Below, piece after piece: positions 1 to 64,000 of a DNA stretch of 64,000 nt. A program made the translations under genes and the position numbers. The notes beneath the pieces were generated by a model. The model was not told the origin of the DNA and ran no database searches. It was given only the letters and a program-made list of their open reading frames with translations. Each line of letters starts with the position of its first letter. Position 1 is the first letter of the stretch. This stretch comes from Corynebacterium aurimucosum ATCC 700975 (GTDB lineage: Bacteria > Actinomycetota > Actinomycetes > Mycobacteriales > Mycobacteriaceae): contig NC_012590.1 in NCBI RefSeq assembly GCF_000022905.1, forward strand, positions 496,001-560,000, written 5' to 3'.

Positions 1-1
1 C

Positions 2-1132
2 AAGTGGGACGCCGCCGCGGCCGAAAAGGGTGGCTTCAACTCCTTCATGGAGAAGGAAATCCACGACCAGCCGGCAGCCGTGCGCGATACCCTGCTGGGC
101 CGCCTCGATGAGACCGGCAACCTGGTCCTCGATGAGATCCGCATCGATGAGTCGGTGCTCAAGTCCATCGACAAGATCATCGTCATTGCCTGCGGCACCG
201 CCGCCTACGCTGGCCACGTCGCGCGCTATGCCATCGAGCACTGGTGCCGCATCCCGTGCGAGGTGGAGCTGGCTCACGAGTTCCGCTACCGCGATCCGAT
301 CGTTAACGAAAAGACCCTGGTCGTGGCCCTTTCCCAGTCGGGTGAGACCATGGATACCCTCATGGCCGTGCGCCACGCCCGCCAGCAGGGCGCCAAGGTG
401 ATCGCCATCTGCAACACCCAGGGTTCCTCCATCCCGCGCGAGTCCGACGCCGCCTTGTACACCCACGCCGGCCCGGAGATCGCCGTGGCCTCCACCAAGG
501 CCTTCCTGGCGCAGATCACCGCGACCTACCTGCTGGGCCTCTACCTGGCGCGCCTGCGCGGCAACATGTTCTCCGATGAGGTCAACTCGGTCCTCGAGGA
601 CCTGCGTGATATGCCGGATAAGGTCCAGGCAATCATCGATAACGAGCAGCAGGTCTACGACCTAGCCAACGCTATGGAGAACGCCAAGTCGGTGCTCTTC
701 CTGGGGCGCCACGTGGGCTTCCCGGTTGCGCTGGAGGGCGCGCTCAAGCTCAAGGAGATTGCCTACCTGCACGCTGAGGGCTTCGCCGCCGGTGAGCTCA
801 AGCACGGCCCGATCGCGCTTATCGAGGAGGGTCAACCGGTCTTCGTTATCGTGCCTTCCCCGCGCGGCCGCGATTCCCTGCACGCCAAGGTCGTCTCCAA
901 CATCCAGGAGATTCGCGCCCGCGGCGCTATCACCATCGTCATCGCGGAAGAGGGCGACGAGGCCGTCGAGGCCTACGCCAACCACATCATCCGCATCCCG
1001 CAGGCGCCGACGCTCATGCAGCCGCTGCTGGCTACCGTGCCGCTGCAGATTTTCGCCTGCGGTGTAGCCACCGCCAAGGGCTATGACGTGGACCAGCCGC
1101 GCAACCTGGCGAAGTCCGTGACCGTCGAATAG
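2..1132 (+). CDS. glmS: Glucosamine-fructose-6-phosphate aminotransferase, C-terminal part (GlmS)
   Basis: This is the 3' part of a gene that begins before the window; the open frame runs from base 2 to TAG at 1130-1132. GlmS makes glucosamine-6-phosphate from fructose-6-phosphate and glutamine, the first step of UDP-GlcNAc and peptidoglycan precursor synthesis in the cytoplasm. The visible part holds the two SIS sugar-isomerase domains, with the motifs CGTAAYAGHVAR and SQSGETMDTL, and ends in the family-typical tail DQPRNLAKSVTVE. The N-terminal glutaminase domain is outside the window. The gene lies just upstream of alr, another cell-wall gene. The identification is firm. Confidence 0.96.
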   Translation, partial: KWDAAAAEKGGFNSFMEKEIHDQPAAVRDTLLGRLDETGNLVLDEIRIDESVLKSIDKIIVIACGTAAYAGHVARYAIEHWCRIPCEVELAHEFRYRDPIVNEKTLVVALSQSGETMDTLMAVRHARQQGAKVIAICNTQGSSIPRESDAALYTHAGPEIAVASTKAFLAQITATYLLGLYLARLRGNMFSDEVNSVLEDLRDMPDKVQAIIDNEQQVYDLANAMENAKSVLFLGRHVGFPVALEGALKLKEIAYLHAEGFAAGELKHGPIALIEEGQPVFVIVPSPRGRDSLHAKVVSNIQEIRARGAITIVIAEEGDEAVEAYANHIIRIPQAPTLMQPLLATVPLQIFACGVATAKGYDVDQPRNLAKSVTVE

Positions 1133-1163
1133 CGCCGCACCCTTAAGTGGCACAATAGTGGGC

Positions 1164-2261
1164 ATGTTGAAAACCACCGTTGACCTCAACGCTATTGCCC
1201 ACAATGTTGCCCGCGTGAAGGAGGCGGTGGCCCCGGCCCGCCTCATGTGCGTGGTCAAGGCGGATGCCTATGCCCACGGCATCGAGCGCTGCGCCCCGGT
1301 CATGGCGCAGGCTGGGGCGGATGCCTTCGGGGTGGCCACCTTGGCCGAGGCAGTCGCATTGCGGAAGGTCATCGACAACCTCCCCATCGCTGCTTGGCTG
1401 TGGGAGCCGACGGAGGACCTGGCCCCAGCCCTTGCCGCTGATATCCAGATCGGCATCCCGTCGCTGGCGCACGCCCAAGCGCTCATCGCCGCCGAGACCC
1501 CAACCGAAGCCTTCGTGATGGTGGAGACGGGGATGCACCGCTCGGGAGTCGACAAGCATGTGTGGGAGGAGACCTTCCGCCTGCTTGCCGACGCCCCCCA
1601 CATCACCGTCCTAGGCCTCATGTCCCATTTCGCCTGCGCTGATGAGCCGGAACACCCGCACAATGATCATCAGGAATCGGAGTTCCGCCAGGCCCTAGCG
1701 CTTGCCCGTGAGGTGGGGCTGGAGTGTCCGCTGAACCACCTGGCGAACTCGCCCGCGGCGTTGACCCGCCCCTCAGCTCGTTTCGAGCAGGTGCGCGTCG
1801 GTCTGGCCCTGTATGGGCTTGAACCAGTCGCCGGGCTCGACCATGGACTGGAACCCGCCATGACGTGGGAGGCATCCGTCGTCGCAGTGAAGCCGATTTC
1901 GGCGGGGGAGTCCACATGCTACGGCCTGACCTGGACAGCGGAGAGTGAGCGCGAGCTCGCCACCGTCAGCGTGGGTTATGCCGATGGTCTGCCGCGTGCC
2001 TTTCAGGGGGCGCTGCAGGTAGGCATTGGTGGCGAGCTCTACCCGCAGGTGGGGCGGGTCTGTATGGACCAGATTGTCGTCGACCTTGGCTCTAACCCCC
2101 ACGGCGTGCGCGCCGGGGACACCGCCGTTATCTTCGGGCGCGGCGGTATGAGCGCCACTGGATTGGCCGAGGCAGCCGGGACCATCAACTATGAAGTGGT
2201 GTGCCGCCCCACCGGGCGCACCGAGCGTACATACCGCGAAGGAGCTAGCGATGCGCAGTGA
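1164..2261 (+). CDS. alr: Alanine racemase
   Basis: A PLP enzyme that interconverts L- and D-alanine for peptidoglycan. The protein is about 365 residues, normal for the family. The PLP lysine lies at about residue 32 in VVKADAYAHG; the usual AYGHG is AYAHG here. The second catalytic tyrosine is probably the one in TCYGLTW, and CMDQIVVDLG is the typical C-terminal domain motif. An upstream in-frame GTG at 1158 is possible, but ATG 1164 matches the family start and sits 7 nt after a -10-like CACAAT (1151-1156), which suggests a leaderless transcript. The 3' end overlaps tsaE by 11 bp. Confidence 0.96.
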   Translation: MLKTTVDLNAIAHNVARVKEAVAPARLMCVVKADAYAHGIERCAPVMAQAGADAFGVATLAEAVALRKVIDNLPIAAWLWEPTEDLAPALAADIQIGIPSLAHAQALIAAETPTEAFVMVETGMHRSGVDKHVWEETFRLLADAPHITVLGLMSHFACADEPEHPHNDHQESEFRQALALAREVGLECPLNHLANSPAALTRPSARFEQVRVGLALYGLEPVAGLDHGLEPAMTWEASVVAVKPISAGESTCYGLTWTAESERELATVSVGYADGLPRAFQGALQVGIGGELYPQVGRVCMDQIVVDLGSNPHGVRAGDTAVIFGRGGMSATGLAEAAGTINYEVVCRPTGRTERTYREGASDAQ

Positions 2262-2715
2262 TTTTCCACACGAAGGACGCCGTGAGGCCGCCACGCCAGA
2301 GGATGCCTGGGCCTTCGGCGAGGAGCTGGGCGCGGCTCTGGAGGCCGGGGACCTGGTTATCCTCGACGGCCCCTTAGGTGCCGGGAAAACCACCTTTACA
2401 CAGGGCATTGCCCGCGGGATGCAGGTGAAGGGGCGGGTGACCTCACCGACCTTCGTCATCGCGCGCGAGCACCCTTCCCGCGTGGGCGGGCCGACGTTGG
2501 TGCACGTGGATGCCTACCGCCTCCTCGACCATTCTGAAGATCCGTTGGGGGAGCTGGACAGTCTAGACTTGGACACCGAAATAGAGGATGCTGTTGTCGT
2601 CGCCGAGTGGGGCGGGGGCTTCATGGAGCGGCTTTCTGACGTGTATCTCGCCGTCACAATTAACCGCGATTCGGATGATGACGTCCGCGTATTTACATGG
2701 AAATGGGTGAATTAA
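2251..2715 (+). CDS. tsaE: tRNA threonylcarbamoyladenosine biosynthesis ATPase TsaE
   Basis: TsaE is the ATPase that works with TsaB and TsaD to place the t6A modification at A37 of ANN-decoding tRNAs. The product is 154 residues with a Walker A motif GPLGAGKTT at about residues 40-48 and the family motif SPTFVIAREH. The frame is open further upstream, but ATG 2251 is chosen because AAGGAG (2239-2244) lies at the right distance and the 11-bp overlap with alr fits a translationally coupled operon. tsaB and tsaD follow within 4 kb. Confidence 0.93.
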   Translation: MRSDFPHEGRREAATPEDAWAFGEELGAALEAGDLVILDGPLGAGKTTFTQGIARGMQVKGRVTSPTFVIAREHPSRVGGPTLVHVDAYRLLDHSEDPLGELDSLDLDTEIEDAVVVAEWGGGFMERLSDVYLAVTINRDSDDDVRVFTWKWVN

Positions 2716-2716
2716 C

Positions 2717-4309
2717 GTGCTGGCTTTTCTTGCTGAACAGCCCTTGCTCACGCTCTTTCTCATCATGGCGGTGGGACTAGCCGTTGGCAAGATCAATGTC
2801 TTCGGCATCTCGCTCGGCGCCGCCGCCGCGATGTTCGTGGCCTTGGGCTTGTCCGCGGCGAACCCGGACATCGTGGTCCCTGCGTTCGTGTATCAATTTG
2901 GCCTGGCCATCTTCGTCTACGTCATCGGCCTGAACTTCGGCCGCAGCTTCTTCGAAGATTTCCGCCGGCGTGGTTGGAAGATGTCCGTGGTGGTCATCGT
3001 CTTCTTCTTCGTGTTGGCGGGTCTGACTACCCTGGCGATGCGTCTCTTTGATCTGGACCCTGCGATCAGCGTCGGTACTCTCGCGGGTTCGGTGAGCTCG
3101 ACGCCGGGTATGGCTGCGGTCGTTGAGGCCCTGGGCGGCGATAGCACCCCGGTGGTGGGCTATTCCTTGGCCTACCCTGGATGCATCATCGGAACCATTC
3201 TGGTTGCCGCCATCGGCGCGAAGATGCTGCGCGTGAACCACGTTGAGGATGCCCGCGCTGAGGGGATGATTGCGGAGCCGCTGGAGTGGCGAGCAGTGCG
3301 CCTGACCCGCGACTTCGACGCAACGGTAGGGGAGCTGCAGGAGGTGACCGGCGAGCGCGTCATCGCTACCCGCCACGTGAACAATCCCCATAACCACAAC
3401 CTGGCCTACCCGGAGCTGCCGCTGCGTGCCGGCATGGAGCTCTTACTCAACGGCACGGCTCCAGCGCTCGATAGCGCGATTTCCCAGCTGGGTGAGGAGA
3501 TCCACCTCAACCTCCACGAGGAGGATGGCCTGGTCTACCGCCGCCTGACCGTGTCGAGCCCGCGCGTGGCGGGCTATCAGCTCAAGGACTTGGACACGGT
3601 CAAGGAAGGCTTCCTCATCGCGCGCGTGCGCCGCGGCGACTCCGACGTCGTGCCGAACGAGGAAACCGTCCTGCACTACTCGGACCGCGTGCGCGTTATC
3701 ACCGCGCCGGGCAGGCTTGACGACGTCCGCCGTTTCCTCGGCGACTCCGAAGCCAAACTCGGCAACGTCGATCTCTTCCCCTTTGCTCTCGGTCTCTTCA
3801 TTGGTCTGCTCTTCGGCGCTATCCCGATTCCGCTGCCGGGTGGCACGACACTCTCCTTCGGTTTCGGCGGCGGCCCTATCGTCGTCGGCCTCATCCTGGG
3901 CGCGTTGGGCCGCTCGGGCCCGATTAACTGGCAGCTTCCTTTCCACGCCAAGCAGACAATCTCCACGCTGGGCTTGACCTTGTTCCTGGCGGGCGTGGGT
4001 ACGTCGGCAGGCGGCCAGTTCCGTGATGCCCTCTCCGATCCGACCTCCTTGAAGTACATGGGAGTGGGCATTGTGCTGTCGCTGGTCTCCGCCATCGGCA
4101 TCGTCGCGGTATCCATGCTGGTGCTGCGCCTGAAGTTTGATGAGTCGATGGGCATCGCCGCGGGTATGACCACGAACCCGGCGATCATGGCCTACCTCAA
4201 CCCCCAGACCGGAACCCAGCTGGCAGAGCGCGGCTATGCCACCGTGTACCCCACGGCGATGATCGGCAAGATCCTCATGTGCCAGGTCCTGGCGTTGTTG
4301 ATCGTCTGA
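2717..4309 (+). CDS. AspT/YidE-type (Asp-Al_Ex) membrane transporter with TrkA-C domains
   Basis: An integral membrane transporter of about 530 residues with two hydrophobic halves of several membrane segments each. A soluble central region at roughly residues 190-340 resembles paired RCK_C/TrkA-C regulatory domains. This is the layout of the aspartate:alanine exchanger (AspT) and YidE family; FGISLGAAAAMF and TPGMAAVVEALGG are typical motifs. The substrate cannot be told from sequence; the family includes amino-acid and dicarboxylate exchangers. The start is GTG 2717, one base after the tsaE stop codon, so it is co-transcribed with alr-tsaE. Confidence 0.85.
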   Translation: MLAFLAEQPLLTLFLIMAVGLAVGKINVFGISLGAAAAMFVALGLSAANPDIVVPAFVYQFGLAIFVYVIGLNFGRSFFEDFRRRGWKMSVVVIVFFFVLAGLTTLAMRLFDLDPAISVGTLAGSVSSTPGMAAVVEALGGDSTPVVGYSLAYPGCIIGTILVAAIGAKMLRVNHVEDARAEGMIAEPLEWRAVRLTRDFDATVGELQEVTGERVIATRHVNNPHNHNLAYPELPLRAGMELLLNGTAPALDSAISQLGEEIHLNLHEEDGLVYRRLTVSSPRVAGYQLKDLDTVKEGFLIARVRRGDSDVVPNEETVLHYSDRVRVITAPGRLDDVRRFLGDSEAKLGNVDLFPFALGLFIGLLFGAIPIPLPGGTTLSFGFGGGPIVVGLILGALGRSGPINWQLPFHAKQTISTLGLTLFLAGVGTSAGGQFRDALSDPTSLKYMGVGIVLSLVSAIGIVAVSMLVLRLKFDESMGIAAGMTTNPAIMAYLNPQTGTQLAERGYATVYPTAMIGKILMCQVLALLIV

Positions 4310-4403
4310 CCCTTCTCAAGGGCTGTCCAGGTTCGCGGCAAGGTGGTCGCGTAGGATATCTCCCCGTACTGAACCCCCTAATATCTAGGAGCACATTCCC
4401 TCT

Positions 4404-4973
4404 ATGAACAAAATCGGTCAGTTCATCACCACCGTCGTCATCGGCGGCTTCGCCGTATTTCTTGCCGCCCTCATCGTGCTGCCGATGGTCCGTACTGCGG
4501 ATGCGGAGTCGAAGGAGCCGTCGACCGTTGCCCAGTCTTTGAGCGCCTACCCGAAGAACCTGGACTTCGCCGTGTTCATCCCGCAGGATGTGTACGGCCC
4601 GGAGTGGAGTGCGGTCGCCGCCGTCTGCCCGGGTACCACCGAAGATCAGCTCAAGAAGGGCGGCGTGGAGACGAAGAACCTGAACATTGACTTCGCCGAC
4701 GGGGCCGTGCCTGATGACGTGAACTACATGCTGCTGGTCTCGCAGACAGGTGAATTCAAGGCGGAGAAGCTGCCGCGCGCGAAGGTGGACCTGTGTGACG
4801 GTCTGCTGCAGCAGCTGAAGTCGCCGGAAGCAGCCAAGCAGGACTTCCCGCCGCTGCTGCCGTTCCAGCAGGGTCAGCCGCTGCAATTTATGCGCGACAC
4901 CCAGGAATACGCAGAGAAGATGGGTAAGAACAACCCAGACTACGTCGATACCGACTGGCACCTCGCAGGCTAA
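4404..4973 (+). CDS. Membrane-anchored extracytoplasmic protein of unknown function
   Basis: A 189-residue protein with one hydrophobic segment at about residues 10-30 and no cleavage signal that stands out, so it is probably anchored with the bulk of the chain outside the cell. Two cysteines (in AAVCPGTTE and VDLCDGLLQ) lie in the outer part and could form a disulfide. I do not recognise a domain; it looks like a lineage-specific corynebacterial protein. A ribosome site CTAGGAG lies just upstream (4386-4392), and the stop codon TAA overlaps the tsaB start by one base, so it belongs to the t6A operon by position. No function is proposed. Confidence 0.75.
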   Translation: MNKIGQFITTVVIGGFAVFLAALIVLPMVRTADAESKEPSTVAQSLSAYPKNLDFAVFIPQDVYGPEWSAVAAVCPGTTEDQLKKGGVETKNLNIDFADGAVPDDVNYMLLVSQTGEFKAEKLPRAKVDLCDGLLQQLKSPEAAKQDFPPLLPFQQGQPLQFMRDTQEYAEKMGKNNPDYVDTDWHLAG

Positions 4974-5665
4974 TGAAGGTTCTCGCACTCGATACCGCCA
5001 CCACGGATCTGGTCACGGGCATCGTTGACACCGACACCGGGGAGAGCATCGACCGCGTCATCAGCGGTACGCGCGCCCACAACGAGCAGCTCATCCCTAC
5101 CATCGAGGAGCTGCTTGCCGACGCCTCCCTGACCTACGCCGACCTCTCCGCCATCGTCGTTGGCACGGGGCCCGGACCGTTTACCGGCCTGCGCGTGGGT
5201 ATGGCTACCGCGTCCGCCCTGGGAGTGGCCCTTAACCTGCCGGTACATGGTGTGTGCACCTTGGACGCCATTGCGCACGGGCGCGCGGGGGAGTGGCTGG
5301 TGGCCATTGATGCCCGCCGCAAGGAGGTCTACTGGGCCACCTTTGCCGACGGGGAGCGCCGCAGCGGCCCGAACGTATCGAAGCCGGAAACCCTTGATCT
5401 CAGCGCCGCCGGACTCGCGAGCCCGGAGAGCACGCGCCTAGTGTTTCCCGAGTCTATTGCCCTTCGTTTGCCGGAGAGCATCGCTGACCTTCCCCGCGAG
5501 TGGGCTACCCCGCGCGCAGCGGGTTTGGTTGCTTGTGCCGATCTGTCCGCTGAACCTGAGCCGCTCGTCCCGCTCTACCTTCGCCGTCCCGATGCCGTGG
5601 AACCACAGGCCAAGCCGCGCTCGGCTGCCTTGGTCGGCGGCATCGAGGAGACACCGGCATCATGA
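4973..5665 (+). CDS. tsaB: tRNA threonylcarbamoyladenosine biosynthesis protein TsaB
   Basis: TsaB is the inactive TsaD paralogue that dimerises with TsaD in bacterial t6A synthesis. The 230-residue protein starts with the ASKHA fold motif MKVLALDTATTDLV and has the conserved GTGPGPFTGLRVG stretch at about residues 63-75. It overlaps the preceding gene (TAATG) and the following rimI by 4 bp (ATGA), which is the classic tsaB-rimI-tsaD cluster. The segment LADAS is encoded by a 17-bp word (5113-5129) that recurs in unrelated genes of this window. Confidence 0.94.
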   Translation: MKVLALDTATTDLVTGIVDTDTGESIDRVISGTRAHNEQLIPTIEELLADASLTYADLSAIVVGTGPGPFTGLRVGMATASALGVALNLPVHGVCTLDAIAHGRAGEWLVAIDARRKEVYWATFADGERRSGPNVSKPETLDLSAAGLASPESTRLVFPESIALRLPESIADLPREWATPRAAGLVACADLSAEPEPLVPLYLRRPDAVEPQAKPRSAALVGGIEETPAS

Positions 5666-6177
5666 GGCTGCGGCCACTGACGTCTGCGGACGCTCCGCAC
5701 TGCGCCGAGCTGGAGAAGGTCCTCTTCCCCGGCGAGAGCCCATGGCCGGCGCGAGCCTTCGAGCAGGAAATAGCGGCGGGTCACACCACCTACTGGGCGG
5801 TTGACATGAATGTCAACCGCGTGGGCCACAACGACAACCGCGTGGGCCATAATGACAACCGCGGAGAGGTTCTCGGGTACGCCGGCGTGGGCCGCATGGG
5901 CCCCGCAGCCTGGCCGGAGTACGAAATCCGCACCATTGGCGTCGACCCTGCTGCCCAACGGCGGGGCATCGCGAGGCTGATGATGGACGCCATCGTCGAG
6001 CTCGCAGATTCCCACGATGCGCCCATCTTCCTTGAAGTGCGCGTGGGTAACGAACCGGCCATTCGCCTCTATGAGGCTTATGATTTTGTCATCAACGGCC
6101 TGCGCCGCAACTACTACCAGCCCTCCGGTGCGGACGCCCACACCATGTACCGACCACGAAAGAGTGAGAGATGTTAA
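5662..6177 (+). CDS. rimI: Ribosomal protein S18-alanine N-acetyltransferase RimI
   Basis: A GNAT-fold acetyltransferase of 171 residues. RimI acetylates the N-terminus of ribosomal protein S18, and its genes often sit between tsaB and tsaD as here. The acetyl-CoA loop is QRRGIARLM at about residues 99-107, and [13 protein letters not shown] is the usual C-terminal motif. An odd feature is a perfect in-frame duplication of seven residues (NRVGHND twice, then NR) at about residues 52-67, just before strand EVLGYAG. It is encoded by a 21-bp tandem repeat and lengthens a loop. Overlaps tsaB and tsaD. Confidence 0.92.
5814..5855 (+). repeat. 21-bp tandem repeat inside rimI (two copies)
   Basis: Two copies of a 21-bp unit beginning CAACCGCGTGGGCCA (5814-5834 and 5835-5855), differing at two bases, followed by the first eight bases of a third. 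The unit length is a multiple of three, so the frame is kept and the protein gains NRVGHND repeats. This looks like slippage. Confidence 0.93.
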
Positions 6178-7220
6178 TCCTCGGCATCGAGTCCTCCTGC
6201 GACGAAACCGGCGTGGGAATCATCGAGCTGTCTGACAACGGCCACATGGAGATCCGCGCCGACGTCGTCGCCTCCTCCATGGAGCAGCACGCGCGCTTCG
6301 GCGGCGTGGTTCCGGAGATCGCCTCCCGCGCCCACCTCGAAGCCATGCCGCAGGTGATGAAGGCGGCGTTGGAGGAGGCGGGCGTCGAGAAGCCAGACGC
6401 AGTAGCCGCCACCGTGGGGCCGGGACTGGCCGGTGCGCTCCTCGTCGGGGCGTCGGCAGCCAAGGCCTTTGCCTCCGCGTGGGGCGTTCCTTTCTACGGC
6501 GTCAACCACCTCGGCGGACACGTCGCGGTGGCCAACCTGGAGGGCGAGGAGCTGCCGCACTCGGTGGCCCTGCTCGTCTCTGGCGGTCACACGCAGCTGC
6601 TCGAGGTGGAGGCCGTGGGCAAGCCCATGAAGGAACTGGGCACCACGCTTGACGACGCCGCCGGCGAAGCCTACGACAAAGTCTCCCGTCTCCTGGGGTT
6701 GGGGTATCCGGGAGGGCCGGTCATCGATAAGCTGGCTGCCCAAGGAAAGCCGACTATTGACCTGCCGCGAGGTTTGTCCAAGGCTGAGGACCTGCGCGGG
6801 CCGAACCGCCACAACTTCTCCTTCTCGGGGCTTAAGACTGCGGTGGCGCGCCACGTGGAAAAGGCCGAGCGCGAGGGCACGACGGTCCAGGTTGAGGATC
6901 TCTGCGCCTCCTTCCAGGAGGCGGTGGCTGACGTGCTCACCGCCAAGGCCGTACGAGCCTGCCAGGACACAGGCGCCAAGGTGCTGCTGCTCGGCGGCGG
7001 CGTCGCGGCGAATTCGCGGCTGCGCGCCTTGGCGGCGAAGCGCTGCGAATCCGCGGGCATCGAGCTGCGCGTGCCGCGCTTCAAGCTGTGCACCGACAAC
7101 GGCGTGATGATTGCCGCGGTGGCCGCCCAGCTCATTCACGAAGGCGCCGAGCCTTCCGGCCTGGCATGCGGGACGGATACGCAGCTTGAGGTGGAAGTTC
7201 CGCTCGTCGCCGCACGCTAG
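6171..7220 (+). CDS. tsaD: tRNA N6-adenosine threonylcarbamoyltransferase TsaD
   Basis: TsaD transfers the threonylcarbamoyl group to A37 of tRNA, working with TsaB and TsaE encoded upstream. At 349 residues it has the usual length. It opens with [13 protein letters not shown], the metal-binding histidines are in NHLGGHVA (about H113 and H117), and the nucleotide site motifs SGGHTQLL and [11 protein letters not shown] are intact. The start ATG overlaps the rimI stop by 7 bp. It closes the cluster before a small unknown gene. Confidence 0.96.
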
Positions 7221-7298
7221 CGGATGCGCAACCCTCAGGGGGCCGGTAGTGTGATGACCGATAATCGTCCGGCTCACGCACAAGGAGCTCACACTGTT

Positions 7299-7727
7299 AT
7301 GACCACTGGATTCCTCGTTAACCCCGATCTATCCCGCCGCACCATCGAGTTTGAGCTCGAGCATGCAAATCAATTCCTCGGCGGCACCACCGAGGATCGC
7401 GTCTCTGTGGCCTTCCAGGATGATGGCCAGACCTACGCGGCGCTGTTTAACCCGAACGCCAAGGCTGAAGGCGCCGACCCGAACCCGGTGGCTTCCCTGG
7501 CGCGCAATGCAGCTGCGACCGGCAATTCCGCCTTCTTGCAGGACCCAATCCGTTCCATCTGCGGTCCGGTTATCTTCGTTGCTGCCGACGGTGACGACAA
7601 GAACATCGACGAGGTTGCCGAGGCCGTGGAGCACGGCATCCGCGCGGTGAAGAACTACCGCGAGGACAACCCGGAGGAGTACCAGCTGTGGCGTGCGGCT
7701 GTGCTGAACTCCCACCGGCAGGTCTAA
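7299..7727 (+). CDS. Small conserved cytoplasmic protein of unknown function
   Basis: A 142-residue acidic soluble protein without signal or membrane segment. I do not recognise a domain. ATG 7299 is preferred over an upstream in-frame start (7224) because AAGGAG lies at 7282-7287 and the upstream residues look like untranslated leader. It lies 78 bp after tsaD and may be read with it. The only outstanding stretch is GPVIFVAADGDDKNIDEVAEAVEHGI, which could be a helix after a buried strand. Downstream are two hairpins and the convergent response regulator gene. Confidence 0.72.
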   Translation: MTTGFLVNPDLSRRTIEFELEHANQFLGGTTEDRVSVAFQDDGQTYAALFNPNAKAEGADPNPVASLARNAAATGNSAFLQDPIRSICGPVIFVAADGDDKNIDEVAEAVEHGIRAVKNYREDNPEEYQLWRAAVLNSHRQV

Positions 7728-7732
7728 TTCCA

Positions 7733-7769
7733 GCCCTTGTTTGTAGGGCCTCAGCGCTTTTCTAGCGCT
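7733..7769. terminator. Two adjacent hairpins between convergent genes
   Basis: Hairpin 1 pairs GCCCT (7733-7737) with AGGGC (7745-7749). Hairpin 2 pairs AGCGC (7753-7757) with GCGCT (7765-7769) and contains the stop codon of the minus-strand response regulator gene. They lie between two convergent genes, so a bidirectional terminator is likely. Confidence 0.5.
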
Positions 7770-8397
7770 CGGTGTGGCGCAGCCATGCCAATACGGCCTT
7801 CACCCGCCGGTTGGAGTCCTCGGGTCGAAACCCGAGCTTTATAAATACATTGGAGACATGCTTGCTTACTGCTCCGGAGGTAAGGACGAGCGTGTCTTCA
7901 ATGTCTTTATTGCTCAATCCTTGGGCCATAAGCCCCAGTACCTCCCGCTCGCGAGCGGTGAGCCGGGCTAGACCAGTGTGCCTTGCAGAAAGCAGCGCCG
8001 TGACCACCTCTGGGTCCACCACGGTGCCGCCGCGGGCGACATCGTCTAGCGTGCGCACGAATTCTTCAACATCAGAAACGCGCTCCTTGAGTAGGTACCC
8101 GAATCCGCCGTGCTCCAGGAGGCGGTCGAGATAGCTTGCCGCTACGTACTGGCTCAGCACCACCACGGGTTGGGTGGGGTCGGCTGCCCGCAGATCGTGC
8201 ACGGCTTGAAGCCCGTCATCGGTCATCGTGGGCGGCATGCGCACATCGCTGATAATGAGGTCGAAGTCTTCCTGCCCTGCGATGGCGCGCAGTACTTCGG
8301 CATCTGTGACCGTCGTGACGCTATGACCGAGAGCACCGAGTAGTTGCTCCAGACCCGCGCGCAGGAGCGCGGAATCTTCTGCGAGTAGTAGCTTCAT
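7762..8397 (-). CDS. NarL/LuxR-family response regulator
   Basis: A 211-residue two-domain response regulator. The receiver domain (about residues 1-120) has the acidic pocket (LLAEDS), the phospho-acceptor aspartate in IISDVRMPP and a conserved lysine in YLLKERV. The C-terminal LuxR-type helix-turn-helix reads LTAREREVLGLMAQGLSNKDI at its core and probably binds DNA as a dimer. Its start overlaps the sensor kinase stop by 4 bp, so the two form one operon. The ABC transporter diverging from the kinase is the obvious target, by position only. Confidence 0.92.
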   Translation of the reverse strand: MKLLLAEDSALLRAGLEQLLGALGHSVTTVTDAEVLRAIAGQEDFDLIISDVRMPPTMTDDGLQAVHDLRAADPTQPVVVLSQYVAASYLDRLLEHGGFGYLLKERVSDVEEFVRTLDDVARGGTVVDPEVVTALLSARHTGLARLTAREREVLGLMAQGLSNKDIEDTLVLTSGAVSKHVSNVFIKLGFRPEDSNRRVKAVLAWLRHTER

Positions 8398-9524
8398 TTC
8401 GCCTCCTTCAGCGGTAGTTTGACCAGCAGCTGGCCACCGCCTTTACCCGTAGCATTGGTGCTAGCAGCACCAAAGGTTACCGTGCCGCCGAGTGCAGCAG
8501 CGCGCTCGCGCAGACCGGCGAGGCCCGTGCCCGAATCCACAGCTGCACTCTCACCGTCCGGCTCTTTGGCCGTGGGGCCCATGCCATTATCTACGATTTC
8601 TAGGCGTAGCATATCCCTAAAAGCGACCGTTACCACGGCTTCGGTGGCTGCGCCGTGTTTAGAGGCGTTTGTGAGCGCCTCGGCGACTGCATGATAGGCC
8701 AGCAGTGCTGTGGTCTCGTCTATCGAGCTCTCAGCGCCCTCTACGCGAAGTGTGGTCTCAAGCCCGGAATGGGCGAGTAACTCGTCGAGGGCGGGGATAA
8801 GCCCGTCGTCGAAAAGCACCTGCGGCGCAATGCCACGCACTGTCGCCCGCAATGAAGCCAGAGCCAAAGAGGCATTATGTTCTGCGTCAGTCAAGGCCTG
8901 TTGTGCCTGGGGCGGGGCTTGTAGTTTTGCCGCGGCCAAGTTGAGCTTGAGCGCGGTGAGGTACTGCTGCGGGCCATCGTGCAGTTCGCGTTCGATGCGG
9001 CGGCGCTCGCCGGAGAAGGCATCGATAAGCGTGGCACGCGAGGCCGCCATTTCCTCGGCCGAAGGACTCAATGCCAGTCGGGTCAGCGAGACCGACACTG
9101 AGACCAAGAGGCGGTTGAGACCTACCAGTAACACCACAAGCAACAGAGCAGCCGGCCAGCAGGTTAAGAAAATGAGCGGTCGGTTGGAGGTGGACCACTC
9201 GCCAACGTAGAACTCGGCCTTAGGTACGAATGGCGTTATCGCTAGCACACCCGCTGTGAAACCCAGTGCCGTCCACGCGGTAAAGCATGCAGCCGAAATC
9301 AATAACTGCAACACAAGGTGATAGAACTGCTGCCAATCAAACCATCGATCTGCGCGCCGGGGTGGAATTTCCACGCCCATCCACTGCGCGCCCAACCGGC
9401 CGACAAGTTCCGCGGCGCGACCCACCAACGGGATCCACGGCAGCATCAGCACCGAAATCACCAAGGTTGGGATACACAGCATGCCGAGGAGGAGGCTCCA
9501 CGCACAGGCTTTGAAGGTTCGCAT
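8394..9524 (-). CDS. Two-component sensor histidine kinase (HisKA_3 type)
   Basis: A 376-residue membrane sensor kinase. The N-terminal 150 residues contain about four hydrophobic segments and a short extracytoplasmic loop. The dimerisation and phosphotransfer helix carries the acceptor histidine in RRIERELHDGPQQYL, and the HATPase domain has the N box NASKHG and the G boxes DNGMGP and GTGLAGLRERAAALGG. The partner regulator overlaps downstream by 4 bp. The kinase is divergent from an ABC transporter pair, an arrangement often used to sense peptide antibiotics or envelope stress; the ligand is unknown. Confidence 0.9.
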   Translation of the reverse strand: MRTFKACAWSLLLGMLCIPTLVISVLMLPWIPLVGRAAELVGRLGAQWMGVEIPPRRADRWFDWQQFYHLVLQLLISAACFTAWTALGFTAGVLAITPFVPKAEFYVGEWSTSNRPLIFLTCWPAALLLVVLLVGLNRLLVSVSVSLTRLALSPSAEEMAASRATLIDAFSGERRRIERELHDGPQQYLTALKLNLAAAKLQAPPQAQQALTDAEHNASLALASLRATVRGIAPQVLFDDGLIPALDELLAHSGLETTLRVEGAESSIDETTALLAYHAVAEALTNASKHGAATEAVVTVAFRDMLRLEIVDNGMGPTAKEPDGESAAVDSGTGLAGLRERAAALGGTVTFGAASTNATGKGGGQLLVKLPLKEAK

Positions 9525-9636
9525 AGTCTTCGACCCTATCCGCCATGCCGGTGGAAGGGCAGTGGAGCTAGCTCCACCATTTTCTGGGCAGCCCGCCCCA
9601 TGTCATTGTCGTGCGTGGCCGAGTGGAATCAAAGGC

Positions 9637-10242
9637 ATGTTAAAAGCAGAAAACCTTAGTAAGCGCTACGGCCGCCGCACCGTGCTCAATCGCGTCAATG
9701 TGTCTATCGCCCCAGGCGAATTCGTTGCCATCATGGGGCCATCGGGAAGCGGCAAAACCACGCTCCTGAACCTGCTATCCGGGCTCGATAAGCCCACTTC
9801 CGGCCGAGTCAACGCGCCGGGGCGCAAGCAGCGTGCATTTGTATTCCAAGACTACAACCTGCTGGAATCCCTCAACGCGCGACGCAATGCTACCTTGACG
9901 GCGCGTTTTTCCGGACGGCGCCCTGCACGCGGCCGGGTGGCAGACGTCTTCGACTCGCTCGGTCTCGCTGGATTGGAGAGCCGCCTGCCCGCACAGCTTT
10001 CTGGTGGGCAGCAGCAACGCGTGGCTGTCGCCCGGGCATTGCTGGCCCAAGCGCCCTATATTTTCGCTGACGAGCCCACGGGCGCGCTTGACGACGCCAC
10101 CGCTTCCACCGTCCTTTCCCACCTTCGCGCCGTTGCCCGCGATGGAGCCAGCGTGATCATGGTGACTCACTCGCACCTTGCCGCCGAGGCGGCCGACCGG
10201 GTCATTTCCTTGGAGGAGGTGGCCCATGCTGGTGTGGCTTAA
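9637..10242 (+). CDS. ABC transporter ATP-binding protein (MacB/LolD-like)
   Basis: A 201-residue ABC ATPase with Walker A GPSGSGKTT (about residues 34-42), Q-loop VFQDYNLL, signature LSGGQQQRVAVARAL and Walker B YIFADEPTGALDD. The length and sequence fit the LolD/MacB/FtsE group, which works with FtsX-type permeases. ATG 9637 is chosen because the family starts there (MLKAENLSKRYG); the frame is open further upstream into the kinase promoter region. There is no well-spaced ribosome site, so a short-leader or leaderless mRNA is possible. It overlaps the permease gene by 17 bp. Confidence 0.9.
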   Translation: MLKAENLSKRYGRRTVLNRVNVSIAPGEFVAIMGPSGSGKTTLLNLLSGLDKPTSGRVNAPGRKQRAFVFQDYNLLESLNARRNATLTARFSGRRPARGRVADVFDSLGLAGLESRLPAQLSGGQQQRVAVARALLAQAPYIFADEPTGALDDATASTVLSHLRAVARDGASVIMVTHSHLAAEAADRVISLEEVAHAGVA

Positions 10243-11500
10243 GGACTTACAGTCCAATTGGCTATCGTGGCTGGCCGTAGCGCTGACCCTGGTGGTGTCT
10301 TCCACCTCGTGCACCCTAGCGCTAGCCATGCTGGTCGCTTCCCCCGGAGCCGAAGAAAACCCCGCTGGGCCTCTGGGCGGCACGGTGCTGGGCATGTCAC
10401 TGTGCGTGGTGGTGCTGGTGACGCTCTCGCAGATGCGCCTTATCATCGCTGAGCGCGAGCCGGTCTACCGTTCCTGGCGCATGGTGGGCATGCCTGGGTG
10501 GATGATCCTGTTTTTCATTCTGGGCCAAGTCGCGGTGGTTAGCGCGGCCGCCGGATTTCTTGGTGTTCTGCCGGCCCGTCCACTGCTTGCACCGTGTGTG
10601 CGTGCCCTGCGTAGTGACGGTATTCCTTTGCCAGACATTGCTATTACAGGCCAGGTCGTTGGTATTGCGGTAGTTGTCTGCATGTCCGCGGCCCTAGTTG
10701 GCGCGCTCCCTCCACTGCGCCGAGTCTTTCGGCCGCACGCCACCGCACACCCGGCGTGGCTCATGGTGAAATTCCTGCTCGCGTCCGTGGCTGTCGGCAG
10801 TACCGTCTATGGATGCCTGCAGATCGATGACCCCGGGAATCTCCTCTCGGCCGAGATGGGCTTAGTCATCCTCGTTGCACTCTTCTTGCCCTGGCTCATG
10901 CCCGGCATCGATCAATGGACCCGCGCTGTCGGCATCGCCGGGAACAACGTACGCGTGCGCCGGAGCTTTTCCACCCCGCACATCGTGCCGTGGGTGCTCG
11001 TCGCAGGTCTTATCGTCGCCGTCGGCTCGGGCCTGCGCTTTGGGAACGACGTCGGCACCGGCGGCTCCCTGTCCTCCTGGCAAGTTTTTGTTGCCCTTTT
11101 AGGTCCTGTCTTTGCACCCAGCATCGTGGGCGCCGTGCTTACCTCGCTGCTTATGCACGGGCGCATCGCGGCCGATATTCGTGGCCTCACCTTGGCGGGT
11201 GCCGTCCCCTCGGCCTGGGCGCGCGTGCAAGTGGGGGAGGCGGCGTGCCTCACCTTGACTGCGGCCGGCGTGGTCTGGGCGCTGTGCTTGGCGACGCTCC
11301 TGCCTCTCCAGCACCTGCTCACCCCACAGGCTTCCTTCGGTCGAACGCTGGTAGAGGAGTTGTGGTGGCCGTCCTTCGCCGTAATATTCGGCGCAATGTT
11401 TATTGCCCTGGGCGTCGTCAAGCTGGCGTTGGCCGGCTTTGTACACACCCGAGCCGCGTCGTTCGCGGAGGGCGAACGGGTTAGCGGCCCACAACGTTGA
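10226..11500 (+). CDS. ABC transporter permease (FtsX-like)
   Basis: An integral membrane protein of 424 residues with about eight to ten hydrophobic segments. It is the partner of the ATPase encoded immediately upstream, with which it overlaps by 17 bp. ATG 10226 has a strong ribosome site (GGAGGAGGT, 10212-10220), which decides this start. A conserved motif of such permeases is visible near the first cytoplasmic loop (QMRLIIAEREPVYRSWRMVGMPG). The large extracytoplasmic domain of MacB is missing, so this is more like a drug or peptide exporter permease. Substrate unknown. Confidence 0.83.
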   Translation: MLVWLKDLQSNWLSWLAVALTLVVSSTSCTLALAMLVASPGAEENPAGPLGGTVLGMSLCVVVLVTLSQMRLIIAEREPVYRSWRMVGMPGWMILFFILGQVAVVSAAAGFLGVLPARPLLAPCVRALRSDGIPLPDIAITGQVVGIAVVVCMSAALVGALPPLRRVFRPHATAHPAWLMVKFLLASVAVGSTVYGCLQIDDPGNLLSAEMGLVILVALFLPWLMPGIDQWTRAVGIAGNNVRVRRSFSTPHIVPWVLVAGLIVAVGSGLRFGNDVGTGGSLSSWQVFVALLGPVFAPSIVGAVLTSLLMHGRIAADIRGLTLAGAVPSAWARVQVGEAACLTLTAAGVVWALCLATLLPLQHLLTPQASFGRTLVEELWWPSFAVIFGAMFIALGVVKLALAGFVHTRAASFAEGERVSGPQR

Positions 11501-11525
11501 GGGCTAGCAGTCGCGAGGGTAGAGT
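11497..11525 (+). promoter_or_regulatory. Probable groESL promoter
   Basis: TTGAGG (11497-11502), a 17-nt spacer and TAGAGT (11520-11525) give a reasonable vegetative promoter. The CIRCE operator covers the spacer and the -10, as expected for HrcA repression. Confidence 0.5.
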
Positions 11526-11530
11526 GCTAG
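11504..11530 (+). promoter_or_regulatory. CIRCE operator for the HrcA repressor
   Basis: CTAGCAGTC - N9 - GAGTGCTAG. The consensus CIRCE is TTAGCACTC-N9-GAGTGCTAA; eight of nine bases of the right arm and seven of nine of the left arm agree and the 9-nt spacer is exact. It lies about 120 bp upstream of groES. HrcA repression of groESL is inferred. Confidence 0.85.
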
Positions 11531-11647
11531 GCAGGTTGTTTTGACCCACAGTTGTTCACCCGCGACGACGGCTGTGCTGGGCTACCCACAACCGGCACAC
11601 GCGCGTCCACGTGGACGCGCATTAAGAACACTTTGGAGGAAATCATC

Positions 11648-11941
11648 ATGGCAAACATCAAGCCGCTGGAGGACAAGGTCCTCGTCCAGATCGTTGAAGC
11701 TGAGACCACCACTGCATCCGGCCTGGTTATCCCGGACTCCGCGAAGGAGAAGCCGCAGGAGGCCACCGTCGTAGCCGTAGGCCCGGGCCGCACCAACGAC
11801 AAGGGCGAGGTTGTCCCGGTTGGCGTCAACGAGGGTGACACCGTCATCTTCTCCAAGTACGGCGGCACCGAGCTGAAGTACGACGGCCAGGAGTACCTCC
11901 TGCTGTCCGCTCGCGACCTGCTCGCTGTCATCGAGAAGTAA
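11648..11941 (+). CDS. groES: Co-chaperonin GroES
   Basis: The 10-kDa lid of the chaperonin, 97 residues, with the family start [14 protein letters not shown] and the mobile loop region [22 protein letters not shown] 11648 follows GGAGG (11635-11639). It is directly upstream of groEL (18 bp) and downstream of a CIRCE operator, so both are heat-shock genes under HrcA by inference. The frame is open further upstream, but those residues are not GroES-like. Confidence 0.97.
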
Positions 11942-11947
11942 AAGTAG

Positions 11948-13576
<1,629 letters not shown>

Positions 13577-13585
13577 CAAGTGCGC

Positions 13586-13607
13586 GTGGGAAGCAGGAGC
13601 TTCCCAC
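13586..13607 (+). terminator. Hairpin after groEL
   Basis: A perfect 9-bp stem, GTGGGAAGC / GCTTCCCAC, with loop AGGA, 10 bp after the groEL stop. No T-run follows. It may terminate or stabilise the groESL mRNA. Confidence 0.5.
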
Positions 13608-13640
13608 ATAGCCATAAGGAATTCCCGCGTAGCCGCAAGG

Positions 13641-13680
13641 AAGGCCCGTCGCCCGCATCCCTCGCGGGGCGGCGGGCCTT
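13641..13680 (+). terminator. Strong GC hairpin, probable groESL terminator
   Basis: AAGGCCCGTCGCCC pairs with GGGCGGCGGGCCTT over 14 bp (one T-G wobble) around a short loop. It lies at the border between the groEL region and the uvrA-like remnant. No clear T-run follows. Confidence 0.6.
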
Positions 13681-13689
13681 CGCCGTGTC

Positions 13690-14535
13690 TGGGGCGGGGG
13701 AGCCCTTGCCCCTCAACGACGGCGCCATCATTTACCCCGGCATGAAGGTCGGCTCGTGGATGTGGCGCGCCTACGCCGAGTCCGGGCTGTATCCGGCCGA
13801 CATGCCGGTCCAGGACTTCACCGAGGAGCAGAAGCGTGATCTCTATGAGGTCGGGACCAAGGTCAAGGTCGGCGGCGTCAACATGAGCTACATGGGGCTG
13901 GTTACGCGCCTGAAAACAAACGTGTTGAGTAGTCCCTACAGAAGCACATGCGGGTCTTCGTCGAGCGCGCAGTGGTCTTTGTGGCCTGCCCGGAGTGCCA
14001 GGGTACGCGCCTGGCGCAGCACTCGCGGGAGTCCTACCTTAACGGTGTCTCCATCGCGGAGGTCTGCGGGATGGAGCTTGCTGACGCCGCCGCATGGCTC
14101 CGCACCATCAACTCGCCCCTTGCCGTGGCCCCGCTGTGCGGGTTGGAGGCGGCCCTGGATTTGGGGCTGGGCTACCTGACGTTGGGGCAGCCGCTCTCTA
14201 CGTTGTCGGGTGGTGAGCGCCAGCGGCTGAAGCTCGCGGTTCGGCTGTGTGACCGCAAGGCAACTGCGGACATCATCGTGCTCGACGAGCCGACGGTGGG
14301 CCGGCATCACAAAGACATCGATGCCTTGCTGTGCCTCTTTGACACGCTTGTCGACGCCCACCTAACCCTCATCTGCGTCGAACACCACCGCGCCTTCCTG
14401 GCGCACGCCGATCACATCATTGATCTCGGTCCTGGCGCGGGCTCAGCCGGTGGCGAGGTTGTGGCGGCCTGCTCGCCGCGCGAGTTCTTAGGAACGGACA
14501 CGCTGACCGCCCGCTACCTAACGCAGGCCCTGTAA
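13690..14535 (+). pseudogene. Decayed UvrA-like ABC ATPase gene (frameshifted fragment)
   Basis: Two frames together look like the middle of an UvrA-family protein. Frame A (to about 13935) has NDGAIIYPGMKVGSWMWRAYAESG and ends in GLVTRLKTNVL. Frame B (from about 13936) continues with QKHMRVFVERAVVF, the zinc-type motif CPECQGTRL, the signature LSGGERQRLKLA, Walker B IIVLDEPTVG and ADHIIDLGPGAG, ending in TLTARYL. The Walker A region and the rest of the protein are missing and the join is frameshifted, with a stop (TAG) near 13930. It resembles the UvrA-like antibiotic-resistance or UvrA2 proteins rather than true UvrA. It is a relic and unlikely to be functional. Confidence 0.85.
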
Positions 14536-14576
14536 AACCGGTTGACGCTAGGGGAGCGGGAGGAAGAAGGAGCGGA

Positions 14577-14876
14577 CTAGGCGCCGACGGTCGCGTGGGT
14601 GCGGCGCGAGCGCAAGGCAACGACGCGCTCGGATTCGCTCATGCCGCCCCACACGCCATAGGGCTCGCCGGATGCGAGGGCGTGTTCGCGGCACATCTCG
14701 ATGACCGGGCAGGTGTGGCAAATGGCCTTGGCGCGGTTCTCGCGCTGGGCGCGGGCACGACCGCGCTCGCCGTCTGGGTGGTAGAACACGTCAGAGTTTT
14801 CCCCACGGCATGCGCCGTGTAGCTGCCAATCCCAAAAGTCCGTATTGGGCCCGGGGAGCAGGAAAGGCTGAGACAC
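14577..14876 (-). CDS. whcB: WhiB-family iron-sulfur transcriptional regulator (WhiB3/WhcB type)
   Basis: A 99-residue WhiB-like protein. Four cysteines (HGACRG, then CHTC and EMC) would bind a 4Fe-4S cluster; the G-rich turn GVWGGM and a basic C-terminus (RSRRTHA) follow as in all WhiB proteins. WhiB3 proteins respond to redox change and act with sigma factors. The position next to groEL and sigD matches whiB3 of Mycobacterium and whcB of C. glutamicum, from which the symbol is taken. It starts with GTG 14876 behind AAGGAG (14888-14893). Confidence 0.88.
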   Translation of the reverse strand: MSQPFLLPGPNTDFWDWQLHGACRGENSDVFYHPDGERGRARAQRENRAKAICHTCPVIEMCREHALASGEPYGVWGGMSESERVVALRSRRTHATVGA

Positions 14877-15271
14877 GTTCGATTCTCCTTATTCGTCAAA
14901 GATAGAGTGCCCGAGCACAGGGCGTGCTGTAAGCGCGACCCAACGCGGGTGATAGTCCCGTGAGAGCTAGGGTGAAGTAAGACGAGATCGAAGTGTGTCT
15001 TCCCTTGGTAAACGGAGTGTTAAGCATTACTGACATGCAGGTGTAACTAGCCGAAAAGCCATACTTTTACCCGGCGTGACCTGCATTTAAGGTTAAGATG
15101 AACGATGAATGAACTTTTTCATCGCAGCTCAAAGGCTGGGGAATGGACCCGTCGTTTCGGGTTTCGCCAAAAGGTTATGACATGATGTTCATGCAGAATA
15201 TGTAGTAATGAATTAAACGCATTCATTAAGAAAAGACTTTAGGCAGAAGAGCACAAAGCAGAAGAGCAAGG
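14877..15271. other. 395-bp intergenic region between whcB and sigD
   Basis: No gene is seen. It must hold the divergent promoters of whcB and sigD. A -10-like TTAAGAT lies near 15093-15099 on the plus strand. The stretch from about 15100 to 15270 would be a long sigD leader; it contains short complementary segments (GACCCGTCGTTTCGGGTTTC) but I could not fit it to a known riboswitch class. The last 60 bp are A-rich. Confidence 0.5.
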
Positions 15272-15889
15272 ATGGCAGTGGCTACACATGCTACAGGCGC
15301 AGGCGGCTCCTCCACAGCGGCGAAGCGCGACAGCGATAAGGAACTAGCGGATCTCGTTCCGCTAGCCGTCGACGGTAGCCGCTGTGCCCTGCAGCGCATC
15401 ATGCGCATCATTCATCCGCAGGTCCTGCGCTATTGCCGCGCACGCATTGGCGGCCACCGCCAGCCCACGGCGGAGGATGTGGCACAAGAGATCTGTTTGG
15501 CGGTGGCGACGTCGATTGGCACGTACAAGGACAAGGGCCGCCCGTTTATGGCCTATGTGTATGGCATCGCTGCCCACAAGGTGACTGACGCTCACCGCGC
15601 CCTCAGTCGCGACCACACACACCCGACGGAAGACCTTCCGGAAGACGCTGCTCAGGACGCTACCCCCGAAGAATCAGCCCTTGAAGTAGACGGTAGTAAC
15701 AGAGTGCGGGCAATGCTCGATACGTTAAGTGACAAGGCCCGGGACATTATCATCTTGCGTGTGTTCGTGGGGCTGTCGGCAGAGGAGACCGCAGAAATTG
15801 TGGAGTCGACCCCTGGCGCAGTCCGCGTGGCGCAACATCGTGCACTTGCGCAATTGCGCAAATCCCTCGATTCGCACGAGACGTCGTGA
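15272..15889 (+). CDS. sigD: ECF RNA polymerase sigma factor SigD
   Basis: A 205-residue ECF sigma factor. Region 2 holds LRYCRARIGG…TAEDVAQEICLAVATSI, and region 4 is LSDKARDIIILRVFVGLSAEETAEIVESTPGAVRV in outline. SigD of Corynebacterium and Mycobacterium controls envelope, mycolate and ribosomal-type genes; it is held by the anti-sigma factor RsdA, encoded next here. The gene order whiB3-sigD-rsdA-DUF5319-guaB matches other Mycobacteriales. The start codon ATG 15272 follows AGCAAGG. Confidence 0.92.
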   Translation: MAVATHATGAGGSSTAAKRDSDKELADLVPLAVDGSRCALQRIMRIIHPQVLRYCRARIGGHRQPTAEDVAQEICLAVATSIGTYKDKGRPFMAYVYGIAAHKVTDAHRALSRDHTHPTEDLPEDAAQDATPEESALEVDGSNRVRAMLDTLSDKARDIIILRVFVGLSAEETAEIVESTPGAVRVAQHRALAQLRKSLDSHETS

Positions 15890-15914
15890 ACCAGCAGCGT
15901 GAACCAGTAGTTGG

Positions 15915-15932
15915 GCTAGCTCCAGAGCTAGC
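15915..15932. repeat. 18-bp palindrome between sigD and rsdA
   Basis: GCTAGCTC-CA-GAGCTAGC, a perfect 8-bp inverted repeat with a 2-nt centre. It lies 26 bp after the sigD stop and 65 bp before rsdA. It could be an operator for an internal promoter; such a tight loop makes an RNA hairpin less likely. Confidence 0.7.
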
Positions 15933-15996
15933 AGTGAGCCATCGGTACTTGGCACCGACAAATTTAAAATTTTTCTAATAAGGAAGGGAGGACATC

Positions 15997-16827
15997 ATGG
16001 CAAAAAAGGACCAGCCTCAGCAGGGTGTCGCTGAGCAGCTGCAGCCTTTGGTCGATGATGATGCATTCCTCACCACTCTCTCCGAAGGAACGGATCCCTC
16101 CGATGGCGGTGATGAGTTGGCGGGTCTTCTGCTGGAGCTGCGCGGGGACGTCGAGAAGCAGATGCCCCCGGCCCCTCTCATCGAAGGCGCGGAGGAGGAG
16201 CCGGAGGTTATTTCCCTCGGCGCGGCACGTCGCCGTCGGAGCAAGCCATTCATGCACGGCCTCATTGGAGCGGCCGCAGCTACGCTGCTCATCGCAGGCA
16301 CCGGAGCTGTGGTGGTCAACGCCGGACCGGGTTCCCCGCTGTATGGCGTGAACCAGTCGCTCTTCGGCGCGGATGATCACGATGTGTCTGTGGTCGAGCT
16401 TGCCGGAACACTCGATGAAATGGAGAGGCGTTCCGCCGAGGGCGACATGGACGGCACCCGTCAGCTACTTGAAGAAGCCCGGAAGATGGTGGATCAGGCC
16501 AAGCGGGAACGCGAGGCGGAGTCCCCGAGTGCGGCGAAGCAGCAGCCCCGCACTACGGTGACGCAGACGCAGACGGTGGAGAAGCCCGCCCCTGTAGAGG
16601 AGCAGAAGCCACCGGAGCCGGAGACCGTCACGCAGACCGAGACTGCGGTCTCTACCGTCGTGGTGACCCGTACGGTATCGGCAGGCAATCCACTGGAGCC
16701 GCCGACGCAAAGCCAGCCGGAGCCAAGTCAGCCGGGTGGTGGAGATCAGGCGACGCCGCCGCAGAATGACAACTCGGATGGCACTGGGGATAGCGGCCAG
16801 CTCCCACCGCCGCAGTTCCAGCAATAA
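15997..16827 (+). CDS. rsdA: Anti-sigma-D factor RsdA
   Basis: A 276-residue single-pass membrane protein. The cytoplasmic N-terminus (about 1-85) should bind SigD. One membrane segment follows (about 86-106, HGLIGAAAATLLIAGTGAVVV), with basic residues RRRRSK just before it. The outer part has a short helical region and a Pro/Thr/Gln-rich tail with VTQTQTVE and VTQTETAV repeats. RsdA of M. tuberculosis is degraded to free SigD; the same is inferred here. The ribosome site is strong (AAGGAAGGGAGG). It is 107 bp downstream of sigD. Confidence 0.88.
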   Translation: MAKKDQPQQGVAEQLQPLVDDDAFLTTLSEGTDPSDGGDELAGLLLELRGDVEKQMPPAPLIEGAEEEPEVISLGAARRRRSKPFMHGLIGAAAATLLIAGTGAVVVNAGPGSPLYGVNQSLFGADDHDVSVVELAGTLDEMERRSAEGDMDGTRQLLEEARKMVDQAKREREAESPSAAKQQPRTTVTQTQTVEKPAPVEEQKPPEPETVTQTETAVSTVVVTRTVSAGNPLEPPTQSQPEPSQPGGGDQATPPQNDNSDGTGDSGQLPPPQFQQ

Positions 16828-16834
16828 AACCACG

Positions 16835-16875
16835 AAGAACCTCTTCCCTCCCACACCAGGAGGAAAGAGGTTCTT
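16835..16875 (+). terminator. Terminator after rsdA
   Basis: AAGAACCTCTT with CTCC pairs with GGAGG and AAGAGGTTCTT to give a long stem around ACACC. It starts 8 bp after the rsdA stop and is followed by CCGTTT. Confidence 0.75.
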
Positions 16876-16884
16876 TCCGTTTAA

Positions 16885-16906
16885 CGCGCGGTAGTTTTAC
16901 CGCGCG
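16885..16906 (-). terminator. Terminator of the convergent DUF5319-like gene
   Basis: CGCGCGGTA-GTTT-TACCGCGCG, a perfect 9-bp stem. On the minus strand it lies 8 bp after the stop of the DUF5319-like gene and is followed by TTAAA. Confidence 0.7.
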
Positions 16907-16913
16907 AGCCGCA

Positions 16914-17270
16914 CTAGTAGCGCGAATCCATACCGTCGAGGTAGCCCACCGCATAATCCCACGGGACATAGCGCATCGGATCCGGCTCGGCGCCCGGCTC
17001 GTGCACGGGGGCGAGCTGGCCCGCCAGCGTAGCCTGCATGTTGGAGGCCATGATGTCCCACTCATAGAAGTGGTTTTCCTCGCAGTCCTCGCAGAAAAAG
17101 AAGATGCCGTCGATGCCGCGCGGGCTCAAAACACGCGCAAACTCTTGGACCATGGCCAGATCATGAATGACGGCGAGACGGTCCTCCTCAGACAGCGGCT
17201 CGACGTGCTCATCCTCCTCGAGGAAGGAAGCTGGGTCGTTCGGGTCGTCCGCGAAAGGATCGCGGGGCAT
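16914..17270 (-). CDS. DUF5319-like conserved protein
   Basis: A 118-residue acidic cytoplasmic protein starting MPRDPFADDPNDPASFL, with the motif FFFCEDCEENHFYEWDIM, where a CxxC pair could bind metal. It corresponds by position and motif to the small conserved protein between sigD/rsdA and guaB in other Mycobacteriales (Rv3412 in M. tuberculosis). Function unknown. ATG 17270 is chosen over an upstream in-frame start since the family begins there. The gene is convergent with rsdA and divergent from guaB. Confidence 0.82.
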   Translation of the reverse strand: MPRDPFADDPNDPASFLEEDEHVEPLSEEDRLAVIHDLAMVQEFARVLSPRGIDGIFFFCEDCEENHFYEWDIMASNMQATLAGQLAPVHEPGAEPDPMRYVPWDYAVGYLDGMDSRY

Positions 17271-17421
17271 GTTGGCGAAAAAGTTCACGCCTGCGAGCCT
17301 ATTGACTCCGTGCGCGCAAGGCAATTCCCTATAGAGACTTTTTCTATACCCACGGCTACCACTACGGGGCGTCCACGCACTACAGTGAGGGCTACCGCAT
17401 ACAACTATCTGGTCAGTTTAG

Positions 17422-18951
<1,530 letters not shown>

Positions 18952-18960
18952 GGACTAAGA

Positions 18961-20157
18961 ATGCGCGATTACGTAGAAATCGGCGTCGGCCGCGAGGCAC
19001 GCCGCACCTATGACTTGAACCAGATCTCCCTGGTGCCGACTCGCCGTACCCGTTCCTCCAAGGACGTGGACACCTCGTGGCACATCGATGCCTACACCTT
19101 TGAGGTCCCGTTCGTCTCGGCGCCGACCGATGCGCTGGCCACTCCCGAGTTCGTTATCGAGATGGGCAAGCAAGGCGGCCTCGGTGTTATCAACGCGGAA
19201 GGCCTGTGGGGCCGCCACGAGGACCTGGAGGGCGCGATTGCCCGCGTGACGGAGAACTTCGGCGACCTGTCGACGCTGCAGGAGCTGCACGCAGCACCCC
19301 TGAACGAGGAGCTGCTGGCCGAGCGCATCGCGCAGGTCCGCGATTCCGGCGTGACCGTGGCCGTGCGGGTCTCCCCGCAGCACGCCCGTGAGCTGGCGCC
19401 CGTGGTTATTAAGGCCGGCGCGGAGTTGCTGTTTATCCACGGCACCCTGATTTCCGCCGAGCACGTGCAGACCGGTGGCGAGCCGCTCAACTTGAAGGAG
19501 TTCATCGGTTCGCTGGACACCCCGGTGATTGCCGGTGGCGTGGCGGATTACACCACGGCGCTGCACCTCATGCGCGCGGGCGCCGCGGGCATCATTGTTG
19601 GCTCCGGTGTGAACACCAACCCGGAGACCGTCGGCATTGATATCCCCATGGCGACGACCATCGCGGATGTTGCGGCCGCACGCCGCGACTACCTGGACGA
19701 GACCGGGGGACGCTACGTGCACGTGCTTGCCGACGGCGACATCTTCACCTCCGCAGACATCGCCAAGGCCATTGCCTGTGGCGCCGATGGTGTCGTTCTA
19801 GGCCCGGTCTTAGCCCGCGCGGCGGAGGCCGGCGGCAAGGGCTGGTACTGGCCGTCCACGGCCGGCCACCCGCGTTTCCCGCGCGGCCTCATTGAGCCGA
19901 TTGGCGTGGCCGATTCCCTCCTGGGCACCGGCACTTTTGGCGCCGATGCTTTTGACGCCGCCGCTTCTGGCAATGCAGCTTCTGGCGCCACCGAGGACGC
20001 CTCAGCGGGTGCGCCTTCCTTGGAGGTCGTACTCCACGGTCCATCCAACGAGCCGCTGGGTGAGCTCAACTTGGTCGGTGGGCTCAAGCGTGCCATGGCA
20101 AAGTGCGGCTACACGGACCTGAAGTCCTTCCAGAAGGTCGGACTAGCCGTCCGCTAA
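18961..20157 (+). CDS. guaB3: GuaB3 family IMP dehydrogenase-related protein
   Basis: A 398-residue barrel protein of the GuaB3 group found next to guaB in actinobacteria. It lacks the CBS domains. Compared with GuaB here, the loop that carries the catalytic cysteine ([11 protein letters not shown]) reads VGSGVNTNPETVGIDIPM, with no cysteine, while later barrel motifs (ADGDIFTSADIAKAIACGADGVVLG) are kept. Activity is therefore uncertain. An Ala/Ser/Gly-rich insertion of about 30 residues (19935-20022) lies before VVLHGPSNEP. It is co-transcribed with guaB. Confidence 0.92.
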   Translation: MRDYVEIGVGREARRTYDLNQISLVPTRRTRSSKDVDTSWHIDAYTFEVPFVSAPTDALATPEFVIEMGKQGGLGVINAEGLWGRHEDLEGAIARVTENFGDLSTLQELHAAPLNEELLAERIAQVRDSGVTVAVRVSPQHARELAPVVIKAGAELLFIHGTLISAEHVQTGGEPLNLKEFIGSLDTPVIAGGVADYTTALHLMRAGAAGIIVGSGVNTNPETVGIDIPMATTIADVAAARRDYLDETGGRYVHVLADGDIFTSADIAKAIACGADGVVLGPVLARAAEAGGKGWYWPSTAGHPRFPRGLIEPIGVADSLLGTGTFGADAFDAAASGNAASGATEDASAGAPSLEVVLHGPSNEPLGELNLVGGLKRAMAKCGYTDLKSFQKVGLAVR

Positions 20158-20165
20158 TCTGCGTT

Positions 20166-20194
20166 GGCGCAGCCGCCCGGGGGAGCGCTGCGCC
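20166..20194. terminator. Hairpin between convergent guaB3 and serE
   Basis: GGCGCAGC (20166-20173) pairs with GCTGCGCC (20187-20194) around a 13-nt GC-rich loop. Placed 9 bp after guaB3 and 25 bp before the serE stop, so a shared terminator is likely, though there is no T-run. Confidence 0.5.
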
Positions 20195-20218
20195 GAGCAA
20201 CAAGGCTCCGGGCTGAAA

Positions 20219-21214
20219 TTATTTCGCCGTCTCAGTGGTGCGGGTGCCGGACTCAGAATTCGGTGTGGGGCTCACTGCATCAGCGGTGTCACTGTTACGC
20301 GGCTTCTGAAACCACTGCAGCCGGGGTTTCTTCAGGCGGCGTGGGCGCAGTGCCACCTTGCGGAAAACCACCCGCCCGCGGGCCGGCGCCATGGTTTGTA
20401 GCACCGAGGCCACCACCACCAACCCGATAGCCGCCAGCTTGAGCTGGGACACGTTCTGGGAGAGCAGGATCCAGCCAAAGAGTGCGGCGAAGACAGGCTC
20501 CAAAGCGATGAGGATCGAAAAGACGTTGGGGGCAAGTTTGCGCAGCGCAATGAATTCCAGAGAGTAGGGGATGAGCGAGGCCAGCACGCCCGTACCCAGT
20601 GCAAACAGCAATAGGGTGGGGTCGCTGGCCAAAGCCACCGCGCCGCGCCCGCCCACTGGCAGGAGCACGAGGCTGCCGATGAGGAAAGCCATAGCCAAGC
20701 CGTCTGCACCGCTAAAGAGCGCCCCGGCCTTCTTGCTGGCCAGGATGTAGGCGGCCCACATTGCGCCGGCGCACAACAAGAAGAACACGCCACGCAGGTC
20801 GAGGGGGGCTCCGTTGAAGGAGTCCAAGCCCATCAGGCCCATGCCGAGAAGTGCGAGGGCGACACAGGTGGCGTCGCGAAGCGAGCGTGAGAGACAGGCC
20901 GCTAGCAGCAGCGGCCCGAGGAACTCGATGGTGACCGCCGGGCCCAGCGCGACGAGCTCGATGCCGGCATAGAAAAAGCCATTCATCAGGCCCAGCGTGA
21001 GGCCGAACATGGTGGCGGAGATCCATTTCTCGCGGCTCCATGTGTGCACGCGCGGTCGCGCAATGGCGAGCAGAATCACGGCGGCGAAAAGCAGACGCAG
21101 CGAGGCGGTGCCCCACGGGCCGCCAATGGGGAAAAGCTGAATGGCGAGGCTCGCACCGAGCTGGAGTGAAATGCACGAGCCGATGACGCACAAAACTGCA
21201 AACGGATTGGTCAT
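20219..21214 (-). CDS. serE: EamA-family exporter, probable SerE (L-serine/threonine exporter)
   Basis: A drug/metabolite transporter of about 331 residues with roughly ten membrane segments in two EamA repeats, and a basic, Arg/Lys-rich cytoplasmic tail. In C. glutamicum the gene in the same place (between guaB3 and guaA, divergent from a LysR regulator) is serE, reported to export serine and threonine; the assignment rests on family plus position. ATG 21214 is preferred to 21223; both lie in the shared promoter region with the LysR gene. Confidence 0.8.
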   Translation of the reverse strand: MTNPFAVLCVIGSCISLQLGASLAIQLFPIGGPWGTASLRLLFAAVILLAIARPRVHTWSREKWISATMFGLTLGLMNGFFYAGIELVALGPAVTIEFLGPLLLAACLSRSLRDATCVALALLGMGLMGLDSFNGAPLDLRGVFFLLCAGAMWAAYILASKKAGALFSGADGLAMAFLIGSLVLLPVGGRGAVALASDPTLLLFALGTGVLASLIPYSLEFIALRKLAPNVFSILIALEPVFAALFGWILLSQNVSQLKLAAIGLVVVASVLQTMAPARGRVVFRKVALRPRRLKKPRLQWFQKPRNSDTADAVSPTPNSESGTRTTETAK

Positions 21215-21288
21215 GCAGTCCATTGTGGGGTGGGAAAAACTGTTAGTCTATCTACAGTTTTTAACACGTACCTGTTAGGGATTCTGTC

Positions 21289-22215
21289 ATGTTGGATCTG
21301 CACCGTCTGCGCATTCTCTACGAGTTGCAACGCCTCGGCACCGTCACCGCTGTGGCGGAATCGCTGCGCTACACGCACTCGGCCATCTCCCAACAACTGG
21401 CGCAGTGCGAAAAGGATGTCGGCGTGGCGCTGTATGAGAAGGTCGGCCGGCGCGTGCGGCTGACGGAGCAGGGCGAAATCCTTGCCTCCTACGCTGAGCG
21501 GATGCTCGCTTTGGCGGATGAGGCGGAGTCGCAGGTCATCGCGTCAACCAACGCGGTGCGGGGCACGATTAAGGTCACGACCTTTCAAACGATCATGTCC
21601 TCGCTGGTCCCACGGGCGCTGACGGAGTTGGCGCGCGAATACCCGGACCTGCGCGTGCAGATCATCCAGCGTGAAGCCGATGGCGCAATGGAGCTGCTGG
21701 CGCGCCGGGAGGTGGACCTCATCCTGGGTGAAGAGTATGAGTCGGACATGCCCGCCACGGATGAGCACACCCACCGGGAGCTGCTTCTCGACGACCCCCT
21801 CCGCCTCATCACCCCACTCACCGGCCCCTGGAGCGAGTTGCGCTTGGAGGATTTTGCAGCATGCGATGGCGAAATCCCCTTTGCCATGGACCCGGAGGAG
21901 TTTTTATTGGGGCGCTTCGTCCACCGGCTGTGCCGGCGGCATGGTTTTAACCCCAGCGTGCTCTATGAAACCCCGGACCCCTTCCTGCACGCGCATCTGG
22001 TGCGCACAGGCCACGCGGTGGCGGTGATTTCGGACCTCTTCCTCGACGAGATTGAGGGCGTGCGCGTGGTTGCCTTGCCCGGTAATCCCACCCGCACGCT
22101 CTACACCGCGGTGCGCGCCGGGCGCGAGGGACACCCCGCTTTGCGGGCGTTCCGGGAGGCGCTAGGCAAGGCGGCTGCCACCGCTAAAGATTTTGGGCCA
22201 CTCCCTGCGGTCTAG
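21289..22215 (+). CDS. serR: LysR-family regulator, probable SerR
   Basis: A 308-residue LysR-type regulator with an N-terminal winged helix (LHRLRILYELQRLGTVTAVAES in outline, residues 3-60) and a periplasmic-binding-like effector domain. It diverges from the EamA exporter with a 74-bp gap, as serR and serE do in C. glutamicum, so it most likely activates that exporter in response to an amino acid. LysR boxes of the form T-N11-A are expected between 21215 and 21288 but could not be assigned with confidence. Confidence 0.82.
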   Translation: MLDLHRLRILYELQRLGTVTAVAESLRYTHSAISQQLAQCEKDVGVALYEKVGRRVRLTEQGEILASYAERMLALADEAESQVIASTNAVRGTIKVTTFQTIMSSLVPRALTELAREYPDLRVQIIQREADGAMELLARREVDLILGEEYESDMPATDEHTHRELLLDDPLRLITPLTGPWSELRLEDFAACDGEIPFAMDPEEFLLGRFVHRLCRRHGFNPSVLYETPDPFLHAHLVRTGHAVAVISDLFLDEIEGVRVVALPGNPTRTLYTAVRAGREGHPALRAFREALGKAAATAKDFGPLPAV

Positions 22216-22232
22216 GGCGCGGGTTCTTGCGT

Positions 22233-22238
22233 TAAACT
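22233..22238 (+). promoter_or_regulatory. -10 element of a probable leaderless guaA mRNA
   Basis: TAAACT, followed by 7 nt and then GTG (22246). This spacing puts the transcription start at the codon. ATG 22240 would be upstream of the mRNA start in that case. Confidence 0.4.
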
Positions 22239-22239
22239 G

Positions 22240-23808
22240 ATGACCGTGACTAACCCAAATACAACCCCGCGTCCTGTCCTCGTGGTGGACTTTGGCGCCC
22301 AGTACGCGCAGCTCATCGCCCGGCGCGTGCGTGAGGCCAACATCTACTCCGAGGTTGTCCCCAATTCCGCCTCCGTGGAGGACATCAAGGCCAAGAACCC
22401 GGCCGCGCTGATCCTCTCCGGTGGCCCGTCCTCCGTATACGCGGACGGCGCCCCTGCACTGAAGCCGGAGCTGCTCGAACTCGGCATCCCGGTCTTTGGT
22501 ATCTGCTACGGCTTCCAGTCCATGACCCAAGCCTTGGGCGGTACCGTGGCCTCCACTGGTGCCCGCGAGTACGGTCGCACGGACATGACCGTGTCCGGCG
22601 GCGTGCTCCACAAGGGTCTGGAGGACACCCACAAGGTGTGGATGTCGCACGGCGATTCGGTCTCTGAAGCCCCGGAGGGCTTTGAGGTCACCGCCTCTTC
22701 CGAGGGCGCTCCCGTGGCCGCCTTCGAGTGCCTGTCCAAGAAGATGGCCGGCGTGCAGTACCACCCGGAAGTTCTCCACTCGCCGCACGGCCAAGAGGTG
22801 CTCACGCGCTTCCTGACTGAGGTCGCAGGTTTGGAGCAGAACTGGACCGCAGAGAACATTGCGGAGCAGCTCATTAACGATGTGCGTGAGCAGATCGGCG
22901 AGGAAGGCCGCGCGATCTGCGGCCTGTCCGGCGGCGTGGATTCCGCCGTGGCAGCAGCGCTGGTGCAGCGTGCAATCGGTGACCGTTTGACCTGTGTCTT
23001 CGTCGATCACGGCCTGCTGCGCGCGGGTGAGCGTGAGCAGGTGGAGAAGGACTTCGTGGCGTCGACTGGCGCCAAGCTCATCACCGCTGATGAGCGCGAG
23101 GCCTTCCTCAACAAGCTGGCCGGTGTGACCGAACCGGAGGCCAAGCGCAAGGCCATCGGCGCGGAGTTCATCCGCTCCTTCGAGCGCGCCGTCGACCAGG
23201 CTCTGGACGGCCAGGACGCCGCGTTCTTGGTGCAGGGCACGCTGTACCCGGACGTGGTGGAGTCCGGTGGCGGTGACGGCACCGCGAACATTAAGTCTCA
23301 CCACAACGTGGGCGGCCTGCCAGACGACGTCGAGTTCGAGCTCGTCGAGCCGCTGCGCCTGCTCTTCAAGGATGAGGTGCGCGCCGTCGGCCGTGAGCTG
23401 GGCCTGCCGGAGGAAATCGTGGCGCGCCAGCCATTCCCGGGCCCGGGCCTGGGTATCCGCATCATCGGTGAGGTCACCGAGGAGCGCCTCGAGACGCTGC
23501 GCCAGGCGGACCTCATCGCGCGTACCGAGCTGACCAACGCTGGCCTGGACGGCGAGATTTGGCAGTGCCCGGTGGTGCTGCTTGCCGACGTCCGCTCCGT
23601 CGGCGTCCAGGGCGACGGCCGCACCTATGGCCACCCGATCGTCCTGCGCCCGGTGTCCTCCGAGGACGCCATGACCGCGGACTGGACCCGCCTGCCGTAC
23701 GACGTGCTGGAGAAGATCTCCACCCGCATCACCAACGAGGTCAAGGAAGTCAACCGCGTGGTGCTCGACGTAACCTCGAAGCCGCCCGGAACCATCGAGT
23801 GGGAGTAA
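22240..23808 (+). CDS. guaA: GMP synthase (glutamine-hydrolysing)
   Basis: Converts XMP to GMP with ATP and glutamine. The N-terminal class I amidotransferase domain has the nucleophile cysteine in FGICYGFQ and the His-Glu pair in QYHPEV. The ATP pyrophosphatase domain has the P-loop [10 protein letters not shown], and the dimerisation domain ends in [11 protein letters not shown]. The 522-residue length is normal. Two starts are possible: ATG 22240, or GTG 22246, which has a -10 hexamer at leaderless spacing. It completes the guanine route begun by guaB. Confidence 0.96.
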
Positions 23809-23920
23809 GCGCAGCCGAAAGGCACTGGGACACGCACTGCATCAGTGCAGTGGAGTATCTCAGTGAGATAGCGCAGTGCTAGAGAGCATGTAGCGAAGCA
23901 AACTCCCAGATGCTGCGTAG

Positions 23921-23955
23921 CGCGGCCGTGCCCTAACTAACGGGGCGCGGCCGCG
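23921..23955 (+). terminator. Strong hairpin downstream of guaA
   Basis: CGCGGCCGTGCCC pairs with GGGCGCGGCCGCG over 13 bp (one T-G wobble) around TAACTAAC, then TTCTACGTTTT. It lies about 112 bp after the guaA stop and fits an intrinsic terminator. Confidence 0.65.
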
Positions 23956-24402
23956 TTCTACGTTTTCAGCCCCTAACGTTCTGCTGGTGCGGCTGATGGC
24001 CTTGAAGCTGTCCCGTATTTCTCGCCGTGAGTTCCGCCCGCGGTGCGGTATAGAGAGTCTGCATGGCCACGGTGCTGGTCAGCTTCACCAAAATTTTCAG
24101 ATGGCGCTGACGTACTTGTGAGCACACATCGGCAGCCCACATACTGTGGGCGCGCACGCCGCTAGCGTGCTCGTTGACAGTATCGACGGCGTTAGTGCGC
24201 ACGGCGCTAAGATGCATACCTCTATAACGCGCGCGCGAGTAGCCGCACGCTGAGCAAATTTTCTCAGCGAGCGGCTGGTGAAAGCGGCTGTGCGTCGCAG
24301 GGTGTCGCAAGCCAGTGATCTGGTGGCTCGCGACCGGTTGTTCCGGCGGGGTGGCGCTTTGATCGTGAGATCAGGGCGAAGTCTACGGGCTAAATCCACT
24401 CA
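23956..24402. other. Intergenic region without a supported gene
   Basis: About 450 bp (590 bp counted from guaA) between the guaA terminator and the 3' end of the HNH gene. Short open frames exist on both strands but none has a ribosome site or a protein-like composition. The stretch 24140-24220 has several imperfect repeats of GCGCACGGCG(C)TA and the palindrome GTGCGCAC. I see no tRNA, insertion sequence or attachment site. Confidence 0.5.
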
Positions 24403-25614
24403 TCAACTCGGTGGTGGGTCCGGAGGTTCGCCGGAGTTATGCGGCGGTTCCCCAGCGCCAGAGCCGTAAGGTGGGCCGGAACGTGAGGCGGGAGGGTCGG
24501 ATGTTGGCGGATCCGTGGATGTCCGAGCAGCTGTACGCGTCCCAGAACTCAGGGCGGAACCCGGGGCCGCAGGAGTTGCAGGGGCCGGAGCGGAGCGCGG
24601 CGGGTGGGCCGGGCTTTCGATGGGAATTGGTGGCCCCGCCCACGGCGGCAGGTAGTGCACGCGGCCATCGATGCGGTCGAGACGCCCGCGGCCGGTGGGC
24701 TTTTCCGGATCATCGTCATTGACCGCATTGTGGTAGGCACACAGCGGCACCAAGTTGGACATATTCGTCGGCCCGCCATCTTGGAAGCGGGTGAGGTGAT
24801 GAATCTGCGAGTCTTCAGCGGGCGCGTTGCAACCCGGCCACGCGCATGTCGGGTGCTCCGCCGACAGCGCGAGGCGCTGCTTGGTGTTGGCGAAACGGCT
24901 CGCCATGTACAGGTTCACGGGGCCGTGGTGGGGATGGACGAGGGTGATGAGTCCGACGTCGGCAAGCTTTTCGCGCACGAACTCCGCCCCCGTCACCGTG
25001 GCCCCATTCGTCAGCTGCAGTTCAATCTCCTCACCATCGCCATCCACGATGCGGTCCAGCTCATCCAAGCGCACGATGACGTTGGACTGCAGCTTCTGGC
25101 CGGAACCACCGCCGCCGCGGAACACGGTATGCGCCGCGGTGAGCAAGTCCTTGTCGGTTGTCTTCAGCACGGCCAGCAGTTTGGAAATATTGAGCGAGGA
25201 ATCCGTAATGCTCAGCGTGTGGTTGCGGCCCGCGCGCCGCGTCACCCGCACGCCCGGCGCTGGGTCCTTGGGCGGGCGCCACTCTTTGAGCTTGGCCTTC
25301 GCCACCATGGGGATTTTCTCCCGCGGGGTGGAGGCCAGTAGTTGGCGCAGCTCCCAGGCCTTGCGGGCCTTGAGCTTGGAGCAGTAGCGCTCGATATCGA
25401 GGAGAGTGAACACGTCGTGGCCCGTGCGGCGGGCCTTGCGCTGCCGGGAGCGGAACATCGTGTCCCCGAAGTACAGCGCGTGCAGCCCCAGGAGCTTCTC
25501 TGCGAAATCTGGCCGCGCACCCATCTGCACCAGCTGCGCGCGCGTGACACCGGCGCATTGCTCGACCACGTCGAGCCCGCGCGCTAGTGCTTGAATGTAA
25601 CCCCCCAGTTGCAT
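24403..25614 (-). CDS. HNH endonuclease domain protein (DUF222/13E12 type)
   Basis: A 403-residue protein of the actinobacterial 13E12-repeat group: an N-terminal helical DUF222-like region and an HNH nuclease motif near residues 262-310 (CAWPGCNAPAEDSQIHHL, then GGPTNMSNLVPLCAYHN). The last 75 residues are Pro/Ser/Thr-rich and disordered. Such genes occur in many copies in actinobacteria and their role is unknown; they are sometimes linked to mobile DNA but no terminal repeats are visible. A paralogue lies at 62644-63672, with shared motifs FANTKQRLAL/FATAKQRLAL and GGPTNxxNLVPLC. Confidence 0.82.
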   Translation of the reverse strand: MQLGGYIQALARGLDVVEQCAGVTRAQLVQMGARPDFAEKLLGLHALYFGDTMFRSRQRKARRTGHDVFTLLDIERYCSKLKARKAWELRQLLASTPREKIPMVAKAKLKEWRPPKDPAPGVRVTRRAGRNHTLSITDSSLNISKLLAVLKTTDKDLLTAAHTVFRGGGGSGQKLQSNVIVRLDELDRIVDGDGEEIELQLTNGATVTGAEFVREKLADVGLITLVHPHHGPVNLYMASRFANTKQRLALSAEHPTCAWPGCNAPAEDSQIHHLTRFQDGGPTNMSNLVPLCAYHNAVNDDDPEKPTGRGRLDRIDGRVHYLPPWAGPPIPIESPAHPPRSAPAPATPAAPGSALSSGTRTAARTSTDPPTSDPPASRSGPPYGSGAGEPPHNSGEPPDPPPS

Positions 25615-25647
25615 AGCTCACAGCCTAAACCAGGTTGGGCAACCTCG

Positions 25648-26766
25648 CTACTTGAGCGCAGAAATCGCAGCGCAGAGCTTATCGACGTCCCCCTCTTCCG
25701 TCGACCACGCCGTACAAAAACGCACCACGCGTAGGCCTTCGTGTTCTTCGAAGAACTGGCACACGAAGTCCTGCAAGAGCTTTTCTTCTTGCTCGCGTGT
25801 CAGCAGAGCGAATTGCTGGTTGGTGGGGGAGTCAAAGAGCATGTCGATGCCTGCGGCGCGGAATGCCTCGGCTATGCGCTGTGCTTGAGCATTGGCGCGG
25901 GCGCAGATCTGCTCGTAGAGGGTGGTTGCAGCTGTGCCGGTGACCTCAGTGTCTGGGGTAGTTGCGCTAGCGTCTGCGTAGGAAGCGTTGGTTCCGGGGA
26001 GCGCATCGGCGGAGGCACGAGGGGCGCTGAAAAGGGCGGCGAAATGCGCGCCGAGCAACCAGCCCTTAGCTAGCAGGCCGCCGTTTTGCTTCATGGCATT
26101 GCGAAAGCGCGGCGCGCCCGCGGGGAAGACGATGGCCTCGCCGAAGAGGGCACCGCATTTGGTGCCGCCGATGGTGAAGACGTCGACAAGCGTGGCCAGG
26201 TCCGGCAGGGTGATGTCCGAAGCGGACAGGCCGTAGCCGAGGCGGGCGCCGTCGACAAACAGGCCCAACTCGTACTCGTCGCAGACCGCGCGCAGGGCCA
26301 CGAGCTCCGCGCGGGAGTAGGCGGTGCCGAACTCGGTGGGCTGCGTGATGTAGACCAGCGCGGGCTCCGGCATGTGTTCCTCTACCCCGGAGGCGCGGTA
26401 TTCCTTCATGCATGCGCGCACCTGCGCGGCGGTGATCTTTCCCAGCTGGTTCGGCAGTGTGATGACCTTGTGCCCAGTGTGCTCGATGGCGCCGGTTTCA
26501 TGGGTGGCGATGTGCCCGCTATCCGCCGCGATAACGCCTTCCCAGGGGCGCAGGCGATGGGCAATGATGGTGGCGTTGGCCTGCGTGCCACCGACCATGA
26601 AATGCACCTCGGCGTTCGGCGCCTGGCAGGCAGTGCGGATGCGCTCAGCGGCCGTGGCACAGAGCTCGTCGGCGCCATAACCGGCATAAGCCCCACCCGC
26701 CCCCGCAATGGCTTCGAGGACGCGGGGGTGGGCTGAGCGGTGGTAGTCGTTGCCGAAGTGAATCAT
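25648..26766 (-). CDS. Threonine aldolase-like PLP enzyme (beta-eliminating lyase)
   Basis: A PLP-dependent aldolase of 372 residues of the GLY1/LtaE group, which cleave threonine to glycine and acetaldehyde. The PLP lysine is in TIGGTKCGALFG; FHMVGGTQANATI-like (VHFMVGGTQAN) and VDGARLGYGL are conserved. The protein has an unusual Ala/Ser/Thr-rich insertion of about 35 residues (SAPRASADALPG…GTAATT) after LLGAHFAALF, within the small-domain side, where the family normally has a short loop. Related enzymes act on other beta-hydroxy amino acids, so the exact substrate is not certain. Confidence 0.83.
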   Translation of the reverse strand: MIHFGNDYHRSAHPRVLEAIAGAGGAYAGYGADELCATAAERIRTACQAPNAEVHFMVGGTQANATIIAHRLRPWEGVIAADSGHIATHETGAIEHTGHKVITLPNQLGKITAAQVRACMKEYRASGVEEHMPEPALVYITQPTEFGTAYSRAELVALRAVCDEYELGLFVDGARLGYGLSASDITLPDLATLVDVFTIGGTKCGALFGEAIVFPAGAPRFRNAMKQNGGLLAKGWLLGAHFAALFSAPRASADALPGTNASYADASATTPDTEVTGTAATTLYEQICARANAQAQRIAEAFRAAGIDMLFDSPTNQQFALLTREQEEKLLQDFVCQFFEEHEGLRVVRFCTAWSTEEGDVDKLCAAISALK

Positions 26767-26777
26767 GGTGGGCCAGT

Positions 26778-27833
26778 TTAGCCGGTGACCGTGACTTCGC
26801 CGATGCCTGCGTCGATGTGAATGTTCAACAGCGCGTCAGGGTCCTGACGTTCGGTGCAGTTGCTCTCGCCCAGGCCGTCATCACAGGTCAGCGCGACGGG
26901 GATGTCCTTCGGGAGGATGACCTCGACGGCGCCGATGCCGGCGTCGACGGTGACGTCGTGCTCGTCTTTCAGTTCGTGGAGCTGGCTGAAGTCCACCGTC
27001 GATTCGCCGATGCCCAGGTCGTAGTAGTCCTCGAGCTCATCTTCATGGGTGGGCGCGATGTCTTGCTCACCGACGTTGAAGCGGGCGCTGAAGCCGGATT
27101 CTTCGTCGGCCTCGATGACGAAGGTGCCTCCAAAGAAGGCAATCGTCAGGGCAGCCCCCACAGCGCCGAGGGTAATCGCGGCCTCAGCCCACTGCGAACC
27201 GCGCTTCTTTTTCGGTTCTTCCCGCGGGCCCGGCTCCGGCAGGTCCCAGGCATCGGGCACCACGCCGAGCGGATCCCAGGACGGCGGGGTCCTGCGCCCC
27301 GGTGGGAAAGGATGGCCGTCTGCCGGGGTATAAGGGTTGAGGTTGACAGGTTCCTCGCGCACCGGCTGTTCGGTGGCCAACAGCCCGCTGGGCGGTAGTG
27401 GTTCGCGTTGGTGAAGGGCGTACCACGCCAGCGCCAACAGGCCGAAGGTCAGCGTAGCGGGCGGAAGGCCGGCGAGGAATTGTCCGCTGAGGAACAGCGG
27501 GCCGGAGCTAAACGTAAGAAGGACGCCGATAATCAGCACCCAGCCGAGCTCTTGTTCCTCCTTGACGCCATCTTTGCCCAGGGCCGCATCGAGCGGGCAG
27601 TAGGGCGAACCGAAGCGCGGCATGAGTGCCCACGCGGCGAGGTAGGCAGCGATGCCGCCGCCGAAGGCGAGTGCTGCGACCACGAAGGCCACGCGGACGA
27701 TCGTGGGGTCAAGCTGGTAGCGCACCGCGATGCCTTCGCAGACACCAGCGATGTGCGCGTCACCGCCCTGTTTCTTAGGAAGGCGGACGGGGCGGGTCGT
27801 CCACATCTGGTTGAGTGTGCTGTTCTTCGTCAT
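26778..27833 (-). CDS. esrI: PspC-domain membrane protein, probable EsrI (LiaF-like inhibitor)
   Basis: A 351-residue membrane protein with an N-terminal PspC domain (about 14-75, AGVCEGIAVRYQLDPTIVR), about four membrane segments, a Pro-rich linker, and a C-terminal domain rich in beta-type repeats (GIGESTVDF, DAGIGAVEVILP, DAGIGEVTV) like LiaF/DUF2154. It diverges from a PspC-type histidine kinase and regulator. In C. glutamicum the three-gene system EsrISR has this order and controls the envelope-stress response to antibiotics such as bacitracin, EsrI being the inhibitor. The match rests on domains and order. Confidence 0.85.
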   Translation of the reverse strand: MTKNSTLNQMWTTRPVRLPKKQGGDAHIAGVCEGIAVRYQLDPTIVRVAFVVAALAFGGGIAAYLAAWALMPRFGSPYCPLDAALGKDGVKEEQELGWVLIIGVLLTFSSGPLFLSGQFLAGLPPATLTFGLLALAWYALHQREPLPPSGLLATEQPVREEPVNLNPYTPADGHPFPPGRRTPPSWDPLGVVPDAWDLPEPGPREEPKKKRGSQWAEAAITLGAVGAALTIAFFGGTFVIEADEESGFSARFNVGEQDIAPTHEDELEDYYDLGIGESTVDFSQLHELKDEHDVTVDAGIGAVEVILPKDIPVALTCDDGLGESNCTERQDPDALLNIHIDAGIGEVTVTG

Positions 27834-27937
27834 GCTTTTATGGTGCCGCGTGGGGTCTCGCGGCGGTATCGGTAATCGCCCTGATTTTTCGACCTCAGGG
27901 TTGTCCCTGATGTGCCCGAGGGGTGGTGCGTGGGACT

Positions 27938-29095
27938 ATGTCTAGTATGACTTCGCCCTATGTGCCTGCAGAAAACGCGGCGCCTTATCCCGTGATGTCG
28001 CGCCCCCAATCTGGCCGCGTGGTCGCCGGCGTGGCGGCGGGGCTGGCGCAGAATCTGGGGGTTTCGGCGCTCTCCGTGCGCATCGCCTTGACCGCGTTGA
28101 CCCTGCTGGGTGGGGTGGGGGCGATGGCCTATGCCGGGCTGTGGATTTTCACGCCCGCGCTTGACGACGCCCCCTCCACCCGCCGGAGCCCCCTCTCCCT
28201 CGTGCTGGTGTTCCTGGCGCTGGCGGGTAGTGCGGTGGGGGTGTTGGGGGTTTCGGGGGCGTCGCTAAGCGTGGCGGTGCCATTGGCGGTGGTGGCCATC
28301 GGCGCGGTGCTGGCGTGGTTGGCCTATGACCGTGGCCTGAATACCCCGGTGGGCCTGGTTGCTGTGGCGGCCGGTGCTGTCCTGGTCATCGGTGGCGTCG
28401 TGGTGGCGGCGGTGACGTGGGAGAGTGGATCGGGTTCGGCGATCCTGGCCACGGCGCTGACGCTGGTGGGCTTTGGCGCGCTGGTGGTGCCGCTGGTGCT
28501 GAAGCTCTGGCGTTCGCTGTCGCAGGAGCAGGCGGCGAAGGCGGTGTCGGAGGAGCGTGCCGAGATTGCCGCCCGCCTGCACGATTCGGTGCTGCAGACG
28601 CTGGCGCTGATTCAGAAGCGGGCGGGGGATTCGCGTGAGGTGACGCGTTTGGCGCGCGCCCAAGAACGCGAGCTGCGCGCCTGGCTTTTCGACGCCCCTT
28701 CCGCCGCCCCCACCACCTGCTTCGGCGCCCTCGAAGCAGCGTGCGGGGAGGTGGAGGATCTCTTTGACATGCGGGTATCCGCAGTGACGGTGGGTGAGGA
28801 CACGGAGTTGACGGAGTCCGCGAAGCTGCTTATTCAGGCCGCGCGTGAGGCGATGGTGAATGCCGGCAAGCACGCGGGCGTGGACGTGGTGGACGTCTAC
28901 GCGGAGTTGTTGGCGGGCGAGCTGAGTATCTTTGTGCGCGACCGCGGGGTGGGTTTCGACGTGGATGCTGTTCCCGCTGATAGGCACGGGATTCGTGACA
29001 GTATTCGCGCGCGCGTAGAGGGAACTGGTGGGCGCGTGCGGATTTCCTCGACCCCGGGGGAGGGCACCGAGGTGGAGCTGGCGGTAGCGTTATGA
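27938..29095 (+). CDS. esrS: PspC-domain sensor histidine kinase, probable EsrS
   Basis: A membrane histidine kinase of about 385 residues. An N-terminal PspC domain (SGRVVAGVAAGLAQNLGV) is followed by about five hydrophobic segments, a HisKA_3 helix with the acceptor His in IAARLHDSVLQTLALIQK, and a HATPase with NAGKHAG and DRGVGFD. The start is not certain: ATG 27938 and ATG 27947 are both possible. The stop overlaps the regulator start by 4 bp. By analogy with C. glutamicum it senses cell-envelope stress under control of EsrI. Confidence 0.87.
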   Translation: MSSMTSPYVPAENAAPYPVMSRPQSGRVVAGVAAGLAQNLGVSALSVRIALTALTLLGGVGAMAYAGLWIFTPALDDAPSTRRSPLSLVLVFLALAGSAVGVLGVSGASLSVAVPLAVVAIGAVLAWLAYDRGLNTPVGLVAVAAGAVLVIGGVVVAAVTWESGSGSAILATALTLVGFGALVVPLVLKLWRSLSQEQAAKAVSEERAEIAARLHDSVLQTLALIQKRAGDSREVTRLARAQERELRAWLFDAPSAAPTTCFGALEAACGEVEDLFDMRVSAVTVGEDTELTESAKLLIQAAREAMVNAGKHAGVDVVDVYAELLAGELSIFVRDRGVGFDVDAVPADRHGIRDSIRARVEGTGGRVRISSTPGEGTEVELAVAL

Positions 29096-29751
29096 GCATG
29101 GTGAAGGTCTTTTTGGTTGATGATCATTCCGTCTTCCGCGCGGGCGTGCGCGCCGAGTTGGCGGCGGCTCCGGAGATTGAGATCGTGGGAGATGCCGGCA
29201 CCGTCGCGGAGGCGCTGGAGGGCATTGCGCGCACCTCGCCGGATGTGGTGCTTCTTGATGTCCACATGCCCGACGGCGGCGGCCTCGCCGTTATTAACGC
29301 GACGGCTAATCAGCCGGCGCGGCCGGTGTTTTTGGCGCTGAGCGTGTCGGATGCGGCGGAGGATGTGATTGCGCTGATTCGGGCGGGCGCGCGCGGCTAC
29401 GTGACGAAGAATATTTCCGGCCCGGACCTGGCCGAGGCGGTGGTGCAGGTGCATAGCGGGGACGCATACTTTTCGCCGCGCCTGGCAGGCTTTGTCCTTG
29501 ACGCTTTTGCCTCCGGATCGCCCGCGCCGGAGCCGGAGGAGGGGCAGGACCCGGCGGTGGATGCGCTCACGCGCCGCGAGTTGGAGGTCTTGAGGCTGCT
29601 CGCGCGCGGCTATACGTACCGCGAGATTGGCAAGCAGCTGTTCATCTCGGTCAAGACGGTGGAAACGCACGCCTCCAATATTTTGCGCAAGACCCAGCAG
29701 TCCAACCGCCATCAGCTCACGCGCTGGGCCACCTCGCGCGACCTGGCTTAA
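29092..29751 (+). CDS. esrR: NarL-family response regulator, probable EsrR
   Basis: A 219-residue response regulator with acidic pocket VDDHSVF, phospho-acceptor Asp in VVLLDVHMPDG, conserved Lys in YVTKNISG and a LuxR-type helix-turn-helix (LTRRELEVLRLLARGYTYREI in outline). It is translationally coupled to the PspC-type kinase. In C. glutamicum EsrR activates genes for envelope repair. Downstream lies a convergent small membrane-protein gene. Confidence 0.9.
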   Translation: MSMVKVFLVDDHSVFRAGVRAELAAAPEIEIVGDAGTVAEALEGIARTSPDVVLLDVHMPDGGGLAVINATANQPARPVFLALSVSDAAEDVIALIRAGARGYVTKNISGPDLAEAVVQVHSGDAYFSPRLAGFVLDAFASGSPAPEPEEGQDPAVDALTRRELEVLRLLARGYTYREIGKQLFISVKTVETHASNILRKTQQSNRHQLTRWATSRDLA

Positions 29752-29759
29752 GTCGCAGC

Positions 29760-30170
29760 CTAGGCAGGGGGAGCGTAGGCGAGCTTGCGGGAGCCGTCGA
29801 CGTGGGGAAAGAGCAGGAAGGCCGCGCCCGCGACGAGCACCCACACCAGCGCGCTGCCCCAGGCAGGTAGTGCGAGGAGCGGGGAGAGCATAACCATCAA
29901 CCACAGCACCATGAGGGGAATAAGCTGTGCGGCGTTGGGCAGCATGGTGACGTTGTGGCGCTGGGCATAATCGCGCAGGTCCGCGCGGTAGGGGTGCAGG
30001 AATACGAGCGCGCAGGCCGCGAGGAGGAAGAGCAGGCTGAGCCCTAGCGCGAGGCCGAAGTGGATGCGGCTGCTACCTGCCCCCACGGCGGCACCAGCTA
30101 GCAGCGAGGCGCCGAGGCGTACCCACGGCGGAGTGGGGATCGGGGTGGTGTGCGCGCGGAGGGGATTCAT
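29760..30170 (-). CDS. Small membrane protein of unknown function
   Basis: A 136-residue protein with four hydrophobic segments: about 20-35, 38-58 (FGLALGLSLLFLLAACALVFL), 85-100 and 105-122. A basic, His-containing loop (HPYRADLRDYAQRHN) separates the second and third. No family is recognised. It is convergent with esrR (8 bp apart) and divergent from imuA, whose promoter lies in the 59-bp gap. Confidence 0.65.
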   Translation of the reverse strand: MNPLRAHTTPIPTPPWVRLGASLLAGAAVGAGSSRIHFGLALGLSLLFLLAACALVFLHPYRADLRDYAQRHNVTMLPNAAQLIPLMVLWLMVMLSPLLALPAWGSALVWVLVAGAAFLLFPHVDGSRKLAYAPPA

Positions 30171-30193
30171 GGCGCCTAACGCTACCAGCGCAA

Positions 30194-30222
30194 TTGCGCG
30201 CGTCCGGGGAGAGGTTCATAAT
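30194..30222 (+). promoter_or_regulatory. Promoter of imuA
   Basis: TTGCGC (30194-30199), 17-nt spacer, CATAAT (30217-30222), then 7 nt to ATG 30230. The spacing predicts a leaderless mRNA starting at the ATG. Confidence 0.6.
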
Positions 30223-30229
30223 GGGAACC

Positions 30230-30913
30230 ATGAATCAAACAGGTGTTCGTATGGTGGGTGGATCGCAGGCCGAGCAAATTGCGGTCCTGCGCGCCCAGAT
30301 TCAACGCCTGGAAACCCCGGATGATTCTGCACAGGTACAGCCGGAAGCGGAGCTCCTCGGAGTCCCCGAAGGGCTATCTGAGCTGCTCCCGGGCGGTGGC
30401 CTTCCTCGCAAGCAGGCAACCGCCTGCGCGGAATGTGCTGCGCTCGTGGTGGAGCTGATATCCCATGTTAGCGCGGCGGGCGGACACGTCGGGGTGGTGG
30501 GCTGGTCAGATCTTTCACTCGCACAAGTGGCCGAGGAAGGTGATATCTCCCGGGTTATCACGGTGCCCGATCCAGGCGTAGAGCCCTGGGCGGTAACCGG
30601 CGTGCTGTGTGAGGGGCTGGACCTCGTCGTGCACAAGGGGACAGGCGAGCTGAGCCCCACCCGGGCGCGCCCCGTGCTGGCGAAAGTGCGGGCTGGGCAG
30701 GCAGCCCTGCTCACCGTGGGGACTCGGCTGCCGGCTACGGCTGTGGAGATAGGCGCGGAGGTCGTTGCGGTACATGGCTTGGGCCGGGGCAGCGGGCGGA
30801 TTCGGGGAGTTGATATAGGGGTGCGGGTGGCGTCGGCAAGCATGCGCCCGCGTCGTGGAGTGCTCACGTGTGGGCAGCGGCCGGACACTCGCCCGCGCCT
30901 GGAGGTCGTGTGA
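30230..30913 (+). CDS. imuA: ImuA-like SOS mutagenesis protein
   Basis: A 227-residue RecA-like protein of the actinobacterial ImuA' type. It is an accessory factor that joins ImuB and DnaE2 in the damage-induced mutasome. Characteristic are LLPGGGLPRKQATACAE, a degenerate P-loop region, and VVGWSDLSLAQ. ATG 30230 is chosen because a -10 CATAAT sits 7 nt upstream. A LexA-type box overlaps codons 2-7. The stop overlaps the imuB start (GTGA). Alternative starts in frame are at 30194, 30221 and 30251. Confidence 0.82.
   Translation: MNQTGVRMVGGSQAEQIAVLRAQIQRLETPDDSAQVQPEAELLGVPEGLSELLPGGGLPRKQATACAECAALVVELISHVSAAGGHVGVVGWSDLSLAQVAEEGDISRVITVPDPGVEPWAVTGVLCEGLDLVVHKGTGELSPTRARPVLAKVRAGQAALLTVGTRLPATAVEIGAEVVAVHGLGRGSGRIRGVDIGVRVASASMRPRRGVLTCGQRPDTRPRLEVV
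30235..30250 (+). promoter_or_regulatory. LexA (SOS) box at imuA
   Basis: TCAAACAGGTGTTCGT compared with the actinobacterial consensus TCGAAC-N4-GTTCGA: 10 of 12 arm positions agree. It lies at about +6 to +21 from the predicted mRNA start, so LexA would block initiation or escape. Confidence 0.72.
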
Positions 30914-32454
30914 GGGTCGCGGCGCTGTGGTTCCCGGATTGGCCTATCCAGGCGCTGCAGGACGCCGACAGGGCAGCGTGCGCTATCGCCGCCCAGCACC
31001 GCGTGGCGGTGTGCAACGCGGCGGCGCGCCGGGCGGGGGCGCGTCGCGGGATGCGGGTGCGCCAAGCCCAAGCCCTCCTGCCGGAGTTGCGCGTGGAGGA
31101 GGCCAACCCGGATCGGGACGGGGTGGTCTTCGCGGAGATCGCCGCGGGGCTGGATGCGGTGGCCTCCTCGGTGGAGGTGCTGCGTCCGGGCCTGGTCATC
31201 GTGGATGCGGGCGCGGCCGGGCGTTTCCACGGCAGTGAGGCAAAGGCGGTGGAGATGCTTGTCGACGCCACCGCCAGATCCCACCTCGACGCCACCGTCG
31301 GCGTCGCCGATGAGATTGCTACCGCGCTGATTGCCGCGCGGCACCGCAACCTGGGCGCGGTAGTTCCGGCGGGGCAATCGCGCGAATTTCTGGCTCAGCA
31401 GCCGGTGGGAGTATTGGCTGCGGAGGTGGCGCTGGGGTGTGCGGCGGACGTGGTGCACGCCTTGGAGCAGTTGGGCGTGCGCACTTTAGGGGAGCTAGCG
31501 AGCCTGCCGCTGCGCCAAGTTACCACCCGTTTCGGCGAGGCCGGGCGGCGGTGCCACGCGGTGGCCGCGGCCGCACCGGATAGGCGCGTGACGCCGGAGC
31601 TTGCACGCCCTGATTTGGGTGTGGAACAGGGTTTTGAGGAGCCTCTGGAACGCGTGGATGCTGCGGCTTTTGCCGCGCGCCAGCTCGCGGCGCGGCTACA
31701 CGGCGCTCTCGAGGAGGCCGGCGTGGTGTGCCTGCGGCTGCGCGTTGCCGCGGAGTTCGAGGGCGGCGAGCGCCTGGAGCGGATTTGGCGTACCCAGAAA
31801 GCGCTCAGCGAGGCCGCCACGGCGGACCGCGTGCGCTGGCAGCTCGATGGCTGGCTGAGTGCTGCGCGGGCGGGGAGTGCGCCGGGTGAGGGAGGGGGCA
31901 TCGTCAAGCTGGCGTTGGAGCCAGTGGAGGTTGCCCCGCCGGGGGATGGGCTCCTGTGGGGTGCGGGCGAATCCGCCGAGCAGGCCAAGCGCGTCATCGC
32001 GCGCGTGCAATCCCAGCTGGGGGTGGACCGCGTGCTGCAGCCCCGCCCGGCGGCCGGGCGCGGGGTGGCCGAGCGCATCGAGTACGTCCCCTATGGTGAG
32101 CAGCGTGATCCGCAGCCGGAAGGCACGTGGCCGGGGCGCATCCCAGCGCCGCTCCCGGCGAGCCTGGCGCACCCAGCCGCGCGGATTCGGCTTATCGACT
32201 CCTCCTCGAAGGACATCATCGTCACCGCCGAGGCCCTCCTCTCCGGGGAGCCAGCAGGCCTGGGGTGGGGGCGCCACCGCTACCGGGTGACCGGTTGGGC
32301 CGGCCCGTGGCCCGTGGACTCTGAGTGGTGGGAAGCAGGTGCGGCGCAGCGCTGCGCGCGTCTGCAAGTCGTCGGAGAAAACGACAAAGGCCAGCGCGCC
32401 TGGCTCCTCGTGTGGGCAGGCGGGCGCTGGTCAGTGGAGGCAACCTATGCCTGA
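30910..32454 (+). CDS. imuB: ImuB, Y-family polymerase-like mutasome protein
   Basis: A 514-residue DinB/UmuC-like protein without a working polymerase centre. The N-terminus (VRVAALWFPDWPIQAL) is the ImuB type, and where active Y polymerases have a SIDE(Y/F)LD motif this one reads LVIVDAGAAGRFHG. ImuB links the beta clamp, ImuA and DnaE2. In M. tuberculosis the clamp motif is QLPLWG; here the aligned piece is GDGLLWG, without the glutamine. GTG 30910 is chosen because GGAGG (30901-30905) precedes it and it overlaps imuA by 4 bp. Cotranscribed with imuA. Confidence 0.88.
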   Translation: MRVAALWFPDWPIQALQDADRAACAIAAQHRVAVCNAAARRAGARRGMRVRQAQALLPELRVEEANPDRDGVVFAEIAAGLDAVASSVEVLRPGLVIVDAGAAGRFHGSEAKAVEMLVDATARSHLDATVGVADEIATALIAARHRNLGAVVPAGQSREFLAQQPVGVLAAEVALGCAADVVHALEQLGVRTLGELASLPLRQVTTRFGEAGRRCHAVAAAAPDRRVTPELARPDLGVEQGFEEPLERVDAAAFAARQLAARLHGALEEAGVVCLRLRVAAEFEGGERLERIWRTQKALSEAATADRVRWQLDGWLSAARAGSAPGEGGGIVKLALEPVEVAPPGDGLLWGAGESAEQAKRVIARVQSQLGVDRVLQPRPAAGRGVAERIEYVPYGEQRDPQPEGTWPGRIPAPLPASLAHPAARIRLIDSSSKDIIVTAEALLSGEPAGLGWGRHRYRVTGWAGPWPVDSEWWEAGAAQRCARLQVVGENDKGQRAWLLVWAGGRWSVEATYA

Positions 32455-32469
32455 ACTGCTTAGTTCAGG
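32450..32469. terminator. Perfect hairpin shared by convergent imuB and lipoprotein genes
   Basis: CCTGAACT-GCTT-AGTTCAGG, an 8-bp perfect stem with a 4-nt loop. Both stop codons (TGA 32452-32454 for imuB, TAA 32460-32462 on the minus strand) lie inside it. Probably a bidirectional terminator. Confidence 0.6.
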
Positions 32470-33113
32470 ATGTCGATGACCAGGCGCGTCGGCGCCCTGA
32501 GCACCTGAACCGAATACGGGTGGCGCTCATTAAGCCCGATAACGAACTGCGAGCGAGCCTCGAAGGTACCGCTGCTGACCACCTGGGTCACCAGCCCGCC
32601 GGCACCCTTTATAGTGCCGATGTTTGGGTCTTCCATGTCGAGTTGGAAGGGATAAGCGGTGCCGTCGATGCTGACGTCGAGCGCGGTGGAACCTTCATAA
32701 GCAATCGGGTTGCCGGAGCCCTGCTGGGCGGGGGCATCGGTGTAATCAATGAACCAGCCCGGTGAACCGTCCCCGACAAACTCGAAGACCACGCGGTCAA
32801 AACCTTCATGCTTGCCCACGCGGACATCGGTCACCACCAGCTCCGAGGGGGCCGGTGGGCGGAGGGTTTTCATCTCTAGGTTGGCGTCGCCCAGCGGGGT
32901 CAGCCCAGCCGGTGCGGCGGGGGAGGGGGCAGTGGGAGTAACGGTAGCCGTGGAGGTGGAGGCGCCGGACAGGGTGGCGTCGAGAGTCTTCGTGGGGCCG
33001 TCGGAGCTGCCGTCCGGGGAGGAAGACGGAGCGCATCCCTGAAGCGCGAGCGCACCCGAGACAACGAGTGCGGCCACTGGGGCGGCTGTGCGCAAGAGGT
33101 TATGTTTCGGCAT
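32460..33113 (-). CDS. Lipoprotein with AMIN-like domain
   Basis: A 217-residue secreted lipoprotein. The signal peptide MPKHNLLRTAAPVAALVVSG ends in the lipobox ALQG-C, followed by a Ser/Thr/Pro-rich linker and a beta-rich domain (about 90-217, VVTDVRVGKHEGFDRVVFEF … PTRLVIDI) like the AMIN-type domains of actinobacterial cell-wall proteins. A role in the cell envelope is likely but not known. ATG 33113 is preferred because the signal peptide begins there; an upstream extension to 33188 is open but not signal-like. Confidence 0.82.
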   Translation of the reverse strand: MPKHNLLRTAAPVAALVVSGALALQGCAPSSSPDGSSDGPTKTLDATLSGASTSTATVTPTAPSPAAPAGLTPLGDANLEMKTLRPPAPSELVVTDVRVGKHEGFDRVVFEFVGDGSPGWFIDYTDAPAQQGSGNPIAYEGSTALDVSIDGTAYPFQLDMEDPNIGTIKGAGGLVTQVVSSGTFEARSQFVIGLNERHPYSVQVLRAPTRLVIDILN

Positions 33114-33199
33114 GACTTCGAGCGTAGTGGCACTTCGGGGAATTATATGCATCGCGCTAAGCATCGTAACCACATTGTTGTGAAGCAAGTGATGCCAGT

Positions 33200-33205
33200 T
33201 AAGAT
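33200..33205 (+). promoter_or_regulatory. -10 element before the sucrase/ferredoxin-like gene
   Basis: TAAGAT, 6 nt before ATG 33212, with TTGTGA (33178-33183) as a possible -35 at 16-nt spacing. A leaderless mRNA is suggested. Confidence 0.45.
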
Positions 33206-33211
33206 GGCGCC

Positions 33212-34099
33212 ATGACCTTCTGCTCTGACGTCCAGGTCGAGCCCCTGGCCGGTACCGCTAAACAAGAATCCGTGTACGTCCTTTTTGAGTGGCCCATGGC
33301 GTGGTCTCGCGACGTGCTTGACGGACGTACCTTTGGCCCCGGCTTGACTGCGAAGCTCAAGGCCAAGCTCAAAGGCGTGGCGGGCCTGCAGCTCATTCGC
33401 CGCCCCGGGCGCGCCGGGCATGAGCGGGGGACGGGGCACTTCCGCTGTTTCGTTGTGTGGGCACGCGAGGGCTTAGTGCAGGATTACGTCCTGAACGGCC
33501 CGGAGGACATCCTCGATCTGGATCTTGAGCACCCCACTGGCACGTGCCTGCCGCTGGTGCTCGTGTGCACCCACGCCAAGCGCGATGCCTGCTGCGCAAT
33601 CAAGGGCCGTCCGCTTGCTGCCTCCCTGGCATGCGAATTTGAGGAGACCGTGTGGGAAACCTCCCACACCAAAGGCCACCGCTTCGCGCCGTCGGTGCTG
33701 CTGATGCCCTGGGGATATTCCTTCGGTCGCCTCAACGTGGACGCCGGCCGCGAGCTCGTGGGCAAGGCGCTGCACGGCGAGTATTTCTACCCCGCCAACC
33801 GTGGTTCCGGCCTCACCACGCCTCAAGGTCAGGTGGCGGAGCTTGCGGTAGCACGCCAGCTTCTCGACGCCTCCGAGACCCTCCACTACGGCGACCTCAC
33901 CGTCGACGCGGTGGACGCCGCGAGAAATGGCGTCGTTGTGCGACACCGCGACGGCCGCGCATGGGACGTAGAGCTCGAAGAAAAAGAGGCCTCCGGCATC
34001 GTCTCCTCCTGCGGAGACGAGCCGAAGACCTCGTCCTACTTTGCCGCGCGTCGCGTCCGTATCCTACGCGCCGCGTCGCAGGACGCGGCGCGCGGCTAG
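33212..34099 (+). CDS. Sucrase/ferredoxin-like protein
   Basis: A 295-residue protein of the sucraseferredoxin-like family, a thioredoxin-fold protein that probably binds a 2Fe-2S cluster. The key cysteines are in LVCTHAKRDACCAIKGRPLA, and the motif VWETSHTKGHRFAPSVLLMPWG is typical; the two histidines in it may be cluster ligands. Yeast Apd1 belongs to this family and works in redox and metal homeostasis; the bacterial role is unknown. Its TAG stop overlaps the TAG stop of metI on the other strand within one CTAG. Confidence 0.83.
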   Translation: MTFCSDVQVEPLAGTAKQESVYVLFEWPMAWSRDVLDGRTFGPGLTAKLKAKLKGVAGLQLIRRPGRAGHERGTGHFRCFVVWAREGLVQDYVLNGPEDILDLDLEHPTGTCLPLVLVCTHAKRDACCAIKGRPLAASLACEFEETVWETSHTKGHRFAPSVLLMPWGYSFGRLNVDAGRELVGKALHGEYFYPANRGSGLTTPQGQVAELAVARQLLDASETLHYGDLTVDAVDAARNGVVVRHRDGRAWDVELEEKEASGIVSSCGDEPKTSSYFAARRVRILRAASQDAARG

Positions 34100-34776
34100 C
34101 GGCGCATAATCTTGGCCGAGAGCCAGTTGCCGAAGAACTGCGCTGCCTGCACCAGCACGATGATGATAAGCGTAGCCACCACGGTGACCTCCCATTCGAA
34201 GGCGCGGTAGCCGTAGACGATGGCGAAGTCACCCAGACCGCCGCCGCCGACGTAGCCCGCCATCGCGGACATATCGACGATGCCGATGAACAGGAAGGTG
34301 TAGCCCAGCACCAGCGGGCCCAGCGCCTCCGGAATGATGACCGTGGTGATGATTTTCCACGGCGAAGCGCCCATCGCGCGGGCCGCCTCAATCACGCCCG
34401 GATCCAGCGCTACGAGATTCTGCTCCACGATGCGCGCCACCGCGAACGTGGCCGCAATAACCATGACGAACGTGGCCGGCTCACGGCCGATGGAGCTGCC
34501 CAGCACCGCCACCGTCAGCGGCTGCACAAAGGCCAGCAAGATAATGAACGGAATCGGGCGAACAAAGTTCACCAGGATATTGATGACGAAGTGGATGGGC
34601 TTGTTCTGCAGGATGCCACCCGGGCGCGTGGTGTAGAGCAGGATGCCCAGCACGAGGCCGATGATGCCGGCGAGCACCAGGGTGGTGGCGACCATGATGA
34701 GGGTGTCCTTGATGGCGTCGACAAGCGTGCTGCCCAGTCGATCCCAATTGGCCTGCGCGAGGTAGGTGACGTTCAT
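34096..34776 (-). CDS. metI: Methionine ABC transporter permease MetI
   Basis: A 226-residue permease with five to six membrane segments and the EAA-type loop EAARAMGASPWKIITTVIIPEA that docks to the ATPase. It completes the methionine importer made of two MetQ lipoproteins and MetN. It overlaps metN by 4 bp (ATGA). The transporter takes up D/L-methionine in other bacteria and in C. glutamicum. Confidence 0.93.
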   Translation of the reverse strand: MNVTYLAQANWDRLGSTLVDAIKDTLIMVATTLVLAGIIGLVLGILLYTTRPGGILQNKPIHFVINILVNFVRPIPFIILLAFVQPLTVAVLGSSIGREPATFVMVIAATFAVARIVEQNLVALDPGVIEAARAMGASPWKIITTVIIPEALGPLVLGYTFLFIGIVDMSAMAGYVGGGGLGDFAIVYGYRAFEWEVTVVATLIIIVLVQAAQFFGNWLSAKIMRR

Positions 34777-35816
34777 CGTTGGATCTCCTCAATATCGGTG
34801 GTGCGTTGCATGTGTGCGTAGAAATCTTCGATGGCCGCATCCGGGCCGTTGAGGCGCACGGTGATCTTGCCAAAGGAGTGCTTCTGCAAGGTGGTGATGC
34901 CGCCGTGGACTACGGCGATGGACACGCCCTTGTCCGCGAGCTTGCCGGCGGCGCCGAAGAAGCCCGACTTTTCAGTCAGGTTGATGGTGAACAGACGGCC
35001 CTCGTGGGCCAGCAGGTCATCGGCCTCAACGACGTCCGGGGTGTTGCGCAGCGAGGTGGCCACGAACTTCTCCGCCACCTTGGTCTGCGGATTGGAAAAG
35101 ACCTCGTAGACGCTGCCGGCCTCGATGACGCGGCCGCTTTCCATGACGGCCACCTTGTCGGCGATGGAGCGCACGACGTCCATCTCGTGGGTAATCACCA
35201 CGATGGTGATGCCGAGGTCGCGGTTGACCTTGCGCAGCAGGTCGAGCACCTCGTGGGTGGTGGTGGGGTCGAGCGCCGAGGTGGCCTCGTCCGCCAGCAG
35301 CAGGGAAGGGTTATTAGCCAGGGCGCGGGCGATGCCCACGCGCTGCTTCTGGCCGCCAGAGAGCTGCTCCGGGTAGTTATCGCCCTTGTCCGCCAGACCG
35401 ACGAACTCCAACAGTTCCTGGACGCGCTTCTTACGCTCTTGCTTGTCGACGCCCTGCAGCTTCAGCGGGTACTCAATATTGCCCGCCGCGGTGCGCGAGG
35501 ACATGAGGTTGAACTGCTGGAAGATCATGCCGATGTTGCGGCGGATGCCGCGGAGCTTGGACTCGGGGAGGGGGACGACGTCGGTGCCGTCGAGAAGCAG
35601 CTGCCCTGAGGTCGGCTTGTCCAGACCGTTGATCATGCGCACCAGCGTGGACTTGCCTGCGCCGGAGAAGCCGATGATGCCGATGATCTCACCGGGCTCG
35701 ACGGTTAGAGAGACATCATCAAGCGCTGTCGTGGTGGTTTTCTTGTTCTTAAAGACTTTGGTGATATTGCGGAATTCAATCCGGGTGCCCCGGTGGGCGC
35801 CTTGTTGTTCAGTCAC
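34773..35816 (-). CDS. metN: Methionine ABC transporter ATPase MetN
   Basis: A 347-residue ABC ATPase. Walker A is GFSGAGKSTLVR, the signature LSGGQKQRVGIARAL, Walker B LLLADEATSALD, and a C-terminal NIL/ACT-like domain (about 260-347) binds methionine for feedback inhibition in E. coli. GTG 35816 is taken as start since AAGGAAA lies just upstream and the family begins there; the frame stays open to 35885 without a better start. Operon metQ-metQ-metN-metI. Confidence 0.93.
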   Translation of the reverse strand: MTEQQGAHRGTRIEFRNITKVFKNKKTTTTALDDVSLTVEPGEIIGIIGFSGAGKSTLVRMINGLDKPTSGQLLLDGTDVVPLPESKLRGIRRNIGMIFQQFNLMSSRTAAGNIEYPLKLQGVDKQERKKRVQELLEFVGLADKGDNYPEQLSGGQKQRVGIARALANNPSLLLADEATSALDPTTTHEVLDLLRKVNRDLGITIVVITHEMDVVRSIADKVAVMESGRVIEAGSVYEVFSNPQTKVAEKFVATSLRNTPDVVEADDLLAHEGRLFTINLTEKSGFFGAAGKLADKGVSIAVVHGGITTLQKHSFGKITVRLNGPDAAIEDFYAHMQRTTDIEEIQR

Positions 35817-35923
35817 GTGGTTTTCCTTTGTACGTGTCCGTGTAGTGAGTGAGGAGGGAGTAACGGGCAAAATCCCCCGGGTCACGCAAACGAGCGTGAG
35901 CGCGGGGGAGAATGGAGATTCGC

Positions 35924-36829
35924 TTAGCTAGAGGAGGCTTCCTCTTCCAGCCGCTCCAGAATCTCCTGAAGCTCTGCCTGTGGTTTATCCACAAAGATAG
36001 TGGTGCCACCCGTGGTGTCTTGTACCGCGGCCTTCACCTCATCGGAGAGGTAGAGTTCAGCCAGCTTCTTGACCTTCTCGTTGTCCTTGTCCTTTTCCTG
36101 CACAGCCCACACGTTGACGTAAGGGTCGAACAGGATCTTCGGGTCGGCGTTGGGGTTTTCCGGGTCGTCGTAAAGCACGGCGTCGGCCGGGTTGATACCC
36201 GCACGCTTGAAGAAGGAGTTGGTGATGATGGCGGGCTTGCCCTCGCCGAAGGCGGACGGGGTCTGGGAAGCAGCGACCGGGGTGATGCTCACCTTGGATG
36301 CGGCCTCGTCGATGTCGGCGGGGTCCGGGGTGAGCTTGCCCTCTTCCTTGAGCACCAGCAAACCGTTGGCAGCTAGCAGGTTGATGGCGCGGCCCTGGTT
36401 GGTGGCGTCGTTGGGGATGGCGATGTCCTGGCCCTCAATGCCGTCGATGCTGTCGTGGCCCTTCCAGAACAGCGGCATGGGGTAGACCTGCGTGGAGGCC
36501 ACCGGAACGAGGTTCGTGCCGTTGCCCACGTTGTACTCAGCGAGGAACTTCAGGTGCTGGAACTTGTTGGTATCCGTGCTGCCCTCAGCCAGGGACTGGT
36601 TGGGGGTGGCATAGTCGGTGAAGCTCTTCATCTCGATCTCGATGCCTTCCTTGGCAGCGAGCTCTTTGAGTACGCCCCACTCCGGAAGCTCGGCGTCGGT
36701 GGTGCCGACGATGATGGGATCCTCGGCGGTGCCGGCGGCGAAATCGGAGCTTGCAGACGAGCAGGCGACCAAGCTGGTAGCAGCAACCAAGCTAGCGGCG
36801 GCGGCTGCTACGAGGCGGCGGATGCGCAT
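35924..36829 (-). CDS. metQ: Methionine-binding lipoprotein MetQ (second copy)
   Basis: A 301-residue NLPA-family solute-binding lipoprotein, with lipobox LVAC at residues 20-23 and motifs NKFQHLKFLAEYN and IPNDATNQGRAINLL typical of MetQ. It captures methionine outside the membrane for MetNI. It is a paralogue of the neighbouring copy at 36869-37768, sharing much of the mid region (TNKFQHLKFLAEYN, IPND-TNQGRAI) and the tail LQEILERLEE. Two adjacent copies with one MetNI suggest different substrates or affinities. Confidence 0.92.
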   Translation of the reverse strand: MRIRRLVAAAAASLVAATSLVACSSASSDFAAGTAEDPIIVGTTDAELPEWGVLKELAAKEGIEIEMKSFTDYATPNQSLAEGSTDTNKFQHLKFLAEYNVGNGTNLVPVASTQVYPMPLFWKGHDSIDGIEGQDIAIPNDATNQGRAINLLAANGLLVLKEEGKLTPDPADIDEAASKVSITPVAASQTPSAFGEGKPAIITNSFFKRAGINPADAVLYDDPENPNADPKILFDPYVNVWAVQEKDKDNEKVKKLAELYLSDEVKAAVQDTTGGTTIFVDKPQAELQEILERLEEEASSS

Positions 36830-36868
36830 GATTCGTCCTTTACTAGTTAGTCAGTGGTGGGATTGTGC

Positions 36869-37768
36869 TTAGACCTGCTCTTCGAGGCGCTCCAGGATCT
36901 CCTGGAGCTCCTCCTGGGAGCGGTCGACGGCCACGGCGGTGTCGCCGGAGGACTTCAGAACGGCGTCGGTGACCTTCTGGTCCTTCCACAGCTCGGCCAG
37001 TTCGTGGAGGGTCTCGTTATCGGCGTCGTCGGCACGCACAGCCCAGACGTTGATGTAGGGCTCGGCCTCGGTGGAGTCCGGGTCATCCTGAGCGACGGCA
37101 GACTGCGGGTCAATGCCAGCGCGCTCGAGGAAGGAGTTGTTGATGACGGCCGGCTTGCCCTCGCCGTACGCGGCCGGGGTCTGGGCAGCGTCCACCGGGG
37201 TGACCTTGACCTTGGACTTCTTTTCATCGATGTCCAGCGGGGTGGGGGTCAGCGGGCTGCCTTCCTTGAGGGTGACCAGGCCTTCCTGAACCAGCAGGCC
37301 GATGGCGCGGCCCTGGTTGGTGGAGTCATTCGGGATGGCGACTTCCTGGCCTTCGATGTCAGCGAGGTCCTTGTGGTCCTTCCAGTAGATGGCCAGCGGG
37401 TAGATTTCGGTGGCGGCCAGCGGGACGAGGTCGGTGCCGTTGCCCTTGTTGTACTCAGCCAGGAACTTCAGGTGCTGGAACTTGTTCGTCGTTAGCTTGC
37501 CCTGGTCCAGAGCCTGGTTCGGAGTGTTGTAATCGGAGAAATTCTCCAGCTTGACGTCGAAGCCAGCTTCCTTGGCCAGGTCCTGGAAGACGGCCCACTC
37601 TTCCATGTTGGCGTCGGTGGTGCCGATGGTGATGGTGGAGTCCTTGGTGATGGCTTCGCCGGAGTTCTCGGACTCGGCGGAGTCCGAGGAATCGGAGGAG
37701 CAAGCAACCAGGCCGGTTGCGGCGATGACGGCTGCCGAGGTGGCAGCAAGTACGCGACGGATGCTCAT
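36869..37768 (-). CDS. metQ: Methionine-binding lipoprotein MetQ (first copy)
   Basis: A 299-residue NLPA-family lipoprotein and the first gene of the methionine importer operon. Lipobox LVAC-S at about residues 20-23; an acidic Ser/Glu/Asp-rich linker follows; the ligand-binding part has NKFQHLKFLAEYN and IPNDSTNQGRAIGLL. A candidate McbR site and promoter lie 86-101 bp upstream. It is a tandem paralogue of the next gene. Confidence 0.92.
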   Translation of the reverse strand: MSIRRVLAATSAAVIAATGLVACSSDSSDSAESENSGEAITKDSTITIGTTDANMEEWAVFQDLAKEAGFDVKLENFSDYNTPNQALDQGKLTTNKFQHLKFLAEYNKGNGTDLVPLAATEIYPLAIYWKDHKDLADIEGQEVAIPNDSTNQGRAIGLLVQEGLVTLKEGSPLTPTPLDIDEKKSKVKVTPVDAAQTPAAYGEGKPAVINNSFLERAGIDPQSAVAQDDPDSTEAEPYINVWAVRADDADNETLHELAELWKDQKVTDAVLKSSGDTAVAVDRSQEELQEILERLEEQV

Positions 37769-37853
37769 GGTGGGTTCCTAGTGTCCCTTCTTGGTTTGTG
37801 CGGCAAGTCGTGTCACCGCAGGAGTGTTCACTGCAGGAAAAACTAGCAACGAT

Positions 37854-37869
37854 TGAACCGCTTTGTCTA
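37854..37869 (-). promoter_or_regulatory. Candidate McbR operator upstream of metQ
   Basis: On the minus strand: TAGAC-AAAGCG-GTTCA. The C. glutamicum McbR consensus is TAGAC-N6-GTCTA; the left half is exact and the right half is 3/5. The same word recurs upstream of metY (52512-52527) with one difference. TAGACA could double as -35 for TAGTTT at 18-nt spacing. Confidence 0.6.
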
Positions 37870-37894
37870 TCCGAGTATTTGTTCAACGAAAACC

Positions 37895-37922
37895 TTGACT
37901 GGAATACATGTTCGAATATAGT
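37895..37922 (+). promoter_or_regulatory. Promoter of dnaE2
   Basis: TTGACT (37895-37900), 16-nt spacer, TATAGT (37917-37922), 10 nt before ATG 37933. Close to the vegetative consensus, so it would be strong when not repressed. Confidence 0.7.
37900..37915 (+). promoter_or_regulatory. LexA (SOS) box at dnaE2
   Basis: TGGAATACATGTTCGA against TCGAAC-N4-GTTCGA: 10 of 12 arm positions agree. It fills the spacer between -35 and -10 exactly, the ideal repressor position. Confidence 0.78.
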
Positions 37923-37932
37923 GTGTGGAGCT

Positions 37933-40900
37933 ATGAGATTCAATGGGGGTGAGGCGCTGCCGTGGTCCCGGGTGGAGAGGATTCTCTCTGGCCGTCCAGG
38001 GCCCGTTCCGGTGTCGGTGGATCACCTGCCGCAGGCCACGGACGCGCCGAAGGTGGGGCATTCCGCCGTGCCTTTCGCCGAGCTGCACGCGGTGAGCTCC
38101 TATAGTTTCCTGCGCGGCGCCTCCGAGCCGGAGGAGCTCGTGGCGCGCGCCGTCGATCTGGGACTGTGGGGGATTGCGCTGGTAGATCGGGATGGATTCT
38201 ATGGCCTTATGAAGTTTGCGGAGGCCGCCGCCAAGGTGGGGCTGCCCGCCGTCTTCGGCGCGGAGCTCAGTCTTGACCCGGCCCCGCTGACGGTCTTGGC
38301 GCGCACCCCGGAGGGCTACCGGCGGCTATCCCGGCTCATCTCCCGCGCACACATGGAGGCGGGAGAGAAGGGGGTCGTGTCCTATCCTTCCCTGGCGGAG
38401 ATTGGTGCGCAGTTGCAGGATGAGTGTCTCTTCCTGGTGGGCTGGGAGTGGGTGGAGCATTTCGATCTTCTGGTCGATGGAATAAAAATAGACAGCATGG
38501 TTCTGGAGTACGCATGTACCCAGCTCCCGGAGGATGCCGACCACCACCTACTGATGGATTCCTTGCCGGTTCCGCGCGCCATCGCCACTGCCCGCCCAGC
38601 TGCCGCGGCACGGGAACACGCGCGGCTAGCCGGCGCCAAACAGGCCTTGTCCAGACGCCTCGCGCTTGCCGACGCCTCCCCCAACTCCCACCCCATGGGC
38701 TCGTCCTGGCTGCGCTCCGGGGAACAGATGGCGCGCTTGCTGCCTGAGCGCCCCGAGCTTATTGCGGAGACCGTCCGCGTCCTCGAGGAATGCAGCTTCA
38801 CCTGGGAAGCGCTGGCCCCGAACCTGCCTGATTTCGACGTGCCGGAGGGGCATACCGAGATGTCCTGGCTAGAGCATCTCACCTTCGAGCGAGCAGCAGC
38901 GCGCTATGCCACGCGGCCTAAGGAAATTCGGGAACGGGCGTGGGAGCAGATGCGGTATGAGCTGGGCGTCGTCAAGCAGCTGGGCTTTCCCGGCTACTTC
39001 CTCATCGTGTGTGATCTCGTGGACTTTTGTAAACGGGAGAATATCCTGTGCCAGGGGCGCGGTTCGGCGGCGAATTCGGCGGTGTGCTTCGCGCTGGGGA
39101 TTACGAATGCGGAGCCGATTTCCGCGGGTCTTCTCTTTGAGCGTTTCCTTTCCCCGGACCGCGATGGACCGCCGGATATCGACATCGATATTGAATCCGG
39201 GCGGCGCGAGGAGGTTATCCAGTACGTCTACGCCAAGCACGGCCGCGAGCGCGCCGCGCAGGTGGCCAACGTGATTACGTACCGCCGCAAAGGGGCGCTG
39301 CGGGATGCCGCCCGCGCGTTGGGCTACCCGCAGGGCTCGGCCGATGCCTGGTCGAAGGGCATTGCGCCCGCGCCTTCGGACGTTGAATCCTTGGCCGATC
39401 AGTTCCTGGGCCAGCCGCGCCACCTGGGCATTCACTCCGGCGGCATGGTGCTGTGTGATCGACCGATTGCGGATGTTGTGCCCGTGGAATGGGCGCGCAT
39501 GGAGAATCGTTCGGTGCTGCAGTGGGATAAGGATGATTGCGCGGCGGCCGGGCTGGTGAAGTTCGACCTGCTGGGCCTGGGCATGCTCGAAGCCCTGCAC
39601 CACATGATGGACTTGGTGGAGGAGAGCACTGGCCGGATGGTCAACTTATGGGAGCTGGACCTGGCGGACTCGGAAGTCTATGACATGCTCTGCCGCGCGG
39701 ATGCGGTGGGCGTGTTTCAGGTGGAATCGCGCGCGCAGCTGAGCACGCTGCCGAGGCTCAAGCCGCGGGTCTTCTTCGACCTCGTCGTGGAGGTGGCACT
39801 CATCCGGCCGGGTCCTATTCAGGGCGGGTCGGTGCACCCTTACCTGCGCCGCCGCGATGGCAAGGAGCCAGTGACCTATGACCATCCGGTGTTAGAAAAG
39901 TCCTTGGGCAAGACACTGGGAATTCCGCTCTTTCAGGAGCAGCTCATGCAGATTGCGGTCGATGCCGCCGGATTCAGCGGTGCGGAGGCGGATGACCTGC
40001 GGCGCGCGATGGGCTCGAAGCGCTCGCCGGCCAAGATGGCAGCGCTCAAGCAGCGCTTTTATGAGGGCTTGGAGGAAACCAACGGGATTGTCGGGGAAGT
40101 GGCGGATAAGTTGTGGGCCAAGATTGTGGCTTTCGCCGCGTATGGCTTCCCGGAGTCACACTCGCAGTCTTTTGCCTCCTTGGTGTACTTTTCTGCGTGG
40201 TTTAAGCGCTATTACCCGGCGCAGTTTTGCGTGGGCTTGTTGCGTGCGCAGCCGATGGGTTTCTACTCGCCGCAGTCGCTTATTCAGGACGCGCGCCGCC
40301 ACGGTGTGGAGGTGCTGCCGGTTAGCGTCAACGAATCGGGCCGCGAAGCGCGCGTGGTGGTGGGCGCGGACGGCCAGACTCGCATCCGTCTGGGCCTGAA
40401 CCTCATCAAAGGCCTAGGTGATAAGGCCGCCGACCGCATTGAAGCGGCCGCGCCGTTTGCCGGCGTCCCCGATCTCTCCCGCCGCGCCGACCTCACCGTC
40501 GATCATGTGGAGGCCCTCGCCGTGGCGGGAGCCTTGGATGTCTTTGGGGTGGATCGCCGCCAAGCGCTGTGGCAGGCAGGTGTGGCCGCAACAGAACGGG
40601 CGGGAATGCTGCCGGGGCTTTCTGCGATCGAGGCGCCGTTTTTGCCGGGGATGAGTGCCTTTGAGCTCATGGCCGCAGACGTGGCGAGCACCGGCGTGAC
40701 CCACAACCAACAGCCGATGGAGCAGGTCCGCGGGGAATTGCAGTCCCGCGGAATCTTGGCGGCGGCGGATTTGCCGGGCGTGGAGGATGGCACCCGCGTG
40801 CGCATCGCCGGGGTGGTCACGCACCGCCAGCGCCCGCAGACCGCGGGCGGAGTGGTCTTCTTTGGTTTGGAGGATGAGACTGGGTTAATGAACGTGATGG

Positions 40901-41070
40901 TCTCGCCCGGCCTGTGGGCCCGGGATAAGGTCACCGCGCGGACGGCACCCGCGCTCATCGTGCGCGGCATCGTACAGAACGCCTCCGGGGCGGTCACGGT
41001 TGCCGCGGACCAGCTGGAGCCACTGGCATTCGGTGAGGCGCTCTCGCGCGGCTCGCGGGATTTCCGCTAA
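37933..41070 (+). CDS. dnaE2: Error-prone DNA polymerase III alpha subunit DnaE2
   Basis: A C-family DNA polymerase of 1045 residues that performs mutagenic translesion synthesis with ImuA and ImuB. The N-terminal PHP domain starts at FAELHAVSSYSFLRGAS; the catalytic aspartates are in PPDIDIDIESGRREEV; an OB fold lies near the end (RVRIAGVVTHRQRPQTAGGVVFFGLEDETG in outline). ATG 37933 is taken because promoter and SOS box end just upstream; the frame is open 135 bp further up through those sites. It diverges from metQ and is 5.5 kb from its partners imuAB. Confidence 0.95.
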   Translation: MRFNGGEALPWSRVERILSGRPGPVPVSVDHLPQATDAPKVGHSAVPFAELHAVSSYSFLRGASEPEELVARAVDLGLWGIALVDRDGFYGLMKFAEAAAKVGLPAVFGAELSLDPAPLTVLARTPEGYRRLSRLISRAHMEAGEKGVVSYPSLAEIGAQLQDECLFLVGWEWVEHFDLLVDGIKIDSMVLEYACTQLPEDADHHLLMDSLPVPRAIATARPAAAAREHARLAGAKQALSRRLALADASPNSHPMGSSWLRSGEQMARLLPERPELIAETVRVLEECSFTWEALAPNLPDFDVPEGHTEMSWLEHLTFERAAARYATRPKEIRERAWEQMRYELGVVKQLGFPGYFLIVCDLVDFCKRENILCQGRGSAANSAVCFALGITNAEPISAGLLFERFLSPDRDGPPDIDIDIESGRREEVIQYVYAKHGRERAAQVANVITYRRKGALRDAARALGYPQGSADAWSKGIAPAPSDVESLADQFLGQPRHLGIHSGGMVLCDRPIADVVPVEWARMENRSVLQWDKDDCAAAGLVKFDLLGLGMLEALHHMMDLVEESTGRMVNLWELDLADSEVYDMLCRADAVGVFQVESRAQLSTLPRLKPRVFFDLVVEVALIRPGPIQGGSVHPYLRRRDGKEPVTYDHPVLEKSLGKTLGIPLFQEQLMQIAVDAAGFSGAEADDLRRAMGSKRSPAKMAALKQRFYEGLEETNGIVGEVADKLWAKIVAFAAYGFPESHSQSFASLVYFSAWFKRYYPAQFCVGLLRAQPMGFYSPQSLIQDARRHGVEVLPVSVNESGREARVVVGADGQTRIRLGLNLIKGLGDKAADRIEAAAPFAGVPDLSRRADLTVDHVEALAVAGALDVFGVDRRQALWQAGVAATERAGMLPGLSAIEAPFLPGMSAFELMAADVASTGVTHNQQPMEQVRGELQSRGILAAADLPGVEDGTRVRIAGVVTHRQRPQTAGGVVFFGLEDETGLMNVMVSPGLWARDKVTARTAPALIVRGIVQNASGAVTVAADQLEPLAFGEALSRGSRDFR
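38662..38680 (+). repeat. Dispersed 19-bp word, copy in dnaE2
   Basis: GCGCTTGCCGACGCCTCCC, encoding ALADAS. The same word (one degenerate base) occurs at 47413-47431, 60606-60624 and, inverted, 60709-60727; 17 of its bases occur at 5113-5129. Confidence 0.85.
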
Positions 41071-41075
41071 GCGGC

Positions 41076-41546
41076 TTATTCTTTCGAGATGAGCTCGTCG
41101 CGGTTCATCTTTCCTGCCAGGGAACGCGCCACAGAGAAGGGCACCCACACTATGAGTAGGAGGATGATCTTGAGATAGAGCTGGGATACGAATGCTCCAT
41201 CCATGATGGGCATGGCTCGGGCGCCCCAGGCAATGAGACCGGTCACCGGCAGCAGGATGACGAGTGCCGTGAGCGAGAATTTGAGACCGTCGTCGCGGGC
41301 CTCAAGGTGCTGCTGCATCTGGTACTCATCAAGTTCCGTTCCGGGTAGGTCTGCCGCGTTGATAGTGGTACGCAGGCGAGCGGTCATCAACGCGCACAGC
41401 AAAGTTCCAAGGGCGGCCACCATGAGTGAGGTAAAGGCGCTCCAGAACTGCAGGGGGATGGAAGCGATGATGAGGGCGGTGGACAGGTCGGCCAGGGTGC
41501 TGTAGCGCTTGCGGGTCTTAACGGAATCGGGAATAGGGGCGGACAT
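41076..41546 (-). CDS. Small membrane protein paired with an XRE regulator
   Basis: A 156-residue membrane protein with four hydrophobic segments: about 25-40, 42-58, 95-115 and 125-145. It resembles the small DUF2178/DUF3796-like proteins often found just downstream of a compact XRE regulator; family membership is not certain. It lies 7 bp after the regulator gene and ends 5 bp from the dnaE2 stop. Function unknown. Confidence 0.7.
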   Translation of the reverse strand: MSAPIPDSVKTRKRYSTLADLSTALIIASIPLQFWSAFTSLMVAALGTLLCALMTARLRTTINAADLPGTELDEYQMQQHLEARDDGLKFSLTALVILLPVTGLIAWGARAMPIMDGAFVSQLYLKIILLLIVWVPFSVARSLAGKMNRDELISKE

Positions 41547-41553
41547 GAGTGGC

Positions 41554-41814
41554 TTATCCCTTTCGGTAGATCTCGGAGGACATGGGGGTGAATTCGTTCC
41601 GGGAGAACACGGCTTCCACGGGTAGGTCAAAGACCTCGCAGATATTGAAGGCGAGATCCAGGCTGGGGGAGTGGTCGCCGCGCTCGAGGGCGCCGATGGT
41701 TTGGGGGTTGACCCCGATGGCGGCGGCAAGCTGTGCGCGCGTCATGTCCCGTTCAACGCGAAGCACGCGGACCCGGTTAAATAGTGGGCGAGTGGGCTTT
41801 TTCTTTGGGGACAT
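41554..41814 (-). CDS. Compact XRE-family transcriptional regulator
   Basis: An 86-residue DNA-binding protein consisting of little more than a helix-turn-helix (MTRAQLAAAIGVNPQTIGALERG at its core), like the YozG/SmtB-unrelated Cro-type regulators that pair with membrane proteins. It is the first gene of a two-gene unit with the membrane protein downstream. Start M at 41814 is chosen; an upstream ATG at 41850 is in frame but would overlap the promoter region. It may bind the inverted repeats at 41824-41841 or 41851-41880. Confidence 0.83.
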   Translation of the reverse strand: MSPKKKPTRPLFNRVRVLRVERDMTRAQLAAAIGVNPQTIGALERGDHSPSLDLAFNICEVFDLPVEAVFSRNEFTPMSSEIYRKG

Positions 41815-41823
41815 GCACCACAG

Positions 41824-41841
41824 TGTTGTATAAACCCAACA
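41824..41841. promoter_or_regulatory. Inverted repeat TGTTG-N8-CAACA in front of the XRE gene
   Basis: TGTTG (41824-41828) and CAACA (41837-41841) lie just upstream of the XRE start. A TTGACA on the minus strand is close by (41844-41849 as TGTCAA). It could be the regulator's own operator. Confidence 0.4.
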
Positions 41842-41850
41842 ACTTGTCAA

Positions 41851-41880
41851 GGGTTCATGTTAGTGTGTTGGCATGAACCC
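41851..41880. repeat. Perfect 9-bp inverted repeat over the start codon of the PH-domain gene
   Basis: GGGTTCATG (41851-41859), 12-nt centre, CATGAACCC (41872-41880). The right arm contains the ATG of the next plus-strand gene. Either an operator in the divergent promoter or an RNA hairpin hiding the start codon. Confidence 0.85.
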
Positions 41881-42322
41881 CGTATCCCCGTCACTCACTA
41901 AAGCCCGCTACATCACGAATTTGAGCTGGGACATTATCCTCGCCGCCCTGGCGGCCGCGGCGGCATATTTCTGGTGGGATTGGCTCTATTGGGTAGCCGG
42001 CGCGCTCGTTGCGTGGGCACTCTACGAACTGTGGCTCATCCCCGCGCAGGTGAAAAACCTGGGCTGGCAGGAAACCGCCGATGAATTACTGGTCACCCGC
42101 GGAAAAATCTGGCACACCTTCACCGTCGTGCCCTACGGCCGCATCCAGTTCGTCGACGTCACCGCCGGCCCCGTCGAGCGGGCGATGGGGCTGAAAAAGG
42201 TGAAACTGCACACGGCGTCGCCCAGCAGCGACGCCACCATCCCCGGCCTCCTTGCTGCCGACGCCGACGCCCTGCGCGAGCGCCTCGCCGTCAAGGCCCG
42301 CGAGAGGATGAGCGGGCTGTGA
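41873..42322 (+). CDS. PH-domain membrane protein (YdbS-like)
   Basis: A 149-residue protein with two N-terminal membrane segments (about 18-60) and a bacterial PH-2 domain (about 65-140, DELLVTRGKIWHTFTVVPYGRIQFVDV). YdbS and YdbT of Bacillus are of this type and reduce the toxicity of certain peptides. A -10-like TAGTGT lies 6 nt before the ATG, so a leaderless transcript is possible. The stop overlaps the next gene by 4 bp. Confidence 0.82.
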   Translation: MNPVSPSLTKARYITNLSWDIILAALAAAAAYFWWDWLYWVAGALVAWALYELWLIPAQVKNLGWQETADELLVTRGKIWHTFTVVPYGRIQFVDVTAGPVERAMGLKKVKLHTASPSSDATIPGLLAADADALRERLAVKARERMSGL

Positions 42323-43719
42323 AGGACCGCGCGCTTATCGACGCCGACGGCTACACCCGCGTCCACCGCCTCACCCCGCTGTTGCGTTTTTGGTCGCTGA
42401 TTCTGGCGCTGGTGGCCGTTCTCGCGGTGAACGTCAACGCTTCCATGGTGTCGGACGTCCTGTCTTACGTGCAGGGTGGGCACTTGGGCGAGGTCGGCCG
42501 CGGCACCCTGCTGGGCATCGGTGCCTTCGTGCTGGTGTGCACGGTGATTTGGCTCGTCTCCGGAATTTGGTGGCGCAAGCTGGGCTACAAGCTCACCGAG
42601 GATGAAATCGCGCTGCGCCACGGCGTCATCTCAACGTCCTTCCGCTCCGCGCGCTACGAGCGCATTCAGGCGGTGGATGTCGTGGAATCCATCATTGCGC
42701 GCCTGCTGGGCCTAGCGGCGGTCCGGGTGGAAACGGCTGGCGGTTCCTCGTCGGTGATCAAGATTGAGTACCTGTCCAAGGCGAAAGCAGAAGAGCTGCG
42801 CGCGGAGCTGCTGCGGCGCACAAATAAGGGGTCTGCCAGTGAGCCAGCGCCGGAAACTCCCGCCGCCTTGATCCCGGAGATTCCCATCCTGCGCACGATT
42901 GCCGCTGAGGCTTTGCGCCTGCCCACGTTGGTTACCGCACTCGTCATCGGCGGCCTGCTCTTCCTCCCCGGGATGTGGACCGCGCTGCTGCCTATCATCG
43001 TGGGCTTCGTGGGGCGGGTGTGGAGTCTGGTGGATTCCTCGTGGACGTTCACCGCGCTTCACGACGCCCCCGCCAACGCCCTCAACGTCTCCTACGGTCT
43101 TGCCGACCGCCGCCGCCAAACCATCCGCATCAGCCGCATCCACGGCGTGCGGGTGAGCCAGCCTTTTCTGTGGAGGCGCTTCGGCTGGTACGAGGTGCAC
43201 GTCTCGGTGGCCGGATATGGCGCGAAGGGCGGCGGCAAGCAGTCAGGTTCCACGCGCATCCTGCCGGTGGGCACCCGCGAGCAGGCGCTGGAGTTGCTAG
43301 CCCTCATCTCCGATCTAGACCGCGCGCAGATTGAGGACTATGCGCGCCCCGAAGGCCACACCCAGCCCACCTATACCTCCCCGCGCCGGGCCACCTGGGT
43401 CAGTCCCGTCGACCGCAAACAGCAGTCGGTGACGCTCGTGGATTCCCCGCTTCCCGTGACCATCGTGCACCGCGGCCGCATCAACCGCCGCGTCATGGTG
43501 ATTGGCACCCCGCACATCCAAGAGCTCACTCTCAAGGTGGGGCCGTTGGGTCACCTCGCGGGTGTGCGCACCGTGCGCTTCGACCTTGTGGCGGGCCCAG
43601 TCAAGATGGCCGGCCAGGACCTCACGCCTGCCGACGCCTCCGAACTCCTCACCCGCTTGCGCTCCCGCCGCCTCCCTGCCCTCGAGTCTGCGCCAGCTCC
43701 TAGCGGCGACGAAGCTTAA
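42319..43719 (+). CDS. Multi-PH-domain membrane protein (YdbT-like)
   Basis: A 466-residue membrane protein with two pairs of hydrophobic segments and three PH-2 type repeats (motifs ISTSFRSARYERIQAVDVVESIIARLLG, RRQTIRISRIHGVRVSQPFLWRRFGWYEVHV and GTPHIQELTLKVGPLGHL in outline). It is the partner of the short YdbS-like protein, translationally coupled to it. Function in envelope or peptide resistance is inferred from Bacillus homologues only. Its end overlaps feoC on the other strand by 20 bp. Confidence 0.83.
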   Translation: MKDRALIDADGYTRVHRLTPLLRFWSLILALVAVLAVNVNASMVSDVLSYVQGGHLGEVGRGTLLGIGAFVLVCTVIWLVSGIWWRKLGYKLTEDEIALRHGVISTSFRSARYERIQAVDVVESIIARLLGLAAVRVETAGGSSSVIKIEYLSKAKAEELRAELLRRTNKGSASEPAPETPAALIPEIPILRTIAAEALRLPTLVTALVIGGLLFLPGMWTALLPIIVGFVGRVWSLVDSSWTFTALHDAPANALNVSYGLADRRRQTIRISRIHGVRVSQPFLWRRFGWYEVHVSVAGYGAKGGGKQSGSTRILPVGTREQALELLALISDLDRAQIEDYARPEGHTQPTYTSPRRATWVSPVDRKQQSVTLVDSPLPVTIVHRGRINRRVMVIGTPHIQELTLKVGPLGHLAGVRTVRFDLVAGPVKMAGQDLTPADASELLTRLRSRRLPALESAPAPSGDEA

Positions 43720-43960
43720 GCAGCACCGGTCCGCGGGTGCTGCTGGGGCCGGCACACGCCGAGGCCGCCGAACAGGACCCGCATCCGCCCGCGGGGCAGG
43801 AGCCGAGCGGCTCCATATCGAGTACCCCGCTGGCGGTGAGGTGATCCAGGATGACATCGACCGTGCCGGGCTCCAGCCCGGTCTGCGCCGCGATGGCTAC
43901 GCGCGAGCGCACGCCGGATTCGATGGCTTGCTGCACGGCGTGAATGGGCGAGGCGGACAC
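43700..43960 (-). CDS. FeoC-like Cys-rich winged-helix protein
   Basis: An 86-residue protein downstream of feoB with a small winged-helix region (about 5-45, HAVQQAIESGVRSRVAIAAQTGLEPGTV) and a cysteine cluster GSCPAGGCGSCSAASAC, which suggests metal or Fe-S binding. This fits FeoC, a small regulator or stabiliser of FeoB. GTG 43960 overlaps the feoB TAG by one base, which decides the start. The cysteine spacing differs from enteric FeoC, so only a like-name is given. Confidence 0.75.
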   Translation of the reverse strand: MSASPIHAVQQAIESGVRSRVAIAAQTGLEPGTVDVILDHLTASGVLDMEPLGSCPAGGCGSCSAASACAGPSSTRGPVLLKLRRR

Positions 43961-45894
43961 TAGATAAACACCCTCAGAATCTGGAAGGCCGCCACTGCCA
44001 GCACCCACGCGGTGGCCAGCTGAATGCCGAAACCGAAGAGCGTCCAGCGCCAGCCAATCTCGCGGCGCTGCGCGGCAATCGTGGCCACGCACGGAGTGTA
44101 GGCCAGCAGGAAGAGCATGTAGGCCCACACCGCGGCGAGGGGATGGCCACCGGAGGCGCGGTCGAAATCTTGACGCACGCGGTCACTGAGCGCGCTATGG
44201 GATTGCTCCTCCGCGGAGGCGTCGGTGACGTCGTCGACGGCGTAGGTCTGCGCCCACGTCGAAATCAGCGCCTCCTTGGCCACGAAACCCGTGACCAGCG
44301 GGCCGGCCAGGGACCACGAGTCGAAACCAGCCGGAGCAAAGGCCGGGGCAATGGTGCGCGAGACCGCGCCGTAGGCGGAATCCTCCGGTGCTGGTGGCTC
44401 GCCCAAGGTAGTCTCGTGCACCGCGGCCCCAACCGGGATGGCCATGAGCAGCCACACCACGACCACCGTGCTCACGATGATGCCACCGGCGGTCTGCAGG
44501 AAGCCCTTCAACCGCGTCCACATCACGCTCAGCGCTAGGCGCGCGGTGGGCAGCTGGTACGTTGGCAAGTCAATAACCAGCGCTTCCTCAGGCACCGCGC
44601 GCCACAGCGTCTTTCGCAGCGCCAAGCCAACGAGCACTAGCAGCGCGATGGAAATGACGTACATGATGAACACCACGCTGCCGGCGTGCTCCGGGAAGAA
44701 CGTGGCCGAAAGCATAACGAAGACCACCAAGCGCGCCGAGCACGAGGTAAACGGAATGAGCAGCGCGGTCATGATGCGATGCCGCGGGCTGCCGAGCACG
44801 CGCGTGGCCGAGATCGCCGGCACGTTGCAGCCAAAGCCCACCACGATGGGGATGAAGGCCTTGCCCGGCAGTCCGATGGCCCGCATAAGGCGATCCGTGA
44901 CCACCGCCGCACGCGCCATGTAGCCGGAATCCTCCAACACCGCCAAGCACAAGAACATCAGCGCCATGAGCGGGGCGAAGGTGAGGACCATGCCGACGCC
45001 GCCGATGAGGCCGTCGACAAGCAAGCCCGTAATGAGGGGGTGACCTAAGCCGATGGCCCCGAGCCCCGCCCGCGCCCAGTCGCTCAAGGGTCCGGAGATC
45101 AGCGTTTCCAAACCGTCCTGGAGGGGAGCGGCCACCGTGGTGGTGATTTGGAAGACCAGCCACATCACGGCCAGGAACAGCAGCGGCCCCACCACTGGGT
45201 GGAGGGCCACCGCGTCGAGGCGGTGGGAGAGTGGCGTGGCGTGCTCGACCTCGCTCACCGAGGCCTTCGCCGCCGCATCTAGCTCCGCGAAGCGGCCCTC
45301 CAGGCCGGTGTCCTCGCGCAGCCGTACCGGCTCAGCCACCAGAGAATCAACAACAACTTCTCGCAGCTTCTCGACGCCCTCCCGCTTACGCCCATCAACC
45401 ACCACCACTGGGATGGAAGTGGCCTCAGCGAGCGCAACGGGGTCCACCGTTTGGCCCTGGTTGAGGGCCACGTCGGTCTTCGTTAGCGCGATAATGAGGC
45501 GGTAGGGCTGCTCCGCCAACTGGAGGGCCACGTTGAGGCCGCGCGCGACGGCGCTGGCATCGACGACCACGACGACGGCGTCGGGGCGCTCATCATCGGG
45601 GCAATCGATGAGCATGGCGCGGGTGAGCGCCTCATCGGGGCTGAGCGGATCGAGCGAATAGGTGCCGGGAAAATCGATGAGATCGGCGGTAGATTCCCCC
45701 AGCTTCCAGGCGCCGCGGCTGACCTCAACCGTAGTTCCCGGCCAATTGCCGGTCTGCGCCTTCGCGCCGGTCAGAGCGTTAAAGAGCGTGGACTTTCCGG
45801 AGTTGGGGGATCCGACGAGCGCGATGATGGGTGCTCCGGCAGGGGCTACCGCGCCGCCCGGATCGCCGTGGCAGCTGGGTTTCGTGGTGGCCAT
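43960..45894 (-). CDS. feoB: Ferrous iron transporter FeoB
   Basis: A 644-residue GTP-dependent Fe2+ transporter. The N-terminal G domain has G1 GSPNSGKSTLFN, G3 DFPGTYSLDP and G4-like TKTD; two membrane halves with Gate motifs (GFGCNVPAI, and CSARLVVFV) follow. FeoB of E. coli is longer (773 aa); Gram-positive forms are often near this length. Operon feoA-feoB-feoC. Regulation by iron (DtxR) is likely by family knowledge; a palindrome lies at the feoA promoter. Confidence 0.95.
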   Translation of the reverse strand: MATTKPSCHGDPGGAVAPAGAPIIALVGSPNSGKSTLFNALTGAKAQTGNWPGTTVEVSRGAWKLGESTADLIDFPGTYSLDPLSPDEALTRAMLIDCPDDERPDAVVVVVDASAVARGLNVALQLAEQPYRLIIALTKTDVALNQGQTVDPVALAEATSIPVVVVDGRKREGVEKLREVVVDSLVAEPVRLREDTGLEGRFAELDAAAKASVSEVEHATPLSHRLDAVALHPVVGPLLFLAVMWLVFQITTTVAAPLQDGLETLISGPLSDWARAGLGAIGLGHPLITGLLVDGLIGGVGMVLTFAPLMALMFLCLAVLEDSGYMARAAVVTDRLMRAIGLPGKAFIPIVVGFGCNVPAISATRVLGSPRHRIMTALLIPFTSCSARLVVFVMLSATFFPEHAGSVVFIMYVISIALLVLVGLALRKTLWRAVPEEALVIDLPTYQLPTARLALSVMWTRLKGFLQTAGGIIVSTVVVVWLLMAIPVGAAVHETTLGEPPAPEDSAYGAVSRTIAPAFAPAGFDSWSLAGPLVTGFVAKEALISTWAQTYAVDDVTDASAEEQSHSALSDRVRQDFDRASGGHPLAAVWAYMLFLLAYTPCVATIAAQRREIGWRWTLFGFGIQLATAWVLAVAAFQILRVFI

Positions 45895-45897
45895 GGT

Positions 45898-46146
45898 TTA
45901 GACCTCGATGGCTTGCAGCGTTGCCTTATCGATGGCGTAGCGGCAGCTGCCCACCGAGACAACGCGGGCGCCGCCGGCCACGCGCGGGCCCATAGTCAGC
46001 GTGGCGCCGGGGCGGATTCCTAGCTCGCCGAGGCGCACTGCCAGTGCGGCATCGCAGGTGCAGGAAATGCACTCGGCTCTCAGGGTGATGGTGCATCCCA
46101 CGGGGATAGCGTCGGCGGTTTGTCGCGGGCACTCAGATAACTTCAC
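45898..46146 (-). CDS. feoA: Ferrous iron transport protein FeoA
   Basis: An 82-residue SH3-like protein that assists FeoB. Motifs LAVRLGELGIRPGATLTM and GSCRYAIDKATLQAI fit FeoA. It has four cysteines near the front (VGC, ECISCTC), which is unusual for the family. GTG 46146 is the start, preceded by GGAAGAGGG. A 3-bp gap separates it from feoB. Confidence 0.9.
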   Translation of the reverse strand: MKLSECPRQTADAIPVGCTITLRAECISCTCDAALAVRLGELGIRPGATLTMGPRVAGGARVVSVGSCRYAIDKATLQAIEV

Positions 46147-46185
46147 GGTGAGCCCTCTTCCTTAAATAAGCACTACCGAATAAGC

Positions 46186-46213
46186 ATTATCTTTATAGGG
46201 TACCCTTAGTAAA
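46186..46213 (-). promoter_or_regulatory. feoA promoter with palindrome in the spacer
   Basis: On the minus strand TTTACT (46208-46213), 16-nt spacer, GATAAT (46186-46191). The spacer holds the perfect palindrome AGGGTACCCT (46197-46206), which may be an iron-regulator site; it matches only the core of the DtxR consensus. Confidence 0.5.
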
Positions 46214-46283
46214 TATAGGTCCGTCTAGGTTTTGTGGCTATCTCTTAGGTGATCCTCACCACGCGGCGCAGTTGCACCGCGGA

Positions 46284-48155
46284 TTAAGCGAGTGGATTGG
46301 TCCAGCTGCTCACCTGGCGCAGCCTCTGGCGATTCTTCAGTCGCGATTGGCCCAGCTTGCGGGACATGCGGTCCAGAATCTGGATGGCTTCCGTGATGTG
46401 CGGGCCCTTGTTGAGCATGACGCACTCCGCGCGCAGCGCATAGCCGGCGTCCGTGATTTCCGCACGGGAGGGAAGCCCCGTCTTGGCCAGAGTCTCCAGC
46501 ACCTGCGTGGCCATGATGACCGGGATGTGGGCCGCCTCCGCGACCTTCATGATGCGCCCCGGCACCTGGACCATCTGCTCAAACCCCAATTCCACAGCCA
46601 AGTCACCGCGCGCAATCATGATGCCGAACTTGGCATGCCGCATGCCTTCCAGCAGCACACTTCCCAGCTGCTCATAAGCCGGAACCGTCTCAATCTTGAG
46701 CACGATGCCGAGGTCACGCACGCGCTGCGCCATCTCCTCTGATTCCTGCTCGGCGGCAATCTCCTCGAGCGTGTCATAGAGGAAGGCCACATCAGCCGGC
46801 GTGCGGATGAAGGAGACCGCCGCGATATCGCAGTGCGTGGCCACAAAACGCAGCGCTTCGATGTCTTCCTCGGTGAGACTGGGCAGCGGGACGTCGGTAT
46901 CCGGCAAGTTGATTCCCTTATAGGCGGCCAGGTTGGTGCCGGTCGGTCCGGCATGCTCCACGGTGACGACGGCCTCGCGCGCCGCACCATTCTCCCGCAC
47001 CTCGCGGACGCGGCCGGCGATGGCACCATCATCGAAAATCACCCGGTGGCCGACTTCGAGCGCACCGACCACCTCCGGCAGCGTGCACCCAATAGTGGTG
47101 ACCTCACCCTCCACAATCCGCGCCGGCTCCGCAGACGTGCTGAGCACCAACTCCTCGCCGCGGTGCAGGCGAATCTTCTGCTCGAGAGCCGGCACCCCAT
47201 GCACCCGAGTGATCTCCCCGCCGTGGTTGAGCACCGTCCCCTCGGCGAGGTAGCAGTTGCGCTCACCGTGCAGCACGGCCACGCCTACCTCTACGCTCTC
47301 CACCGTGAACACACGGGAGCGCCCGCGCGCCTCCGTGAAGCGCACCTCGCTGCCGGGGTACAGGCGCGCCAACCACTCACCATCCACCTCCAGCGCTACC
47401 GCTGGGCGGGCCGCGCTTGGCGACGCCTCCCCCGCCACCCCGTGGGCGCGGGTAGAGGAGGGGGCGTCGTGAAGCACGAGCGTTGCTGGGCTCAGCAGCT
47501 CGCCCGCAGCGGTGCGCTCGCCGCGCACGCGGATGACCTGCGGACCCGGCTCGATGCTGCCGGTGCGAACCTTGGGGCCGGCGATATCGCAGGAAATCAG
47601 GATCTCGCGCCCCACCTCCTCGGCGGCGCGGTGGACGTGCTCCACCATCTTCGCCCAGGCAGCCTGGTCATCGTGGGCGCAGTTGATGCGGGCTAATTCC
47701 ATGCCCGCGCGGGCGAAGCCGAGGACCAACTCATAATCCTCCGCGGCCTCGGTGGGAAGGGTCACCATGATGCGCGCGTGGGTGTCCTCCTGGGTGGGGC
47801 CGAGGAGGGCTTCGGTGTTGGCGTCGAGGATATCGTCCGCGTCCGCATAGGCCGTGGCGATGGGCTGCACGGGGTAGGTCGGTGCCTGGCCATCGAAGGC
47901 GTCGAGCACGTTGCGCGCGGCGTGGAGGCGCTCCAGCACCGCGGGCTCCGGGTGGCTGAGACTCGTGGCGCCCAAGGCCGTGAGGCCTTCCTGGAGTTCG
48001 ACGGCGTCCTGGGAGCGCAATTCCATATAGCGCACCAAGTTGACCGCTCCGGGGCGGTGGACGGGATCCACGCGCGCGATCTGCGCGGCGTGCGCGGCAG
48101 ACGAAGCTTCGACGCGGGTAGTGAGGGAATCAAGAAGTGGGCGCAGGCTAGGCAA
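46284..48155 (-). CDS. pyk2: Atypical pyruvate kinase (Pyk2-like)
   Basis: A 623-residue pyruvate kinase-like protein. The barrel with the active site (LARINCAHDD, LISCDIAGPKVRTG, SFIRTPADVAF, LKIETVPAYEQ, GIMIARGDLAVE, IMATQVLETL) is complete, but about 130 extra N-terminal residues are present and the usual C-terminal domain is missing or very short. C. glutamicum Pyk2 has a similar length. TTG 48155 is taken as start because GAAGGAG (48161-48167) precedes it; the annotated frame opens with GTG 48182, which would include the ribosome site. It contains an insertion with the GEASPSA element. Confidence 0.87.
   Translation of the reverse strand: MPSLRPLLDSLTTRVEASSAAHAAQIARVDPVHRPGAVNLVRYMELRSQDAVELQEGLTALGATSLSHPEPAVLERLHAARNVLDAFDGQAPTYPVQPIATAYADADDILDANTEALLGPTQEDTHARIMVTLPTEAAEDYELVLGFARAGMELARINCAHDDQAAWAKMVEHVHRAAEEVGREILISCDIAGPKVRTGSIEPGPQVIRVRGERTAAGELLSPATLVLHDAPSSTRAHGVAGEASPSAARPAVALEVDGEWLARLYPGSEVRFTEARGRSRVFTVESVEVGVAVLHGERNCYLAEGTVLNHGGEITRVHGVPALEQKIRLHRGEELVLSTSAEPARIVEGEVTTIGCTLPEVVGALEVGHRVIFDDGAIAGRVREVRENGAAREAVVTVEHAGPTGTNLAAYKGINLPDTDVPLPSLTEEDIEALRFVATHCDIAAVSFIRTPADVAFLYDTLEEIAAEQESEEMAQRVRDLGIVLKIETVPAYEQLGSVLLEGMRHAKFGIMIARGDLAVELGFEQMVQVPGRIMKVAEAAHIPVIMATQVLETLAKTGLPSRAEITDAGYALRAECVMLNKGPHITEAIQILDRMSRKLGQSRLKNRQRLRQVSSWTNPLA
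47413..47431 (+). repeat. Dispersed 19-bp word, copy in pyk2
   Basis: GCGCTTGGCGACGCCTCCC on the plus strand; on the coding strand it encodes GEASPS. Identical (inverted) to the copy at 60709-60727 in ppc, which encodes the same residues. Confidence 0.85.
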
Positions 48156-48202
48156 GGTGTCTCCTTCGGTGTGAAAGTCCACCCATATTGTGCCGCGACT
48201 TG

Positions 48203-48673
48203 TTAGACCGCGCCACGGAAGCCGAGCTGGCGCCAGGCCTCGTACACGGCCGTCGACGCTGCGTTGGATAGATTCATCGAGCGCCGCGCCGGCATCATGG
48301 GGATGCGCACGCGCTCCGTTACCCGCGGGTGGAAGGCGTGCTCCTCCGGCAGGCCCGTGGGCTCGGTGCCGAAAAGCAGGACATCACCCTCCTGGTATTC
48401 CACGTCGGTGAACCACTTTTCTGTGTGGGTGGTAAAGGCGAAAACACGCGCGTCGGGGAGGGCCTCCATGCAGGCGTCGAAGTCTTTGTGGATCTTGAGG
48501 TCTGCTAAGTCGTGGTAATCCAGGCCCGCGCGCTTAAGGTGCTTGTCCTCGAAATTGAAGCCGAGCGGCTCAATGAGGTGCAGGCTCGCGCCCGTGACGG
48601 CGGCGGTGCGGATGGCGTTGCCGGTGTTGGTAGGGATCACGGGGTTGTCGAAGACGATGTGCAAGCTGCTCAT
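48203..48673 (-). CDS. trmL: tRNA (cytidine(34)-2'-O)-methyltransferase TrmL
   Basis: A 156-residue SPOUT methyltransferase that modifies the wobble base of tRNA-Leu. The trefoil-knot motifs are [27 protein letters not shown] and the start [20 protein letters not shown]. The length fits the single-domain TrmL. ATG 48673 is preferred to 48679. It is divergent from folD with a 24-bp gap. Confidence 0.92.
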
Positions 48674-48684
48674 AGGCATCAGTC

Positions 48685-48690
48685 TAGGAT
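48685..48690 (+). promoter_or_regulatory. -10 element of a probable leaderless folD mRNA
   Basis: TAGGAT, then 7 nt and ATG 48698. No ribosome site is seen, so translation from a leaderless mRNA is likely. Confidence 0.45.
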
Positions 48691-48697
48691 GGTGTGC

Positions 48698-49552
48698 ATG
48701 AGCGCTACCAAACTAGATGGCAACTTGTACCGCGACGAGATTTTCGAGGACCTGGCCCAGCGCGTGGCCGCCCTCAAGGAGAAGGGGATTACCCCGGGCC
48801 TGGCCACGGTCCTGGTGGGCGATGATCCGGGTTCGCATTCCTACGTGAAGATGAAGCACCGCGATTGCGAGAAACTCGGAATTAACTCGATTCGCAAGGA
48901 CCTGCCTGCCGACGTTTCCCAAGAGGAGCTGGAGCGCGTCATCGAGGAACTCAACAATGATGACGCCTGCACCGGCTACATCGTGCAGCTGCCGCTGCCG
49001 AAGCACTTGGATGAGAACCGCGTGCTGGAGCTTATCGACCCAGCCAAGGACGCCGATGGCCTGCACCCGATCAACCTGGGCAAGCTGGTGCTCAACGAGG
49101 AGGCCCCGCTGCCGTGCACGCCGAATGGCTGCATCCACCTGCTGCGCCGATTTGGGGTAGAGCTCGATGGCGCGAAGGTCGTGATCATTGGCCGCGGCGT
49201 GACTGTGGGTCGCCCGATTGGCCTGATGCTCACTCGCCGCAGCGAGAATTCCACGGTGACGCTGTGCCACACCGGCACCAAGGACCTTGCCGCGGAAACC
49301 CGTGAGGCCGATGTCATTATCGCGGCAGCTGGCAAGGCACACATGCTGACCGCCGATATGGTTAAGGAAGGCGCCGCGGTTCTCGACGTCGGCGTGTCCC
49401 GCGTCGACGGCAAACTCGCCGGCGACGTAGCCGAGGATGTCTGGGAGAAGGCCGGCTATGTCTCCCCGAACCCGGGCGGCGTGGGTCCGCTGACGCGCGC
49501 GTTCCTGGTCAGCAATATCGTCGAGCGCGCCGAAAAGCTTGCCGCTCAATAG
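48698..49552 (+). CDS. folD: Methylenetetrahydrofolate dehydrogenase/cyclohydrolase FolD
   Basis: A bifunctional enzyme of the folate one-carbon cycle that converts 5,10-methylene-THF to 10-formyl-THF. The 284-residue protein has the catalytic Lys in [16 protein letters not shown], the motifs VQLPLPKHL and [12 protein letters not shown] and the Rossmann loop [15 protein letters not shown]; it ends with [15 protein letters not shown] 48698 is chosen by homology and by the -10 hexamer. A DUF3017-like gene follows. Confidence 0.96.
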
Positions 49553-49576
49553 CGCCCCAACACGAACACCCAAGCA

Positions 49577-49999
49577 ATGAGCATGTCCCCACAGTCAGAA
49601 GGAAGCCCGCGGCACCGAGCGCAACGGATGCCCCGGCGCCCGGCTCAGGGCCGAGCCAGTGCGCAGGCTAAGGTTGCGCCGCCGGTGTCTTTGGCCAATC
49701 CCCACGACGCGCACCTGAAACCCTCGGCGCTGCCGTCGGCTATCCAGTGGCTGGCCATCGGGCTGTTCGTCGTGGCAGTCGTGGTGTCGGGTTTCTACGC
49801 CGTGTTTGAGCACTGGCGCCGCGCCACGTTGCTGCTGGGCGGGGCGCTGATGTGGCTGGCGGTGGTCCGCCTGACCTGCGACTCCTCCCGAGTCGGCGTG
49901 CTCGCGGTGCGCTCCCGACGCTTCGATGCCTGCTTTACCGGCATCTTGGGCGCGGCTATGGCGTTCCTGGCCTTTTCCATCGACGCGCTGGGCTCGTGA
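49577..49999 (+). CDS. DUF3017-like membrane protein
   Basis: A 140-residue protein with a basic Pro/Ala/Arg-rich N-terminus (about 1-50) and three hydrophobic segments: about 55-78, 83-98 and 115-135. Small DUF3017 proteins are found downstream of folD in actinobacteria, which is the basis for this name. Function unknown. A strong hairpin follows at 50016-50035 before the convergent metX. Confidence 0.78.
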   Translation: MSMSPQSEGSPRHRAQRMPRRPAQGRASAQAKVAPPVSLANPHDAHLKPSALPSAIQWLAIGLFVVAVVVSGFYAVFEHWRRATLLLGGALMWLAVVRLTCDSSRVGVLAVRSRRFDACFTGILGAAMAFLAFSIDALGS

Positions 50000-50015
50000 T
50001 GCGTGTGACTCCTAA

Positions 50016-50035
50016 AAAGAGCCACACGGCTCTTT
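50016..50035. terminator. Bidirectional terminator between DUF3017 gene and metX
   Basis: AAAGAGCC-ACAC-GGCTCTTT, perfect 8-bp stem. On the minus strand it is followed by a T-run (CTTTTTAGG); on the plus strand by TTTAGATG. The metX stop codon overlaps its end. Confidence 0.85.
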
Positions 50036-51188
50036 AGATGTAGTATTCGTCGCCGACGTACGCAGGGCCTACATCTAAGCCATTCGGCGCGGAGAGCAGC
50101 AGGAAGTTGCGCAGGATGCGATTCATCTGCCGGGTCTCCGTCAGGAAGGCATCGTGGCCCACGGGGGAGACAATCTTGGCCATCGCCAGCAGCTGGTTGA
50201 CGTTGCGAGAGATGTGCTCCTGCTGGTGATAGGGGTAGAGGATATCCGTGTCCACGCCCACCACCATCGTCGGCACCTGGGATGCCGCCAACGCTTTGAT
50301 GAGCCCGCCGCGCCCGCGGCCGACGTCATGCCGGTTCAACGCCTCCGTGAGCACCACGTAGGAACCCGCATCGAAGCGCTCGGTGAGTTTCGCCCCCTGG
50401 TAATCCAGGTAGGAGTTCACCGCGAAACGCTGGTTCAGCTGGCGGTGCGGACCCAAGGGATTCTCGCCTTGCTGTGCGGTAGCGCCGAAGCGCTCGTCGA
50501 TCTCCTGCTCGCCGCGATACGTCAAATGCGCGATGCGGCGCGCCGCTGCCAGACCATCCCGCGGAGTCTTGTCCGTGAGGTAGTAATTTCCGCCATGCCA
50601 AAACGGGTCGCGCTCGATGGCGGAAATCTGCGCGGATTGGATGCCAATCTGCCAGCCCGAAGCCCGAGCAGACACCGCAATTACGCACACCGCGGACACG
50701 CTTTCCGGGTGCAGCAAGCTCCACTCCAGCGTGCGCGCGCCGCCCATCGAGCCGCCGAGTACCGCGTGCACACGCGAAATGCCCAGTTCCTTCAAGCAGT
50801 CGTGCTCGGCCTCCACCAAGTCCCGAATCGACAGCGCCGGGAAGCGCCCGCCCCACGGCTTTCCATCCGGGTGCAGCGACTTCGGCCCCGTCGAGCCATT
50901 GCAGCCGCCCAGCGCATTGGTCGCGATAACGCACCAGCGCGTGGTGTCCAGAGCCTTGCCAGGCCCCACCAGGTCGGACCACCAGTCCGCCACATTGGAA
51001 TCACCGGTCAGCGCATGCTCAACCACGAGGACGTTGTTGACGCCGTCTGGGTCGCCGGCAAAAGCGCCCCAGCGTTGGTAGGCCACGTGGGCGTCGGCAA
51101 GCACGGCGCCTGCTTCCGTGGTGAAGTCACCGATGGGGACGACGGCGAGCTCGCCTTCGGGCGCGAGTTCCGGGACGGCGCTAACCAA
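50034..51188 (-). CDS. metX: Homoserine O-acetyltransferase MetX
   Basis: Acetylates homoserine in the direct-sulfhydrylation route to methionine. It is an alpha/beta hydrolase-fold protein with the nucleophile Ser in VLGGSMGGARTLEW, Asp in VVGVDTDILYP and His in PVGHDAFL. TTG 51188 is given as start since it overlaps the metY stop tightly and gives about 384 residues, near family length; an ATG at 51233 is in frame but overlaps metY by 53 bp. Operon metY-metX. Confidence 0.93.
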   Translation of the reverse strand: MVSAVPELAPEGELAVVPIGDFTTEAGAVLADAHVAYQRWGAFAGDPDGVNNVLVVEHALTGDSNVADWWSDLVGPGKALDTTRWCVIATNALGGCNGSTGPKSLHPDGKPWGGRFPALSIRDLVEAEHDCLKELGISRVHAVLGGSMGGARTLEWSLLHPESVSAVCVIAVSARASGWQIGIQSAQISAIERDPFWHGGNYYLTDKTPRDGLAAARRIAHLTYRGEQEIDERFGATAQQGENPLGPHRQLNQRFAVNSYLDYQGAKLTERFDAGSYVVLTEALNRHDVGRGRGGLIKALAASQVPTMVVGVDTDILYPYHQQEHISRNVNQLLAMAKIVSPVGHDAFLTETRQMNRILRNFLLLSAPNGLDVGPAYVGDEYYI

Positions 51189-52500
51189 TGGCCGCGAACC
51201 CACGCTCGAGATCAGCGATGATGTCCTTGACATCCTCGATGCCCACCGACAGGCGCACCGTGGCCTGCGTAATGCCCGCGGCCTTGAGAGCGGCCTCGTC
51301 GGACTGGGAGTGTGTGGTGGTAGCCGGGTGTACCACCAGCGAGCGGGTATCGCCGATGTTGGCCAGGTTGGAGTGCAGCTGCAGGGCGTCGATAAACGCC
51401 CAGGCCTCCTCGCGGCCGCCGTCGATGTCGAAGGAGAGCACGGAGCCGGTGTAGGCGTAACCGAGCTTCTCCTTGGTGGCCTTGTACGGGGAGGAGTCCA
51501 GGCCAGCGTAATTGACGGTGGTGACCTTGGCGTGGGACTCTAGGTACTCAGCCACGGCCTGGGCGTTGGCATTGTGCTTCTCGACGCGCAACTGCAACGT
51601 CTCAATGCCATTCAGCGTCAGCCAGGCGTTGAAGGGGGAGATGGCGGCACCGGTATCGCGCAGCAGGCCCGCACGCGCCTTGATTGCGAAGGCCGGTGCG
51701 CCCAGGTCGGCGTACTTGAGGCCGTGGTAGGCCTTGTCCGGGGTGACGAAGTAGGGGAAGACGGGCTCGCCGTCGCGCTCGACGGTCCAATCGAAGGAGC
51801 CGCCGTCGATGATGGCACCACCGATGGCGGAGCCGTTGCCGGTATAGAACTTGGTGGTGGAGACGACGACGATGTCCGCGCCCAGCTCCAGCGGGCGGGC
51901 GAGCGCGCCGGTGGCGATGGTGTTGTCCACGATGAGCGGGACCTGGTTCTTGTGGGCTACCTCGGCGATGGCAGGGATGTCGAGAACATCGGCGACTGGG
52001 TTGCCGAAGGTCTCGCCGTAGAAAGCCTTCGTGTTCGGCTGGACGGCGTCCTGCCAAGATGCCGGGTCATCGGGGTTCTCGACGAGGGTGACGTCGATGC
52101 CCAGGCGCTTCAAGGTCACGGTAAAGAGGGTGGAGGTGCCGCCGTAGAGGCGCGGGGAGGTAACAATGTGGTCGCCGGCGGAGGCCAGGTTCAAAATGGC
52201 CGCGGTTTCGGCGGCCTGGCCGGAAGCGAAAGCTACGGCGGCGACGCCGCCCTCGAGGGAAGCGAGGCGCTCTTCGAGCGCATCCTGGGTGGGGTTGGTC
52301 AGGCGGGTGTAAATCGGGCCGGCATCCGAGAGGTTGAAGCGGTTGGCGGCGTGCTCGGCGTCGTTGAAGACATACGAGGTGGTTTGGTAAATCGGCACGT
52401 TGCGTGCGTTGGTGGAGCCGTCCAGGTTCTGGCCGGCGTGGAGGGCGCGGGTGGCAAAAGACCACTCGTTGACTTCGGAATTATCGTATTTGGTGCTCAT
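51181..52500 (-). CDS. metY: O-acetylhomoserine sulfhydrylase MetY
   Basis: Makes homocysteine from O-acetylhomoserine and sulfide. The 439-residue PLP enzyme has the lysine in VVSTTKFYTGNGSAIGG, the motif RLTNPTQDALEERLASLEGG and the typical end RLSVGIEDVKDIIADLERGF. It is upstream of metX and carries two McbR-type sites in front, as expected for a methionine gene. The family includes cystathionine gamma-synthase, but the 430-residue length favours MetY. Confidence 0.95.
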   Translation of the reverse strand: MSTKYDNSEVNEWSFATRALHAGQNLDGSTNARNVPIYQTTSYVFNDAEHAANRFNLSDAGPIYTRLTNPTQDALEERLASLEGGVAAVAFASGQAAETAAILNLASAGDHIVTSPRLYGGTSTLFTVTLKRLGIDVTLVENPDDPASWQDAVQPNTKAFYGETFGNPVADVLDIPAIAEVAHKNQVPLIVDNTIATGALARPLELGADIVVVSTTKFYTGNGSAIGGAIIDGGSFDWTVERDGEPVFPYFVTPDKAYHGLKYADLGAPAFAIKARAGLLRDTGAAISPFNAWLTLNGIETLQLRVEKHNANAQAVAEYLESHAKVTTVNYAGLDSSPYKATKEKLGYAYTGSVLSFDIDGGREEAWAFIDALQLHSNLANIGDTRSLVVHPATTTHSQSDEAALKAAGITQATVRLSVGIEDVKDIIADLERGFAAIG

Positions 52501-52511
52501 GCCACAAAGGC

Positions 52512-52527
52512 TAGACCAAGCGGTTCA
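52512..52527 (+). promoter_or_regulatory. Candidate McbR operator, metY proximal
   Basis: TAGAC-CAAGCG-GTTCA, 12 bp upstream of the metY start. It differs at one base from the site in front of metQ. It is flanked by CCACAAAG (52502-52509) and CTTTGTGG (52541-52548), an 8-bp inverted repeat. Confidence 0.65.
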
Positions 52528-52576
52528 GTGCTGTTAGTGGCTTTGTGGAAACCGCAGGCAAGCCCGAGAATAAAAA

Positions 52577-52592
52577 TAGACCGAGCGGTTGG
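52577..52592 (+). promoter_or_regulatory. Candidate McbR operator, metY distal
   Basis: TAGAC-CGAGCG-GTTGG, 65 bp further upstream than the proximal site. It shares TAGAC and AGCGGTT with the other two sites. Confidence 0.5.
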
Positions 52593-52637
52593 TTCGGTGG
52601 CCCGTGCGCGTTGTAGATCTCCCCGCAGCGCGAAGGC

Positions 52638-53252
52638 TCAAGGCGCCTGTTGGATGTCGATGCTTTCACCGACCTGCGGGCGCTGGTAGCCGGTCACGCC
52701 GGCGCGCTGGAGCATGCCGTCGGTGATTTGCTTGCCGGCGTCGGAAAGCACGGCGTCATGGATGGGCACCGTCACGCGCGCGCCGATGCGCATGGCATAA
52801 TCCGCGGCATCCGCCCCGCGCACCCACGGGCCGGCGATGGGAAGCAGGAGGACATTTACCGTGCGTCCCTTAGGGACGCACCACTGGTCGCCGGGGTGCA
52901 GCACGCCGCCGAAGAAATAACCCAGGTTCTCCGGGCGCGGAATGTTGGGGTGGATTTCCTCGTGGAGCCCGCCCACCGCGTGAATCTCAAGGCCCAGAAC
53001 CGTGAACGTCTCTCCGGCATGCACGGCGGTGCCGGAGCCGATGGCGTTGATGGCTTCCTGCGTTCCCCACACTGGCAGGCCGCTCGCGCGCACGGCATCG
53101 ACGTCGAGGTGATCGCCGTGCGCGTGCGTGAGCAGCACCGCCTCAGCGCCTTCGAGGCAACTGAGATCTGAAAGGGGGCCGGGATCGATAACGATGCGCC
53201 CCTGGGGAGCCTCGACGGCCACGGCGGATTGCCCATGCAGCGAAATCTTCAT
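52638..53252 (-). CDS. MBL-fold metallo-hydrolase
   Basis: A 204-residue metallo-beta-lactamase-fold protein of the UlaG/YtnP-like group with the metal motif THAHGDHLD and further histidines in VGGLHEE and PIHDA. It lies 10 bp after the dipZ stop on the same strand, so it belongs to the proposed SigK-like regulon. Substrate unknown. Confidence 0.85.
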   Translation of the reverse strand: MKISLHGQSAVAVEAPQGRIVIDPGPLSDLSCLEGAEAVLLTHAHGDHLDVDAVRASGLPVWGTQEAINAIGSGTAVHAGETFTVLGLEIHAVGGLHEEIHPNIPRPENLGYFFGGVLHPGDQWCVPKGRTVNVLLLPIAGPWVRGADAADYAMRIGARVTVPIHDAVLSDAGKQITDGMLQRAGVTGYQRPQVGESIDIQQAP

Positions 53253-53262
53253 GATTCCCACG

Positions 53263-54843
53263 CTAGCCAAAAGTGAAGGAATACAGCGAGAGGCCTTCGC
53301 TTACTTCCAGCTCGATTGTTTCGGTGTGATTGTCAGGCTCCCGGACGAGATCCACCGTGCCGTCCTGGGTGATGTCGAAGGTGCGGACCGAACCATCCGC
53401 GCGGTGCACGCGAACCGTTCCGCTCCCTGATGTTACGAGCTGTACCCAGGCGGCGCGATAATTCAGTCGCAGGCGCGCGTGAGGTCCGGCGGTGATGGGC
53501 TGGTCGGCCAAAGTCCACGTCCCACCCAGCGAATACTGACCTAACGGCGGCTCGCTCGTGGTGAACTGGTGCGTGCCGTCGTGGTAATCGGGGTTGGTGA
53601 AATACTGTGCGCGTGCGGTGCCGAGGTAGGTCTCCGGCGAGCGCGGCGCGCTGTTCGCATCGGCTGCTTCAATGGGCTCAGGCAGCGCGATGGAGGGGTC
53701 GCGCTCGAGGAGAAGCTCGCGGATGAGGCGCTCGGTCTCGGCGTAGTCGCCCTCGCCGTGGTGGGATTGGCGCAACATGCCGTGCTTGTCGACGAGATAG
53801 TGCGCCGGCCAGTACCGATTCCCAAAGTTCTTCCACGTGGCGAAGTCATTATCCTGTGCCACTGGATACTCGATTCCCTGCTCGCGGGCCGCACGGCGCA
53901 CGTTGTCGGCCTCGTGCTCGAAAGCGTATTCCGGCGCGTGGATTCCGATGATGTCGAAGCCGTAGTCCTTGTAATGCGCATAGAGCTTGGTCAGGTGCGT
54001 GTTGTTGCGCTGGCAGTTGATGCAGGCATAGGCCCAAAAATCGATGAGCGTGACCTTGCCGGAGGTGCGCGGATCGACGGGCGCATCCGTGTTGAACCAG
54101 CCGGTCAGCCCCGCGAACGCGGGCACGGGGGTTCCTTCCGCTGTGGGAGCGTCCTGTTCAACGGGCGTAGCGTCGACGTTGATGCTGGGGAGTTTCTGCT
54201 GAAGCCACGCGGGCGCGCCGAGTGAGATGGCGCCGGCCATAGCGATCACCACAATTCCCGCAGCGATGCGCACCCCGCGTTGATGGGAGCGGAAAGCATC
54301 GACGCGTTTGCCCACCTCGTTGCCGCCTAAGGCGAAAGCCAGCAGCGGGATCGCCACGCCGAGGGCGAAGGAGAGGCAGAGGAGGAGGATGTGGGCGTCG
54401 ACAGTCCCGGTGGCGCCCGCCACTGAGATTGCGGTCAGTACCGGGCCCGCGCAGGGAACGAAGACAACACCCATGGCTAGGCCAACGACGAAGCCGCCCT
54501 TGTCGCGGGCTTTGGCTTGCAAGCCGCCAGCTTTCGGGAGCTTCTGGAAAGGCCACTCTAGGGCTTCCTGCACGCGTGGGAACACCATTCCTAGGCCAAC
54601 GAGAACGAGCAGCGCGATTCCCACTTTCCACAAGATGTCGGCCGGGAGGCCCAAGGCATTGAGCAGCGTTGTGGCGAAAAGAGTGACGAGGCTAAAACTC
54701 GTCACCAGCCCGCCGATGACCTGCCATGGCCGCCACCGTGAGCCGCCGCTGACTGCGAGGACCAGCGGCAAGACCGGCAAGATGCAGGGCGAGATGCCGG
54801 TGATAAGACCACCGGTAAACCCGATGAAAAGCGTTGATAACAT
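53263..54843 (-). CDS. dipZ: DipZ: CcdA-type disulfide transporter fused to thioredoxin-like domain
   Basis: A 526-residue membrane protein. The N-terminal CcdA domain (about 1-215) has six membrane segments with the paired cysteines SPCILPVLPLVL and FVPCAGPVL. An outer thioredoxin/TlpA-like domain follows with CINC as active-site motif (AYACINCQRNN) and then a C-terminal beta-sandwich like that of M. tuberculosis DipZ. It passes electrons to extracytoplasmic proteins. ATG 54843 has AAGGAG before it. In M. tuberculosis dipZ is in the SigK regulon; here it is divergent from a SigK-like gene with a matching promoter. Confidence 0.92.
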   Translation of the reverse strand: MLSTLFIGFTGGLITGISPCILPVLPLVLAVSGGSRWRPWQVIGGLVTSFSLVTLFATTLLNALGLPADILWKVGIALLVLVGLGMVFPRVQEALEWPFQKLPKAGGLQAKARDKGGFVVGLAMGVVFVPCAGPVLTAISVAGATGTVDAHILLLCLSFALGVAIPLLAFALGGNEVGKRVDAFRSHQRGVRIAAGIVVIAMAGAISLGAPAWLQQKLPSINVDATPVEQDAPTAEGTPVPAFAGLTGWFNTDAPVDPRTSGKVTLIDFWAYACINCQRNNTHLTKLYAHYKDYGFDIIGIHAPEYAFEHEADNVRRAAREQGIEYPVAQDNDFATWKNFGNRYWPAHYLVDKHGMLRQSHHGEGDYAETERLIRELLLERDPSIALPEPIEAADANSAPRSPETYLGTARAQYFTNPDYHDGTHQFTTSEPPLGQYSLGGTWTLADQPITAGPHARLRLNYRAAWVQLVTSGSGTVRVHRADGSVRTFDITQDGTVDLVREPDNHTETIELEVSEGLSLYSFTFG

Positions 54844-54885
54844 GCTGTGCTCCTTCGCTTGTGGTGCGGTGTGGGTATGCAATCA

Positions 54886-54913
54886 GTTCGGAGCACACGT
54901 GATAAACGGATTG
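54886..54913 (-). promoter_or_regulatory. ECF-type (SigK-like) promoter of dipZ
   Basis: On the minus strand CAATCC (54908-54913), 16-nt spacer, CCGAAC (54886-54891). The M. tuberculosis SigK consensus is about CCATCC-N16/17-CCGAAT. The same arrangement occurs on the plus strand at 54937-54964. Confidence 0.72.
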
Positions 54914-54936
54914 CCACAAACTTTTTTAAATCCATC

Positions 54937-54964
54937 CAATCCGCGTCACGGGGCGGCTCCGAAT
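54937..54964 (+). promoter_or_regulatory. ECF-type (SigK-like) promoter of the lipoprotein-sigK-rskA operon
   Basis: CAATCC (54937-54942), 16-nt spacer, CCGAAT (54959-54964). A CCATCC begins 5 bp upstream (54932), but its spacing of 21 nt is too long. The predicted mRNA leader is about 50 nt. Confidence 0.75.
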
Positions 54965-55021
54965 GGTGAGATACAGGGCCCGGAAACACCGGACCCGAAA
55001 ACCTGAAGAAGGAGCACCGAA

Positions 55022-55243
55022 ATGAAGAAGCTTGTTACTACCGCCGCTGCACTTGCCGTTGCCGCCAGTGGGTTGGTTGCCTGCAACGACACGAAGGAAG
55101 ACATGGACATGATGCCCAGCTCTGAGATGATGGCCCCGAGCTCGGACGCCATGGAGTCGGATTCCATGATGACCGAGGAAAAGATGACCGAGGAAATGGA
55201 GAGCGATGAGATGATGGCGCCGAGTGAAGAAATGACTAAGTAA
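55022..55243 (+). CDS. Small Met/Glu/Asp/Ser-rich lipoprotein
   Basis: A 73-residue lipoprotein. Signal peptide MKKLVTTAAALAVAASG with lipobox LVAC; the mature part of about 52 residues is almost only Met, Glu, Asp, Ser and Thr, with repeated MM pairs (DMDMMPSSEMMAPSS, DSMMTEEKMTEE). Such a chain is probably disordered and could bind copper or other soft metals, or act as a methionine-sulfoxide sink. It is the first gene of the unit with the sigma and anti-sigma genes and faces dipZ. The ribosome site GAAGGAG is good. No homologue is recognised. Confidence 0.8.
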   Translation: MKKLVTTAAALAVAASGLVACNDTKEDMDMMPSSEMMAPSSDAMESDSMMTEEKMTEEMESDEMMAPSEEMTK

Positions 55244-55250
55244 AAGTGCC

Positions 55251-55859
55251 ATGTCCGCCCCGTTGCTGGAGGTAAGCTCTACACCCGTGTCTGCGATGTC
55301 ACCTGATGAACATGCGCGGCTGAACCACCTGCTCGTTCAGACCGCTGCGGCAGACAAGCATGCCTTCAGCGCGCTATACGACGCCCTCGCACCCACCGTG
55401 TACAGCGTGTGCCTGAGCGTTTTGCGCAATCCTGCTTTGGCGGAAGAGGTTGCCCAAGACGTCTTCGTTGAGGTGTGGACTTCCGCTGCGAAATTTGATC
55501 CGCAGCGAGGGAACGCGCGGTCGTGGGTAGGCAGGCTGGCGCATGGGAGGGCCGTCGATAAGCTGCGTAGCCACGTTGCCGCAGTGCACCGTGATGACCG
55601 CGACGCGCTGCTGACCCAGGCTACCTACACCGAGCCCCTCGAAGATGAGGCCCTAGGACATGTCGAAGCGCAGCGTCTGCGCCGGGCTATCGGCGAGATC
55701 GGGGAGCCACATTCCACCGCGGTAGCCCTCGCATTTTTCAATGGCTTGACGCATGCTGAACTGGCAGAATCAACGGGAGTCCCGCTAGGTACGGCGAAGA
55801 CGCGCGTGCGCGACGGCGTTAAGAAGCTAAAAGCGATCCTCGGAAGGGAGGGAAGATGA
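55251..55859 (+). CDS. sigK: ECF sigma factor, SigK-like
   Basis: A 202-residue ECF sigma factor with region 2 (FSALYDALAPTVYSVCLSVL, then EEVAQDVFVEVWTSA) and region 4 (LAFFNGLTHAELAESTGVPLGTAKTRVRDG in outline). The RskA-like anti-sigma factor overlaps by 4 bp. SigK is proposed since dipZ and a lipoprotein lie next to it, as in the mycobacterial SigK regulon, and since both promoters fit the SigK type. ATG 55251 has no good ribosome site; GTG 55287 or ATG 55296 are alternatives. Confidence 0.85.
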   Translation: MSAPLLEVSSTPVSAMSPDEHARLNHLLVQTAAADKHAFSALYDALAPTVYSVCLSVLRNPALAEEVAQDVFVEVWTSAAKFDPQRGNARSWVGRLAHGRAVDKLRSHVAAVHRDDRDALLTQATYTEPLEDEALGHVEAQRLRRAIGEIGEPHSTAVALAFFNGLTHAELAESTGVPLGTAKTRVRDGVKKLKAILGREGR

Positions 55860-56488
55860 GCAATACGCATGAGTTTTCTGATGAGACTTTCGACGACTTC
55901 CTCGATTCCCTCCCCGAGGTCGAACCGCCAGCGCGAATGAAAGATGCCATCTTTGCGGAAATTGACGGGGGCGAAGCTGCCGAGGTTATCGAGCTTCCAC
56001 GTCGCCGGTGGCGGGCCTTCGTGGCAGTGCCAGCGGCCGCGGCAGTGCTCGTCGCGGGCGTGGTAGCAGCGCCGCAGCTCTTGCAGTTGGGTCAACCCGA
56101 TGCAGCGGATAGCGCGCGAGTCGAAGCCGAATCGCCGGGCGAGAAATCTATGCATGACATCATGGGGGCAGAGGACCTTATGCAGGGCAATGCGGATGTC
56201 TCGGGAGCGCAACTGGATATCGTTTCCTCCGCCTCGATGGCGAAATCCGGCGCGATGGTCGATGGCCAGCCACAACTGGCCGACGGCATGGGCGCCCAGG
56301 TGTGGGCAGTCAGTGCAGATGGTGAGATGGCCTCAGCCGGGGTTATCGGTCAGGACCCACACGATGGGGTGTGGATGCCCTTCGACGGTGCCGCGGTCAA
56401 AGTCATGGTTACCGAGGAACCTGCGGGTGGCAGCGAGCAACCGACGGGCCGCACCCTCGCCACCGTGACCTTGGCCAGCGCTAGCTAG
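55856..56488 (+). CDS. rskA: Anti-sigma-K factor RskA-like protein
   Basis: A 210-residue single-pass membrane protein. The cytoplasmic N-terminus is short (about 60 residues, without the HxxxCxxC zinc motif of classic anti-sigma factors), one membrane segment follows (about 62-80, AFVAVPAAAAVLVAGVVAA), then an outer RskA-type C-terminal domain (DGQPQLADGMGAQVWAVSADGEM … ATVTLAS). Released SigK would transcribe this operon and dipZ. The gene is coupled to the sigma gene. Confidence 0.85.
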   Translation: MSNTHEFSDETFDDFLDSLPEVEPPARMKDAIFAEIDGGEAAEVIELPRRRWRAFVAVPAAAAVLVAGVVAAPQLLQLGQPDAADSARVEAESPGEKSMHDIMGAEDLMQGNADVSGAQLDIVSSASMAKSGAMVDGQPQLADGMGAQVWAVSADGEMASAGVIGQDPHDGVWMPFDGAAVKVMVTEEPAGGSEQPTGRTLATVTLASAS

Positions 56489-56531
56489 CCCAGTATGCGC
56501 TAGGGCAGCTACGCGCCAGGCCAGCTACATG

Positions 56532-57833
56532 TCAGCTAGTTAAGGCCTGCTTGACCAGATCCAGCGCGGCGGCGAGTTCGACATCGCTCAAATGCCCAAA
56601 GCCCAAGACCACGCCTTCCTCGGCGGCCACGCCGCCCCAGTAGTCACTGAGCGGGGTGAGCGTTAGCCCTAGGGAAGCTGCGCGGTCGACTACGGCGTTA
56701 TCGCACAGCAACACCGCATGGAGCCCGCCGTGGATGGGCAGAAGGGTAGCGGGGGCGTCTTCCAGCGCGGCTTGGACGAGATCGCGGCGGCGCTTGTAGG
56801 CGCGGCGCATCCGGCCGGTATGCCGCCGTAGCGCACCGCTGGCCAGGTAGTTCGCCAACGCCGCTTGGGGGATAGCACCGACGGGCTGGCCGAAGACCTC
56901 CCGGACGCGGTCCACCGCCGAGCGCAAGCTCGGCGGCACCACGAGGTAGCCGCAGGCAATCGACGGCGAAATCACCGAGGAAAACGTGCCCAGCAAGACG
57001 GTGTGCTCCGGGGCGAGCGCGGCCAGCGCGGGCAAGGGCTGGCCGACGTAGCGCAGTTCGGAATCGAAGTCATCCTCGATGATGAGCACGTCGTTGCTGC
57101 GTGCCCACTCGACGAGTTCCGCGCGCCGGGCCGCCGGCAGCGAACCGCCATAAGGGTGCTGGTGGGAGGGGGTGACGATGAGAACGTCGAGGTCAACGGT
57201 GGGGACGGTGACGCCGTGGGCGTCGGTGGGGACGTCGACAAGCGTGTGCCCCAAAGCTTGGGGGACGCGGCGCAGGCTGGGGTAGCCGGGGGATTCCACG
57301 CCGACTCGTAGGTGGCCTCCCAGCGCGCGCAGCAGCACCGAGAGGCCGTCGCGGGCGCCGGCGGTGATGACAACGTAAGCCGGGTCGACGGTGAGCCCGC
57401 GCATGTGGCGCAGGTGCGCGGCCACCTCGCGGGGAAGATCGCCGGAAGGATTCACCGCGGCCTTGCGCCACGCCGCCCTCCATTCGGGGGTGATGATTCC
57501 GGCCGTATCGGGCAAGCCGGGGGTCAACTCCACGCGCGGTGGGGCAGGACTGGGCCGCGGCGCGGGGTGAGGCTGTGGGGTGCGCCCATGGGGCAGGTGC
57601 GGGTTGATGACTGTGCCCGAGCCAACCGACGCGGTGAGGTAGCCCTCGGCGGTGAGCTGCTCGTAGGCGGTAACCACGCTGCCTCGGGAAATGCCCAGAT
57701 CGCGCGCCAGCGAACGCGTCGACGGCACCTGCTCGCCGGGCAGCAAAATGCCCGCCGCGACTTGGGTGCGGAGGGCTTCGGCAATCTGCACCGGCAACGC
57801 GCGCGTATCAGATGGATCGAGGCGGAAAGACAC
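56532..57833 (-). CDS. pdxR: MocR-type regulator PdxR
   Basis: A 433-residue regulator with an N-terminal GntR winged helix (about 10-75) and an aminotransferase-like domain. Placed divergent from pdxST it should be PdxR, which activates pdxST when PLP is short. In this family the PLP lysine is in a motif like GTFSK; here it reads LLGTFSSVISPSIACGY, with Ser at the Lys place. Other PLP-site residues seem present (DDFDSELRY). A Pro-rich linker joins the domains. Confidence 0.88.
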   Translation of the reverse strand: MSFRLDPSDTRALPVQIAEALRTQVAAGILLPGEQVPSTRSLARDLGISRGSVVTAYEQLTAEGYLTASVGSGTVINPHLPHGRTPQPHPAPRPSPAPPRVELTPGLPDTAGIITPEWRAAWRKAAVNPSGDLPREVAAHLRHMRGLTVDPAYVVITAGARDGLSVLLRALGGHLRVGVESPGYPSLRRVPQALGHTLVDVPTDAHGVTVPTVDLDVLIVTPSHQHPYGGSLPAARRAELVEWARSNDVLIIEDDFDSELRYVGQPLPALAALAPEHTVLLGTFSSVISPSIACGYLVVPPSLRSAVDRVREVFGQPVGAIPQAALANYLASGALRRHTGRMRRAYKRRRDLVQAALEDAPATLLPIHGGLHAVLLCDNAVVDRAASLGLTLTPLSDYWGGVAAEEGVVLGFGHLSDVELAAALDLVKQALTS

Positions 57834-57844
57834 GACCCCATCAT

Positions 57845-57854
57845 AAGTGGTCTA
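57845..57854 (+). promoter_or_regulatory. Candidate PdxR binding site
   Basis: AAGTGGTCTA in the pdxR-pdxS gap. It matches the C. glutamicum PdxR motif as I recall it (AAAGTGG-W-CTA). A second weaker copy may be ATAGTGGCCC on the minus strand near 57897-57906. Confidence 0.5.
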
Positions 57855-57914
57855 ATTCGACACTCGGAAAATGGCTCTTGTCTTGGACCAATTTTCTGGG
57901 CCACTATGTGAGCC

Positions 57915-58817
57915 ATGACTGAACAGAAGAATGAACAGGGACGCGCCACGACGCGCGTCAAGCGTGGACTGGCTGACATGCTCAAGGGTGGCGTCATCAT
58001 GGATGTGGTCACCCCGGAGCAGGCCCGAATTGCTGAGGACGCAGGTGCGTCCGCCGTCATGGCGCTGGAGCGCGTGCCGGCCGATATCCGCGCCCAGGGC
58101 GGCGTGGCCCGCATGTCTGATCCGGACCTCATCGAAGGCATCGTCAACGCCGTGGACATCCCAGTGATGGCGAAGGCCCGCATCGGTCACTTCGTCGAGG
58201 CGCAGATCCTCGGCGAGCTGGGCGTGGACTTCATCGACGAGTCCGAGGTGCTCAGCCCGGCCGACTACGTCAACCACATCAACAAGTGGGATTTCGGCGT
58301 GCCTTTCGTGTGCGGTGCGACGAACCTGGGCGAGGCCCTGCGCCGCATCACCGAGGGCGCGGCCATGATTCGCTCCAAGGGCGAGGCCGGCACCGGCGAC
58401 GTCTCCGAGGCTGTCAAGCACCTGCGCACCATCAAGGGCGAAATCGCACGCCTCCAGAACCTGGATCGCGACGAGCTCTACGTCGCCGCCAAGGAACTGC
58501 AGGCGCCGTATGACCTGGTTGCTGAGGTTGCAGAGACCGGCAAGCTGCCGGTCGTGCTGTTCGTCGCCGGTGGCGTCGCCACGCCTGCCGACGCCGCCCT
58601 CGTCCGCCAGACGGGTGCTGAAGGCGTCTTCGTCGGCTCCGGCATCTTCAAGTCCGGCGAGCCCGCGAAGCGCGCGGAGGCCATCGTTAAGGCGGCGACC
58701 CTCTACGACCAGCCGGCCGAGCTGGCCAAGATCAGCCGCGGTCTGGGCGAGGCCATGGTAGGCATCAACGTCAACGACATCCCCGCCCCGCACCGCTTGG
58801 CAGAGCGCGGTTGGTAA
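57915..58817 (+). CDS. pdxS: Pyridoxal 5'-phosphate synthase subunit PdxS
   Basis: The PLP-forming subunit of the DXP-independent pathway, 300 residues. The catalytic lysines are in [13 protein letters not shown] and [12 protein letters not shown], and [20 protein letters not shown] is the highly conserved helix region. PdxT feeds it ammonia. The promoter is shared with the divergent pdxR. Confidence 0.97.
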
Positions 58818-58822
58818 ACGCG

Positions 58823-59602
58823 GTGCGACCACTCGTCGGTGTCCTCGCGCTGCAGGGCGGCGTGGAGGAACACCTTGCCGTGTTGGAGAGCCTCGGTGTC
58901 GAAACGCGCCGGGTGCGCCTGCCGCAGGACCTCGACGGGCTGGACGGGCTGGTGCTGCCGGGCGGCGAGTCGAGCACCATCGATAAGTTGGCGCGCTCTT
59001 TTGGCGTCGCGGAGCCGTTGCGCCGCGCCGTCGAGGGTGGGCTGCCGGTTCTCGCCACCTGCGCGGGGCTCATCTACAGCGCTCGCGAACTGGAGAACCC
59101 CGCTCCGGGCCAGCAGACGCTAGGGCTTATCGACGTCACCGTGCGCCGCAACGCCTTCGGCAACCAACGCTTCTCCGAGGAGCGTGTCGTTCCCGTCGCG
59201 CTGCAAGGTCCGCGACCCGATGCAGAGATCTCAGAGGTTGGGGCATGGGGTGCCGAGTCCCGAGATGGCGAGGCGTATGGCATAGGACCCCGAAGCATCA
59301 CGCTCGATATTGAGGCGAGCTTCATCCGCGCGCCCATCGTTACCCGCGTGGGCGAAGGTGTTGAGGTCATCGCCACCGTGCCCGCCCCTGCGCCCGACAC
59401 TGTGACTGGTGGCGCGGCTGGCGAAGATAGCGCGGCGTGCAAAGATGGCGCCGAACATGACGGGGAGCTAACTCATCCTGCCGCGGGGCACGAAGCGATT
59501 GTGGGCGTGCGGCAGGGGCGCGTCACAGCGCTGAGCTTCCATCCGGAAGAGAACGGTGACTCGCGCCTCCACGCCGCGTGGCTCGCTTCCTTTGCCCATT
59601 AG
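58823..59602 (+). CDS. pdxT: Pyridoxal 5'-phosphate synthase glutaminase PdxT
   Basis: A class I-type glutaminase that supplies ammonia to PdxS. The nucleophile Cys is in LATCAGLIYSA, the His-Glu pair in SFHPEE, and the motif LPGGESSTIDKL is intact. At about 259 residues it is longer than usual (190-210). The extra length comes from two insertions, about 20 residues at AWGAESRDGEAYGIGPRS and about 35 at APAPDTVTGG…AAGHE. GTG 58823 is the likely start; a TTG at 58811 overlaps the pdxS stop. Confidence 0.92.
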   Translation: MRPLVGVLALQGGVEEHLAVLESLGVETRRVRLPQDLDGLDGLVLPGGESSTIDKLARSFGVAEPLRRAVEGGLPVLATCAGLIYSARELENPAPGQQTLGLIDVTVRRNAFGNQRFSEERVVPVALQGPRPDAEISEVGAWGAESRDGEAYGIGPRSITLDIEASFIRAPIVTRVGEGVEVIATVPAPAPDTVTGGAAGEDSAACKDGAEHDGELTHPAAGHEAIVGVRQGRVTALSFHPEENGDSRLHAAWLASFAH

Positions 59603-59650
59603 CTCTTTCTGTCCGAGCCCCTTTCTGCCCGCAAGCTCTTTTCTTAAATA

Positions 59651-59666
59651 ACTATCGCCCGATAGT
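59651..59666. repeat. Palindrome upstream of ppc
   Basis: ACTATCG-CC-CGATAGT, a perfect 7-bp inverted repeat with a 2-nt centre, about 61 bp before ppc. It looks like a dimeric-repressor operator; no known corynebacterial motif fits. Confidence 0.75.
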
Positions 59667-59726
59667 GCTCTGGGATACATTGAGATGTGCTAGCTGAACA
59701 CGTCACTCCCAGAAAGGCTCCTCGCC

Positions 59727-62381
59727 GTGAGCACACCTGCCCCAGAACAAGTCCGCGAAGACATCCGCTTCCTCGGCCGGGTGCTCGGCCGGGTCATCGC
59801 GCAGCAGGAAGGCGAGGACGTCTTTGAGCTCGTCGAATCCACCCGCCGCATGGCCTTCGACATCGCGCACGGCGATGCTAAGCCGGAGGACCTCGTCGCT
59901 ATTTTCCGCGACCTCGACATCACCAAAGTCAACCTCGTGGCGCGAGCGTTCAGCTATTTCGCGCTCATCGCCAACCTAGCGGAGGACTTGGATGACGAGT
60001 CTGTCGAGGCGCCAGTGTCCCTGCGCAAGACATTCGCCAAGCTCAAAGAAGAAGGCGTCGCGCCCGCCGACGCAGCCTCCGTCATCCGCGGCGCCCACGT
60101 CGCCCCCGTTCTCACCGCGCACCCCACCGAAACCCGCCGCCGTACTGTCTTTGACACCCAGACCCGCATCAAGACTCTCCTCAAGGAATCACACCGCGGC
60201 GGCGACATGGCGGCAATCGAGAAGGAAATGTACCTGCGCATGACGCTGCTGTGGCAGACGGCGCTGATTCGCATCGCCCGCCCCACCCTTGAAGACGAGA
60301 TTGACGTCGGCCTGCGCTATTACAAGCTGTCGCTGCTCGACCAGGTCCCTGCCCTCAACCGCGCCATCCGCCACGCCATGCGCGAGACCTTTGGCCAGCA
60401 GCTTCCCGATTCCCCCGTCGTCCGCCCCGGCTCCTGGATTGGCGGCGACCATGACGGCAACCCCTTTGTTAACGAGCACACCCTGACCTATGCCACCCGC
60501 AAGGCCGCGGCGACGGTGCTCCAGTATTACGCCGACGAACTCGGCGAGCTGGAGCGCGAGCTCTCCCTATCGGATCGCTATTCCTCCAGCTCCAAAGAGC
60601 TGGGCGCGCTTGCCGACGCCTCCCACAACGATGAAAAATCCCGCGTCGACGAACCCTATCGCCGGGCCATCTTCGGCATCCGTAAGAAGGTGCTGGCGAG
60701 GTTGGAAGGGGAGGCGTCGCCAAGCGCCTATGCGTCGCCGGAGGAACTCAAACGTGACCTGGACGTGATCGACCGCTCGCTGCGCCAATTCAACGATGAC
60801 ATCATCGCCGATGACCGCCTCGCCCGGCTGCGCTCGGCGGTGACCACGTTTGGATTCCACCTCTCGACGCTGGATATGCGCCAGAATTCGGAGTCCTTCG
60901 AGAACGTCCTCACCGAGATTTTCGCCGCGGCCAGGATCACCCCGGATTACCGCGCGCTGGGGGAGGAGGAGAAGGTCGCGCTGCTCGTGCGCGAGCTGCA
61001 GACCAACCGTCCGCTGCTATTCCCGGGCACGGAGAAGGAATTCACCGAGGATACCGCGAAGGAGCTGGGGATTTTCCGTGCAGCGGCGCGCGCTGTGCGG
61101 GACTTTGGTCCGAAGTCGGTGTCGCACTGCATAATTTCCATGACGGGAACGGTCTCCGACATTCTGGAGCCGATGGTGCTGCTCAAGGAGGTAGGCCTGG
61201 GCCAGGTGGATGTGGTGCCGCTGTTTGAGACCATCGAGGATCTGAAGGCGGGGGCCAGCATTCTGGAGAAGCTCTGGCAGATGCCTGTTTACCGCGAGCA
61301 TCTGCGCTCGCGCGGGGATGTCCAAGAGGTGATGCTGGGGTATTCGGACTCCAACAAGGACGGCGGTTACCTGCAGGCGAACTGGGCGCTGTACGACGCC
61401 GAACTGGCCCTCGTTGAGCTCTGCGTGCGCCACGGCGTGGAGCTGCGGCTGGCGCATGGCCGGGGTGGCGCGGTGGGCCGCGGCGGTGGTCCGACGTATG
61501 ACGCGATTTTGGCGCAGCCGAAGGGCGCGGTGTCCGGGTCGGTGCGCATTACTGAGCAGGGTGAGGTGATTTCTGCGAAGTACGGTGCGCCGGAAACCGC
61601 GCGCCGCCACTTGGAGGCTTTCATTTCCGGCGCGTTGGAGGCGTCGCTGTTGGATACCGAGCCGATTGCGGATCCCGAGCGCGCCTACGAGATCATGCGC
61701 GAGCTCGCGGACTTGAGCGGTACGGCGTACCGCCAGCTTGTCGACGACCCCGGGTTCATCGCTTACTTCACCCAGTCCACCCCGCTGCATGAGATTGGTG
61801 AGCTTAACTTGGGGTCGCGCCCGACCTCGCGTAAACAGACCACCGCGATTACGGATCTGCGAGCGATTCCCTGGGTGCTGTCGTGGTCGCAGTCCCGCAC
61901 CAACATTCCAGGCTGGTTCGGCGTGGGCAGCGCGGTGACGGCGTGGGTGCAGCAAGCTGGCGGGGATGAGGAGAAGCGCTGGGAGGAGCTGCGCGAGCTG
62001 TACCGCACCTGGCCTTTCTTCCGCTCCGTGTTCGCCAACATGGCGCAGGTCATGGCCAAGGCGGAGATGCAGCTAGCACGCCTGTACGCCAACTTGGTCG
62101 ACGACAAGGAGACCGCGGACCGTATCTTCGGCCTGATTTCCGTGGAGTTTGAGCGCACCCGCGAGGTCTACCTCAAGGTCACCGGCAACGCGGATCTGGT
62201 CAGTGAGAATCAGCGCCAGGCGAGGTCGCTCAAGCGGCGCTACCCATACCTGCTTCCGCTCAACGCCATCCAGTTGGAGTTGCTGCGTCGCTACCGCCGC
62301 GGCGATGACCAGTTCCTAGTGTCCAAGACCATCCAGGTCACTATGAACGGGTTGGCCACCGCGCTGCGCAACGCCGGCTAA
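59727..62381 (+). CDS. ppc: Phosphoenolpyruvate carboxylase
   Basis: Carboxylates PEP to oxaloacetate to refill the citric acid cycle. It is an 884-residue enzyme, a little shorter than the C. glutamicum form (919). The catalytic His is in LTAHPTETRR; GGDHDGNPFVN, GYSDSNKDGGY and the Arg-Gly loop HGRGGAVGRGGGP are complete, and it ends LRNAG. A variable region (about residues 290-345) contains both LADAS and GEASPSA elements coded by the two inverted copies of the dispersed word. Start GTG 59727 with AGAAAGG upstream. Confidence 0.97.
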   Translation: MSTPAPEQVREDIRFLGRVLGRVIAQQEGEDVFELVESTRRMAFDIAHGDAKPEDLVAIFRDLDITKVNLVARAFSYFALIANLAEDLDDESVEAPVSLRKTFAKLKEEGVAPADAASVIRGAHVAPVLTAHPTETRRRTVFDTQTRIKTLLKESHRGGDMAAIEKEMYLRMTLLWQTALIRIARPTLEDEIDVGLRYYKLSLLDQVPALNRAIRHAMRETFGQQLPDSPVVRPGSWIGGDHDGNPFVNEHTLTYATRKAAATVLQYYADELGELERELSLSDRYSSSSKELGALADASHNDEKSRVDEPYRRAIFGIRKKVLARLEGEASPSAYASPEELKRDLDVIDRSLRQFNDDIIADDRLARLRSAVTTFGFHLSTLDMRQNSESFENVLTEIFAAARITPDYRALGEEEKVALLVRELQTNRPLLFPGTEKEFTEDTAKELGIFRAAARAVRDFGPKSVSHCIISMTGTVSDILEPMVLLKEVGLGQVDVVPLFETIEDLKAGASILEKLWQMPVYREHLRSRGDVQEVMLGYSDSNKDGGYLQANWALYDAELALVELCVRHGVELRLAHGRGGAVGRGGGPTYDAILAQPKGAVSGSVRITEQGEVISAKYGAPETARRHLEAFISGALEASLLDTEPIADPERAYEIMRELADLSGTAYRQLVDDPGFIAYFTQSTPLHEIGELNLGSRPTSRKQTTAITDLRAIPWVLSWSQSRTNIPGWFGVGSAVTAWVQQAGGDEEKRWEELRELYRTWPFFRSVFANMAQVMAKAEMQLARLYANLVDDKETADRIFGLISVEFERTREVYLKVTGNADLVSENQRQARSLKRRYPYLLPLNAIQLELLRRYRRGDDQFLVSKTIQVTMNGLATALRNAG
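60606..60624 (+). repeat. Dispersed 19-bp word, first copy in ppc
   Basis: GCGCTTGCCGACGCCTCCC, encoding ALADAS. It is the inverted complement (one mismatch) of 60709-60727, 84 bp away, so the two could form an 18-bp stem. Confidence 0.85.
60709..60727 (-). repeat. Dispersed 19-bp word, second (inverted) copy in ppc
   Basis: GGGAGGCGTCGCCAAGCGC on the plus strand, encoding the GEASPSA stretch. The identical word and the same residues occur in pyk2. Confidence 0.85.
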
Positions 62382-62643
62382 ACCGCCCGCCCGCTTCCCC
62401 GCACATCCGGCCCAACCGCTCGGCCAGCCAACATTTTTGCGGGACAGGATTGAGCGCATGATCAGTTCCATAAGTTAAGCCGGCACGCCGAATGCCCCGC
62501 GAGGAGATGATTCCCTGCGGGGTACGACCAAACAGTGCTGGAAGAATGCCCTGGCGTTGGTAGCGGCGTTGCTTGCACTGCTACCTGCACTGGCGGGACG
62601 GGGCACACCGGTGCCTTAACGGGCATTAGGGTGAGTTGAAGAG

Positions 62644-63672
62644 TTAGTTGAAGGTGCTGGTGAAGACCGGCGCGGCGTCGTATGGCGGGATCCATGCCAC
62701 CCGCCCGCCGATGCGATCCATGTGGCCGCGTGAGGGCGGGGCATCGGGGTCATCGTCGTTGACTCCGTTGTGGTACGGGCACAGCGGCACCAGGTTGAGG
62801 ATGTTGGTGGGCCCGCCGCGGGCCCAGGCCTTGATGTGGTGGATCTGGCACTTCTCAAAGGGAACCTTGCAGCCCTCCCACGCGCAGCAGGGATTCTCCG
62901 CGGCCAAGGCGAGGCGCTGCTTGGCGGTGGCGAAACGCTGGAAGCGGAACACATCGAGCGGGCCATGCTCACGGCTGACCGCCACGATGATCCCCTTGTC
63001 CAGCAAAGCGCGCTCCACCAGTTGCGAGCCGGTCATGGTCGCGCCACTGGTGGTGCGGACAATGAACTCTTCGCCGTCCTTGTCGGTATTTCCCTTGAGC
63101 AGCTCGGCGTAGTCATCAAGCTGCAGGACCGCCATGGTGGCAACCTCAGTCTTGACGCCGCCACCGTCCAGATTTTCCAAGAAACTCTCGCCGGGGCGTT
63201 CCTGGTCGATGCTCTCGAATACGCCAGTCAGCTGCAGCGAGTCCGCGGTGACCGTGAGCGTGGCCAGGCCGTTGCCATGCTGGGTGAGCTTGGCGCGCTC
63301 GGCATATGTGCGGGGCTTGCGCATCTGACGTAGGCGCTTGCGCGCTACCTTTTCCACTAGCTCCGCGCTGGTCTGGCACAGCTCTACCCGCAAGTCCCAG
63401 GCCTTGTTGTGGTCCCGGACTTTGTCCACAAAGTGCTCGATAAGCTGCAAGGTCACCAGCCCGTGCCCGCGCCGGCGCGCGGCTTCTACCGCCGTACGCT
63501 GCTTCTTCGTCGAAGAGGTGTGCCCGAAGTAGGTGTGGTGGAGGGAGAGGAACACGGTGGCGTCGGCAGGCGCGGCGCCGAGGGCCACCAAGTCAGATTC
63601 AGACAGGCCCGCGCACTCGGCCACCAGGTCAATGGCGCGGCCGAGGGCGGCGAAGTACGTCTGCAATCTCAT
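62644..63672 (-). CDS. HNH endonuclease domain protein (DUF222/13E12 type), second copy
   Basis: A 342-residue paralogue of the protein at 24403-25614. The helical DUF222-like region is followed by an HNH motif near the end (CAWEGCKVPFEKCQIHHIKAWARGG, then NLVPLCPYHNGVNDDDP). It lacks the long Pro-rich tail of the other copy. ATG 63672 is chosen by comparison with the paralogue; an upstream in-frame start at 63708 is possible. Role unknown; no mobile-element ends are seen. Confidence 0.82.
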   Translation of the reverse strand: MRLQTYFAALGRAIDLVAECAGLSESDLVALGAAPADATVFLSLHHTYFGHTSSTKKQRTAVEAARRRGHGLVTLQLIEHFVDKVRDHNKAWDLRVELCQTSAELVEKVARKRLRQMRKPRTYAERAKLTQHGNGLATLTVTADSLQLTGVFESIDQERPGESFLENLDGGGVKTEVATMAVLQLDDYAELLKGNTDKDGEEFIVRTTSGATMTGSQLVERALLDKGIIVAVSREHGPLDVFRFQRFATAKQRLALAAENPCCAWEGCKVPFEKCQIHHIKAWARGGPTNILNLVPLCPYHNGVNDDDPDAPPSRGHMDRIGGRVAWIPPYDAAPVFTSTFN

Positions 63673-63836
63673 ACCCTGCAGCCTAAAAGCACCCCATCCC
63701 ACCGCCAAGACCCCAACCAGCTACCCACCGAAATCTGTGGATAACTAGTCGGCACTCGGTTTGAGAGCTCGGCCTTAGATGCCGAGCTCGTGGTGTTTGC
63801 TTGTCAGTATTCTGCGCGGGTCAGGCTTCGTGGGTA

Positions 63837-64000
63837 CTAGGCGCCGGCGAGGCCGCGGCGCTTGAGCAGCGGCGCAACGTCCTTGTCGCGGCCGCGGAAC
63901 TCGCGGTAGGCCTCCGTGAAGTCGCGGGACGCGCCCTTCGACAGGATGACATTGCGGAACTTCTGACCGGCTGCGTGAAGGTCGGTCTGCTCCTTGAACC
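63837..64000 (-). CDS. M3-family metallopeptidase, C-terminal end (Dcp-like)
   Basis: Partial gene that enters the window from the right; only the last 54 codons are inside, ending at TAG 63837-63839. The sequence GQKFRNVILSKGASRDFTEAYREF and the ending RGRDKDVAPLLKRRGLAGA fit the C-terminus of peptidyl-dipeptidase Dcp and related M3 peptidases. The active-site HExxH lies outside the window. Confidence 0.8.
   Translation of the reverse strand, partial: FKEQTDLHAAGQKFRNVILSKGASRDFTEAYREFRGRDKDVAPLLKRRGLAGA

Follow-up and report, generated by a model that had tools for sequence, protein, structure and literature searches.

In mycobacteria, the ECF sigma factor gene sigK reportedly belongs to an mpt83-sigK-rskA cassette and heads a SigK regulon, whose promoter consensus is of the CCATCC/CCGAA class. 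To our knowledge, what SigK, RskA, MPT70/83 and DipZ respond to and what they do is unsettled. The positions of the redox cysteines of M. tuberculosis SigK are given in the available part of PMC7509140, according to which 94% of ECF18 but only 56% of ECF19 members keep these cysteines (section 11) and RskA is truncated in 9% of cysteine-less versus 0.3% of cysteine-bearing loci. Thus, cysteine-less SigK is known elsewhere, and the loss of these residues is not in itself new. In Brucella, an HOCl-induced ECF system includes BcrX, called an MXKDX repeat protein in PMC8315932, and the same system is covered in a review (PMC10151825, available in part). In Corynebacterium pseudotuberculosis, the island PiCp2 brings together sigK, an anti-sigma factor gene (cskE) and dipZ, and the accessible part of that text makes no mention of a promoter pair, a methionine-rich lipoprotein or cysteine loss (PMC3078919). 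According to the available part of PMC7923171, sigK of this species fell below the authors' threshold under heat, osmotic and acid stress, which decides nothing for the module described here.

The window analysed is a stretch of 64,000 nucleotides from Corynebacterium aurimucosum ATCC 700975 (contig NC_012590.1, positions 496,001 to 560,000). As in the mycobacterial cassette, at least as presented in the accessible sections of PMC7509140, genes for an ECF sigma factor and an RskA-type anti-sigma factor adjoin a lipoprotein gene; as in the mycobacterial regulon, DipZ and promoters of the CCATCC/CCGAA class are involved. However, a methionine-rich lipoprotein replaces the fasciclin lipoprotein beside sigK, Cys133 and Cys183 of the sigma factor are gone, its clade is separate, the -35 block is CCAATCC rather than CCCA..., and the anti-sigma factor carries a set of Met/His residues. 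On the plus strand, the lipoprotein gene (55022..55243) is followed after 7 bp by the sigK-like gene (55251..55859, hereafter form B), which overlaps the rskA-like gene (55856..56488) by 4 bp; dipZ (53263..54843) lies on the minus strand.

The gap between the ATG of dipZ (54843) and that of the lipoprotein gene (55022) measures 178 bp, as given in a preliminary description of this DNA, and holds two predicted SigK-type promoters. That of the lipoprotein-sigK-rskA operon (54937..54964, plus strand) reads CAATCC-N16-CCGAAT, its full block, CCAATCC-N14-CTCCGAA, scoring 14/14, and the divergent one of dipZ (54886..54913, minus strand) reads CAATCC-N16-CCGAAC and scores 13/14. The shared motif, its coordinates and the spacing of exactly 16 nt claimed in that description therefore stand for both sites, but the promoters are not facing: their CAATCC hexamers, the -35 blocks, are mutually nearest, so that the two lie back-to-back and point away from each other. 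In Brucella, too, bcrX and bcrS are each preceded by a predicted site of a common motif, the two sites lying on opposite strands (PMC8315932, available part). The 23 bp separating the hexamers (54914..54936) hold an A3-C-T6 run that may be UP-element-like. Judged by eye, each of the two starts is preceded by a ribosome site of the AAGGAG type, and an Rfam scan of 52000-57900 gave no match.

When spacings of 15-18 nt were allowed, the pattern matched twice in the window, a number reached in 0/100 shuffles (mean 0.06), and the genome scan that had been asked for, run over the 2.82 Mb at 15-17 nt, found one match beyond the pair, within a long open reading frame. Taken together, these results make a chance pair unlikely. 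Permitting one mismatch added four sites, all within long reading frames; thus, a wider SigK regulon in this genome was rejected, and the regulon appears compact, as proposed, with no further convincing site at up to one mismatch. With up to two mismatches the whole genome gave 68 matches versus 38 for the reversed pattern, and, taking into account that three of the 62 two-mismatch sites were inspected (L225, L241 and L243), weaker regulon members may exist. Separately, two-mismatch matches at about 2499234-2500061 of contig G000:C2 line up at 27-bp steps inside a long reading frame, which probably reflects tandem repeats.

A search of 242 Corynebacterium genomes (sigma factor at E <= 1e-36, DipZ at E <= 1e-30) found the sigma factor in 63, DipZ in 66 and both in 61, two listings being compared by eye. 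At those limits, DipZ is missing from G078 and G125, which have the sigma factor, and the sigma factor from G029, G083, G126, G353 and G391, which have DipZ. In a sample of 151 genomes the figures are 41, 42 and 39 (Fisher p 4e-30, not corrected for phylogeny). The 63 genomes yielded 64 loci; dipZ is divergent from sigK within 2.4 kb in 59 of them (exceptions L047, L055, L059, L073 and L183), and a lipoprotein was called in all except L047 and L073 (62/64). Named copies L074-L079 duplicate genomes of the set and were left out of later counts. Among frames of at least 100 aa, the only ones recurring widely are dipZ, sigK and rskA, in 29, 26 and 23 of 31 SigK clusters, respectively. Below the E-value limit, and hence outside the counts of 62-64 loci, G391 (L274) and G075 (L264) each encode a Met-rich lipoprotein and carry one or more sites. 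As a side observation, G054 holds two module copies on one contig (L201 and L060); in the second, the lipoprotein is shortened, dipZ is in pieces, and a stop falls within the matched sigK stretch, where it may precede the true start.

The promoter pair is conserved with the genes. The best site on the lipoprotein side scores at least 12/14 in 58/62 loci, with a 16-nt spacing in 55 of the 58, and that on the dipZ side does so in 54/62, with 16 nt in 47 of the 54; 52/62 loci reach this score on both sides. In the 42 loci tested by shuffling, which still include the duplicates L075, L077 and L078, each observed score of at least 12 was reached by at most 1/60 shuffles. Across the 151 genomes the exact 16-nt pattern occurs 60 times, 49 of them at the sigK locus, taken as the 1.6 kb around the start of sigK (one match lies beside a dipZ on a different contig from its sigK), versus 3/24 with 15 nt and 0/7 with 17 nt. 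A genus scan with 17-19 nt between the blocks gave 35 matches, none at the locus by reading. Where SigK identity has dropped to about 50%, the spacers have diverged, but CCAATCC and CTCCG(A/T)A are still present as boxes. L183 lacks the pair and encodes an acidic lipoprotein without methionine. Two related genomes carry motifs away from the sigK locus (L270 at 2086, 14/14; L271 at 2322, 13/14 with 15-nt spacing), possibly marking an extra regulon member.

The distance between the two CCAATCC boxes, analysed in the 50 of 62 loci that passed the filter, takes the values -2, 1, 11/12, 21-23, 32, 35, 42/43 and then 51 to 102 bp. Up to 45 bp, most gaps lie near whole helical turns, the misfits being -2 (two loci) and 35 (one locus); several longer gaps are also off helical turns. 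This is a post hoc finding. When loci were collapsed at 85% SigK identity, the 23 gaps of at most 45 bp gave a best period of 10.85 bp (R 0.84, p 5e-5), and collapse at 80 or 85% gives p 2e-5 to 5e-5, at or near the simulation floor; with distinct gap values only, p is 3e-4 for the 11 values of at most 45 bp and 0.0014 for 19 values, and at 70% (12 clusters) the signal is weak (p 0.016, or 0.022 if gaps above 45 are left aside). Overall, the period that fits best lies at 10.85-11.05, not at 10.5. As controls, the distances from -10 box to start codon show little or no periodicity (p 0.27 and 0.09), and start-to-start distances give p 0.015. Inside single clades the gap steps from 1 to 22, from 12 to 21/22 and from 32 to 43, and also from 67 to 102. 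For gaps of 11-45, the inter-box stretch is 70% A+T versus 46% for the intergenic region, and an AAA..TTT run is present in 18/25 stretches. This composition suggests an UP element shared by both promoters; loci with a gap of 1 are too short to hold one.

The lipoprotein of the window has 73 aa, a lipobox LVAC, 13 methionines among 53 mature residues and no Pfam match, fasciclin included. In its relatives, methionine makes up a median of 18.4% of the mature chain (median count 10) and at least 10% in 57/62; the five below are L183 (none), L190, L042, L201 (the shortened second copy) and L186, which falls below only through a misplaced lipobox call and has 11 Met in 62 residues. The composition over 60 lipoproteins (Met 18.0, Ser 16.7, Asp 13.3, Glu 12.0, Lys 10.4 and His 1.4%) is that of a disordered-looking chain. 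In the 60 with at least four methionines, and with relatedness uncorrected, Met pairs two and three residues apart occur at 0.09 and 0.45 times the shuffled number, and those five to seven apart at 1.36-1.85 times. Copper motifs are of the MxM/MxxM type, and the spacing in these chains is unlike them. Two of five related lipoproteins exceed the cut-off of the pentapeptide MXKDX model TIGR02953 (45.4 and 44.4 bits; cut-off 41), and that of the window has no match to it; such low-complexity matches are weak evidence.

On the other side, DipZ (526 aa) joins CcdA-like membrane, thioredoxin-like and C-terminal Thioredoxin_10 domains (Pfam), as expected of its family, and its residues 239-526 match the M. 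tuberculosis DipZ structures 5cyy (E 4e-68) and 2hyx (E 6e-68). A metallo-beta-lactamase-fold hydrolase gene (52638..53270, minus strand) overlaps the end of dipZ. It had been counted into a compact autoregulated SigK-type regulon; four core genes, probably autoregulated, remain of that proposal, and the hydrolase, which recurs at 7 loci (4/31 SigK clusters), was rejected as a core gene and is regarded as a local passenger. Two genes adjoining it (50034-52500, minus strand), which we take to encode homoserine acetyltransferase-like and O-acetylhomoserine sulfhydrylase-like enzymes of methionine synthesis, are each found near the module in 5/31 SigK clusters. Beyond rskA lies a PdxR-like MocR regulator gene (56532-57833, minus strand; NF052282 above cut-off), divergent from presumably pdxS-like and pdxT-like genes.

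The sigma factor is 97% identical to that of C. minutissimum strain 1941, its own species being perhaps outside the search set. SigK is its closest solved or curated relative (PDB 4nqw of M. tuberculosis, E 1.2e-26; best NCBIfam model PRK09646, 183 bits, below its cut-off of 226). However, the earlier assignment to the M. tuberculosis SigK type fails, since the protein falls in a separate clade and lacks the redox cysteines. Among 64 form-B sigma factors, Cys133 is absent in 64/64 and Cys183 in the 60/60 with a residue there, and both are present in 12/12 fasciclin-linked Corynebacterium SigK and also in L262 and L266. In a rooted tree, from which L206 and the frame-broken L274 were omitted, UFBoot support for the window clade is 100 with 30 representatives, L073 not among them, or 88 once L073 and Actinomyces L080 are included, and the SigK proteins of fasciclin-type Corynebacterium, M. 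tuberculosis and other Mycobacteriales form one group (UFBoot 90); a quicker tree supports the window clade at 0.83.

Fasciclin genes occur in 31/242 genomes and in 0/63 of those with the form-B sigma factor (p 4e-5, not corrected for phylogeny). The comparison covered 13 of the 31: in 12 of these a sigK-like gene adjoins the fasciclin gene, and in the other, G398 (L272), there is none within 7.5 kb. Fasciclin-type loci without dipZ carry a site of at least 12/14 near the fasciclin gene in 9/11 cases, and in all 9 the third base of the -35 block is C, not A. Since this base follows the type of locus, box and sigma type change together. Some loci are mixed: G029 (L255) combines a Cys-type SigK, dipZ and, beside it, a fasciclin lipoprotein with a Met-rich linker (4429-5136, minus strand), and is a possible evolutionary intermediate of the two cassettes. 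In G083 (L263), dipZ is found with a lipoprotein in which 21 of 116 residues are Met and with a cysteine-less sigma factor that is only distantly related; thus, two lineages combine DipZ with a Met-rich lipoprotein and loss of the cysteines. In L073 and Actinomyces L080, dipZ lies beside a cysteine-less sigma factor, with no Met-rich lipoprotein seen nearby, and in L255 and L216 DipZ accompanies a cysteine-bearing SigK.

The anti-sigma factor of the window is full length (210 aa) and of the RskA family (RskA_C, PF10099, E 2.3e-21; 76.9 bits, cut-off 29.4), encoded downstream of the sigma factor gene. Part of its extracytoplasmic domain (56150..56377, plus strand) carries M99, H100, M103, M128, M134, M145, H169 and M174, which among 63 RskA are conserved in 58, 54, 57, 61, 56, 62, 60 and 63, respectively. 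As a whole, the set is missing from the 18 other RskA compared, 10 of them fasciclin-type; single positions coincide in L254, L261, L263, L080 and L203, and L073 retains only M128. The ectodomain holds 6.6% Met versus 3.4% (medians; 63 versus 10 proteins). When the RskA alignment was searched against PDB sequences, the one match was at chance level (E 0.44). Neither the Met/His set nor the methionine-rich lipoprotein or the helical steps in promoter spacing figured in the preliminary description.

Taking these features into account, we consider it somewhat probable that the locus is an autoregulated envelope module whose lipoprotein acts as a sacrificial methionine sink supplied with reductant by DipZ, like Brucella BcrX. 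Both sites would be divergent promoters of the single ECF sigma factor encoded in the module. At rest, membrane-bound RskA would hold the sigma factor; a signal outside the membrane would act on the sensor domain with its eight conserved Met/His positions, and the freed sigma factor would fire both promoters, rightwards giving more sigma factor, RskA and Met-rich surface lipoprotein, and leftwards DipZ. Sigma release, dual firing and autoregulation are proposed because of family membership. Most likely, the lipoprotein would then be a sink for oxidants of the hypochlorous acid type, and DipZ would pass reducing power across the membrane. The oxidant reading draws on methionine composition, methionine spacing and the Brucella parallel: in the available part of PMC8315932, the Brucella BcrS-AbcS/BcrXQP and, as cited there, the Azospira yedYZ-mrpX systems likewise set an ECF sigma and anti-sigma factor beside a Met-rich MXKDX-type peptide. 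In contrast to the ECF16, six-helix DUF1109 anti-sigma factor and MsrPQ described there for Brucella, the module has RskA and DipZ, and its peptide is a lipoprotein. With an RskA_C anti-sigma factor, the locus is not of the BcrS/SigF type (ECF16), and no DUF1109 or MsrPQ domain was found in the six locus proteins scanned. Against the sink, inspection by eye showed no signal peptide in the one MsrA and the one MsrB of the genome, and these two families thus yielded no repair enzyme that would be exported. The loci L183, L073 and L080, in which no Met-rich lipoprotein was seen, weigh the same way.

The near-invariant Met/His residues of the sensor domain fit copper as well, which counts against the sink and makes copper a serious rival, in the end judged unlikely. 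In such a Cu(I)/Ag(I) module, M99-H100-x2-M103, M128, M134, M145, H169 and M174 of RskA would bind Cu(I), the lipoprotein would buffer it at the surface and DipZ would keep thiol or copper sites reduced; a Met-rich extracytoplasmic protein suits this, and DsbD/CcdA-type proteins can serve metal-site assembly. However, the lipoproteins contain MxM and MxxM less often than their shuffled versions, and histidine is scarce. Moreover, no other family of frames of at least 100 aa lies beside the module in more than 6/31 SigK clusters, which leaves the module without an accompanying copper gene of that size. Thiol or metal stress, as put forward in the preliminary description, may apply; methionine oxidation is the first choice of signal and copper the second.

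That the module works like the M. tuberculosis SigK system, in that a disulfide in the sigma factor exerts redox control and the lipoprotein serves as surface antigen, is highly improbable. It would agree with the best PDB and NCBIfam matches, RskA_C and the DipZ partner, but the absent cysteines and the separate clade leave a disulfide switch in this form largely refuted, and no fasciclin (PF02469) match occurs in the window genome, which agrees with the claim that the MPT70/MPT83 antigens are missing. Least probable of all is a genuine motif pair used by another ECF sigma factor, with the lipoprotein as a structural surface protein: it gains from the pairing of sigma factor and sites being one that we infer, and is opposed by the concentration of exact matches at sigK and by the -35 base that tracks sigma type.

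Thus, the module looks like a cell-surface defence against oxidants or copper, distinct from the tuberculosis-type system. One genus holds two alternative cassettes, fasciclin plus cysteine pair or Met-rich lipoprotein plus DipZ, and this natural contrast offers two testable guesses, namely that Met/His residues sense an oxidant or copper as the signal and that DipZ serves methionine-based surface defence. It is a tentative possibility, short of probable, that this is a SigK-like system with another chemistry, in which the sigma cysteine switch is lost, the anti-sigma factor has a Met/His site, a DipZ-fed Met-rich lipoprotein replaces fasciclin, and two helically phased promoters share one upstream element. 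If so, Gram-positive bacteria would have their own counterpart of MrpX/BcrX, and the module would provide a clue to the roles of SigK and DipZ in mycobacteria.
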